This document shows, in pieces, positions 1-37,956 of a DNA stretch of 37,956 bases. Origin of the DNA: a virus; the IMG/VR virus record IMGVR_UViG_3300010157_000131, positions 1 through 37,956 of that record; one strand, 5' to 3'. The translations under genes and the position numbers were made by a program. The notes below the pieces were generated by a model that had not been told where the DNA came from, ran no database searches, and worked only from the letters and a program-made list of their open reading frames with translations. How positions within the stretch are numbered: position 1 is the first letter of the stretch; every line of letters begins with the position of its first letter.

Positions 1-712
1 AGTTGCTAACCTACGTAAGAACAACGTAGCAACATTCAATGGTATGTACAAGGGTCTAATCCACCCAGATGCTTCATACGATTTCCGTGGCGCGACTGGT
101 GGAACAAACTGGTCAGACCCACATGTTTACTCTGATCCATCAGGTATCTACAATGGCGTAATCGGTAACTTCCAGGGCGTACAGTTCATGGAAACACCAC
201 GCGCACCATTCTTCTCTGACGGTGGAACAAACACATGGACAATCTCAACAATCACAGTATCTACAAATACTGCTTCTTTGACATCTTCAGCAGTTCACGG
301 GCTTGCAGTTGGTGACACAGTAACAATCTCAGGCGGTACTGCTACTTCTGGTACAGGTTCAACTTCACAGGTTGGCTTCAATGCTCAGTTCACAGTTCTT
401 GCTATTACATCAACAACAATCTTTACAGTTGACATCACAGGTAAGACAGCAACATGTAACGTAGGTACTTCACTTGCTCTTGTTGCTGCTTCAGTTGACG
501 TTTACGGAACACTCGTAATGGGTCGCCAGGCACTTGCTAAGGCGTTCTCAACAGGTGGCGGATACGGCGAACAAGCTGTTATCGTTGACGTTCCTGTTAT
601 TGATACATTGCGTCGTTTCACAGGTATTGGTTGGAAGCACTTCGTCGGATATGCACCATTCCGTCAAGTTGCTCTTTACCGCATTGAGTCTGGTTCTTCA
701 ATCGGTCAATAA
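1..712 (+). CDS. Major capsid protein, C-terminal part (N4-gp56-like family), cut by window edge
   Basis: Open from base 2 with no start; the 5' part of what is probably the same gene lies at 37635-37956. It forms the icosahedral head shell. The stretches LRKNN, GMYKGLIHPDASYDF, DPHVYSDP, FMETPRAPFF, VYGTLVMGRQALAKAF and WKHFVGYAPFRQVALYRIE match, from memory, the conserved core of N4-gp56-type capsid proteins. Between METPRAPFF and VDVYGTLVMG sits a Thr/Ser/Val-rich beta segment of about 85 residues (roughly bases 233-500, with a HGLAVGDTVTISG motif) that looks like an inserted surface domain. A strong hairpin follows the stop. The family call is confident; the function of the insertion is inference. 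Confidence 0.93.
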   Translation, partial: VANLRKNNVATFNGMYKGLIHPDASYDFRGATGGTNWSDPHVYSDPSGIYNGVIGNFQGVQFMETPRAPFFSDGGTNTWTISTITVSTNTASLTSSAVHGLAVGDTVTISGGTATSGTGSTSQVGFNAQFTVLAITSTTIFTVDITGKTATCNVGTSLALVAASVDVYGTLVMGRQALAKAFSTGGGYGEQAVIVDVPVIDTLRRFTGIGWKHFVGYAPFRQVALYRIESGSSIGQ

Positions 713-723
713 CCAATAAGTTA

Positions 724-762
724 GGGGGGTGAGATGCTTATACCTTTCTCATCTCATCCCCC
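724..762 (+). terminator. Hairpin after capsid gene, terminator-like
   Basis: GGGGGGTGAGATG (724-736) pairs with CATCTCATCCCCC (750-762): 13 pairs with one G-T wobble and a 13-base loop. No T-run follows, so it may be an RNA-processing or partial-termination element that lowers expression of genes downstream of the highly expressed capsid gene. Confidence 0.6.
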
Positions 763-784
763 GCTTTACCTTTAAGGAGTAGCA

Positions 785-1108
785 ATGGCAATCTTGTTTA
801 CACCCCCATCAAGAGTGATGGTTCCGGTGGTGACTCCAAATGTTCCTAAAGAACAGCAACGCCCATTTGCCTATTTCAAACCGTCTATCCCACGCGGTAT
901 AAATGTGTGGATCAATACAAACAATGAAGTCTCTGAGACTCAACCGCCTCTATGGGAAGCGCGTACCGTAACTGATGCGAGTGGCAATATCCTCAGCGTC
1001 ACCCCTGGCGTTAAACAAGTTTATTATGGTGGTCGTACTTACACGATTACGCAAAGCGAGAAGGATGTACTTGTCGCAGCAGGATACGCCGATAATATCG
1101 TTGGCTGA
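785..1108 (+). CDS. Small conserved head/neck-region protein, unknown function
   Basis: 107 residues, preceded by AAGGAG at good spacing. The C-terminal half has a motif of the form YYGGRTYTITQSEKDVLVAAGY. From memory this resembles small proteins that commonly sit just after the capsid gene in actinobacteriophages and have no firm function. No membrane segment or catalytic motif is visible. Position between capsid and connector-like genes suggests a head or neck role; this is inference. Confidence 0.75.
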   Translation: MAILFTPPSRVMVPVVTPNVPKEQQRPFAYFKPSIPRGINVWINTNNEVSETQPPLWEARTVTDASGNILSVTPGVKQVYYGGRTYTITQSEKDVLVAAGYADNIVG

Positions 1109-1138
1109 TACAATCGCCTAATGAGAGAGGGAAATGCA

Positions 1139-1513
1139 ATGGAGATAAACCACAACGACCACCGTTACTCAGGTGAATTTGTCGAGGGTTGTTTCGTCTG
1201 CAAAATCTCTACTATTTCTTTTGGAACAGGAACGATGCCTACACGCCATCCTGGATCCGCGCAGGTAGAAGCCCGTGAGAAGCGTTGGGCAAAAGATATG
1301 CCAGCCTACAAGCGCCTTCGTCAGCAAGGTTTGCAACCTAAGACTATTGATGGAGCAGCACATATTGAAGCAAAGGCTGAAACAAGATTTGAAGTTGAAA
1401 GTGGTCAGGTTCTTCCTGGTCAAGCAAAGAAAATTGAAACTGCTGTAAGCGCGATTGAGTCCATTACGGGCAAGAGCGTTTATAGCCCTGACACGACTCC
1501 GGTGAATCTATGA
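1139..1513 (+). CDS. Conserved hypothetical in head-tail block, single CxxC motif
   Basis: About 124 residues. The start at 1139 is chosen because GAGAGGG lies 8 bases upstream; an in-frame ATG at 1121 has no ribosome site. Near the N-terminus is HRYSGEFVEGCFVCK, with a CxxC pair that could bind metal. The middle is basic and predicted helical. The stop overlaps the next start (ATGA), implying translational coupling with the connector-like gene. I recognise the N-terminal motif as recurring in actinobacteriophages but know no function. Confidence 0.7.
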   Translation: MEINHNDHRYSGEFVEGCFVCKISTISFGTGTMPTRHPGSAQVEAREKRWAKDMPAYKRLRQQGLQPKTIDGAAHIEAKAETRFEVESGQVLPGQAKKIETAVSAIESITGKSVYSPDTTPVNL

Positions 1514-2400
1514 CAATAGGAAATGATTGGTTAGCACAAACTCGTTCATACTTAATGAGTGGTTATGCAGAGAACCGCAACAAGTTAGCTACTGATTACA
1601 CCAAAGGTGGAACGACACTTACTTTCAAATACCCACTAGAAGGAATCCGCGCTGGTTCTCGTCTTTGCATTGGAACAAATACTTTCTATGTGTGGTCAGT
1701 CGATGGTTTAACTGCTGAAGTTTCTTCTGGTGAAGATGCCTCAACTGATGCGTCTGCTCTTACAGGTTCACTCGTTCGTGTTGCACCACGCTTTACTGAT
1801 GATGAGATTTGGAAGCAGTTGTCTAATGACCTTGCTGACCTATCATCACCCGCTAATGGTTTGTTTGCTATTAACGATGTTGACCTTACTTACAATGCAA
1901 CTATCAATGGCTATGACCTTGGACCTGTTGCCGATCAACTTCTATCTATCTATGAAGTTAAGTACCTTACTCCTGGACCACAACTTGATAATCCACGCAT
2001 CAAGACAAATGGATACCGTCTAAACCGCAATGCTATTTCTACACAGTTCCCATCAGGAATTTCTATGCAAATGTTTGAACCTGCCTACCCTGGTTACAAT
2101 GTTCGCGTTGTATATCGCTCTGGATTTGTTATGCCAAGTACACCACTTGCCAATGTTTCCTCAACTGGACTTCTTCAATCGGCTTATGACTTGCCACCAA
2201 TCGGTGCTGCAATTCGTTTGATGGAAGGTAGAGAAATCAAGCGTAACTTCACAGAAGGTCAGGGAGATACTCGTCGTGCTGGTGAAACACCACCAGGAGC
2301 AATTCTCCAATCCTCACGCGGTTTGATGCAAATGAGAGCGTCTCGTATTACAGCAGAAGCAGCGAAACTGGAAGCACTCTATCCAAACTTTAGGTCGTAA
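1510..2400 (+). CDS. Probable head-tail connector/adaptor protein
   Basis: 296 residues, start coupled to the previous gene by ATGA. The N-terminal 100 residues are beta-rich with a TLTFKYPLEGIRAGSRLCIG segment. The centre begins DDEIWKQLSNDLADLSSP, and the C-terminus is helical and charged (LMEGREIKRNFTEGQGDTRRAGE). Length and place directly between capsid-associated genes and the tail protein fit an adaptor joining portal to tail. No catalytic motif is seen. The role is inferred from context and general fold impression, not from a family I can name with certainty. Confidence 0.6.
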   Translation: MTIGNDWLAQTRSYLMSGYAENRNKLATDYTKGGTTLTFKYPLEGIRAGSRLCIGTNTFYVWSVDGLTAEVSSGEDASTDASALTGSLVRVAPRFTDDEIWKQLSNDLADLSSPANGLFAINDVDLTYNATINGYDLGPVADQLLSIYEVKYLTPGPQLDNPRIKTNGYRLNRNAISTQFPSGISMQMFEPAYPGYNVRVVYRSGFVMPSTPLANVSSTGLLQSAYDLPPIGAAIRLMEGREIKRNFTEGQGDTRRAGETPPGAILQSSRGLMQMRASRITAEAAKLEALYPNFRS

Positions 2401-2402
2401 TT

Positions 2403-4304
2403 GTGACTGAGAAAATTGTTAAATATGATACGCCGATTTATGACCCATCACCGGCGTTCTTCGCAGGCACAGCAACTTCAGGATTAACTCCCTGGCCTTT
2501 CCCTATTTCTCTCGGTGGTCACTACTACGGAGTGCAATGGGATTCAACAGCCATCGGTGTATGGGGAGCAAAGTTCAAGCGTACCTCTTTGCCATTACTT
2601 CGTACACAGGCAGATAACTCCAATACTCCAGGTGAGCAGTCAATCTCCCCTGAACAGTTCTGGCGCAGAAGCCAAGACACTTGGCAGTTTGGTCAAGGTC
2701 AAGTTCACTTAGACCGTTCTAACTCTGAGATTCGTCGCTATAACTACAGCAATGGAATTGATCCTTGGACTCCTTGGCAACTTAAACTTCTCAACGATGT
2801 GACCAATGTTTACTCAACAAGCAATACCGGACTTCATTGTCAGACTGTTGGTTCTTATGTTTATATCATTGACGGTGGAACTGTTAAGTTCTCAAGTGGC
2901 GCTCTATCCTCATGGACAACTGTTGCCCCATCAGGTTCTCCATCAGGGGCAGTAGATTTTACAACTGATGGTTACAACATTTGGGAAGCACGTGGTACTA
3001 GCGATGTATACACTTCAACAATAGCTGGAACTACTTCTGCTTCCTACGCTACTTCATCTAAGACAATCAACCTTGTTCGCTTCTGTAAGTCACGCCTTAT
3101 GGCTGCATCTAGCGATGGCATCCTTTATAACATTATCAAATCAGGACCACTCACCGGTACAGATATTCTTCTGGATCTAACTGCTCGCAATATGCAATGG
3201 GTAGATATTGTCGGTGGTCAGTCTCAGATTTATGCAGCAGGATATTCAGGAGATAAATCCTATATCTATCGCACAGCAATCCTTGCTGATGGAACCGCTC
3301 TTGCTACTCCAATCATTGCAGGACAACTTCCTGATGGCGAGATTGTTCGTTCTCTTGGCGAATATATGGGCTATATCTTTATCGGCTCAGACCTTGGCTT
3401 TAGATTCTGTACTGTCAATTCAGATGGCTCACTCACCATCGGAGCCTTGATTAAGACCCCTGCTCCTGTCTATTGCTTTGAAGGTCAAGACCATTATGTC
3501 TGGTATGGACTTTCTAACTACGATGAGAACACAGGTTTAGGTCGCATTGACCCTACCAACTTTAATGGAACTCTTATCCCTGCCTATTCACCAGACTTGA
3601 TGGTTCAGGGAACTGATGCTGCCCCTGCAACGGGAACTGTTGGTTCAGTTGGAACTTTTGGAAGCAAGCGCATTTTCAGCGTTGATGGAAAAGGAATCTA
3701 CCTAGAGGCAAGTACCCCTGTTGCTTCAGGTTACTTTGTTTCAGGTGTTATCTCCTATGGAATCTCTGACCCTAAAGTGGCGATGTATGTGGATGTTAAG
3801 CATGAGCCATTGGTCGGTTCAGTAACAGTAGGAATCGTTGCCGATAGGGATGATTCAGATGTTGATATTGAGAATACAAATACTATCGGAATATCAAATA
3901 CCGCAGGAAGCGTATCCCCTGCCTATGCTTTTCCTGCCGGTCAGCTCAAAGGTGAAAACTTTCAGATTGTTCTTAAATTAACTTCTAATGGAACCGCAAG
4001 CCCAGTTGTTACTCGCTGGACTCTACGCTCTTATCCAACCCCTGTCCGTACAGCCCAATGGGATGTTCCTATTATGATTTACCCAACCGTAACTCTTGGA
4101 GATAAAGACTGGGATCAAGATTCAGATGCCGAACTTGACTACCTCTTTGGACTTCACCAAAGCCAAGATGTAGTAACACTTCAGGTTTCTGACAACTCCT
4201 ACCAAGTGGTGATGTATGATTACCAATGGTTGCCTGATGCCGTAGATATTCACGGCAAAGTACGCGGAATGTTCTATGCACAACTTAGAGAGATAGTAGG
4301 TTAA
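2403..4304 (+). CDS. Large beta-rich tail protein (propeller-like repeats)
   Basis: 633 residues, GTG start with a weak AGG upstream. The middle of the protein repeats short beta blades of the type SYVYIIDGG, DGYNIWEA, SDGILYNI, SYIYRTAILADG, GYIFIGSDLGFRF and HYVWYGLSNYD, consistent with a beta-propeller or nozzle-type tail protein. Its C-terminus (PVRTAQWDVPIMIYPTV, VVMYDYQWLPDAVDIHGKVRG) resembles distal tail proteins. In a phage without a tape measure this may build the short tail tube or nozzle. Fold and role are inference; that it is a virion protein is well supported by position. Confidence 0.65.
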   Translation: MTEKIVKYDTPIYDPSPAFFAGTATSGLTPWPFPISLGGHYYGVQWDSTAIGVWGAKFKRTSLPLLRTQADNSNTPGEQSISPEQFWRRSQDTWQFGQGQVHLDRSNSEIRRYNYSNGIDPWTPWQLKLLNDVTNVYSTSNTGLHCQTVGSYVYIIDGGTVKFSSGALSSWTTVAPSGSPSGAVDFTTDGYNIWEARGTSDVYTSTIAGTTSASYATSSKTINLVRFCKSRLMAASSDGILYNIIKSGPLTGTDILLDLTARNMQWVDIVGGQSQIYAAGYSGDKSYIYRTAILADGTALATPIIAGQLPDGEIVRSLGEYMGYIFIGSDLGFRFCTVNSDGSLTIGALIKTPAPVYCFEGQDHYVWYGLSNYDENTGLGRIDPTNFNGTLIPAYSPDLMVQGTDAAPATGTVGSVGTFGSKRIFSVDGKGIYLEASTPVASGYFVSGVISYGISDPKVAMYVDVKHEPLVGSVTVGIVADRDDSDVDIENTNTIGISNTAGSVSPAYAFPAGQLKGENFQIVLKLTSNGTASPVVTRWTLRSYPTPVRTAQWDVPIMIYPTVTLGDKDWDQDSDAELDYLFGLHQSQDVVTLQVSDNSYQVVMYDYQWLPDAVDIHGKVRGMFYAQLREIVG

Positions 4305-4306
4305 TA

Positions 4307-5860
4307 ATGGCTCGTCGTGAATACCAAGGTGCTGCTGTACCTACCACAATTACTTCTTCCATCACCAACTCGGCAACGAGCCTGACTCTAGCGGCTTCGA
4401 CTAACTGGCCCACAGGTTTATTTAGTGCCGTCATTGATCCAGGACTAGCAGGTGAAGAAAAGATTCTTTGTACCTCTCGTTCAGGAACAACCGTCACTAT
4501 CACCACTCGCGGTTATGATGGAACTGCCGCTGCTTCACACAACGCTGGAGCAATTATCTATCCCGTTCCAACCGCTGTTGACTTTGATGAAGCCAATGCG
4601 CTCATCAACACTCCTACCACTAAGGGCGATATTCTTGCTGCAACAGGCGCAGGAGCAATGGCTCGTACAGCCGTAGGTGCAAACACAACAGTATTAACTG
4701 CTGATTCAACTCAAACTAATGGAGTTAAATGGGCAGCACCCGTACCAACAACTACCAAGGGTGACCTTGCAACATTCGATACCGCTTCCCAACGCCTTGC
4801 AGTCGGCGCAGATGGCACAACACTCGTTGCCAACTCTTCTACTGCTACTGGTTTGTCATACCAACCTTTGAACTCAGCCGGTAAAAACGCCATCATCAAC
4901 GGCGGCATGGATATTTGGCAGCGTGGTACGTCATTTTCTCTAGCAGCATCAACAGGAACTACCTATACGGCGGACCGCTGGTGTACTCAGTCTGGTGCAA
5001 ACCAAGCAATAACAATTTCCCGTCAGGCGACTGCCGATACAACAAATTTACCTAACATCCAATACTGTCTACGCTACCAACGAAATTCAGGTCAAACCGG
5101 AATTGGAATTTTTTCATTATTGAATAATCTTGAAACTGCTAACTCAATTTCTTTTACTGGTAAACAAGTAACAGTTTCGTTCTATGCAAGAGCTGGAGCC
5201 AATTATTCTTCGGCAGGTAGCATCCTGTCGTTTTCACTTATAACCGGAACCGGAACTGACCAAAATGCGTTTGCTGGTTTTACCGGACAGGCTCCCGCAA
5301 TAGGACAATCTTCTATGCTAACAACAACTTGGCAACGGTTCTCTTATTCGGCAACGCTGGCAACTTCCGTGACGCAACTAGCACTTGATTTCGCCTACAC
5401 CCCAGTCGGAACAGCCGGAGCTAACGATTACTTTGAAGTAACAGGCGTTCAACTAGAACTCGGTTCTGTTGCAACTACCTTCTCAAGAGCCGGTGGAACA
5501 CTCCAAGGAGAGTTAGCCAACTGTCAGAGGTATTTGCCAGCCGTATCAGGAAATAACAATGCTTTTCTTGGTTTTGCAATATCCGCAACTCAGGCTTTGG
5601 TTTATATTCCAGCTTCAACCGTTGCCAGAACAACTGGAACTGGTGTAACTGTTTCAACATTGAGCAACTTCACTTTATACAATCAAGCATTGGCAACCGG
5701 TACACCAACCGCAATCGCTTTTCAATCAGCTGGACCAAACAGTTTGGTGGTTCTTACAACAACGACCGCTGCATCTCCAACTATAGTGGCAGGACAACCA
5801 GTACAATTCGTCATAAACAACTCAGCAGGTTCAATCCTCGAAACTGGAGTGGAACTCTAA
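4307..5860 (+). CDS. Tail fibre / receptor-binding protein
   Basis: 517 residues. The N-terminus (TSLTLAASTNWP, EEKILCTSRSGTTVTITTRGYDGT) is the attachment-type domain common in phage fibres. Two tandem units of the pattern TTKGDLxA..A..AVGA.GT.L.A.S....G follow at about residues 102-185. Then comes KNAIINGGMDIWQRGTSF, the usual start of a carbohydrate-binding-like jelly-roll domain, through FEVTGVQLELGSVATTF and a C-terminal knob. Adsorption to host surface glycans is the expected role. The stop overlaps the next small gene (TAATG). Fibre assignment is confident; the ligand is unknown. Confidence 0.85.
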   Translation: MARREYQGAAVPTTITSSITNSATSLTLAASTNWPTGLFSAVIDPGLAGEEKILCTSRSGTTVTITTRGYDGTAAASHNAGAIIYPVPTAVDFDEANALINTPTTKGDILAATGAGAMARTAVGANTTVLTADSTQTNGVKWAAPVPTTTKGDLATFDTASQRLAVGADGTTLVANSSTATGLSYQPLNSAGKNAIINGGMDIWQRGTSFSLAASTGTTYTADRWCTQSGANQAITISRQATADTTNLPNIQYCLRYQRNSGQTGIGIFSLLNNLETANSISFTGKQVTVSFYARAGANYSSAGSILSFSLITGTGTDQNAFAGFTGQAPAIGQSSMLTTTWQRFSYSATLATSVTQLALDFAYTPVGTAGANDYFEVTGVQLELGSVATTFSRAGGTLQGELANCQRYLPAVSGNNNAFLGFAISATQALVYIPASTVARTTGTGVTVSTLSNFTLYNQALATGTPTAIAFQSAGPNSLVVLTTTTAASPTIVAGQPVQFVINNSAGSILETGVEL

Positions 5861-5997
5861 TGCAAATTTACAAGAATACAGATGGCGTTGATTGCGTTCT
5901 TATTGTCAATGAAGATGGTTCTAGTTGGTCAGGACTGAAATCAGTCTACGACGCTCAACAGGCTAACTCGACACCGAGTGTTGCTCCCGTAGTTTAG
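5860..5997 (+). CDS. Small protein after tail fibre, 45 aa
   Basis: 45 residues beginning MQIYKNTDGVDCVLIV. The ATG overlaps the fibre stop codon (TAATG) and GGAGTGGAA lies upstream, so it is probably translated by coupling. It could be a fibre accessory or chaperone-like peptide, judged only by position. Confidence 0.6.
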   Translation: MQIYKNTDGVDCVLIVNEDGSSWSGLKSVYDAQQANSTPSVAPVV

Positions 5998-6012
5998 TGC
6001 TAGGCTCCTTGT

Positions 6013-6813
6013 ATGGAGCAGTTAATACCACTTGATGAGATTCACCGCCAGCTGAAAAATCGTTATGATACTTCAGGATTTTCGCCTTATGTAATTAGGA
6101 CTGATTGGCAGATTATCCGTAGGATAGGCGTTCACCCTGCCATAGCCACAGTACAAGACTTAGAAAAAGTAGTTCTCTTGGCTACTAAACAATCTACCAA
6201 GGCTAACTATGTTTCTCGTTTACGATCTATTTATAAACATTTGAATAAAATGAATCTTATTAACGGAAATGATCCAGCAGCAGACCTTCCTAATGTTAAA
6301 GCTGGTAGGGGAGTTCCTAAGCCAGTTACAAAGGCAGAATTTGAAAAGTTATTAACTGAATCTACACAGCCCTACCGAGATTGGTTTATATTGGGCGGTC
6401 TTGTCGGGCTTCGCGCTATGGAAGTAGCAAAGATTAAGGGTTCAGACCTTATTGAAGAAGAAGGCGGTTACTCCCTTCAAGTAGTTGGCAAAGGAAATAC
6501 AGATTTAATAATTCCTATTTCTAGCAAAGCAGCAGATGTAATTAAATCTCATAATACCCTTGGAAGATTATGGATTGTTGACCCCAATAAGTTTTCTTCT
6601 AGGGCAGCCAATGAAATGCGCCGGATACTTGGTCCAAACGCAAAACATTTTCATAGTCTTAGGCATTATTTTGCAACAGTAATGCTAGAAAAATCAGGTG
6701 GAGATTTGATAGCAGTTAAAGAGTTGATGCGCCATTCAAGCGTTGCTACCACTCAGGTTTATACACAGTTATCTCAAGGAAGGACACGTTCTCTTGTAAA
6801 TATGATAGAGTAA
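6013..6813 (+). CDS. int: Tyrosine recombinase integrase
   Basis: 266 residues. An N-terminal SAM-like core-binding domain (about 1-95) precedes the catalytic domain. All catalytic residues are visible: R134 (GLRAMEV), K160 (VGKGN), H214 and R217 (HSLRHYFAT), H241 (LMRHSS) and the nucleophile Y250 (TTQVYTQL). It should integrate the phage DNA into the host chromosome. The arm-binding domain seems absent or minimal. It has no clear Shine-Dalgarno and lies between the fibre and lysis genes, with only 15 bases before and 46 after it, so the attachment site is not evident next to it. Confidence 0.95.
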   Translation: MEQLIPLDEIHRQLKNRYDTSGFSPYVIRTDWQIIRRIGVHPAIATVQDLEKVVLLATKQSTKANYVSRLRSIYKHLNKMNLINGNDPAADLPNVKAGRGVPKPVTKAEFEKLLTESTQPYRDWFILGGLVGLRAMEVAKIKGSDLIEEEGGYSLQVVGKGNTDLIIPISSKAADVIKSHNTLGRLWIVDPNKFSSRAANEMRRILGPNAKHFHSLRHYFATVMLEKSGGDLIAVKELMRHSSVATTQVYTQLSQGRTRSLVNMIE

Positions 6814-6826
6814 TGTACACTTTACC

Positions 6827-6832
6827 TATAAT
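6827..6832 (+). promoter_or_regulatory. Possible -10 box before lysis genes
   Basis: A perfect TATAAT lies 28 bases before the first lysis-cassette start codon. No convincing -35 box is found 16-18 bases upstream, so this is only a candidate. Confidence 0.3.
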
Positions 6833-6859
6833 GTAATCCATAACCGTAAAGGCGCAACC

Positions 6860-7117
6860 ATGACAAAATCAGATTTAGCAACAATCGTATATTCATACTT
6901 TTTTGTCATTGCTGGAGTATTAGCTGGAGTCGGCATCATAGCCAAACACTCGATTCAAAAGCATACGGAAGAATTGAAGGATAAGTTGAACCGTATCGAG
7001 TATGCGTTGTATAACGATGGCAAAACTGGTTTGATCAACAAGGTTGAAGAATTGCTAGAAAATCAACAGGCAATTAAAGTGGATGTAGAAGTAATGAAAG
7101 CCAAGTCAGAGCGATGA
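6860..7117 (+). CDS. Single-span membrane protein with coiled coil, lysis-associated
   Basis: 85 residues. Residues about 8-29 form one transmembrane helix (YSYFFVIAGVLAGVGIIA), followed by a charged, heptad-like cytoplasmic or periplasmic helix (EELKDKLNRIEYAL ... NKVEELLENQQAIKVDVEVMK). This layout occurs in small holin-like or spanin-like proteins of actinobacteriophage lysis cassettes. AAAGG precedes the ATG, and the stop overlaps the next gene (ATGA). It may act as a second holin or holin regulator; the r1t-like protein at 8760 is the stronger holin candidate. Confidence 0.65.
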   Translation: MTKSDLATIVYSYFFVIAGVLAGVGIIAKHSIQKHTEELKDKLNRIEYALYNDGKTGLINKVEELLENQQAIKVDVEVMKAKSER

Positions 7118-7596
7118 GTTATCAGCCCCGAATTGGCGATTACGGGGTAGTCAAAACTAACGGATGGCTAGGACTGATAATCCGCATAGGAACAGTCAGC
7201 AGATGGAACCACGCTTTCATTTACATAGGCGATGGAAAGATAGTAGAAGCAAATCCTAAAGGCGTAGAAGTATCTGAACTTCGCTATGAAAAAGTAGCAT
7301 GGAATAACCATGAAGAATTAACTGATGAACAACGGGAGAAGATTACACAACTCTCTCTGGATCAAGTAGGTCGTGGCTACAGTTTCCTCACTATTGCCCT
7401 GATTATCCTTCGCATTTTAGGCATGAAGGTTCTTGCTAACTCTAAGTTTCTTTTGAAAGCAGCTGAGAAAGATGGCTACATTTGTTCTGAACTTGTTTCA
7501 GAAGTTTATATGAACGCCGGAGTTAATCTACTTCCCCACAAACCAGACTATACTACTGTTCCAGGTGACCTAGCAGAGAGACTCATATACCTATGA
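7114..7596 (+). CDS. Permuted NlpC/P60-type (YiiX-like) hydrolase
   Basis: 160 residues. The pattern matches permuted papain-like NlpC/P60 enzymes: H33 in WNHAFIYIGDGKIVEA (with acidic E45) and a nucleophile C124 in YICSELVSEVY, followed by TTVPGDLAE. Such enzymes cleave peptide or amide bonds in peptidoglycan or lipids. A hydrophobic stretch at about 91-104 (FLTIALIILRILGM) suggests membrane contact. Start and stop both overlap neighbours by ATGA, placing it in a tightly coupled lysis cassette. The fold is fairly secure; substrate unknown. Confidence 0.75.
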   Translation: MSYQPRIGDYGVVKTNGWLGLIIRIGTVSRWNHAFIYIGDGKIVEANPKGVEVSELRYEKVAWNNHEELTDEQREKITQLSLDQVGRGYSFLTIALIILRILGMKVLANSKFLLKAAEKDGYICSELVSEVYMNAGVNLLPHKPDYTTVPGDLAERLIYL

Positions 7597-8237
7597 CAAC
7601 CCTTAGACTTATCAACGATAACAATATTCCTGAAGCAGATTTTCAGACTCTCATCAAGGGAGTTCAGCAATATGCAATCATGGTGACAAAAGCATGGGGC
7701 ATTAACAATGTTGCTGTAACGGGTGGTGGAACTCCCCTAGATGGCGATTGGCTTATCTATCTGACTGAAAAGAATAAACACCTTGGCGCTGCTGGTTATC
7801 ACACAGTTAAGAATGGCGTTCCTATCGCCTATTGCTCGCTTAAAAATTCTTACTACACATTTGGTCGCTATTCCAAGGCTCTTGTTATTAAAGGCAAGAC
7901 AATTCATGGGGCTACCTATCGCGCTGGATTGCTCGCAACTATTTGTCATGAAGTTGCAGAGATGCTTTGTGACCCATTTATCAAGACTGTTTCAGCGGTG
8001 GATAGCACAGGCAAGAAGTGGCTTGTTGAAGTTGGGGATCATGTATTTGGTTCATTCAAACTCATGGTGATTGATGGACAGAACTGTATCTTCCCTGACT
8101 GCACCACTCCTGCTTTCTATGACTTGAATGGCAAGGCTCCGTTCTCTATCTTCGGCGCTGCAACTGCACCATTCACAATGACTCCTGCTGGTTATGCGTA
8201 TTACATGGATGCCACAGGAAAATTGATTAAGATATGA
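7593..8237 (+). CDS. Metalloprotease-like protein with HEXXE motif in lysis cassette
   Basis: 214 residues. Residues 115-128 read ATICHEVAEMLCDP: an H119-E120-x-x-E123 helix followed by DP, as in a poorly studied group of zinc-protease-like proteins. A later acidic patch (VEVGDHVFG, about 145-153) could supply another metal ligand. The usual second His of HEXXH is replaced by Glu, so activity is unproven. No signal peptide is seen. It is coupled by ATGA overlaps between the NlpC-like gene and the amidase gene, which argues for a role in lysis or wall processing. Confidence 0.55.
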   Translation: MTTLRLINDNNIPEADFQTLIKGVQQYAIMVTKAWGINNVAVTGGGTPLDGDWLIYLTEKNKHLGAAGYHTVKNGVPIAYCSLKNSYYTFGRYSKALVIKGKTIHGATYRAGLLATICHEVAEMLCDPFIKTVSAVDSTGKKWLVEVGDHVFGSFKLMVIDGQNCIFPDCTTPAFYDLNGKAPFSIFGAATAPFTMTPAGYAYYMDATGKLIKI

Positions 8238-8752
8238 AATCTCTAGGCATTAACTTCACCCCTGGTCGTGGCGGTCACAAGATTCGCCTTATCGTTATTC
8301 ATACGATGGAGTGTGGCGAGACTACCGGCAAGGCTAAACAAGTTCTCAAATGGTTTATGGGTAAGACTAGCCCCAAGGCTAGCGCCCATTACATGACCGA
8401 TAACAAGGAAGTTTTTCAACTTATATCCGATGATGATACGGCGTGGGCGGTTGATGATTATGAACTTAACCAACAGTCCATCTCGATTGAACTAGCCGGA
8501 AGCGCTTCCCAGACACCTGCTCAATGGTCAGATTCCTACTCCGCATCTGAACTTGATGTAGTTGCCAAACTCGCTTCTGAGCTAGCAAAGAAGTATGCTA
8601 TCCCTGTCATTAAACTTTCTCCTGCTGATATTATCGCTGGCAAGTCCGGTTTTTGCGGTCATGCCGATATAACGGTAGCCAAGAAAGTCAAGGGCGGTCA
8701 CTCGGATCCAGGGAAGTCTTTCCCTTGGGTAACATTCCTATCAAAAATCTAG
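8234..8752 (+). CDS. N-acetylmuramoyl-L-alanine amidase (endolysin)
   Basis: 172 residues, one Amidase_2/PGRP-like domain. Zinc ligands are visible: H23 in LIVIHTMEC, H143 in FCGHADITVAKK, and D158 in HSDPGKSFPW. The ASAHYMTDNKEVFQLISDDDTAWAV segment is typical of the family. It cuts the amide bond between muramic acid and the stem peptide. There is no signal peptide and no separate wall-binding domain, so release probably needs the holin encoded just downstream. Start coupled to the preceding gene by ATGA. Confidence 0.92.
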   Translation: MKSLGINFTPGRGGHKIRLIVIHTMECGETTGKAKQVLKWFMGKTSPKASAHYMTDNKEVFQLISDDDTAWAVDDYELNQQSISIELAGSASQTPAQWSDSYSASELDVVAKLASELAKKYAIPVIKLSPADIIAGKSGFCGHADITVAKKVKGGHSDPGKSFPWVTFLSKI

Positions 8753-8759
8753 GAGACAC

Positions 8760-9017
8760 ATGAAGATTAACAAGGCAATTCTTTTCTCATACGGCAAGTA
8801 CCTAGCAACTTCCTTCGGTACGGCAGTCGTTATTAGTTACGGCAATACGCATAAGGTCGGATTGAATGACCTCAAGTGGGCTGGTATCTCAGTCATTGCT
8901 TCAGTTATCCCAGTCGTTCGCAACTACTTCAACAAGAAATACCCTGGCTATGGCAAGATTATTGACCAAGTAGCCACCGATATAACCAATTCTCTACCCA
9001 CCGAGACAAAGGCATAA
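8760..9017 (+). CDS. Probable holin (r1t-like)
   Basis: 85 residues with two hydrophobic segments, about 9-27 (FSYGKYLATSFGTAVVISYG) and about 38-54 (LKWAGISVIASVIPVVRNYF). The second, ending in a helix followed by basic residues, resembles the phage r1t holin family common in actinobacteriophages. A strong AGGAG precedes the ATG, and the gene directly follows the endolysin. Expected to form membrane lesions that time lysis. Confidence 0.7.
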   Translation: MKINKAILFSYGKYLATSFGTAVVISYGNTHKVGLNDLKWAGISVIASVIPVVRNYFNKKYPGYGKIIDQVATDITNSLPTETKA

Positions 9018-9027
9018 GGTACAATTC

Positions 9028-9120
9028 GTGTCGACAGTATTAGGATTAGTCTTTACGGCTGATGCAGAAATCACTAAAGCAGAACCTCAAGTAGAAGAAC
9101 AAACTAAGGAGCAAGAATGA
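9028..9120 (+). CDS. Mini-ORF, 30 aa, upstream-coupled to virion gene
   Basis: GTG start with AAGG 8 bases upstream; the stop overlaps the next ATG (ATGA) and its 3' end carries the AAGGAG of that gene. The product starts MSTVLGLVFTADAEITKAEP, and its FTADAEIT segment resembles one unit of the repeat protein at 9981. It may be a coupling leader or a leftover repeat unit. Confidence 0.4.
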   Translation: MSTVLGLVFTADAEITKAEPQVEEQTKEQE

Positions 9121-9500
9121 CTGTAGGACTAGCCGCTACAACCCTAGCGAATAACTGGCTGAATATGCTTCGCGCTACAGCATTTACTGCTCCAGCCGCA
9201 ACATATATCAAACTTCATACCGCTGATCCAGGAGCCGCCGGTACTACTGCGCCTTCTGCTGTAACCACTCGTGCATCTGCAACTTTCTCAGCTGCATCTG
9301 CCGGAGCAATCGCGCTATCAAACTCACCATCTTTCACCATGACAACAACAGAAACCATTTCTCACATCTCAGTTTGGGATGCGTCAAGTGCTGGTAACTT
9401 CTTGTGGTCTGCTGCACTTACAACTTCTAAGTCAGTTGTGAACACCGATACACTCACATTTACAACCCTTGGTGTTTCACTAACTCCAATCGCAGCGTAA
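9117..9500 (+). CDS. Virion/tail-associated beta protein
   Basis: 127 residues. The start AFTAPAATYIKLHTADPGAAGT is a recognisable motif of phage tail- or fibre-associated structural proteins (pattern of the form Y.ALFTADPGEAG). The rest is Ser/Thr/Ala-rich and beta-predicted (ISHISVWDASSAGNFLWSAAL). No enzyme motif. AAGGAG lies 5-6 bases upstream of the ATG. It opens the second structural block after the lysis genes. Confidence 0.7.
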   Translation: MTVGLAATTLANNWLNMLRATAFTAPAATYIKLHTADPGAAGTTAPSAVTTRASATFSAASAGAIALSNSPSFTMTTTETISHISVWDASSAGNFLWSAALTTSKSVVNTDTLTFTTLGVSLTPIAA

Positions 9501-9512
9501 GGGGTCTAACAC

Positions 9513-9974
9513 ATGGCTCGTTATGCCGCTGGCTTTTCAGTTGCAGGTGTGAATACTGCTAATACGCAGACAGCAAACCTTACTAACACAGGTACTACTC
9601 AGCGCCTTCGTGTTTTGCAAATTGCCGTAGGCGTTGCAGTCGCACCTTCTACTGCTCCATCGTTTTATATTTCCCGTGCAACTGCTCGCGGAACTCAGTC
9701 AACAACTGTTGCTGCACTTCCATTTGATACAAACGATGCTGCTGCACTAGGAACGATTGATACTGCTTGGTCTGTTGCACCTACATTCTCAACAACTGCA
9801 CAACTTGTTCGTGGTGGTTTATCTACAACTGCCGGTGGTTGGTGGGTGTGGGATTTCCGTGATTCTCCATTGATCGTACCCCCTACTGCTGCATCTGGAT
9901 TAGTTCTTGCCAATGCCAACGCATCGGGTGGAACGACAGGAACATTTACGGGTCACTTCATCTGGGAAGAATAA
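9513..9974 (+). CDS. Probable virion structural protein
   Basis: 153 residues, beta-rich, low in charge, Ala/Thr/Ser-rich: MARYAAGFSVAGVNTANT, RLRVLQIAVGVAV, FYISRATARGTQST, WWVWDFRDSPLIV, GTFTGHFIWEE. The composition and C-terminal aromatic strand resemble small jelly-roll decoration or tail-surface proteins. AAGGGG precedes the start. Function inferred from context only. Confidence 0.6.
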   Translation: MARYAAGFSVAGVNTANTQTANLTNTGTTQRLRVLQIAVGVAVAPSTAPSFYISRATARGTQSTTVAALPFDTNDAAALGTIDTAWSVAPTFSTTAQLVRGGLSTTAGGWWVWDFRDSPLIVPPTAASGLVLANANASGGTTGTFTGHFIWEE

Positions 9975-9980
9975 CCTCAG

Positions 9981-11318
9981 ATGGCACAGCCATTCTTATT
10001 CCTAACAACTCAGGTAGCATCACCTAGCACTCAGCTAGGTGGTGTTTCCCATTTAGGAAACCCTGCAAATACAGTTCTGCTTTCAGGAACTTCGCAGGGA
10101 ATGGCTGTTGATGATTTATCTAGCGCTTTTGGTTATTCATCTAAAGTCTTATCGTATGACACGGGCTTTTATCAAAATGGCAACCCATTCTATTTAGGTT
10201 CAACGAGTGTTGCCTATACTGCTGATGTAAGCGTACCGATAACTGTCACTCTTACTGCTGATGCAACAGTAACAAGAAACGCAGTTTCTACTACTGCTAT
10301 TACTACGGCAGTATCAGCGATTGCTTTACTTGCCACTTTAATATCATCTACTTCATCATTCGCAGCAACTCTTACTGCCGATGGAACTGTTACAAGGCAA
10401 GCCCAAGTAAATGCAACAACAGTAACCGCATCTTTATCAGCTGACGCACAGCACAATGACTTTGGTTCTACTTCAACAGCGGTAACAGTTACTTTAACTG
10501 CCGATGGAATAAAGACTCAATTTGTTTCAGCAACAACTACTGAGACTGCAACGCTGACTGCTAGTGCTGGTAATGCAACTAGCGTTAGCGCATCAACTCC
10601 CGTAACTGCAACGCTGACTGCCACAGCAACCAATGTTAAATTTATTGATTCAAGTACAGCGGTTACTGCAACTCTTACCGCAAATGCCAGCCATGCAACC
10701 TTTGCTGGATCAACAAGCCCTATTACGGCAACCCTTACTGCCGATGCTTCTCATACAGTCAATGCTCAGGCATCAACGCCAGTTACGGCTACTTTAACTT
10801 CTGCTGCATCAAGCAATCAAAGTCTTGCTGCATCAAGAACTATCACGGCAACCCTTACCGCTGATGGAACTAAGGCAAAACTCGTTGATGCACAAACAAC
10901 TGGTACTGCAACCCTTACTGCAACAGCAAGGCAAGGCTACGCATTAGATTCAGCAACGGCTATTACTGCTGGTTTAACTGCTGATTCTAAGACGGATCAA
11001 AAGTTAGCAAGCACTACAGCAATAACAGCAGGGCTTACAGCGCAAGCAACGGTTCCTGCTTTTATCAGCGCACAAACTACAATCAGCGCTGGTCTTACCG
11101 CCGGAGCCAAACTATCTACAGATATTGTTTACTACGGCCAGGTACTACCGCGCCGTTGGTATGGCGAAGTCTCAGTTACCCCTACATACGCCGTAGTAGC
11201 CTCTGAGCGCAACTGGGAAGGCGTACTCCTTACTAAGCGATGGGGAGATGGTATTCTTACCGATAGACTTACGTTCGGTGAACTATCCGACAAGCGATGG
11301 AAGGCTCAAGTTCAATGA
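9981..11318 (+). CDS. Tandem-repeat virion fibre protein
   Basis: 445 residues in three parts. About 84 N-terminal residues (MAQPFLFLTT ... FYLGSTSVAYT) may be an anchor. Residues 85-379 are about 14 tandem units of about 20 residues with consensus (V/I)TATLTADAxxxxxxxASTx. The last 66 residues repeat W-centred motifs (PRRWYGEV, ERNWEGVL, KRWGDGI, DKRWKAQV). The alternating Thr/Ala/Leu pattern predicts a beta-solenoid or stacked beta fibre. Near-absence of Cys and charge in the repeats suits an extracellular virion appendage. The stop overlaps the next start (ATGA). Confidence 0.75.
   Translation: MAQPFLFLTTQVASPSTQLGGVSHLGNPANTVLLSGTSQGMAVDDLSSAFGYSSKVLSYDTGFYQNGNPFYLGSTSVAYTADVSVPITVTLTADATVTRNAVSTTAITTAVSAIALLATLISSTSSFAATLTADGTVTRQAQVNATTVTASLSADAQHNDFGSTSTAVTVTLTADGIKTQFVSATTTETATLTASAGNATSVSASTPVTATLTATATNVKFIDSSTAVTATLTANASHATFAGSTSPITATLTADASHTVNAQASTPVTATLTSAASSNQSLAASRTITATLTADGTKAKLVDAQTTGTATLTATARQGYALDSATAITAGLTADSKTDQKLASTTAITAGLTAQATVPAFISAQTTISAGLTAGAKLSTDIVYYGQVLPRRWYGEVSVTPTYAVVASERNWEGVLLTKRWGDGILTDRLTFGELSDKRWKAQVQ
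10233..11117 (+). repeat. About 14 coding repeats of roughly 60 bp
   Basis: Degenerate in-frame repeats encoding the 20-residue unit (V/I)TATLTADA...ST. At DNA level CTTACTGC(C/T)GATG-like cores recur, but third positions differ, so the array is old or under selection at protein level. One unit (about 10299-10370) is irregular. Confidence 0.8.
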
Positions 11319-11584
11319 CAAATATCTACCCACGCGAGAGTGTTGAGTTTCAACCTGTCCTTGTTACCCTTGATAATGTATCGGTGACTTCCAATGTACA
11401 GATTGCTGTCTTGAAACCCACAGACCGCCCTGTAGAAGCTGACTGGGCTAATGCCACAGTTCTCAATGGTGAAGTGGGATTCCTTACTGGAACCTACACT
11501 TATGGCACTTGGAATGTATGGGCAAGAGTCGTAGGTTCGCCAGAAGAACCTGTAATAAATTGCGGTTCAATACAAATATCCTGA
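11315..11584 (+). CDS. Small beta protein closing the virion block
   Basis: 89 residues. The start at 11315 overlaps the preceding stop (ATGA), with GGAAGG about 10 bases upstream; an upstream in-frame ATG at 11297 would overlap more and lacks a site. The sequence (ESVEFQPVLVTLDNVSVTSNVQIAVLKP ... GTYTYGTWNVWARVVGSPEEPVINCGSIQI) looks like a single Ig-like beta sandwich. Probably an accessory of the repeat fibre; unknown family. Confidence 0.6.
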   Translation: MTNIYPRESVEFQPVLVTLDNVSVTSNVQIAVLKPTDRPVEADWANATVLNGEVGFLTGTYTYGTWNVWARVVGSPEEPVINCGSIQIS

Positions 11585-11629
11585 CCATAATCTGTTAGGC
11601 TAGCCCCAAGTTACTAGAAGGGTAATTTG

Positions 11630-11869
11630 ATGGGCTTATTAGATGATCTAAATAATGCAGACAATTTTGTACATTCCTCTAGGGGTAAATGTACATTTTG
11701 TACATTTCTAGAGACACTCCCTAAACCTGAAAGCGAAGCACTTAAACTTCGGGTTGCAGACAAGAACATCACCAGCGCAGCGTTGGGTCGCGTACTTAAA
11801 GCCAATGGACACGATATAAGTGAAGGCGTTATCTCTCGCCATAGACGGGGGGATTGTCGTGGGGCTTGA
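11630..11869 (+). CDS. Small helix-turn-helix protein
   Basis: 79 residues; GAAGGG sits 7 bases before the ATG (a TTG lies one codon earlier). The C-terminal half (ITSAALGRVLKANGHDISEGVISRHRRGDC) has the look of an HTH with a basic recognition segment, a motif I recall from many actinobacteriophage proteins. C22 and C25 (KCTFC) and a late Cys could bind metal. It might be a DNA-binding regulator or a small-terminase-like protein. It overlaps the start of the phosphoesterase gene, suggesting coupled expression. Confidence 0.65.
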   Translation: MGLLDDLNNADNFVHSSRGKCTFCTFLETLPKPESEALKLRVADKNITSAALGRVLKANGHDISEGVISRHRRGDCRGA

Positions 11870-12887
11870 AGAAGATTTAGAGAAATTAGAAAAAGAAAAT
11901 GATCCAGAGATTGTAGAACTGCGTAAAGCACTTAACAACGCACAGAAGCAATTATCTAAAGCGAAGATACGCAATGACGAATTGGTTATTGCAACCCACC
12001 GTGGAGCGTATGAAGCAATGCTTGCGCTCGGTAAAGTTCAGCCAGTTGCAGCACCGAAAAAAGACGCTCGCAAAACAAACGCCGAAGTTGCACTTGTCCA
12101 CTCGACGGACTGGCAAGGGGCAAAGGTAACTACTTCCTATAACTCAGAAGTAATGCGTACCCGTGTGCTGCAATTCGCTGACAAGATTGTCCACCTTACT
12201 GAATTACAAAGAGCGCATCACCCTGTACGGGAGTGCGTTGTTATGTTTGGTGGGGATTTAGTTGAGGGTCTGTTCAATTATCCAGCGCAACTCTGGCAGA
12301 TTGATGCTTCACTCTTTGGTCAATTCACCAATGTATCTCGCCTATGCGTGGACTTTGTTCGCGTGATGCTGGCAAACTTTGAAAAGGTAACTGTCGTTGC
12401 TGAGTGGGGAAATCACGGGCGTATCGGTGGCAAGCGAGCTGAAGTTCCTAAGAGTGACAATGTGGATCGAATGGTCTATGAAATGTCGCGTCAGATTCTT
12501 GCTAATGAGAAGCGACTTACTTGGGAAGATTGCCCTGAAGATATACAGGAAGTAGAAGTAGGTAACTACCGCGCACTACTGATGCACGGTGACGAACTTG
12601 GTCGCTCAGGTTTTGCATCTCCTGCTGCATGGATTGCTGGTGCTAACCGCTGGAAAGCCGGAGCGCACGACTACGATTTCCATGATATTTATTTGGGTCA
12701 CTATCACCGCCACGCACAAGAGCCAATTCAAAAGAACTTTAATTTGTATTGGACTGGTTCTACTGAGTCAGATAACCGCTACGCAAGAGACTCTATGGCT
12801 GCAAGTGGTATGCCTAGCCAAAGACTTCACTTCGTTGATCCAGTAAAGGGTCGAGTTACTGCTCAATACCAAGTCTGGCTTGATTAA
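11859..12887 (+). CDS. Calcineurin-like metallophosphoesterase
   Basis: 342 residues from the GTG at 11859, chosen because a G-rich site precedes it and it overlaps the upstream gene by 11 bases; a GTG at 11820 is also possible. An N-terminal coiled coil (EEDLEKLEKENDPEIVELRKALNN) precedes the catalytic domain. Metal-binding motifs are in order: HSTDWQG (residue about 84), MFGGDLVEG (about 131), EWGNHGR (185-186), LMHGDE (243) and GHYHRH (281-283). The family includes Mre11/SbcD-like nucleases and phosphatases; which applies is not evident. The downstream gene faces it on the other strand and overlaps it by four bases. Confidence 0.88.
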   Translation: MGLEEDLEKLEKENDPEIVELRKALNNAQKQLSKAKIRNDELVIATHRGAYEAMLALGKVQPVAAPKKDARKTNAEVALVHSTDWQGAKVTTSYNSEVMRTRVLQFADKIVHLTELQRAHHPVRECVVMFGGDLVEGLFNYPAQLWQIDASLFGQFTNVSRLCVDFVRVMLANFEKVTVVAEWGNHGRIGGKRAEVPKSDNVDRMVYEMSRQILANEKRLTWEDCPEDIQEVEVGNYRALLMHGDELGRSGFASPAAWIAGANRWKAGAHDYDFHDIYLGHYHRHAQEPIQKNFNLYWTGSTESDNRYARDSMAASGMPSQRLHFVDPVKGRVTAQYQVWLD

Positions 12888-13426
12888 ATATATTGCTCAA
12901 AAGTCTTAAAGGGTGCGCTAGTGCCGCTGTCATTTTCTTCAGCAATTTCCATTGCTCGTTGAGTATCAGCACCAGCACGAAGCGCACCTGTAGCAAAATC
13001 TGAACCGCTTCCGATTGCATAGATGCCATGCGCTTGAACTGTCACGGTGAACTGTCCATCTATTTCAAATAATTTTCCACATATTGCAACGATAAGAGCC
13101 AAATCCATTGGACTTTCTTTACCCTCTTTATCTGAATCTAAAGCAATCTTATTATCATCTAAGCATTGACGAAGTGATGGCACAACCTTTGCAATAACAA
13201 ATGCGTATAGGTCAGCTTTATCTTTGACTGTTGGAGTAGGTGGATTCCATACATGGAGCGCCACTTGGATAGCGCGTAAGTCACCAGCGCCAGCGATAAT
13301 GTAATTACCCTTTTGAATAATCTTGGTCATGCGCGGATCAGTATAGATTTTACCGTCAGCAGTAATCCTGGAATCAGCTACGATAATTACTCCATTATCT
13401 AACTGCACAGCAATGCAGGTTGTCAT
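12884..13426 (-). CDS. HslV/proteasome-like Ntn-hydrolase peptidase
   Basis: 180 residues, the usual length of HslV. The N-terminus MTTCIAVQLDNGVIIVADSRIT matches the HslV/20S beta pattern: after Met removal Thr1 would be the nucleophile, D17 is in place (VADSR) and K34 (MTKII) corresponds to the catalytic Lys region. YIIAGAGD and GIYAIGSGSDFATGALRAG match the conserved glycine segments. No HslU-like ATPase is encoded here. The start overlaps the stop of the upstream leftward gene (ATGA). It may process a phage or host protein; the fold is well supported, the target unknown. Confidence 0.8.
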   Translation of the reverse strand: MTTCIAVQLDNGVIIVADSRITADGKIYTDPRMTKIIQKGNYIIAGAGDLRAIQVALHVWNPPTPTVKDKADLYAFVIAKVVPSLRQCLDDNKIALDSDKEGKESPMDLALIVAICGKLFEIDGQFTVTVQAHGIYAIGSGSDFATGALRAGADTQRAMEIAEENDSGTSAPFKTFEQYI

Positions 13427-13626
13427 TCCTCAAAGTCCTCTGGCAATACCGTATTAAGATTCATCACAGTTACATCAATATCATTGGCTTTCATAATTTC
13501 AATAGACTCTTTGAACAAAGCTATTGCTCGGTTGCACAAATCATCCATCGCATCGGGATAAGAAAGTTCGGTGGAAATATTGATAATCAAGCCACCTATT
13601 TGAATCTCTGTCGCTGAATATGCCAT
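13423..13626 (-). CDS. Small acidic protein paired with HslV-like gene
   Basis: 67 residues (MAYSATEIQIGGLIINISTELSYPD ... FKESIEIMKANDIDVTVMNLNTVLPEDFEE). Amphipathic helix in the middle, acidic tail. Translationally coupled to the peptidase gene by ATGA on the minus strand. It could be an adaptor, substrate or inhibitor of the peptidase; I recognise no family. Confidence 0.6.
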   Translation of the reverse strand: MAYSATEIQIGGLIINISTELSYPDAMDDLCNRAIALFKESIEIMKANDIDVTVMNLNTVLPEDFEE

Positions 13627-13668
13627 GACCCAATCCTCTCACGGGGCAGCGCGACACGCCGGTTGGGG

Positions 13669-13691
13669 GTCAATACGCTTCAGGTATTGAC
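13669..13691. promoter_or_regulatory. Dyad operator overlapping early promoter
   Basis: Perfect inverted repeat GTCAATAC (13669-13676), 7-base spacer, GTATTGAC (13684-13691). The right arm contains the -35 box of the rightward promoter; the left arm offers a TTGAC-like box to the leftward pair. Well placed for a repressor that controls both directions. Confidence 0.55.
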
Positions 13692-13715
13692 ACCATAGAT
13701 TACGAGCCTTAAGGT
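13687..13715 (+). promoter_or_regulatory. Early rightward promoter
   Basis: Consensus -35 TTGACA (13687-13692), 17-base spacer, -10 TAAGGT (13710-13715), 45 bases before the recT start. It should drive the long early operon to 19761. Confidence 0.6.
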
Positions 13716-13759
13716 ACGCATACACGGGCAATTAGAAGCCCCAAACGAAAGGTAAGAAG

Positions 13760-14560
13760 ATGGCTGAAAAAGGCTTAGTCCTCAAGGCAGACCAAGATTA
13801 TTGGTCAGACTCACAGTTAGCAGCACTCTCACAGTTAGGCATCCAGAAGGCATCTAAAGGCGATTTACAGGTGTTCTTCCACCAAGCACAGCGCACCGGA
13901 CTTGATCCGTTCGCTCGTCAGATTTATATGATTGAACGCTCTGGCCGTCAGACAATTCAAACTTCCATTGATGGGCTACGCATCGTGGCTCAACGCTCCA
14001 ACAATTACGGTGGTCAGACCCAAGCTGAATGGTGCGGGGATGATGGAGTTTGGAAAGATGTATGGCTAGCCAAAGTCAATCCTGTTGCTGCACGAGTCGG
14101 CGTTTACTACAAGGATTCACCACACGCAACTTACGCTGTTGCCAAGTGGGATTCATACGCAGTCACCACTTCTCCTATTTGGAAGAAGATGCCTGACCTT
14201 ATGCTTGCTAAGTGTGCTGAAGCATTGGCACTTCGCAAGGCTTTCCCTAATGACCTATCAGGTCTTTATACCAATGATGAGATGGCGCAAGCTGACCATC
14301 AAATCAAAGCCGAAGCACCTAAGACAACAGCGGTTAAGCCAGCAGAGTTGGCTGAAGCAGAAGTTGTTCCTGAGTTCACAGAAGCAGATGTAACTGAAGT
14401 AACTGCCATCATCGCATCAATTCTTTGGATTAATGATTTGGATGAACTTCGCACTATCTGGTCAGACAACAAGCCATTTCTTGAATGTACCGGAGTCACC
14501 GGAGTTACTTTGAAGGATGCAATCAGCGCCCGTGTTGCAGAAGTAAAGGCAGCACAATGA
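13760..14560 (+). CDS. RecT/Red-beta family single-strand annealing protein
   Basis: 266 residues. Residues about 14-110 show the Beta/RecT hallmark: YWSDSQLAALSQLG, GDLQVFFHQAQRTGLDPFARQIYMI, IQTSIDGLRIVAQRSNNYGGQ, then KMPDLMLAKCAEALALRKAFPNDLSGLYTNDEM. It anneals complementary single strands during phage recombination and replication. A C-terminal acidic/Ala region (about 185-266) is probably for partner contacts. First gene behind the early promoter, AAAGG upstream; the Cas4-like nuclease three genes on is the natural exonuclease partner. Confidence 0.92.
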   Translation: MAEKGLVLKADQDYWSDSQLAALSQLGIQKASKGDLQVFFHQAQRTGLDPFARQIYMIERSGRQTIQTSIDGLRIVAQRSNNYGGQTQAEWCGDDGVWKDVWLAKVNPVAARVGVYYKDSPHATYAVAKWDSYAVTTSPIWKKMPDLMLAKCAEALALRKAFPNDLSGLYTNDEMAQADHQIKAEAPKTTAVKPAELAEAEVVPEFTEADVTEVTAIIASILWINDLDELRTIWSDNKPFLECTGVTGVTLKDAISARVAEVKAAQ

Positions 14561-14850
14561 ACGGAGATACTCTTGCAAACAACGGAACTAAAGCAGCACT
14601 ATTCGCCAAAGTCGAATGGTCAGCAAAGGCAAATCAATGGTTTGAATTCCTTAGTATCGGAGAGCGTTTTAGTTCAGAGGATCTCATTTACTCAATCGGA
14701 TTGCCAGCAACAGGTGTCAATTCAAATAACGCAGTCGGTGCAAAGATTCGCCAATGGTCACACGCTAAGCAAATTGAGCGCGTTGGTTTTGTTAAAGCAT
14801 CGCGCATCGAATCACACGCTCGCATGATATTCATTTGGGAGAAAAAATAA
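14557..14850 (+). CDS. Winged-helix-like small protein
   Basis: 97 residues, ATGA overlap with recT. The core (FEFLSIGERFSSEDLIYSIGLPATG ... VGAKIRQWSHAKQIERVGFVKASRIESHARMIFIWEKK) fits a winged-helix fold often found beside phage recombination or replication genes. No catalytic residues. DNA or protein binding is inferred from the fold pattern. Confidence 0.65.
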   Translation: MNGDTLANNGTKAALFAKVEWSAKANQWFEFLSIGERFSSEDLIYSIGLPATGVNSNNAVGAKIRQWSHAKQIERVGFVKASRIESHARMIFIWEKK

Positions 14851-14996
14851 TGCAAAAGACAGTAGTTCATCGTAAAGGTAAGTACACCTTCTTTCGTGGA
14901 ATCAACACCAAGCAATTCTCTATCGGCATTTGGACTGATAAGACTTGCCTAGCCATTGATTTTGGAATTATTTGGTTCGCGATTGCGTGGAACTAA
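14850..14996 (+). CDS. Small protein, 48 aa
   Basis: 48 residues; start overlaps the previous stop (TAATG) and stop overlaps the next start (TAATG). The sequence KGKYTFFRGINTKQFSIGIWTDKTCLAIDFGIIWFAIAWN ends in a hydrophobic aromatic stretch. Unknown function; its reality rests on the unbroken coupling to both neighbours. Confidence 0.55.
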   Translation: MQKTVVHRKGKYTFFRGINTKQFSIGIWTDKTCLAIDFGIIWFAIAWN

Positions 14997-15679
14997 TGGC
15001 TGAAGATACTTCGGTCTATCTTTACAAGTTGCTAAGTGGTGCGCTGACTGCAACAGATAGTCAGCGTGACCGCTCTAAGCAAAAGGAGATTGGACCATCA
15101 CAACTGGGTGGATGTAAGCGTCAGGTTTACTATCAGCTCACCGAGACACCAGAAATCCAGGAGACAGAGAAGTTGCCATCTATTTTGGGAACTTTTATCC
15201 ACTCTGGAATTGCTGAAGCGATGAAGCGAGAAGATCCATTTGGTGATAACTTCCTCATCGAACAAGCATTTGAAGGACACGGTATGCCATCGCATACTGA
15301 CCTTTATATACGCGATAAGCAACTCGTAGTGGATTGGAAAACAACCACTAAGGCAAGCCTTCGTTACTTCCCAAGTGAACAGCAAGTATGGCAAGCGCAG
15401 GTTTACGCTCATATCCTCAAAGATTCGGGCGAGAATCCATTGACAGTCGCACTTGTAGCAATTCCGCGGGATGGAAAGATGGCTGATATTGCAGTCCACT
15501 CCGAGCCTTATGATCCAGTTAAAGCGCAAGCAGCGTTAGCGTGGCTGGAAGAAGTTAAAGACTCAGTAGCCAAAGAGGAAATCCCCGCCCCTGAAAAACC
15601 AAAACACTTCTGCAAAATGTATTGCAGTTGGTACTCAGAGGAAGAAGGAGTGGGATGCAGTTCTATGAGACGAGCTTAA
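14996..15679 (+). CDS. Cas4/RecB-like PD-(D/E)XK nuclease with Fe-S cysteines
   Basis: 227 residues. Motifs in order: C40 (LGGCKRQVYYQL), H69 (GTFIHSGIAEA), D102 (SHTDLYI), D113 and K115 (VVDWKTTTK), QAQVYA (about 132-137), and C206, C210, C221 (HFCKMYCSWYSEEEGVGC). The one-plus-three cysteine arrangement around a RecB-type core is that of the Cas4/AddB iron-sulphur nucleases. It likely resects DNA ends to feed the RecT-like annealase. Not associated with any CRISPR array here. The start at 14996 overlaps the preceding stop. Confidence 0.85.
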   Translation: MAEDTSVYLYKLLSGALTATDSQRDRSKQKEIGPSQLGGCKRQVYYQLTETPEIQETEKLPSILGTFIHSGIAEAMKREDPFGDNFLIEQAFEGHGMPSHTDLYIRDKQLVVDWKTTTKASLRYFPSEQQVWQAQVYAHILKDSGENPLTVALVAIPRDGKMADIAVHSEPYDPVKAQAALAWLEEVKDSVAKEEIPAPEKPKHFCKMYCSWYSEEEGVGCSSMRRA

Positions 15680-16008
15680 ATACTGAGAAGGCTAATTGCG
15701 TTAATGAAGATCCAAATATCTTTTTCGATATTGAAGAAGATGGATTGACTGCAAAGAACCTTAAAGTATTTGATGCAATGGTTCGCCCTATATGTGGCTC
15801 TTGTCCTATATGGGCAGATTGTCTGAATTGGGCAGTTACCAATAAAGAACCTGCCGGAGTATGGGGTGGGCTAACTACAGTCGAGCGACAGTCTCTTAAC
15901 GATAGGCGCATGAGTGGACAGAGAGCCAAAGCATTTCAAGCACTAGGCAGGTTTGGAATCACTCCACAAGAAATCAGAGCAGCAGCAAAGGAAAGGAAAA
16001 AGAAATGA
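15655..16008 (+). CDS. WhiB-family Fe-S transcription regulator
   Basis: 117 residues from the ATG at 15655, preceded by GAAGGAG and overlapping the upstream gene. Four cluster-binding cysteines are visible: C15 (ANCVNEDPNIFF), C47 and C50 (ICGSC) and C56 (DCLNWA), followed by the signature GVWGGLT (68-74) and a basic C-terminus ending KERKKK. WhiB-like proteins are confined to actinobacteria and their phages, where they bind the main sigma factor and redirect transcription. This is the strongest host clue in the window. Confidence 0.95.
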   Translation: MQFYETSLNTEKANCVNEDPNIFFDIEEDGLTAKNLKVFDAMVRPICGSCPIWADCLNWAVTNKEPAGVWGGLTTVERQSLNDRRMSGQRAKAFQALGRFGITPQEIRAAAKERKKK

Positions 16009-16238
16009 GAAGGGAATGTTTGTGCTTTAGGAACTACAAATGTTTATCGTGTGAGTATCAAGAGGATCGAAAATTAGCAATAGCTGAGAATCGAGCCATC
16101 ATTCGCAAGGTAGCGCAATGTGGAACTAGGGCTGGATATAACCGTCACTTGAAACTTGGTGAGCCTACTTGCCAAGATTGTAAAGATGCTCAGAAGATTG
16201 CAGTTCAACAATGGAAACGAGAGAAAGCCCTGGTATGA
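16005..16238 (+). CDS. Small Cys-rich protein, probable zinc binder
   Basis: 77 residues, ATGA overlap with the whiB-like gene. Cysteines come as CLC and CLSC near the N-terminus, then CGTRAGYNRHLKLGEPTCQDCKDAQ. The latter motif recurs in actinobacteriophage small proteins. Basic, no membrane segment. Coupled to the next gene by ATGA. Function unknown. Confidence 0.7.
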   Translation: MRRECLCFRNYKCLSCEYQEDRKLAIAENRAIIRKVAQCGTRAGYNRHLKLGEPTCQDCKDAQKIAVQQWKREKALV

Positions 16239-16654
16239 CTATTGACGACTTCGGGAGATTCTGGAATATCTACCCACGGCGCTCATCGGTAGTGGCTACT
16301 CGCCAAGCATGGGAGCAAGCAATCTTCCACGCTGATCCAGAAATCATTATCGAATCAGCGCAAGCCTATGCCAATGATAAGAACCGAGACGAGGAATTTA
16401 CCCTCTCATCGGCTCGCTGGTTGGCTGAACAACGCTGGTTAGATTCCCCTTTGCCCCCACGCAAAATGACTCCTGAAGAACTCAAGAAGAAGGAGTTAGC
16501 CGAAGCCCAGGAGATACGCGAAAAAGAGCGCCAGAGGTCACTAGAGGCTGCGAGAGAGGATGCCGATAGAAAGGCTAAGGCAGTACCCCTAGACCCTGAA
16601 ATCAAGCGTCAGCTACTTGAGAAGTGGGCGCGTAATGTGTACCCTAGACCGTAA
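16235..16654 (+). CDS. Replication-associated small protein (replisome-organiser C-domain-like)
   Basis: 139 residues from the ATG at 16235 (ATGA overlap). The opening FGRFWNIYPRRSSVVATRQAWEQAI ... DPEIIIESAQAYANDKN ... SARWLAEQRWLD is the pattern of the C-terminal module found in several phage replication initiators. Here it stands alone, followed by a charged helix (EELKKKELAEAQEIREKERQR). It may recruit the host replisome; this is inference from a motif I know only by pattern. Confidence 0.6.
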   Translation: MTIDDFGRFWNIYPRRSSVVATRQAWEQAIFHADPEIIIESAQAYANDKNRDEEFTLSSARWLAEQRWLDSPLPPRKMTPEELKKKELAEAQEIREKERQRSLEAAREDADRKAKAVPLDPEIKRQLLEKWARNVYPRP

Positions 16655-16678
16655 TGCTTACGATATAAGGAGTGATGT

Positions 16679-16861
16679 ATGACACTTGTTCCACCACAGG
16701 CGCTCATGCCTGGAGATTCCATCGTTATTGGCAACCAAGTTTTGACCGTCAAGGTCGTAGATGGACCCGATCATTTGGAAACTTATGACCTATATCTCAC
16801 GGGTGCTGGTGGCGATTGCCACAAGATTGTCCGTGATGCTGTAGAAATAGTCCATGAGTAA
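16679..16861 (+). CDS. Small protein, 60 aa
   Basis: 60 residues, AAGGAG six bases upstream. Beta-rich (MPGDSIVIGNQVLTVKVVDG ... ETYDLYLTGAGGDCHKIVRDAVEIV), like a small SH3- or Hint-type barrel. Overlaps the next gene's start. Unknown function. Confidence 0.65.
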   Translation: MTLVPPQALMPGDSIVIGNQVLTVKVVDGPDHLETYDLYLTGAGGDCHKIVRDAVEIVHE

Positions 16862-17231
16862 AGCGAAAGCAAAAGGTACTTCAGCGGAATCAGCCTTTGT
16901 AGGCAACAAGCGCGTCAAGGAATCATTCCCTATGGTCGAACGCAGAGCCTTATCCGGCGCTTTGGATCAAGGGGATGTTTCCGGCGCGGTTGGTTTGGTA
17001 TTTGAAATTAAGAATCACAAGACTTATAAGTTTCCTGAATGGTTAAAAGAAACTGAAGTGGAGAGAGTTAATGCGAAAGCTTCATTTGGAGTTCTGGTTG
17101 TTAAACCTAACGGTGTTGGTCTTGGTTCTGTCGAGAACTGGTGGGCGGTAATGACTGTCGGCCAGATATTAGATTTATTGCGTGAAGCAGGATACGGCGA
17201 TTCTATTGACACAAAGGAATCAAGGGAATAG
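16854..17231 (+). CDS. Holliday-junction-resolvase-like PD-(D/E)XK nuclease
   Basis: 125 residues. KAKGTSAESAFVGNKRVKE places E12, ALDQGDVSG places D41, and LVFEIKNHK supplies E51 and K53: a compact PD-(D/E)XK site as in Hjc/VRR-type endonucleases. A structure-specific nuclease acting on recombination or replication intermediates before packaging is the best guess. It starts inside the end of the preceding gene. Confidence 0.75.
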   Translation: MSKAKAKGTSAESAFVGNKRVKESFPMVERRALSGALDQGDVSGAVGLVFEIKNHKTYKFPEWLKETEVERVNAKASFGVLVVKPNGVGLGSVENWWAVMTVGQILDLLREAGYGDSIDTKESRE

Positions 17232-17274
17232 ATTACGGTCTGAAGGAGATAGTCTCCACGAAAGGGTGTATCAA

Positions 17275-17427
17275 ATGCAATGTGTATGGTGCGGAACTAA
17301 AGGTGGATTTGTAAACAATCTTGTTATTCACTTAACTTTTATTGGCGATAAAGCTCATGGAATTACCGAGTGTTCTTGGTGCATGAAGGCAACAACATTT
17401 GCCGGAACAAAGGAGCAATCAGAATGA
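17275..17427 (+). CDS. Small zinc-ribbon-like protein, 50 aa
   Basis: 50 residues from the ATG at 17275 behind GAAAGGG. Two CxxC pairs (CVWC at 3-6, CSWC at 34-37) flank a beta segment, as in a minimal zinc ribbon. The stop overlaps the next start (ATGA). Confidence 0.55.
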   Translation: MQCVWCGTKGGFVNNLVIHLTFIGDKAHGITECSWCMKATTFAGTKEQSE

Positions 17428-17549
17428 AAGACCCACAGTATTTGTCCGGTGATCCAGCAGCACTTGAAACAGAAGTAGATGATGAACAAGAAAGCACAGA
17501 TTTTTGGGATGCTGTTGATGCTGCTTATGATTTAGCAATGGAGAAGTAA
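17424..17549 (+). CDS. Small acidic protein, 41 aa
   Basis: 41 residues, strongly acidic (TEVDDEQESTDFWDAVDAAYD). ATGA overlap upstream and TAATG overlap downstream. It could be a DNA-mimic or inhibitor-type peptide, a guess from charge alone. Confidence 0.5.
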   Translation: MKDPQYLSGDPAALETEVDDEQESTDFWDAVDAAYDLAMEK

Positions 17550-17674
17550 TGACTTTGTTTTGGTGTTCTGATTGTTATGAAAGCACAGAAGTAGAAATTA
17601 AGAACTTAACTAAAGTTTCTTTTAAGTGTGGTAATTGCGAAGTTATTAACTACAAGTACGAAACAAGTAAATAG
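17549..17674 (+). CDS. Small zinc-ribbon protein, 41 aa
   Basis: 41 residues. CSDC (6-9) and CGNC (27-30) form a minimal zinc ribbon. Start overlaps the previous stop (TAATG). Unknown partner. Confidence 0.55.
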   Translation: MTLFWCSDCYESTEVEIKNLTKVSFKCGNCEVINYKYETSK

Positions 17675-17678
17675 ATTT

Positions 17679-17778
17679 TGAATAGTGGCGTTAAAGCGGG
17701 CTTTCATAGTCACGCACTTTCACCGCTAAGTTTGGTCATAATGGCTCCCTTGCCTAGCCAATACTGCGTCACTATTCA
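17679..17778 (+). ncRNA. Candidate structured RNA or leader
   Basis: A 13-pair closing stem (17679-17691 with 17766-17778, two G-U wobbles) encloses about 74 bases. Inside are AGCGG/CCGCT (17695-17699 with 17723-17727) and a nested hairpin TTGG..GGC..GCC..CCAA (17732-17761). No ORF fits the stretch. It ends 22 bases before the next ATG, so it may be a 5' regulatory leader or an independent small RNA. Not matched to any class I know. Confidence 0.5.
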
Positions 17779-17800
17779 TTCCAACGAGAGAGGTTAAGAA

Positions 17801-17935
17801 ATGGTAGATATATTGTTAGGAGCGTTCCTAGCTGGAATTGTTATCTTAGGTGGCGCTTATGGATTGGTTATCGTGTCCAAGGCACGCGCTGGTTATTACA
17901 AGACTGATGGTTGCGATTGTAAATGTGACTGTTAA
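17801..17935 (+). CDS. Single-span membrane peptide with CDCKCDC tail
   Basis: 44 residues: one transmembrane helix (about 4-26, LLGAFLAGIVILGGAYGLVIV), a basic turn (SKARAG), then GCDCKCDC at the very C-terminus. GAGAGG precedes the start. The alternating Cys tail could bind metal or form disulphides. No family recognised. Confidence 0.6.
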   Translation: MVDILLGAFLAGIVILGGAYGLVIVSKARAGYYKTDGCDCKCDC

Positions 17936-17954
17936 CAATTAATTAAGATTCTGC

Positions 17955-18005
17955 TTAGGGAAACCTAACGGAAAACGACCTGGGCAAGTCTATGTAAACT
18001 GCCCA
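17955..18005 (+). other. Two small hairpins between mini-genes
   Basis: TTAGG-GAAA-CCTAA (17955-17968) has a GNRA tetraloop; TGGGCA (17981-17986) pairs with TGCCCA (18000-18005). They lie between the membrane peptide and the FmdB-like gene and may be RNA-processing or stability elements. Confidence 0.4.
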
Positions 18006-18024
18006 CCTATTTGAAAGGAATCAA

Positions 18025-18189
18025 ATGCCACTTTATGAATATCGGTGTCCTGAATGTGGGATCCAGAGGGAAGTAGAACACCCAATGACTCACTCAGAGA
18101 CAGTTATGTGTATGCCGTGTAATGCAAGTATGAATAAGATATTCGTACCTATAGCAAATATCAATGTGAAAGGAATGTCAGCTCGATGA
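18025..18189 (+). CDS. FmdB-type zinc-ribbon protein
   Basis: 54 residues beginning MPLYEYRCPECG, the diagnostic start of FmdB-type regulatory zinc ribbons, with the second pair at CMPC (29-32). AAAGGAA precedes the ATG. Usually thought to be regulatory; its role in phages is unknown. ATGA overlap with the next gene. Confidence 0.8.
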   Translation: MPLYEYRCPECGIQREVEHPMTHSETVMCMPCNASMNKIFVPIANINVKGMSAR

Positions 18190-18419
18190 AACCAGAGAAG
18201 AAGCCAGACCCAAGAGTATTAGGACCAGAGATTAACTCGCTTATGCTGTATATGCACAACCGAGTAGCGGAGAATATCGTAAGTCTTATCCAAACCGAAA
18301 TACTAAATTTTGTAGAATTACCACTCGATCTCACGCCTGAACAAGCGTACACACGCGGATTGCAACACGCCCGCGATATAGCAAAGGCACAAATCAAGGA
18401 CTCAATAACGCTAAAATAA
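18186..18419 (+). CDS. Small helical protein, unknown
   Basis: 77 residues, coupled by ATGA. Mostly helical: EINSLMLYMHNRVAENIVSLIQTEILNFVELP, then LTPEQAYTRGLQHARDIAKAQI. No motif recognised. Possibly a dimeric adaptor. Confidence 0.55.
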   Translation: MKPEKKPDPRVLGPEINSLMLYMHNRVAENIVSLIQTEILNFVELPLDLTPEQAYTRGLQHARDIAKAQIKDSITLK

Positions 18420-18456
18420 TCCCTTGTCCATAACCAACACCTTTAAGGGGGAAATC

Positions 18457-18549
18457 ATGGATGATTCAAAAGTTATTTATTGTAAGTGTGGCGCTCAGCG
18501 ATGGGCAGACAACGAGTGCGAAGTCTGTAAGAAGGTGAGCAAGGAGTAG
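18457..18549 (+). CDS. Minimal zinc-binding protein, 30 aa
   Basis: 30 residues, start behind AAGGGGGAA. Cysteines at 9, 11, 22 and 25 (YCKCGAQRWADNECEVC) fit a rubredoxin-knuckle-type site. Its last codons contain the AAGGAG that serves the next gene. Confidence 0.5.
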   Translation: MDDSKVIYCKCGAQRWADNECEVCKKVSKE

Positions 18550-18552
18550 GCG

Positions 18553-18960
18553 ATTCGCCTAAAACGCAAAGCCCTTTTAATTGCCTTTATGGTAGGGATT
18601 TTGCACATTGTACCAGCACAAGCGGCAATGGCTCCGGTGCATAAGCAAGTTCATTTGTTAATGCTTCCCGAAACTTTCGCCAAGATTAAAGTTCTGGATC
18701 AATGGAATAGCACTCAAGAATTCAAATGCTTATACCAAATGTGGAACCGTGAAAGCCATTGGAACCCAAGAGCATTGAATAAAAGCTCAGGAGCTTTTGG
18801 AATTCCTCAATTTTTGCCCGCGACTTGGGGCAATTACAAGTTTCCATACAAGCCTAAGACTGCAAATGTGCAAATTAAGGCAGGATTGCGATACATTACG
18901 AAGCGTTACGGAAGCCCGTGTAAAGCGTGGAATTTCTGGCAACGCCACTATTGGTACTGA
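18553..18960 (+). CDS. Secreted lytic transglycosylase-like protein, probable ATT start
   Basis: The domain (CLYQMWNRESHWNPRALNKSSGAFGIPQFLPATW ... LRYITKRYGSPCKAWNFW) is the lysozyme-like/SLT fold of secreted actinobacterial muralytic proteins, with catalytic Glu in RESHW. The first ATG (18589) has no ribosome site and would cut the signal peptide. An in-frame ATT at 18553 stands six bases after a perfect AAGGAG and gives RLKRKALLIAFMVGIL...AQA, a proper signal peptide. The nearest upstream stop is 18547. The start is therefore inferred to be ATT; the conservative start is 18589. A secreted wall hydrolase in an early operon is odd. Confidence 0.78.
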   Translation: MRLKRKALLIAFMVGILHIVPAQAAMAPVHKQVHLLMLPETFAKIKVLDQWNSTQEFKCLYQMWNRESHWNPRALNKSSGAFGIPQFLPATWGNYKFPYKPKTANVQIKAGLRYITKRYGSPCKAWNFWQRHYWY

Positions 18961-18969
18961 AAGGTAAAT

Positions 18970-19371
18970 ATGAAAAAGAATAATTTAGAGATAACTGGCA
19001 ACATAGGCAAAGATCCAAAACTTACATTCACGAAAACAAACAATAAGGCTATTGCTTCATTCTCTCTCGCTGTTTCACAAAGCAGGAAAGATGGAGATTC
19101 CTGGGTTGAACTTAAACCTTTATGGCTGCAAGTAAAATTCTTTGGTGAGTTAGCAGAAAAAATTTGCGATACTTATGCCAAAGGTGAGACTGTTCTCATC
19201 ACCGGCAAGCTCGCACAGTCCGAGTATGAATCAAATGGAGAAATAAAAACTTCTCTGGATCTCATCGGTAACACGATTGAAAAAGTTGAGCGCACTACTT
19301 CAGCTCAATTTATTTCAGCAGAATCCCCTAGTAATGGATTGCCTAATCAAAGTGAGAAAGCACCCTTCTAA
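18970..19371 (+). CDS. ssb: Single-stranded DNA-binding protein
   Basis: 133 residues. OB-fold pattern: LEITGNIGKDPKLTFTKTNNKAIASFSLAVSQSRK, WVELKPLWLQVKFFGELAEKICDTYAKGETVLITGKLAQSEYESNG. The C-terminus EKAPF is a weakened version of the acidic tip that recruits host proteins. Protects ssDNA and works with the RecT-like annealase. The stop overlaps the next start (TAATG). Confidence 0.92.
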   Translation: MKKNNLEITGNIGKDPKLTFTKTNNKAIASFSLAVSQSRKDGDSWVELKPLWLQVKFFGELAEKICDTYAKGETVLITGKLAQSEYESNGEIKTSLDLIGNTIEKVERTTSAQFISAESPSNGLPNQSEKAPF

Positions 19372-19556
19372 TGAGTGAAGAACTATGGTCAGCTAAGCAG
19401 GTGATTGAGTACCTTGGAGTGAACCTAAATAATTTGCGGCAAATGCAATATCGTGGCGCAATTAAATGGGTGAAAAAAATAGGAAAAGAAGTGTACTACC
19501 TGGCTGATGATGTACGCGCTTATAAAAAGAAGCGTGATGAGCGTAACCAAGAGTAG
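19371..19556 (+). CDS. MerR/excisionase-like HTH protein
   Basis: 61 residues: LWSAKQVIEYLGVNLNNLRQMQYRGAIKWVKKIGKEVYYLADDVRAYKKKRDE, the HTH_17-type winged helix of excisionases and small regulators. With an integrase present it is the best Xis candidate, though it lies far from int. Coupled to ssb by TAATG. Confidence 0.75.
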   Translation: MSEELWSAKQVIEYLGVNLNNLRQMQYRGAIKWVKKIGKEVYYLADDVRAYKKKRDERNQE

Positions 19557-19761
19557 CCTTTACTCTATGGTATTAACTAACGGCGAAGAAACGCTGGCTG
19601 ATCTCGATGAGACGCTGGCGCTTCTTGCTGTTGATTTGAAAACAGATGAATACGGCAATCGAATGAATTGGAAAAAACGCGAAGAACTGATTTGGAATAT
19701 AAATAACCTTTTAGATGCAAGGTTAGAGCTGATGAATTCCGTCAGGGCGGTAAAGAATTAA
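19537..19761 (+). CDS. Small helical protein closing the early operon
   Basis: About 74 residues from ATG 19537; 19567 is an alternative start and neither has a strong site. Acidic helix (EETLADLDETLALLAVDLKTDE) then NWKKREELIWNINNLLDARLELM. Overlaps the HTH gene by 20 bases if the first start is used. Unknown function. Confidence 0.5.
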   Translation: MSVTKSSLYSMVLTNGEETLADLDETLALLAVDLKTDEYGNRMNWKKREELIWNINNLLDARLELMNSVRAVKN

Positions 19762-19842
19762 CACGAAATAAAAAAACCGCCCCGTAATTTCTACAGGGCG
19801 GTGAAGAATTCTAATAATTTGCTTCAGGGTGGTAACGAATTA
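19743..19842. repeat. Three imperfect 18-bp direct repeats at the convergent gene end
   Basis: CAGGGCGGTAAAGAATTA (19743-19760), CAGGGCGGTGAAGAATTC (19794-19811) and CAGGGTGGTAACGAATTA (19825-19842). The first two contain GGGCGGT, each able to pair with the ACCGCCC at 19776-19782. Confidence 0.6.
19771..19802 (-). terminator. Rho-independent terminator of the leftward operon
   Basis: ACCGCCC (19776-19782) and GGGCGGT (19796-19802) form a 7-pair GC stem; on the minus strand it is followed by a run of T (A-run at 19771-19776). Confidence 0.75.
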
Positions 19843-19912
19843 TCCTGACCGATTGAGTCCGTGCGTTGCTACGATCTGAAAATTCTGGACCGTTTTACTT
19901 TTTAGTCAGTTT

Positions 19913-19940
19913 TGTCTAATCTTTACGGTTAGACATTTTT
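19913..19940 (+). terminator. Possible rightward terminator
   Basis: TGTCTAA (19913-19919), 9-base loop, TTAGACA (19929-19935), then TTTTT. AT-rich stem, so modest strength; it would end the rightward early operon. Its right arm is shared with the dyad at 19929-19955. Confidence 0.4.
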
Positions 19941-19955
19941 CCGTTTTTTGTCTAA
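19929..19955. promoter_or_regulatory. TTAGACA-N13-TGTCTAA dyad, copy A
   Basis: Perfect 7-bp inverted repeat with 13-base spacer, just beyond the stop of the last leftward gene. Same element as at 22419, 22697 and 36899. Confidence 0.5.
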
Positions 19956-19957
19956 TT

Positions 19958-20101
19958 TTAATCTATGTCTGGATCGTAGCTCACTCCGCAATTAGGGCAA
20001 GCGATAACAAGCATTACCCCCGCCCCGTATTGGTCAATAGATAAGGTCACCGGCGCGGTACAGTCGTCGCAAGTGGGATCGGCTATAAATTCTCGTTTCA
20101 T
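19958..20101 (-). CDS. Small zinc-ribbon protein, 47 aa
   Basis: 47 residues from the ATG at 20101, chosen because GAAAGGA lies 8 bases upstream and it then just clears the preceding gene. CDDC (11-14) and CPNC (35-38) flank a beta segment (VTLSIDQYGAGVMLVIA): a minimal zinc ribbon. Last gene of the leftward operon. Confidence 0.6.
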   Translation of the reverse strand: MKREFIADPTCDDCTAPVTLSIDQYGAGVMLVIACPNCGVSYDPDID

Positions 20102-20105
20102 AACT

Positions 20106-20372
20106 TTATTCCTTTCCGCATTGGCTAGCGCATAGATCGCAAATTTTCGCGCCATCGTCTAACGCCTTATCACAGTTGCAATTCTCGCAATGGCAATGGT
20201 CCGGAGAATAACAGTTACAATAAGCGCCGTCCGTGTAGCAGCGCCACTCACCGCTTAGCCAGGTACGGTAACCATAATTCCCCGCCGTGTCGGTGTAACG
20301 CTCATCATCGCCTAACGTTACCGTTTCACCATTACCGGCGATCTTCTCTAATTCTTGCGTGTAGCTTTCCAT
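20106..20372 (-). CDS. Very Cys-rich small protein
   Basis: 88 residues; the C-terminal half carries about ten cysteines (CYTDGAYCNCYSPDHCHCENCNCDK ... CDLCASQC). Multi-metal or knottin-like site likely. The N-terminal half is acidic and polar (ETVTLGDDERYTDTAGNYGYRTW). Function unknown. Confidence 0.6.
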   Translation of the reverse strand: MESYTQELEKIAGNGETVTLGDDERYTDTAGNYGYRTWLSGEWRCYTDGAYCNCYSPDHCHCENCNCDKALDDGAKICDLCASQCGKE

Positions 20373-20390
20373 TACTTACCCCTAATCTAG

Positions 20391-20441
20391 TTTAATTCTG
20401 CCCCTATTGGCAGACCATAACCCCCGCGCTAACGGGGGTTA
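20391..20441 (-). promoter_or_regulatory. Leader element with dyad and strong hairpin
   Basis: Reading the plus strand: TTTAATTCTGCCC with GGCAGACCA (TCTGCC-N6-GGCAGA), then TAACCCCCG (20418-20426) paired with CGGGGGTTA (20433-20441), 9 perfect pairs, 6-base loop. It lies between the clamp-like gene and the Cys-rich gene. The first element recurs at 21089-21119 upstream of the clamp-like gene. Confidence 0.45.
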
Positions 20442-20459
20442 CAGACCGCTAAGAGAGGG

Positions 20460-21074
20460 TTATTCAACGTATTTCATAGGCATTAGGAGAGCGCGCCAGG
20501 CAATAGCGTCGCCGGTTATTCTCACGCGCATAGGCTTATTCTCACCGTTAAAATAGACCTTCACCGCGTTACCCTTACCGGCTATTTTCGCATAATCGGC
20601 CATAAACGCCGGATTAAACGCCATTCCCTCAACGGCTACCGGGTCGCTTTCACTATTGGCAAGTAGGTCATTCATAGGCGGGTAATTAACGTCTAATAGG
20701 GCCACGGTGAGGGAATCACCAAGCGAGCTAACACTAAGCGCATTACCGGCGCGGGTAAGGTTAATTAAATTGGCCTTATGAGACTTTACTAGTGCAATTA
20801 TGCGCTTAGTATCGTCTAACGAGATAACTGCCGGATCTAAATTACCGTCTAGGGATTTAATAGACCCCTCAATTAGGCGGTATCTATCTGTAGCGCGGGC
20901 AATAAATAAGCCGCCATTACTCTCTATCTGTACCGCGTTAAGCGTGTATAAATTCTTATCCTTGCTAGCGTGAGTAATTACTCCCTCAAGTAATTCTAAG
21001 AGATTATCACCGCTTAGTTCAACATAATTTAACGACGTTGCGGTTATCTTGTTTTCTAGTGTTGTATTAGTCAA
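20460..21074 (-). CDS. DnaN-like sliding clamp, two-domain version
   Basis: 204 residues, about half the length of bacterial DnaN. ATDRYRLIEG (61-70) equals the ATDxxRL motif; NYPPMNDLL (130-138) matches the (F/Y)P..L segment; NPAFMADYAKIAGKG (154-168) resembles NPRYLLDALK; and the end KPMRVRI...WRALLMPMKYVE mirrors the PV.I...(V/I)MPMR C-terminus. It would tether a polymerase to DNA. Two domains would suit a trimer (as PCNA or T4 gp45) rather than DnaN's three-domain dimer; this is inference. No phage polymerase is seen, so it probably serves a host enzyme. Confidence 0.75.
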   Translation of the reverse strand: MTNTTLENKITATSLNYVELSGDNLLELLEGVITHASKDKNLYTLNAVQIESNGGLFIARATDRYRLIEGSIKSLDGNLDPAVISLDDTKRIIALVKSHKANLINLTRAGNALSVSSLGDSLTVALLDVNYPPMNDLLANSESDPVAVEGMAFNPAFMADYAKIAGKGNAVKVYFNGENKPMRVRITGDAIAWRALLMPMKYVE

Positions 21075-21088
21075 TTTTCTATCCCTTG

Positions 21089-21119
21089 TTTAATTCTGCC
21101 CTAATTTAGTGGCAGACCA
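21089..21119 (-). promoter_or_regulatory. Leader element repeated upstream of clamp-like gene
   Basis: TTTAATTCTGCCC and GGCAGACCA, forming TCTGCC-N10-GGCAGA, 15 bases beyond the clamp-like start on its 5' side. Same blocks as at 20391-20417. Confidence 0.45.
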
Positions 21120-21237
21120 CCGTTTACCAGATAACCGATAAGCGGCAGACCGCGGCTAACGTGTAAAGAATAAACGGGTGATGAGATACGAGATAACTAA
21201 CAAGCTAACAAGCGTCAAGGAATTTATAGGCATTAGG

Positions 21238-21609
21238 CTAGATCCATTCCTGCTTGAGAGAATAACCTTTATCACCGTTTATTAAAGAATTATCTATAGA
21301 CGTGAATAACACGCGGGAAAGTGTATAGACGGCGTGAAAACCCATATCCATTCCGCACCCACCGACACGCATAACCCGTGATCCGTTTACGTCTACTAAA
21401 CGCCACTCTAACAAATTGGCGACATAGTAAGTAATGTTTATTAGGCGATTTTCTTTCACTACGTAAAGAGACATAGTGCGAGACATTCCGCTAGCCGATA
21501 CGCTTCTAATAACTGTATAAATTGTATCTCCGGTATTTAATAGCGCGGTTAGTCTATCGCGTGAATGTTCGCGCTCGTTTATTTTTTCCCGCTTGGTCAG
21601 TGTGCTCAC
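21238..21609 (-). CDS. Conserved phage protein of unknown function
   Basis: 123 residues, GTG start with AGGGAG upstream. Two motifs I recall from many phage genomes: VIRSVSASGMSRTMSLYVV and VGGCGMDMGFHAVYTLSRVLF. The conserved Cys-Gly-Met-Asp-Met-Gly-Phe-His segment looks like an active or metal site, but no function is known to me. Followed by about 160 bases without a gene before the clamp-like start. Confidence 0.7.
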   Translation of the reverse strand: MSTLTKREKINEREHSRDRLTALLNTGDTIYTVIRSVSASGMSRTMSLYVVKENRLINITYYVANLLEWRLVDVNGSRVMRVGGCGMDMGFHAVYTLSRVLFTSIDNSLINGDKGYSLKQEWI

Positions 21610-21610
21610 T

Positions 21611-21712
21611 TTATTTTTCTCCCTTGTTAAGTGTTGCGTCTAGTGTTGTGATGATTAGAAAATAAATAGATGGCAAGATAACCGCTATTAGGCAAATCAG
21701 TAGTGAATTCAT
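21611..21712 (-). CDS. Membrane mini-peptide, 33 aa
   Basis: MNSLLICLIAVILPSIYFLII then a short polar tail: one transmembrane helix. Start overlaps the preceding stop (TAATG on the minus strand) and the end carries the ribosome site of the next gene. Reality inferred from coupling. Confidence 0.45.
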   Translation of the reverse strand: MNSLLICLIAVILPSIYFLIITTLDATLNKGEK

Positions 21713-21867
21713 TACGCACCTACTTCCGCGCAAGCGTTGCAATAATAAAGATTATTATTTTCGCATAAATTAACCGTTACTAAATCATTAACGCCGCAAT
21801 TAGCGCATGTCTGGCGGCATACTCCCCACCTATGATTATTTTCCCTTATGCAATTAGCGTTTAGCAT
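21712..21867 (-). CDS. Small Cys-rich zinc-ribbon-like protein, 51 aa
   Basis: 51 residues, GGAAAGAG before the start. CRQTCANC (about 17-24) and CNAC (43-46) flank a beta segment (VNDLVTVNLCENNNLYY). Top gene of the leftward operon. Confidence 0.55.
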   Translation of the reverse strand: MLNANCIRENNHRWGVCRQTCANCGVNDLVTVNLCENNNLYYCNACAEVGA

Positions 21868-21992
21868 TAGTCACTCTTTCCTGTATCGGCTAAGACTTGC
21901 CCTAGCTCGTTAGGAGTATCTAACCATAGATAGATTACGGCGGCAACACCCGACACGGGGAGAGAATTAGGTCAATAAAGCGCCAGGGATCC

Positions 21993-22060
21993 AGGGGCTA
22001 AGTAACCAGGAAAGCCAGGAAAGCGGATCTAGGGCTACCTATTAGGGGCTAACTAACCAG
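21993..22060. repeat. 17-bp direct repeat pair
   Basis: AGGGGCTAAGTAACCAG (21993-22009) and AGGGGCTAACTAACCAG (22044-22060), one mismatch, 51 bases apart. Iteron-like. Confidence 0.7.
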
Positions 22061-22068
22061 AATTAGGC

Positions 22069-22097
22069 GGTATCGCTACGGTATCGGTATCGGTATC
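22069..22097. repeat. GGTATC short repeats
   Basis: Four GGTATC units, the last three in direct tandem (22080-22097). Confidence 0.65.
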
Positions 22098-22418
22098 AAT
22101 AGGGCTAGACAGGCGAGATACGGGCTAAGTCATTAGATAGGCAAGCTAGGGGAAGATTTACGCTCAAGTATTAGGGGAGAGGGTAGGGGAAAGGATTTTC
22201 ACCACTCAACCCCCACCTATTCCCACCACTACCACCCACTAATCGCCACTATTCCCAAGATTTACGGGGAATGAGTGCCAAGTATTGGGCAATTACTTAA
22301 CCAATTACTAACTGCGCTCGCTACCGCTTAACACTAGGGGTAGGCATAAGTCTTGCTAAGTAAGTAATACACCGAGCCAAGTAGCGTAGTGACTGGTCAC
22401 TCACTCTCTACTAGAGGG

Positions 22419-22445
22419 TTAGACATTATCGGCTATTCTGTCCAA
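22419..22445. promoter_or_regulatory. TTAGACA-N13-TGTCCAA dyad, copy B
   Basis: Same element as copy A with one change in the right arm. Read leftward it offers TTGGACA as a -35-like box towards the leftward operon. Confidence 0.45.
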
Positions 22446-22696
22446 CTATGACGGGGTGTGTGCCGACGGGGGGTGCGGGTGTGTCGGTACATATCCACTC
22501 ACGACAAATATCTCATCAACGTAATCTATAGATCCGCGCCTAGTCTTTACACTCAGCTTGGCAGGTGGCTTTACAACATCTATCAATCATTCTTTTCATT
22601 GCTTCTAAAACCATCAACTCATCTCAGCGCTTTTCTCTGCACCTCTAAGGCATCTCTGATGATTGAAGATACTTTACCCCCAAGGGGGTTATCTCG

Positions 22697-22726
22697 TTTT
22701 ACATAAATGATAGTTTTGTCTAATGA
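22697..22726 (+). promoter_or_regulatory. Dyad copy D, possible rightward promoter
   Basis: TTTTACA (22697-22703), 13 bases, TGTCTAA (22717-22723). As a promoter: TTTACA, 17-base spacer, TAATGA with an upstream TG. Confidence 0.45.
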
Positions 22727-22752
22727 TTGTAAGGAGACACGAAATTACAATC
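22725..22752 (+). other. Hairpin with AAGGAG between its arms
   Basis: GATTGTAA (22725-22732) pairs perfectly with TTACAATC (22745-22752); the AAGGAG sits at the stem-loop border. It follows dyad D directly. No ATG lies downstream at usable distance. Confidence 0.4.
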
Positions 22753-22931
22753 ACTATCATTCTCGCCGTTTATAGATCTGTTGTTCAGAACTAAGGGTGG
22801 ACTTCTACGCACTACGGGCGAATAAGGGCATTAGGCTTATTCTAGAAATAACAGAATTAACCAGGCTCTAACCCTGACGTATCGCTTAATGAGGCGACCC
22901 TAGTACTTGTTCAGTAAGTGACTAGATACTT

Positions 22932-23096
22932 TTAGTTCTTGTGCAAATCCTTACGAGCTTGCTTCTCCATGCTAACCCGAAGTTTAGCAGGTAGTTCATC
23001 CCAAGACTTTACTTGAGAAAATATATCATTTTTAGGCTTAAGGGATTTGCGAGACACACGGATCATTGAAGCACCGGAGTTTCCTTTTTTTCCCAT
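22932..23096 (-). CDS. Small basic protein, 54 aa
   Basis: 54 residues (MGKKGNSGASMIRVSRKSLKPKND ... SWDELPAKLRVSMEKQARKDLHKN), strongly basic. Divergent from the rightward packaging genes. The only nearby ribosome-like site is GGGGGA close to the ATG, so start M11 is possible. Unknown function; could be a DNA-binding regulator given charge and position. Confidence 0.5.
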   Translation of the reverse strand: MGKKGNSGASMIRVSRKSLKPKNDIFSQVKSWDELPAKLRVSMEKQARKDLHKN

Positions 23097-23150
23097 TCCC
23101 CCACACTACCACTTTCTTTGCTAGGATACATACATTACGAAAGGGGTAAT

Positions 23151-23216
23151 ATGAAACAATTATTGTTAGCTTGGTTCTTTATTCTGCTTACCTTCGCCAT
23201 CTGGATCCGCTGGTGA
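23151..23216 (+). CDS. Membrane mini-peptide, 21 aa
   Basis: MKQLLLAWFFILLTFAIWIRW: one hydrophobic helix, AAAGGGG upstream, and its stop overlaps the GTG start of the kinase gene (GTGA). Likely a coupled leader peptide or tiny membrane protein. Confidence 0.5.
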   Translation: MKQLLLAWFFILLTFAIWIRW

Positions 23217-23746
23217 TTATCGGTCTTTCAGGTTACGCGCAATCAGGAAAAGATTCAGTCGCCAAGATTCTTGTTGAAGAATATGGCTACACGCGAATTG
23301 CTTTTGCTGACAAGATTAAAGAATTCTTATTATCATTTAACCCCCAAGTTCACGATGCAGTAACCATCTATGGATGGGAAGATGCAAAGCGTTTCCACGC
23401 TGTTCGCAAAGCATTGCAAGATATTGGTGTTGGTGCTAGACAAATCTTTGGCGAGGACTTTTGGATTGAGCAAGCCTTCAAAGGAATCATCACAAAGCCA
23501 AATCAACTTACAGGTGATTATGTTATTACCGATGTTCGTTTCAACAACGAAGCACAAGCAATTAAAGAATGGGGTGGGCATATATGGCGCGTTGAGCGCC
23601 CTGGCATTAACCCCGTCAATGACCATGTATCAGAGTCAGAACTGAATGTATGGAACTTTGATGAAATGATTTACAACGCAGGAACATTAAAAGATTTAAC
23701 TGAGATAGTTCGTTCGAGTATGGAATTTAACCATAATGTTCATTGA
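23213..23746 (+). CDS. Deoxynucleoside monophosphate kinase (P-loop)
   Basis: 177 residues from the GTG at 23213, which puts the P-loop at the N-terminus: MIIGLSGYAQSGKDSVAK (Walker A about 7-14). FADKIKEFLLSFNPQ, ALQDIGVGARQIFGEDFWIEQA, YVITDVRFNNEAQAI and IWRVERPG follow the order of phage dNMP kinases of the T4 gp1 / dephospho-CoA-kinase-like fold. It supplies dNDPs for DNA synthesis. Confidence 0.85.
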   Translation: MIIGLSGYAQSGKDSVAKILVEEYGYTRIAFADKIKEFLLSFNPQVHDAVTIYGWEDAKRFHAVRKALQDIGVGARQIFGEDFWIEQAFKGIITKPNQLTGDYVITDVRFNNEAQAIKEWGGHIWRVERPGINPVNDHVSESELNVWNFDEMIYNAGTLKDLTEIVRSSMEFNHNVH

Positions 23747-23879
23747 TCCGCTTACCAAGTCCACGATATATGTTGATGGAATCCCACAAGCAACTGATGA
23801 GCAAAAAAACGCTTGCCGTAATTTATTGCTAGGATTAGGTGCTTACGATATTCTCGATATGTTAGGACTGCATGACTAA
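23736..23879 (+). CDS. Small protein between kinase and terminase, 47 aa
   Basis: 47 residues (MFIDPLTKSTIYVDGIPQATDEQKNACRNLLLGLGAYDILDMLGLHD) overlapping both neighbours. Acidic, partly helical. Its fixed place before the terminase gene hints at a packaging accessory, but no family is recognised. Confidence 0.55.
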   Translation: MFIDPLTKSTIYVDGIPQATDEQKNACRNLLLGLGAYDILDMLGLHD

Positions 23880-25764
23880 TAGTAATTTACGCATTGATGA
23901 TGATAGATGGCGCAAGTATGCCCAAGCGATAAGCAAAGGTCACTCACAGAGAACTGCTGCGAAGTTAGCTGGCATCTCCCACGCATCCGTTATGCGTCAG
24001 TCCAAAGTTCCTACCTCTCGCATGAACAAAGTGCTAGGGGATTTTGGATTTGAAAAGGCTGGAATCCTTGACCCTGACAAAGTAAAGGGCGATGCACAAC
24101 GCGCACTTGAGGACTTTGGATATTTCCGTGAGCGATACTTTGCTCGTTCCACTTCACCATGGGCTGAAGAAGCCGCCTACAAAATGCTTGAGTTGATTAA
24201 CTCACCACACAAAGAATATGTTGTAGTCAACTGCCCACCTGGTGTTGGTAAGTCAACATTCTTTACCCACGATTTACCTGTATGGCTTGCGGTAAAAGAC
24301 CGTTCCTTGCGTACCTTGATTGGATCTAGAACAGCAGGACAGGCAACTAAGTACACAGGTCGTATTCGTAGAACATTTGAACGCCAAACTCCGATGAAAG
24401 CAGATGATCAGTTAGTAGAACGCGGTCTTGCTAAGGATGCAGTTTCAACTCTCATTACTGACTACGGCAGATTCAAGCCAGCGAGCGCTGACCTATGGCG
24501 TATGGAAGAATTCGTACTTGCCCAAGAAGGCAACGTTGCTATTGACGATAAGGAAGCATCTTTTGCAGCCTTCGGTATGGACTCAGGTTTCCTTGGTGGT
24601 CGTTATGACCTCAACATTTGGGATGACCTTGTAGATAAAACAAATACTCGCACCGCAGAGTCAAAAGAGAATTTAATTAACTGGTGGGAAACAGAAGCCG
24701 AGACTCGTCTTGAACCAGGTGGCTTGCTTATTCTCAATGGTCAGAGACTTGCAGCTGATGATTTATACCGATACGCACTTAATCTTGTGGACTGGACAGA
24801 AGAATTTGAAGAACAGCCAGAAAAGGCTCCTAAGAAGTACCACCACATTTTGTATAAGGCGCACTATGACGATTTGTGCGATGTAGATAAAACTAATGGT
24901 GGTCATAAAGGAAATTACCCAGATGGTTGCTTGCTCGATGATTACCGTTTGCCTTGGCGCGAACTTGCCCGTGTCAAAAAAAATCGCTTAGATAGATTCC
25001 AAACAGTTTACCAACAGGAAGATGTTGACAAAGAAGCCAGTTTGATTCAGCCAGAATGGATTGACGGGGGAATTGATTCTTCGGGTATTGCTCATACAGG
25101 ATGTTGGGATACAGAACGCAATGCCGGTAAATGGCCAGCAGGAATTGATGCGTTCTCGGTAGTAACTGCTGACCCATCGCCTACAAAGTATTGGGCTGTT
25201 CAATGGTGGGCATACTCAGCTGAGACACAGATGCAACACCTTGTTGACCTTGTGCGCTCGCCTATGGATGCTCCTGACTTCTTGGATTATAACCAAGACC
25301 GCCGTGTCTATACAGGACTCCTTGAAGAATGGTGGCAGAGGGCTAATGACCAAGGACACCCATTCACCCATCTCATCGTAGAAGCCAACGCAGCGCAACG
25401 CTTCATGCTCCAATATGACCACTTCAAAAGGTGGGCAGCGATTCGCAATGTCAATCTCATCCCCCATCAGACCAACCGCAACAAGGCAGATGAAGAATAT
25501 GGCGTTCAGACCCTAGCCCCACATTACAAGGCTGGTCGAGTCCGGCTTCCTGGCAATGAATACACGGGATCTAAAGCAATGATTAAACCGATGGTAAAAG
25601 AACTGACTCAATGGCCAGAAGGAAATACTGATGATACGGTGATGGCACATTGGTTTTTGATTTGGAACGCACCAAATTTGTTCCATGCAGGAATGGGTAA
25701 AGCCCCAACTTTTGCTAGACCATCATGGATGCAAGAGCGCGGTATGCGTTGGAGTAAGCACTAG
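23872..25764 (+). CDS. terL: Terminase large subunit with N-terminal HTH
   Basis: 630 residues. Residues about 20-45 (ISKGHSQRTAAKLAGISHASVMRQSK) form a helix-turn-helix, unusual for TerL. ATPase: Walker A PPGVGKST (122-129), Walker B LNIWDD (247-252), coupling motif LLILNGQR (285-292). Nuclease: D434 (VTADPSP), E504 (IVEANAAQ), D587/D588 (NTDDTVMAH). It cuts and pumps DNA into the head. No separate small terminase is obvious nearby; the HTH may replace its DNA-recognition role. Confidence 0.93.
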   Translation: MTNSNLRIDDDRWRKYAQAISKGHSQRTAAKLAGISHASVMRQSKVPTSRMNKVLGDFGFEKAGILDPDKVKGDAQRALEDFGYFRERYFARSTSPWAEEAAYKMLELINSPHKEYVVVNCPPGVGKSTFFTHDLPVWLAVKDRSLRTLIGSRTAGQATKYTGRIRRTFERQTPMKADDQLVERGLAKDAVSTLITDYGRFKPASADLWRMEEFVLAQEGNVAIDDKEASFAAFGMDSGFLGGRYDLNIWDDLVDKTNTRTAESKENLINWWETEAETRLEPGGLLILNGQRLAADDLYRYALNLVDWTEEFEEQPEKAPKKYHHILYKAHYDDLCDVDKTNGGHKGNYPDGCLLDDYRLPWRELARVKKNRLDRFQTVYQQEDVDKEASLIQPEWIDGGIDSSGIAHTGCWDTERNAGKWPAGIDAFSVVTADPSPTKYWAVQWWAYSAETQMQHLVDLVRSPMDAPDFLDYNQDRRVYTGLLEEWWQRANDQGHPFTHLIVEANAAQRFMLQYDHFKRWAAIRNVNLIPHQTNRNKADEEYGVQTLAPHYKAGRVRLPGNEYTGSKAMIKPMVKELTQWPEGNTDDTVMAHWFLIWNAPNLFHAGMGKAPTFARPSWMQERGMRWSKH

Positions 25765-25828
25765 CTTATTTGTCCGTTTTGCGTGGTATTCTATGCGTAA
25801 GTTATTACTGCCCACTTAGGAGCATCAC

Positions 25829-26002
25829 ATGGCAAAAACAGAAACATTTAAGAGCAAAGCAGCAATGAAACTCCATGAAAACAAAGAAGGCAAGAAAATT
25901 GTTGAAATGGAAAAGAAGATGGGCGAGAAGGATGTTGTCGCCAAGGTTAAATCTTCTATGAAAAATAAGTCTGCTGGCAAAAAAGTCAACAAGACAGTCT
26001 AA
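25829..26002 (+). CDS. Lysine-rich small protein, 57 aa
   Basis: 57 residues, highly basic (KMKLH, KEGKKIVEMEKKMGEKD, KNKSAGKKVNKTV). TTAGGAG precedes the start. First of three consecutive basic mini-proteins between terminase and portal; may bind packaged DNA. Confidence 0.6.
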   Translation: MAKTETFKSKAAMKLHENKEGKKIVEMEKKMGEKDVVAKVKSSMKNKSAGKKVNKTV

Positions 26003-26012
26003 GGAGACAAAC

Positions 26013-26195
26013 ATGGCTAAGGCACACCCAGGATTTAAGGCTGTTCAAGCAAAGATTGCAAAGAAGCAAGGCGTATCTGCTGAACGTGCTGGAGCAATTC
26101 TTGCTGCTGGCGCTCGCAAAGCATCACCTGCTGCTGTCAAAGCAAATCCTAATCTTAAAAAGGTTTCAGGAGTTGTTAAGAAAAAGAGCAAGTAA
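26013..26195 (+). CDS. Basic small protein, conserved before portal genes
   Basis: 60 residues: HPGFKAVQAKIAKKQGVSAERAGAILAAGARKASPAAVKANPNLKKV, a pattern I recall from many phages next to packaging genes. Strongly basic, Lys-rich end. AAGGAG upstream; the stop overlaps the next start (TAATG). Role unknown, possibly DNA condensation or head assembly. Confidence 0.7.
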   Translation: MAKAHPGFKAVQAKIAKKQGVSAERAGAILAAGARKASPAAVKANPNLKKVSGVVKKKSK

Positions 26196-26356
26196 TGAAA
26201 AAGCAAACTGTTTCTGCGAAGAAGGTTGCTAAGGTCATGGGTGAATATGGCGCTGGCAAACTTCACTCTGGATCAAAGACTGGTCCGGTTGTTAAATCAC
26301 GCAAGCAAGCCATTGCTATTTCGTTATCAGAGGCTAAAAAGAAAAAAGGAAAATAA
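26195..26356 (+). CDS. DUF6496-like basic small protein
   Basis: 53 residues: VMGEYGAGKLHSGSKTGPVVKSRKQAIAISLSEAKKKKGK. The segment (G)KxVKSRKQAIAIxLSEA is the signature of a widespread small family in phages and bacteria (I believe DUF6496). Function unknown. TAATG overlaps on both sides tie it to its neighbours. Confidence 0.75.
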   Translation: MKKQTVSAKKVAKVMGEYGAGKLHSGSKTGPVVKSRKQAIAISLSEAKKKKGK

Positions 26357-28125
26357 TGCTCGGACCATCCATTGAAGAAATTGCTGCGATTCTCCACGAA
26401 CGGCAAGCCAAGCAAGGTCCAATGATTGACCAGATGCGCCAACTGCGCGACACCTACAATGGTGATTTGGTTATTCCGCTACCTGAAATGGATCGTCGTG
26501 AAAAGTCTGCTGTTGCAAACCTGATTACTACAGGTCTTGACCAAACAGCGATGCGTATTGCTTCAACGATGCCAAGTGTTTATTACCCTGCACTTGAAGA
26601 TGGAGTTCGCTCATCTGAGAAGCGAGCAACAACTCGCAAGAGAGCAACGCTCGGTTGGTGGGAAGCCAACAAAATGCCACTTAAAATGCGTCGTCGTTCA
26701 CGCTGGCTTATTGGATATGGAACTTCTCCTGTTGTCTTGCGCCCTGATACAAAGTGGGGTGCTGCTCGTTGGGATGTTCGTGACCCACTATCTACATTCC
26801 CATCAGTCGGCGAAGATCCAGATGATATTACTCCTAGCGATTGTATCTTTACATACTCTCGCTCCCGCGCATGGTTAGCGCAGCATTACCCTGATGCAAA
26901 CTCTCGCTTGCAAGCTAAGGCAAATAATCCAAAGCCTAGCGATATTATTCAGATTACTGAATACACAGATGCAGAAGTAACAGTTCTTATGGCTTCTTCA
27001 GAACAGAAGTTGAGCCAATGGGAAGGTCCTATTCGTGGCGTTCCCCATGTTGAACTAGAGCGCATTTCAAACAAGACAGGTCTATGCCTAGTCGTTATGC
27101 CTAAGCGCATTACCCTTGACCGTCAGATGGGTCAATTCGATTCACTCGTTGGAATGTATCAACTGCAATCAAAATTAATGGCACTTGAAGTTATTGCAGT
27201 AGAGCGCGGAATCTTCCCAGACACTTACCTTGTCTCACGCCCAGGAGAAACAGCACGATTCGTTGCTGGTCCTTTTGATGGTCGTTCAGGTCAGGTCAAC
27301 GTCGTTCAAGGTGGAGATATTCGCGAGATGGCAGCCAACCCTGGCTTTGCCACAAACGGAATGATGGACAGAATCGAACGCGCACAGAGAATCCAATCAG
27401 GAACTCCAGCTGAGTTCGGTGGCGAATCTACAACTAACGTGCGTACAGGAAAGCGCGGGGATGCAATCTTGTCTGCCGTTGTTGATTTTCCAATCCAAGA
27501 AGCACAAGAAATCTTTGCAGCATCATTGCAAGAGGAAAACAAGCGAGCAATCGCTATTGCTAAAACTTATTTTGGTAATGAACGCAAATCATTTTATGTT
27601 TCAAGTCGTGGAGCGCAAGGTCACGTTGACTACATTCCAAACAAAGACTTTGAAGATGATAATAACGTTGTTACTTATTCTCATTCAGGCGCAGATGCAA
27701 ACTCACTTGTTGTTGGTTTAGGTCAGCGTATCGGTATCGGAATCATGTCCAAGCAAACAGCGCAGGAAATTGATCCGTTTATCTCAGACCCAGAACTAGA
27801 GAAAGACAGAGTTATCGGTGAAGGACTTGAACAAGCACTCCTACAATCCATTCAAGCACAAGCACAGCAAGGTGCTATTCCCCCTGCTGATGTGGCTGCT
27901 ATTGTGGCAATGGTCGCGTCTGATAAGGCAACGCTGGCTGAAGCAATAACTAAAGTTCACGAACAAGCGCAAGCAAGACAGGCTACTATGGCTCCTGCCG
28001 GATCACCGGAGACAATGCCAGGGCTCGGCGCACCAGGAATGGGAGCAGAGCAACCTTCTCCACAACCAGCACCACCACAACCAGGAGTACAAGATTTATT
28101 AGCTCAATTAGGGGGCGGTAGATAA
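26356..28125 (+). CDS. Portal protein
   Basis: 589 residues. The order terminase, small proteins, portal is standard. The N-terminal region (RREKSAVANLITTGLDQTAMRIASTMPSVYYPAL) and LIGYGTSPVVLRPD, WDVRDPLSTFPSVG, QSGTPAEFGGESTTNVRTGKRGDAILSAV match the portal pattern of actinobacteriophages. It forms the dodecameric DNA gate. The C-terminus is a Pro/Gln/Gly tail (PQPAPPQPGVQDLLAQLGGGR). The start overlaps the previous stop. Confidence 0.88.
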   Translation: MLGPSIEEIAAILHERQAKQGPMIDQMRQLRDTYNGDLVIPLPEMDRREKSAVANLITTGLDQTAMRIASTMPSVYYPALEDGVRSSEKRATTRKRATLGWWEANKMPLKMRRRSRWLIGYGTSPVVLRPDTKWGAARWDVRDPLSTFPSVGEDPDDITPSDCIFTYSRSRAWLAQHYPDANSRLQAKANNPKPSDIIQITEYTDAEVTVLMASSEQKLSQWEGPIRGVPHVELERISNKTGLCLVVMPKRITLDRQMGQFDSLVGMYQLQSKLMALEVIAVERGIFPDTYLVSRPGETARFVAGPFDGRSGQVNVVQGGDIREMAANPGFATNGMMDRIERAQRIQSGTPAEFGGESTTNVRTGKRGDAILSAVVDFPIQEAQEIFAASLQEENKRAIAIAKTYFGNERKSFYVSSRGAQGHVDYIPNKDFEDDNNVVTYSHSGADANSLVVGLGQRIGIGIMSKQTAQEIDPFISDPELEKDRVIGEGLEQALLQSIQAQAQQGAIPPADVAAIVAMVASDKATLAEAITKVHEQAQARQATMAPAGSPETMPGLGAPGMGAEQPSPQPAPPQPGVQDLLAQLGGGR

Positions 28126-28610
28126 TGCCAAGAGGCGGTGCAAGAAAAGGTATTGCAGGTAAGGCATACCAAAATCGTACAGATATGCACGGGGCAAATG
28201 TTGTCTCAGCGCAACCTGCGAACACGGGAGCAAAACTTCCTGTAGCAACTGCATCAGGTCAGCCGTACGGCGCTGCAACCGTTCAGAAGAACGCACAGCA
28301 ACAAGTTGGTATGGCAGGAACACAAACGCCTACACCACCAACAGTTACAGCGGGAGCGCCACAAGAACAACCAGCGCCAACTCCTTCAACACCTCTTACG
28401 CCTTTATTTGCTCCAACAACACAACCTAATAATCCAGTAACAGATGGTGTTGATAATAGTCCTGGTGCTGGATCATCAGTTCTCAACCTTACAAGTCCGG
28501 TAGTTGGACAATATAATGATGCTAAGTCATATATTCAATCTCTTGCAACTTCTGCAAATTCCTCACCTGCCCTTCAATTCTTAGCACAACGGATCAATGG
28601 AGCATACTAA
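28125..28610 (+). CDS. Pro/Thr-rich protein after portal
   Basis: 161 residues, low-complexity: basic N-terminus (MPRGGARKGIAGKAYQNRTDMHG), central Pro/Thr/Ala/Gln linker, helical C-terminus (DAKSYIQSLATSANSSPALQFLAQRINGAY). The N- and C-terminal pieces resemble small proteins found after portals in related phages. Probably an internal or portal-bound virion protein; unknown function. Confidence 0.65.
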   Translation: MPRGGARKGIAGKAYQNRTDMHGANVVSAQPANTGAKLPVATASGQPYGAATVQKNAQQQVGMAGTQTPTPPTVTAGAPQEQPAPTPSTPLTPLFAPTTQPNNPVTDGVDNSPGAGSSVLNLTSPVVGQYNDAKSYIQSLATSANSSPALQFLAQRINGAY

Positions 28611-31600
28611 TTGGCTAGCCCATCAGATAATATCAATCAGGCTCTTACCGATAACCCAAAGATTATTCAAACACCTTCGTTAACTGACCCTGTATTCAAA
28701 AGTTCTGACCCACATACTGCTGCTGCTGTTATTACTCATGGTTATGGAGTAACGACAACACAACAAGCATTGCAAGACCATGCAGCTGAAGGTGATAATC
28801 AATCATTTTGGAATAAGGCTTTTGGTGGAGCAGGAAAAGTTGTTATGGGAAGTCTTAATTGGCTTGCTAAACCATTGCAAGAAGTTCAACGTGATTATAA
28901 ATATATTCACTCTGTTTATACTCGTCATGGAATCTTTGAAGGCTTAATGGCTACTGCTGCTGTTGCTGGTGGCGCAGCACTTGGAACTCTTGTTATGCCA
29001 GGAGAAGGAACTATTGCTGGTGGAGAACTTGCTGCTACTTTAGAAAAAAATCTTTTTGGTCATAAATTTCAACCTGATTCTTATGCAGATTCAAATGACC
29101 CTAATTACAAAGTTTCAATGGGTAGAGATTTTTCAAACCTTGTAGGACAAGTTCCTGGACTTGGAACATTTAAGAATACTAATAAGGGTTTAGGTAAAGT
29201 TCTTTCCGGTACTGGCGATATGGCTTTTGACTTTACCGCTGATCCATTTGTCCTTGCAATGAAAGCCCGTACAGCAGTTAAAACTGGCGAATGGCTAAGT
29301 GAAAGTTTGCTTGTTAAGTCAAATGCTTTTCGTACAGCAATGCCAGGAGTTCAAGATTTCTTAGAACGCAATAGCCTTCGTATTTTCTCTCCTGAGCAAA
29401 TGGATAAATTATGGCAAGCAGGGGAAAAGGGAAATGTTGGATTAACCGACAGAATCTTTGGCGCACCTGGCGCTCAGTACCATCGCGCTCTTAATGAAGT
29501 TGCTGACCTTGCTTCTCAAAAAGATGGCGCTGGCGCACTCATATCAAAGTTTCCTGGACTTAGCGGAATTGCAAAATACATAGTTGAAACACCTGGAGCA
29601 AAAGTAACTGCAAAAGATGTACATGATGTATTTGTAAAAGTTTCTTATGAAGATGCGTTTATGAAAGCGTATTCGACTAATGGGCAAGCAATGGTTCCAT
29701 TTAGATCAGTAGCCCGTTCTGTATTATCCAAGACAGCAGATAAAATGCGTCAGGGTGCTGGCAATGAAGAAATGTATCTTCGCGCTAATCAAGCAAATTT
29801 CTTTCTTCCAAAGAAAGTTCAAGGCGCAACAATTCAAAAACTTCCAGATAAAGTTACTGGTGAATTAAAAGATGCTGTTGTTATTAACGCTGATAAAGAA
29901 TGGAATACTCCAGTTGCTTATCGCGTAGCCAAGGCAGCCGTAATGCCATTTAGTGACCAAGCCCGTAAAGATGCAGCAGATGGAATGAGAACTGCTATTG
30001 CTGGAAAGATTCGCACATTTAGCGGATATGTTCCTTACGATATTGATGCTGCTACAAATGAACTTTCTACAATGAAGTTTGACCCAAACAATGCTTCTGC
30101 TGGTCAGAATGTTTATCGTATGCTTCGTTTCTCGATGCCTGAAAGTATGGCTCGCCAAAAGACAGCAGAATTTGTTGCCGGAGATTTAGGGCAAAAGAAA
30201 ACTATTTATGCTGGCGCAATTAACGAAATGGTAAAAGCAGCTGGAGTTCCTGACGATATAAAGTTTGTAAGAGATGTACAAGACACAATTCAAATGCACG
30301 TTGAAACTCCTCTATCTCGTAGCAATTATGGAGTAGGGCGCAAGATGGGAAACAAGGCTTCAATAGTTGAACTTCCATCGGGCGATGCTTCTATGGGAGC
30401 ATTTGAAGATCATGCAGGTAAGTTTGCTATTCCTGATTTTCGTGAACTTAAAACAGCAATGCGTAACGTAAGTGCCTACGGAAAAATCTATGGAACCATA
30501 GACAACTTTGCTGCTAAATATACTGATGGTGTATTTAAGCCTTTGGCTCTTTTAACTGGTGGATTTGGTTTGCGTATTGCTGCATCTGAACTTATTCCAC
30601 AGATATTCCGTTTTGGTTCAGTTGATGTAGCAAAAGCAAAAATTGCTGGCGCTGCTCAAAAGATGAACTACAAACTTATTGATGGTGAAGCAGATGCAAT
30701 TCTTCACAATGCTTCTTTGGCGCTATCTGCTGGAACTGATGCTAAAGATTTTATTGCTCAACAAACACAAAAAGAAGGCAAGATAGTTCGTAAGACTATT
30801 GCTAAAGGTCTTACAAAACTTGCAAGCGAAGAAGATTTAGATTTGGCTGCTCGCATCACTATTGCCACAAAGGGTCACGTTGCTACAGGAGCAACTCTTA
30901 CGGGTCATGGTATTCCTGCCGAACAACAAGAGTTTATGCGCCAAATAACTGAACTTGCCGGTATTGATGGCAAGCGTCAAATGATTAAGCCAACTGGCAA
31001 ATTTACAGAATATACAAGTGGCGATCCAAAATTTGAACTTCATTATTGGAATCAACTTGCCCATTCAGTTTCAACAGCATCTCGTAAACAAATTGTTGCT
31101 GATGCTTTGCAAGAATTAAAAGCAGGAAAGACTGCCGATGAAGCATGGTCAATAGCACAAAAGAAAGACCTTGCCCGTATCCATGGAGTTAAGTACGACC
31201 CATCTAAACCTAATTACATGGGAGATAAACTCGACCCTAAAGAAGATATTCTTAAAGCAGAACGTACCAAGTTGGGTGCTTATACTGCCGAAGATCCAGC
31301 ACACTTTGCTGCTCGCCGTACAGATATTATGAGTAATTTATTTACAGGTCCTAATGGTGAAACCAATAAAGAACTTATGCAGATGATTGTTAATGGCGAA
31401 AAACCAAGCCTTAATTATCTTCGCAATCTTGATGCAAAGATGAAGCCAACTGCTGTTGCCGGTCAAGAATATGAAGTTACTGTTGGACCAAACCTTCTCA
31501 ACCGTATTACCAATTTTGGATTTGGCAAAGTTATTGATCCAGTTGTTAATGGTCTTTCTCGTCAACCTTTATTCTTTAACCACGTTAAGAATGAAATGAG

Positions 31601-33224
31601 CAGTTTTAAGTACGCCATAGATAAGGGTTACTTGACTGAAGAAGAAGCAACTCGTATTGCTATGACTAGGGCTACATTTTCGATGATGCCTCAGATTCAC
31701 AATACTGCCCTTCGTACCCAGTTCTCTATCCTTGCTCGTAACTATCTGCCATTTTATTTTGCCCAAGAACAAGCTATGCGTCGTGCCGGTTCACTCATCG
31801 CGTCAAACCCCGCTGCCTTTCGTCAATATCAATTAGTCCAACAAGGAGTAAATAACCCAGGATTTGTTGAAACAGATTCATTGGGAAATAAACATTTGAC
31901 TATTCCAATCGTGGGAGAAATCGGTGCTTCATTCCTTACAGGAGCAGCAGCACTTGGGCTTCCAGTTGTCGGTGGACTTCCAGTAAGCGCAACAGGTGGT
32001 ATGCAATCCCTTCGTACAGTCCTTCCAGAATTTACTGTTCCTGGAGTATCTCCATTTGTTACTGTAGCCCTTAATTCGCTTGGTTCCCTTGATCCAGTTT
32101 TAGAACGAGAAATTAAAAAGGTTGTCGGTGGGGCAGGATTTAACCGTTCTATTATTGACCAGTTAATCCCTAACTCTCCTATGCGTAACGCTTTCAAGGC
32201 TCTCAATGCTAACGAAATGGAATCTTCTTTTTATAACGCCATGATTTCCTCAATCGCTTCTGCTCAATATCATGGTCAGATGCCACCGTCAGATGCCTCT
32301 CCATTGGTCAAGGCTGCCTTCCTAGACCGCATTAAGAACAATGCTCGTTCAATTCTATGGATGAAGGCTCTACTAAGCACTTGGAGCCCGCTAGCCCCTA
32401 CTGTGAGCCAAGAAGATCCAGGGCTTCGTGATGAGTTTTATAACCTTATGAAGCAAAAGTCTGAAGTTACTGGTAAGAACATGACCTTCCCTGAAGCCCT
32501 TGGCGTATTCCTCGCTCGTCATGGAGATAAGGCTATTTCCTACACAATCGGTCATACTGAGTCAGCCGTTCCTGGCGCGATGATGCCTTATACCAATGAA
32601 GCTATTTCTTGGATTCAAAACAACAAGGATCTCATCAATTCCAAGAATGGAACTGGAGCAGCCTTCCTTATCCCTCAGACAACAAGCACATCAGGGGATG
32701 CCCAAGCAATTCACGATGAACTTATCAAAATGCACCTTCGCGGTAATAGGACTCCTGACGAGTTCCTCAAGTCTGTTTATATTGCTGCCGGAAACAATTT
32801 CATTTATGCTCAAAAGCCAGCCCACGATAAAGCAATGGCTGACCTTAAAGCAGCTGGAGAATCTCAGGCAGATGAACGGGCATCATGGAGCGCTTTTGTT
32901 AAATCCTATGGATCAACCAATCCTATTTGGGAAGCCGATTACTCATCCCCAGTCCGTACTCAAAATGCTGTCCACGCCGTTGAGCAACTTCAAAGCATCT
33001 TTGCTGATAAGAACCCACCAAAGGGAGTTCAAGCAGATTTGGTAAGAGGTTTGTTAAATGATTGGGTTAACCATACTCAAGCAGTTCAAATGTATGGAGA
33101 TACCTATGGCCAGGAAGCGGTAACAACAGAGAAAGAGAACTGGCAAGCCTACCTTGATACAATGGCTACCAAAGAACCCCGCTTGAATTCAGTAATCAAT
33201 TCAGTATTTAGGAGATTGGCATAA
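28611..33224 (+). CDS. Very large virion protein, probable DNA-ejection/inner-core protein
   Basis: 1537 residues, TTG start with GGAG 8 bases upstream. Mostly helical with two hydrophobic stretches: near 112-129 (LMATAAVAGGAALGTLVM) and near 1100-1125 (GEIGASFLTGAAALGLPVVGG). RTQFSILARNYLPFYFAQEQAMRRAG (about 1035-1060) resembles a conserved helix of large phage virion proteins. Placed between portal and scaffold, in a phage without a tape measure, it fits an internal protein injected with the DNA, as in other podoviruses. No enzyme motif was identified. The role is inferred from size, place and hydrophobic segments. Confidence 0.7.
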   Translation: MASPSDNINQALTDNPKIIQTPSLTDPVFKSSDPHTAAAVITHGYGVTTTQQALQDHAAEGDNQSFWNKAFGGAGKVVMGSLNWLAKPLQEVQRDYKYIHSVYTRHGIFEGLMATAAVAGGAALGTLVMPGEGTIAGGELAATLEKNLFGHKFQPDSYADSNDPNYKVSMGRDFSNLVGQVPGLGTFKNTNKGLGKVLSGTGDMAFDFTADPFVLAMKARTAVKTGEWLSESLLVKSNAFRTAMPGVQDFLERNSLRIFSPEQMDKLWQAGEKGNVGLTDRIFGAPGAQYHRALNEVADLASQKDGAGALISKFPGLSGIAKYIVETPGAKVTAKDVHDVFVKVSYEDAFMKAYSTNGQAMVPFRSVARSVLSKTADKMRQGAGNEEMYLRANQANFFLPKKVQGATIQKLPDKVTGELKDAVVINADKEWNTPVAYRVAKAAVMPFSDQARKDAADGMRTAIAGKIRTFSGYVPYDIDAATNELSTMKFDPNNASAGQNVYRMLRFSMPESMARQKTAEFVAGDLGQKKTIYAGAINEMVKAAGVPDDIKFVRDVQDTIQMHVETPLSRSNYGVGRKMGNKASIVELPSGDASMGAFEDHAGKFAIPDFRELKTAMRNVSAYGKIYGTIDNFAAKYTDGVFKPLALLTGGFGLRIAASELIPQIFRFGSVDVAKAKIAGAAQKMNYKLIDGEADAILHNASLALSAGTDAKDFIAQQTQKEGKIVRKTIAKGLTKLASEEDLDLAARITIATKGHVATGATLTGHGIPAEQQEFMRQITELAGIDGKRQMIKPTGKFTEYTSGDPKFELHYWNQLAHSVSTASRKQIVADALQELKAGKTADEAWSIAQKKDLARIHGVKYDPSKPNYMGDKLDPKEDILKAERTKLGAYTAEDPAHFAARRTDIMSNLFTGPNGETNKELMQMIVNGEKPSLNYLRNLDAKMKPTAVAGQEYEVTVGPNLLNRITNFGFGKVIDPVVNGLSRQPLFFNHVKNEMSSFKYAIDKGYLTEEEATRIAMTRATFSMMPQIHNTALRTQFSILARNYLPFYFAQEQAMRRAGSLIASNPAAFRQYQLVQQGVNNPGFVETDSLGNKHLTIPIVGEIGASFLTGAAALGLPVVGGLPVSATGGMQSLRTVLPEFTVPGVSPFVTVALNSLGSLDPVLEREIKKVVGGAGFNRSIIDQLIPNSPMRNAFKALNANEMESSFYNAMISSIASAQYHGQMPPSDASPLVKAAFLDRIKNNARSILWMKALLSTWSPLAPTVSQEDPGLRDEFYNLMKQKSEVTGKNMTFPEALGVFLARHGDKAISYTIGHTESAVPGAMMPYTNEAISWIQNNKDLINSKNGTGAAFLIPQTTSTSGDAQAIHDELIKMHLRGNRTPDEFLKSVYIAAGNNFIYAQKPAHDKAMADLKAAGESQADERASWSAFVKSYGSTNPIWEADYSSPVRTQNAVHAVEQLQSIFADKNPPKGVQADLVRGLLNDWVNHTQAVQMYGDTYGQEAVTTEKENWQAYLDTMATKEPRLNSVINSVFRRLA

Positions 33225-33709
33225 TGGCTACCAAACCAACTTTACCGCCACCAACACCACAAACAGGTTCTCAGACTATTGATACTCCATCAACAACATC
33301 AACTACTGGGTATAAGCCAGCAGCAGTTGGAGCAGGGGCAAGCAAAACTAAAAGCATCCCACGCTTTTCAAAATCTATTGACCGCCCAGATTTTAATACA
33401 ACTCAATTTATTACTAATAACATCTATCAAAATCTTATGGGTAGAGATGCAACAGCAGCTGAAATTGCTAAATGCCATCAGGCATATACGCAATACGCAG
33501 CGACTCATCCAACCAATACTGGATCATCTATGCTTGATACGACTTCAGGCGTTGACCGTCAATCTACTTCGATTAACACAGGAACAAACGAACAAAGTTT
33601 TATTGCTAATCTTGTCAATGGTTCAGCAGAATCTAAGGCTTATACTTCAGCAACTACTTACATGGATGCTATACAAAGTTACATTAACAAGTCGAGAGGT
33701 CTGTACTAA
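33224..33709 (+). CDS. Internal virion protein candidate, small
   Basis: 161 residues. Pro/Thr-rich first 45 residues, then a helical core (TTQFITNNIYQNLMGRDATAAEIAKCHQAYTQYAATHP ... YMDAIQSYINKSRGLY). The NLMGRDATxxEI motif is familiar from internal virion proteins of other short-tailed phages. Stop overlaps the next start. Confidence 0.6.
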   Translation: MATKPTLPPPTPQTGSQTIDTPSTTSTTGYKPAAVGAGASKTKSIPRFSKSIDRPDFNTTQFITNNIYQNLMGRDATAAEIAKCHQAYTQYAATHPTNTGSSMLDTTSGVDRQSTSINTGTNEQSFIANLVNGSAESKAYTSATTYMDAIQSYINKSRGLY

Positions 33710-35553
33710 TGGCATCTAAGAACCAAGCGCAATCAATATCTAAAGCAAAAGCATTTATTAAATGGGCACAAACACAGGCTAAAAAGCATGGTGATAAATC
33801 TGAAATTAGTCCATCTAGTGCTTTAGGTTCTCCGTATTCTCTTAGTGACTATAAGACTTGGGGAGAAGTTGTAGCAGATGCAAAAAAGCAATTAGTTGAA
33901 GCGCAGAAACCACCTGCCCCACCATCGGTTACAAAGATTCCACGCAATTCTGCATATCTTGCTCAAGAACTTAGAGCAGCACAAGTTGCAGTTGGGCATG
34001 ACCAAAGCCTTATTGATACATATACTCCTGGAACAAAAGAATATATTGATGCCCAAAATGCTCTTGACGCAGATCAAAAAGCACTTGATGCTAAACAAGC
34101 AGAATTTGATAAAGCATCTAAAGCAGAAAAAGCAACGAAGGATACTAAAGATACAACAGATGCAGCGGCAAAAGCGGCAGCGGATGCAGCCAAAGCACAA
34201 AATGATTTAGAGACAGCTAAGGCTAGAGCATTAGCCAAAGACCCGAAGGCTGACCCAAATGCTGATCCAGCAGTTCAAGATGCAAAAAAGAAAGCAGACG
34301 ATGCAAAAGTAAAATCTGATACTGCTTCCAGCAAGGTTACTGGCGAACTTCGCTACGGTCCTAATGGGGAAAGTCTTGTTCCTGGAACTGCTGCTTATGA
34401 AAAAGGAAGCACAGTAAAGCCAAAAGTAGTAGTTGCACAAACACCAACACCTACATCTACAAAACCTACGGTAAAAGGTGGAACTTCTGGCACTAGCGGA
34501 ACTGGAATTAACAACAAAGGTGGGAAAGTAGTACCGCCACCAGTAGTAAATAAACCTGTAGATGTTAATGCGTTCCTTACAAAGTATGGAACTACACTTG
34601 CATTTATCAATTCAGATCCTTCACTTAAAAAATTGTTTAATGATGCAACTTCTAGCAAAGAAGGTGCTAACTGGGATGCCAAAAAATTTACCGCTGCCCT
34701 TGCTAATACCGATTGGGCTAAGAGACTTTCTAATTCTGCACAACAAGAAGAATTAACAAGACTTCAGAATCCTTCAGAATATGCTTCTTCATACAACAAT
34801 ATGAGATCGCATATTGCTCAAGTTGCTGTTCAAATGGGAGAAGCAATTACTCCTGCTGATATTGGACCAGAGATTAAACCAACTGGACCTAATGGGACAT
34901 TTACACAAGAGGATGTAAAACGTACAGAAGGAACTGTTACTCAATGGGCTTTGGATCATTCAAACGACCCATCATTTAGTACAGGTGAAGCATTGCAAAC
35001 ATTCATTGCTACTAAAGGAACAATCAATCTTGCCCTTCCTGGTGGTTTAGCAGCAAAGAACAATATGGATTTGAAAGCCTATGCTGGTCAAATGGGATTA
35101 GGTTCACTTGCCCTTCCACCATCATCTGACCCGTCTGCAATGGGAAATGATTACTTTAGCGCGGCAGCACAATCTATTCTTCTTGGCAAATCAACTGTTG
35201 AAACTTGGAAAGCAGATTTGCTTTCACAAGCAAAAAATACTTATAAAGCATTTGCTCCAGCTCTTGATGCTGGTCAAACTGTTAAAAACATTGCAGCACC
35301 ATATATCAATACAATGGCTAACCTTCTTGAAATTCCTACAGACCAAATTGATTTAAGCGCAACTACTGGCTATGGCAAAATGGTTCACGATGCTCTTATT
35401 GGCAATGATCCAGCAAACCAAAAGCCAATGGCACTTTATGATTTTGAAAAGTTAATTAAGACTCGCCCTGAATGGGGTAAGACTAATAACGCAAGAGATA
35501 CAATTATGGGTGGCGTAGGCGACTTACTCAAAGCATTTGGAAAGGTTAGTTAA
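33709..35553 (+). CDS. Internal virion protein candidate with Ala/Lys coiled coil
   Basis: 614 residues. Residues about 80-215 are a long Ala/Lys/Asp-rich coiled coil (DQKALDAKQAEFDKASKAEK ... AAAKAAADAAKAQNDLETAKARA), then a Pro/Thr/Gly linker (about 240-285) and a globular helical C-terminal half (LTKYGTTLAFINSDPSLKKLF ... YDFEKLIKTRPEWGKTNNARDTI). No catalytic motif recognised. Likely part of the ejection apparatus with its neighbours. Confidence 0.6.
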   Translation: MASKNQAQSISKAKAFIKWAQTQAKKHGDKSEISPSSALGSPYSLSDYKTWGEVVADAKKQLVEAQKPPAPPSVTKIPRNSAYLAQELRAAQVAVGHDQSLIDTYTPGTKEYIDAQNALDADQKALDAKQAEFDKASKAEKATKDTKDTTDAAAKAAADAAKAQNDLETAKARALAKDPKADPNADPAVQDAKKKADDAKVKSDTASSKVTGELRYGPNGESLVPGTAAYEKGSTVKPKVVVAQTPTPTSTKPTVKGGTSGTSGTGINNKGGKVVPPPVVNKPVDVNAFLTKYGTTLAFINSDPSLKKLFNDATSSKEGANWDAKKFTAALANTDWAKRLSNSAQQEELTRLQNPSEYASSYNNMRSHIAQVAVQMGEAITPADIGPEIKPTGPNGTFTQEDVKRTEGTVTQWALDHSNDPSFSTGEALQTFIATKGTINLALPGGLAAKNNMDLKAYAGQMGLGSLALPPSSDPSAMGNDYFSAAAQSILLGKSTVETWKADLLSQAKNTYKAFAPALDAGQTVKNIAAPYINTMANLLEIPTDQIDLSATTGYGKMVHDALIGNDPANQKPMALYDFEKLIKTRPEWGKTNNARDTIMGGVGDLLKAFGKVS

Positions 35554-36887
35554 TGGCTGGAGAAAACGGTGGTCCAGGAATAGTCCCAGTTAAAACCCCA
35601 TTAACTGCACAAGAAATAGCAACAGGTAGAAGCCCTATGCCAGTTGCCCCTACAGTTCTTCCTACTCAATTTACTGCTGTACAATCTGGAACTGGTTTAG
35701 GCTCTAGTGCTACTGCCGCACACGCTGCACAAACTGCTGCTCAAGTAGCAAATCCTGCTGAACCTCATCAACATTACGGTCTTGGCGTTAATGGAGTTTC
35801 AAAACTTTATTGGGATGCTGGCTGGCAAGCTGGTCCAAATGGACAACCACAAAAAATTGGTACTGTAAATGCAGGTGGAGCAGGTGGAGCAGGTGGAGCA
35901 GGTGGAGCAAGCGGAACGGGTAGTTCTGCTGATCATGGAAAAGTTACTGGAACTCAAACTATAACAAAAAATGGGCATCAAGTAATTGTTACTACTTTTG
36001 AAGATGGTACTACTAGCGAAGTAGATTATGGTCTATCCGCTGCTGACCAAGCACAACAACAAAATTGGTTAGCAGTTGGCAAAAACCTTCTTGAGCAATA
36101 TGGTGTTGGCTCTCTTTGGAATGATTATCAAGATTTGATTCTTAACAAAGGATATAACTCTGCTACGGCTATGCTTGCTATTCAAAGCCTTCCTTCTTGG
36201 ACTAATAGATTTTCAGCTAATAAAACTCGTTTAGCCCAAGGACTTCCCGTTCTTGATCCAGCGACATACCTTGCTACAGAAGAAAAATATAAAGATGTAA
36301 TGATTAGTGCTGGAATTGATAAATCTGTTTACAACGATACAAACAAACTTGGTGAACTTATGGCAAAAGATGTATCTCCTTATGAGATGCAACAACGCCT
36401 AGATGCTGCTCGTTTTGAGTTGGATAATAAAGACCCTTATGTAGTTGACCAACTTAAAATGCGTTTTGGATTATCAACCGGAGATATAGTCCTTCATATG
36501 CTTGACCCACAACTAGCTGCTTCAGTTGTAGCCCAAAAGGTTGCTTCGGCTAAGATTGGTGCAGAAGCAGCACGTCAGGGTCTAGGAGTTTATGGGGTTG
36601 ATTCTGCTGACAAACTTGCTAATGCCGGTGTCAGTCAGGCTCAGGCAGCAACAGGATTCTATAACATTGCTCAAGAGCAACAACTTACCCAAGCCCTTCC
36701 AGGGGATACTTCAGGATCACTTACCGCTGACCAATTAGCCAATGCTGAGTTCTCACTTAGCGCACAAGATGCGTTGGCAAAAAGGAATGTTCAACAAAAG
36801 CGTGTTGCTGAGTATCAACAAGGTGGCGCTTTTGCAGCAGGAGCAGCAGGAGCAGGTGGCTTAGGAGTAGCCAACTCCGCTTCCTAA
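35553..36887 (+). CDS. Internal virion protein candidate
   Basis: 444 residues. A low-complexity N-terminal part with a GGA repeat (about 107-119), then a helical domain from residue about 160 (WLAVGKNLLEQYGVGSLWNDYQDLILNKGYNSATAMLAIQSLPSW). A later part (AARQGLGVYGVDSADKLANAGVSQAQAATGFYNIAQE) resembles segments of other phage internal proteins, and the tail is Gly/Ala-rich. Start overlaps the preceding stop (TAATG). Confidence 0.6.
   Translation: MAGENGGPGIVPVKTPLTAQEIATGRSPMPVAPTVLPTQFTAVQSGTGLGSSATAAHAAQTAAQVANPAEPHQHYGLGVNGVSKLYWDAGWQAGPNGQPQKIGTVNAGGAGGAGGAGGASGTGSSADHGKVTGTQTITKNGHQVIVTTFEDGTTSEVDYGLSAADQAQQQNWLAVGKNLLEQYGVGSLWNDYQDLILNKGYNSATAMLAIQSLPSWTNRFSANKTRLAQGLPVLDPATYLATEEKYKDVMISAGIDKSVYNDTNKLGELMAKDVSPYEMQQRLDAARFELDNKDPYVVDQLKMRFGLSTGDIVLHMLDPQLAASVVAQKVASAKIGAEAARQGLGVYGVDSADKLANAGVSQAQAATGFYNIAQEQQLTQALPGDTSGSLTADQLANAEFSLSAQDALAKRNVQQKRVAEYQQGGAFAAGAAGAGGLGVANSAS
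35872..35910 (+). repeat. 9-bp tandem repeat in coding sequence
   Basis: Four copies of GCAGGTGGA encoding Ala-Gly-Gly; a likely slippage-prone site that varies the linker length. Confidence 0.75.
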
Positions 36888-36898
36888 TTGCTTTTTGG

Positions 36899-36928
36899 TT
36901 AGACATTCTGTAGTCTTTTGTCTATAGG
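36899..36928 (+). promoter_or_regulatory. Dyad copy C, probable promoter of the scaffold-capsid unit
   Basis: TTAGACA (36899-36905), 13 bases, TGTCTAT (36919-36925). As a promoter: TAGACA, 17-base spacer, TATAGG (36923-36928) with an upstream TG. About 157 bases before the scaffold start. Confidence 0.55.
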
Positions 36929-36929
36929 T

Positions 36930-37084
36930 CCTATTGTGTTGGCAGTCTCCAAGTCGTCTGCCTGAGACCTCAAGACTTGAAGAGATTCGCCCCGTTGATG
37001 GCTTCACGGTGTCGTATCTGGTTTCGACCAAACAAACAATCAGCCCCGCCGTACCGCTATTCCTAGCAGGTGCGCGAAACGGAA
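36930..37084 (+). promoter_or_regulatory. Structured 5' leader of scaffold-capsid transcript
   Basis: No gene fits. It contains CAAGTC with GACTTG (about 36950-36979), GGCAG with CTGCC, and a TGGT-TTCG-ACCA hairpin (about 37019-37030). May stabilise or regulate the capsid message. Confidence 0.4.
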
Positions 37085-37609
37085 ATGGATACAGCAATGA
37101 GCGAATACGATTTTGATAATGAAGATATAGATACAACCATAGAAGATGAATCAGGAGAACCTTCAAAAGATTCTCGTCAATTTGTCCGTAAGTTAGAGCA
37201 AGAAGCGAAGGCTGGCAAGGCTGCCAAAAGAGAAGCTGATGAAGCCAAACTTGAAGCATCAAATGCTAAGCGCGAACTTGCTTTTATGAAGGCAGGAATT
37301 GACTTGGAATCTCCAACAGGTAAGTTGTTTGCGAAAGCATACGACGGAGAAACAACCTTAGAAGCAGTACGAGCCGCTGCCGGTGAATATGGGTTAATCC
37401 CAACTTCACAGACAGATGAAGTGAAGAACGATTTAGATGCTTTGAATCGTGTTGCACAGGCTTCTGCTGGATCAACAGGTGCGATTGCTCCAACTGCTCT
37501 TGATGCTATTCGTGGAGCGGCTGACCCCGCTGCTGTACTCAAAGTTCTTCAGGACAATGGAATCGCTATTTCAAATGACCAACCTGGCGCGTGGGTTTCA
37601 CTCGTCTAA
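37085..37609 (+). CDS. Scaffolding protein
   Basis: About 174 residues; starts at 37070 (GTG), 37085 or 37097 are possible and none has a clear ribosome site. Acidic N-terminus (YDFDNEDIDTTIEDESGE), a charged coiled coil (RQFVRKLEQEAKAGKAAKREADEAKLEASNAKREL), then the segment GIDLESPTGKLFAKAYDGE and an Ala-rich C-terminus. Position directly before the capsid gene and composition are those of a scaffold that guides head assembly. Confidence 0.82.
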   Translation: MDTAMSEYDFDNEDIDTTIEDESGEPSKDSRQFVRKLEQEAKAGKAAKREADEAKLEASNAKRELAFMKAGIDLESPTGKLFAKAYDGETTLEAVRAAAGEYGLIPTSQTDEVKNDLDALNRVAQASAGSTGAIAPTALDAIRGAADPAAVLKVLQDNGIAISNDQPGAWVSLV

Positions 37610-37634
37610 CTTATAGCGAAAAGAGATATAGAAC

Positions 37635-37956
37635 ATGGCATTAACACAAGTCAGTTCGCTTGATCTCTCCAAGGCTGCGTATGAGATGCTTGCATATTAT
37701 GCGCTTCGCCCGGAGCTTTACTACGATTCACTCGTAGAAATTCAATCAACGAACGCAACAAACCGAGGTACTTCAGTTACCTTCACAATCGCTTCAGATC
37801 TTGCTGAAGCATCAACAGCACTTACAGAAACTACAGATGTTACTCCAGTAGCAATGGCAGATTCTTATGTGACTGTTACACCTCTTGAATACGGTAACGC
37901 CGTTCAGCTTACTTCTAAGCTCGGTGCTACAGCGTTCATGGAAGTTAACCCAATCG
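37635..37956 (+). CDS. Major capsid protein, N-terminal part, cut by window edge
   Basis: 107 codons from ATG 37635 (AAAGAGAT upstream), then the window ends. The product (MALTQVSSLDLSKAAYEMLAYYALRPELYYDSL ... GTSVTFTIASDLAEASTALTETTDVTPVAM ... LEYGNAVQLTSKLGATAFMEVNPI) matches the N-terminal part of the N4-gp56-type capsid family. It most likely continues, after a gap, into the fragment at 1-712: the joined ends are out of frame by one base and family alignment suggests about 60 residues missing. Confidence 0.92.
   Translation, partial: MALTQVSSLDLSKAAYEMLAYYALRPELYYDSLVEIQSTNATNRGTSVTFTIASDLAEASTALTETTDVTPVAMADSYVTVTPLEYGNAVQLTSKLGATAFMEVNPI

Follow-up and report, generated by a model that had tools for sequence, protein, structure and literature searches.

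The window, by which we mean the whole 37,956-base virus record from IMG/VR analysed here, encodes a DnaN-like protein in which the standard dimer interface is fully lost and the pocket for clamp-binding motifs is complete. We refer to its gene (20460..21074, minus strand), recognised from its translation, from Pfam and PHROG matches and from a length kept in relatives, as a ring-less DnaN-like "mini-clamp" gene. With a probability that we put at roughly one half, its product would form no ring and would act as a receptor that binds clamp-binding motifs and so recruits host proteins of the Pol III type to phage replication intermediates.

The mini-clamp gene

Translation of the open reading frame gave 204 residues, from a TTG start to a stop at 20460-20462, and an AAGGGA Shine-Dalgarno-like site could be read from the sequence 7 nt upstream of the start (21082..21087, minus strand). 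An initial annotation had recognised DnaN motifs in this 204-residue protein, and all three were located, namely ATDRYRL (residues 61-67), NPAFMADYAKI (residues 154-164) and LLMPMK (residues 196-201). The DnaN kinship was further backed by Pfam and PHROG: the DnaN central domain PF02767 matched over its full extent at residues 20-132 (1.8e-5, just under the curated cut-off), the DnaN C-terminal domain PF02768 matched residues 150-200 through profile positions 72-120 of 121 only, and the protein hit phrog_12598 at 2.8e-17 and phrog_3007 at 4.8e-10. PF00712 gave no match above the cut-off in the window or in 10 relatives.

Both ends of the gene are flanked by the imperfect repeat TTTAATTCTGCCC (window 20387-20408 and 21085-21106, 86% alike), which is possibly a regulatory site. 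Directly downstream lies a strong stem-loop (window 20405-20459, minus strand) with the core AACCCCCGNNNNCGGGGGTT and no T run, folding at -35.8 kcal/mol over 91 nt (z -3.1). A promoter and terminator scan near the gene returned nothing exceeding chance.

A predicted chain of one and a half domains

Using AlphaFold2 with 72 natural homologues aligned, we obtained a confident model of the mini-clamp (pLDDT 91.5, pTM 0.86; 90.0-91.5 over five models), and an earlier run with 14 sequences had returned identical elements at lower confidence. The model consists of three strand-helix-strand modules with three inner helices (residues 22-35, 86-98 and 155-165). It superposed on residues 123-366 of E. 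coli DnaN over 185 residues at 2.2-2.5 Å (Z 17-20) and on mycobacterial DnaN at a Z of about 20. A search of DnaN chains with a profile of the homologues reached E-values down to 2e-14, such that the fold and the sequence kinship of a DnaN clamp are both present (PF02767, profile search, Z up to 20). In the alignment of the 72-homologue profile to 4tr6, positions 12-146 fell on 136-271 and positions 144-197 on 328-379, the latter being the final 52 residues of domain III, and IIIa was skipped. Aligned to E. coli DnaN, the mini-clamp likewise has a gap at 260-315, which corresponds to the missing IIIa of about 56 residues.

Because IIIa is missing from both the profile alignment and the model, we read the chain as one and a half domains, with the predicted architecture of a whole DnaN domain II followed by IIIb, and with domain I and IIIa absent. 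In the model, half-domain IIa (residues 16-75; 20850..21029, minus strand) is built from E17-21, H22-35, E47-53, E56-62 and E66-73 and corresponds to about 127-185 of E. coli DnaN, and half-domain IIb (residues 76-128; 20691..20849, minus strand) is built from E76-85, H86-98, E103-109, E112-117 and E120-125 and corresponds to about 187-238. The junction (residues 129-150; 20625..20690, minus strand) marks the site of the missing IIIa according to the profile alignment, the E. coli alignment and the superposition, and contains the pocket residues P132 and L137. It is followed by the orphan half-domain IIIb (residues 151-202; 20469..20624, minus strand; H155-165, E172-174, E182-185, E192-197), the counterpart of E. 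coli 317-366 and of the matched portion of PF02768. The chain does not contain the three domains (I, II and III) of a DnaN clamp. The initial annotation had taken it for a two-domain protein, which would have four inner helices; there are three, and neither the sequence nor the modelled structure contains IIIa. Of that earlier reading as a whole, the kinship to DnaN holds, but the two domains and the trimer deduced from them do not.

Fate of the motif-binding pocket and the dimer interface

Residues of the pocket for clamp-binding motifs and of the dimer interface have been listed for the clamp (PMC11139829), and these lists defined our sets of 18 pocket and 13 interface positions. All 18 pocket positions, spanning subsites I and II, are present in the mini-clamp, where they form its best-conserved part: across 72 sequences the pocket averaged 3.54 bits compared with 2.56 bits elsewhere, a value that none of 200,000 random sets attained (p < 1e-5). 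Variation was seen at the equivalents of R246 and V344, the placement of the latter being less certain. In the sister clades, pocket identity amounted to 8-11 of the 18 positions, against 18-22% over the rest of the protein. The pocket wall TDRYRL (residues 62-67, E. coli T172-L177; 20874..20891, minus strand) includes T62, D63 and R64, which are near-invariant in the 72 sequences, and the pocket floor MPM (residues 198-200, E. coli M362-M364; 20475..20483, minus strand) includes M198 and P199, which are invariant in the same set across clades only 21-27% identical. This conservation in part reflects descent from DnaN.

The interface positions, by contrast with those of the pocket, are deleted in the window protein (13 of 13), in which a stray interface match corresponds to the disordered N-terminus. 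The rest of the mini-clamps in the alignment used for the tree lack them too, apart from one stray alignment of a basic N-tail.

A family of phage mini-clamps

Relatives of the mini-clamp were found at no fewer than 110 IMG/VR loci, at least, and nearly all full-length ones measure 195-210 residues; since the relatives share a length of about 200 residues, shortness is a trait of the family. A truncation or frameshift artefact was ruled out, as length and architecture are common to at least 70 family members and six sister phages. The combination of II and IIIb recurs in Mycobacterium phage Tortellini and related loci, in Rhodococcus phage REQ2 and in the Gordonia phages Matteo, Horus, Jace and Ewald, and the window protein belongs with this actinophage group (PHROG 12598 / 3007) by sequence match as well as by architecture. 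In a tree built on 175 shared columns, all mini-clamps grouped together, apart from full-length clamps (support 89.3/88), which is consistent with a single origin from an actinobacterial-type DnaN. No cellular relatives were found in the cellular genome contigs searched, and no near-identical phage DNA in the phage collection searched. The regulator WhiB was detected in the window and in 10/10 relatives tested, and its matches among 14 control genomes were confined to Corynebacterium; the presence of this gene in the window and ten relatives points to actinobacterial hosts for the window phage and its kin.

Several sister lineages carry additional DNA-binding parts. Basic tails rich in Lys, Ala and Pro extend the C-terminus in Tortellini and REQ2 and the N-terminus in Matteo and Horus, and the Ewald protein (gene 44, L168:19986-21032) carries an FtsK_gamma winged helix fused at its C-terminus (PF09397, 1e-18). 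Such a combination of domains is unusual, and a relative in phage Phishy is annotated as an FtsK-like translocase. The window family is without the DNA-binding tail of its sisters. At the level of fold only, the mini-clamp is also matched by structure predictions for other phage proteins (163-285 residues), including gp111 of Pantoea phage LIET2, which suggests that short clamps may occur outside actinophages too. LIET2 gp111 (L171:10323-10907; 195 residues) is called a DNA polymerase III beta subunit and combines the mini-clamp fold with no Pfam match; its gene adjoins VRR-nuclease and helicase genes and is close to a primase/polymerase.

The naming of these genes is inconsistent. PHROG 12598 and 3007, together with RefSeq NC_041888, NC_016652, NC_048039, NC_070798 and others, label clamp-fold phage proteins as "RusA-like Holliday junction resolvase", whereas GenBank copies of the same genes are labelled as a sliding clamp ("DNA polymerase III sliding clamp" in some records). 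The resolvase names are wrong for the mini-clamp group: no RusA match was obtained in Pfam, the fold is that of a clamp, and the window has a distinct RusA-like gene at another site. An additional gene annotated as RusA-like also occurs in several phages among those examined. The clamp kinship of the sister proteins is already known from the GenBank records. No description of a half-domain DnaN architecture or of ring loss was found in the literature searched, which left out a key review of phage replicases (Kazlauskas and Venclovas 2011).

Replication genes of the carriers

The window phage encodes RecT, a PD-(D/E)XK exonuclease, a RusA-like protein, SSB and an initiator-like protein. Eight large relatives (G001-G008) all encode a DnaB-like helicase and lack RecT, which among these genomes occurs only in the window phage (G000), and in the one of them inspected closely a CHC2 primase and a toprim protein are encoded as well. 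The replication module thus appears to be swapped around a constant mini-clamp gene, with RecT, exonuclease and RusA in the one case and a DnaB-like helicase in the other. Family searches for PolA, PolIII-alpha and PolB gave no matches in either the window or those relatives that were searched, many of whose records may be fragments, and Matteo, whose genome is complete, lacks an annotated polymerase. A search with PF03175 (B-family polymerase) gave no match, but neither did its controls. An HslV-family peptidase-like protein (PHROG 1040) is encoded at 12884-13426 of the window (minus strand), with a similar-looking frame in a relative (L162:15524-16093).

RecT could be ruled out as the partner of the mini-clamp, being absent from eight relatives that have one. 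The same holds for a phage-encoded partner with a canonical clamp-binding motif, as motif counts in the proteins of the window, one relative and Matteo equalled chance. Given that the mini-clamp is common to two replication modules and that no phage motif stands out, host proteins are the likelier ligands.

Proposed function and alternatives

According to the receptor reading, the mini-clamp would be a monomer or a small open assembly that forms no ring. Host proteins would dock in its pocket by their clamp-binding motifs, the likeliest being DnaE1, the Pol III alpha subunit, or another client of the clamp, and would then be brought to phage replication intermediates with no need for a clamp loader. 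In sister lineages the basic tail or the FtsK-gamma winged helix would anchor it on DNA, and in the window family any DNA contact would be made by the basic inner-face helices 2 and 3. The earlier suggestion that the protein competes for or redirects the host polymerase is plausible, because the protein retains a complete, conserved pocket and searches of the phage genomes turned up no polymerase. A plain processivity role, by analogy, is unlikely without a further DNA contact, since the monomeric I272A/L273A variant of the E. coli clamp is unable to support processive synthesis by tethering Pol III (PMC11139829). What speaks against our preferred reading is that the DNA-binding appendages were gained in related lineages and not in the window protein.

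The mini-clamp could instead be a decoy with no role on DNA, soaking up host clamp-binding motifs or the clamp-loader delta subunit and thereby halting host replication or repair. We consider this possible, though clearly less probable than recruitment. An intact pocket on a lost ring is what a decoy would have, the affinity of the monomeric E. coli clamp for delta is about 50-fold that of the dimer, making an open clamp a natural trap (PMC11139829), and in temperate Gordonia phages the gene sits early, within the first three genes past the immunity repressor or Cro. It is this combination of tight delta binding and failure in processive synthesis by a monomeric clamp that keeps the idea alive. 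However, with no polymerase found in them, the phages themselves seem to depend on host Pol III, so blanket sequestration would harm them, and the DNA-binding additions in sister lineages suggest action on DNA and favour an adaptor over a decoy.

Readings that restore a ring fare worse. The twelve helices of the clamp dimer line its ring (PMC11139829), so that four mini-clamp chains with three inner helices each would be needed, not three. A D2 ring of four one-and-a-half-domain chains, with IIIb paired to IIIb and IIa abutting IIa, would reach that count, and IIIb is well conserved and as an orphan half-domain otherwise leaves a face uncovered. Yet such a tetramer, geometrically possible as it is, is unsupported and in our view improbable: it requires two types of contact never seen in clamps and ends up with motif pockets on both faces. 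If true, this two-faced ring would be a clamp architecture not seen before. Joining of the mini-clamp to host DnaN as a hetero-oligomer, in which it would complete or cap a host ring that has opened, is given similarly little credence. The tree joins it to actinobacterial-type DnaN and its unpaired IIa and IIIb faces could contact host domains, but it lacks precisely the surfaces by which DnaN subunits contact one another. The homotrimer like PCNA or T4 gp45 that the initial annotation predicted is the least credible arrangement and very improbable. The chain is near gp45 in length, and phage T4 does have a clamp of three two-domain subunits (PMC9690074), but with one and a half domains three chains supply only nine helices. 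The interface surface on IIIa is gone, as are both standard ring-closing surfaces.

If recruitment by a ring-less receptor is correct, client docking by DnaN would be separable from the encircling of DNA, with a conserved phage family keeping the pocket and discarding the ring. An explanation would likewise be at hand for many short phage genes labelled "sliding clamp" or "RusA-like", which currently pass for ordinary clamps or resolvases. As a small pocket protein of natural origin, the mini-clamp further lends itself to studying the bacterial clamp interactome, a drug target, or to blocking it.

Comparison with known sliding clamps

Sliding clamps are described as six-domain rings made of two three-domain or three two-domain subunits (PMC9690074). 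Bacterial DnaN (E. coli beta, mycobacterial DnaN) resembles the mini-clamp in the fold of II and IIIb, in the pocket and in the C-terminal MPM/MPMR, but has 366 residues as opposed to 204, the mini-clamp being devoid of domain I, IIIa and any dimer-interface residue. The short clamps of Tortellini, REQ2, Matteo, Horus, Jace and Ewald share II and IIIb with the window family and are joined to it in the tree (89.3/88), yet are only about 20-27% identical, several bear basic tails or FtsK_gamma, neither of which occurs in the window family, and they are often mislabelled as RusA-like. E. coli beta*, a shorter dnaN product made after UV, is a clamp shortened from the N terminus; unlike the mini-clamp, it keeps all of domain III and hence two full domains. 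PCNA and T4 gp45 share the superfamily and the clamp fold, but each of their chains has two full domains and closes into a trimer, whereas the mini-clamp has three half-domains. UL42 and UL44 of herpesviruses are PCNA-type two-domain proteins not known to have a DnaN pocket. They combine a clamp fold with direct DNA binding without a loader and form no closed ring (PMC9690074), and the likeness of the mini-clamp to them would lie in the way of working only.
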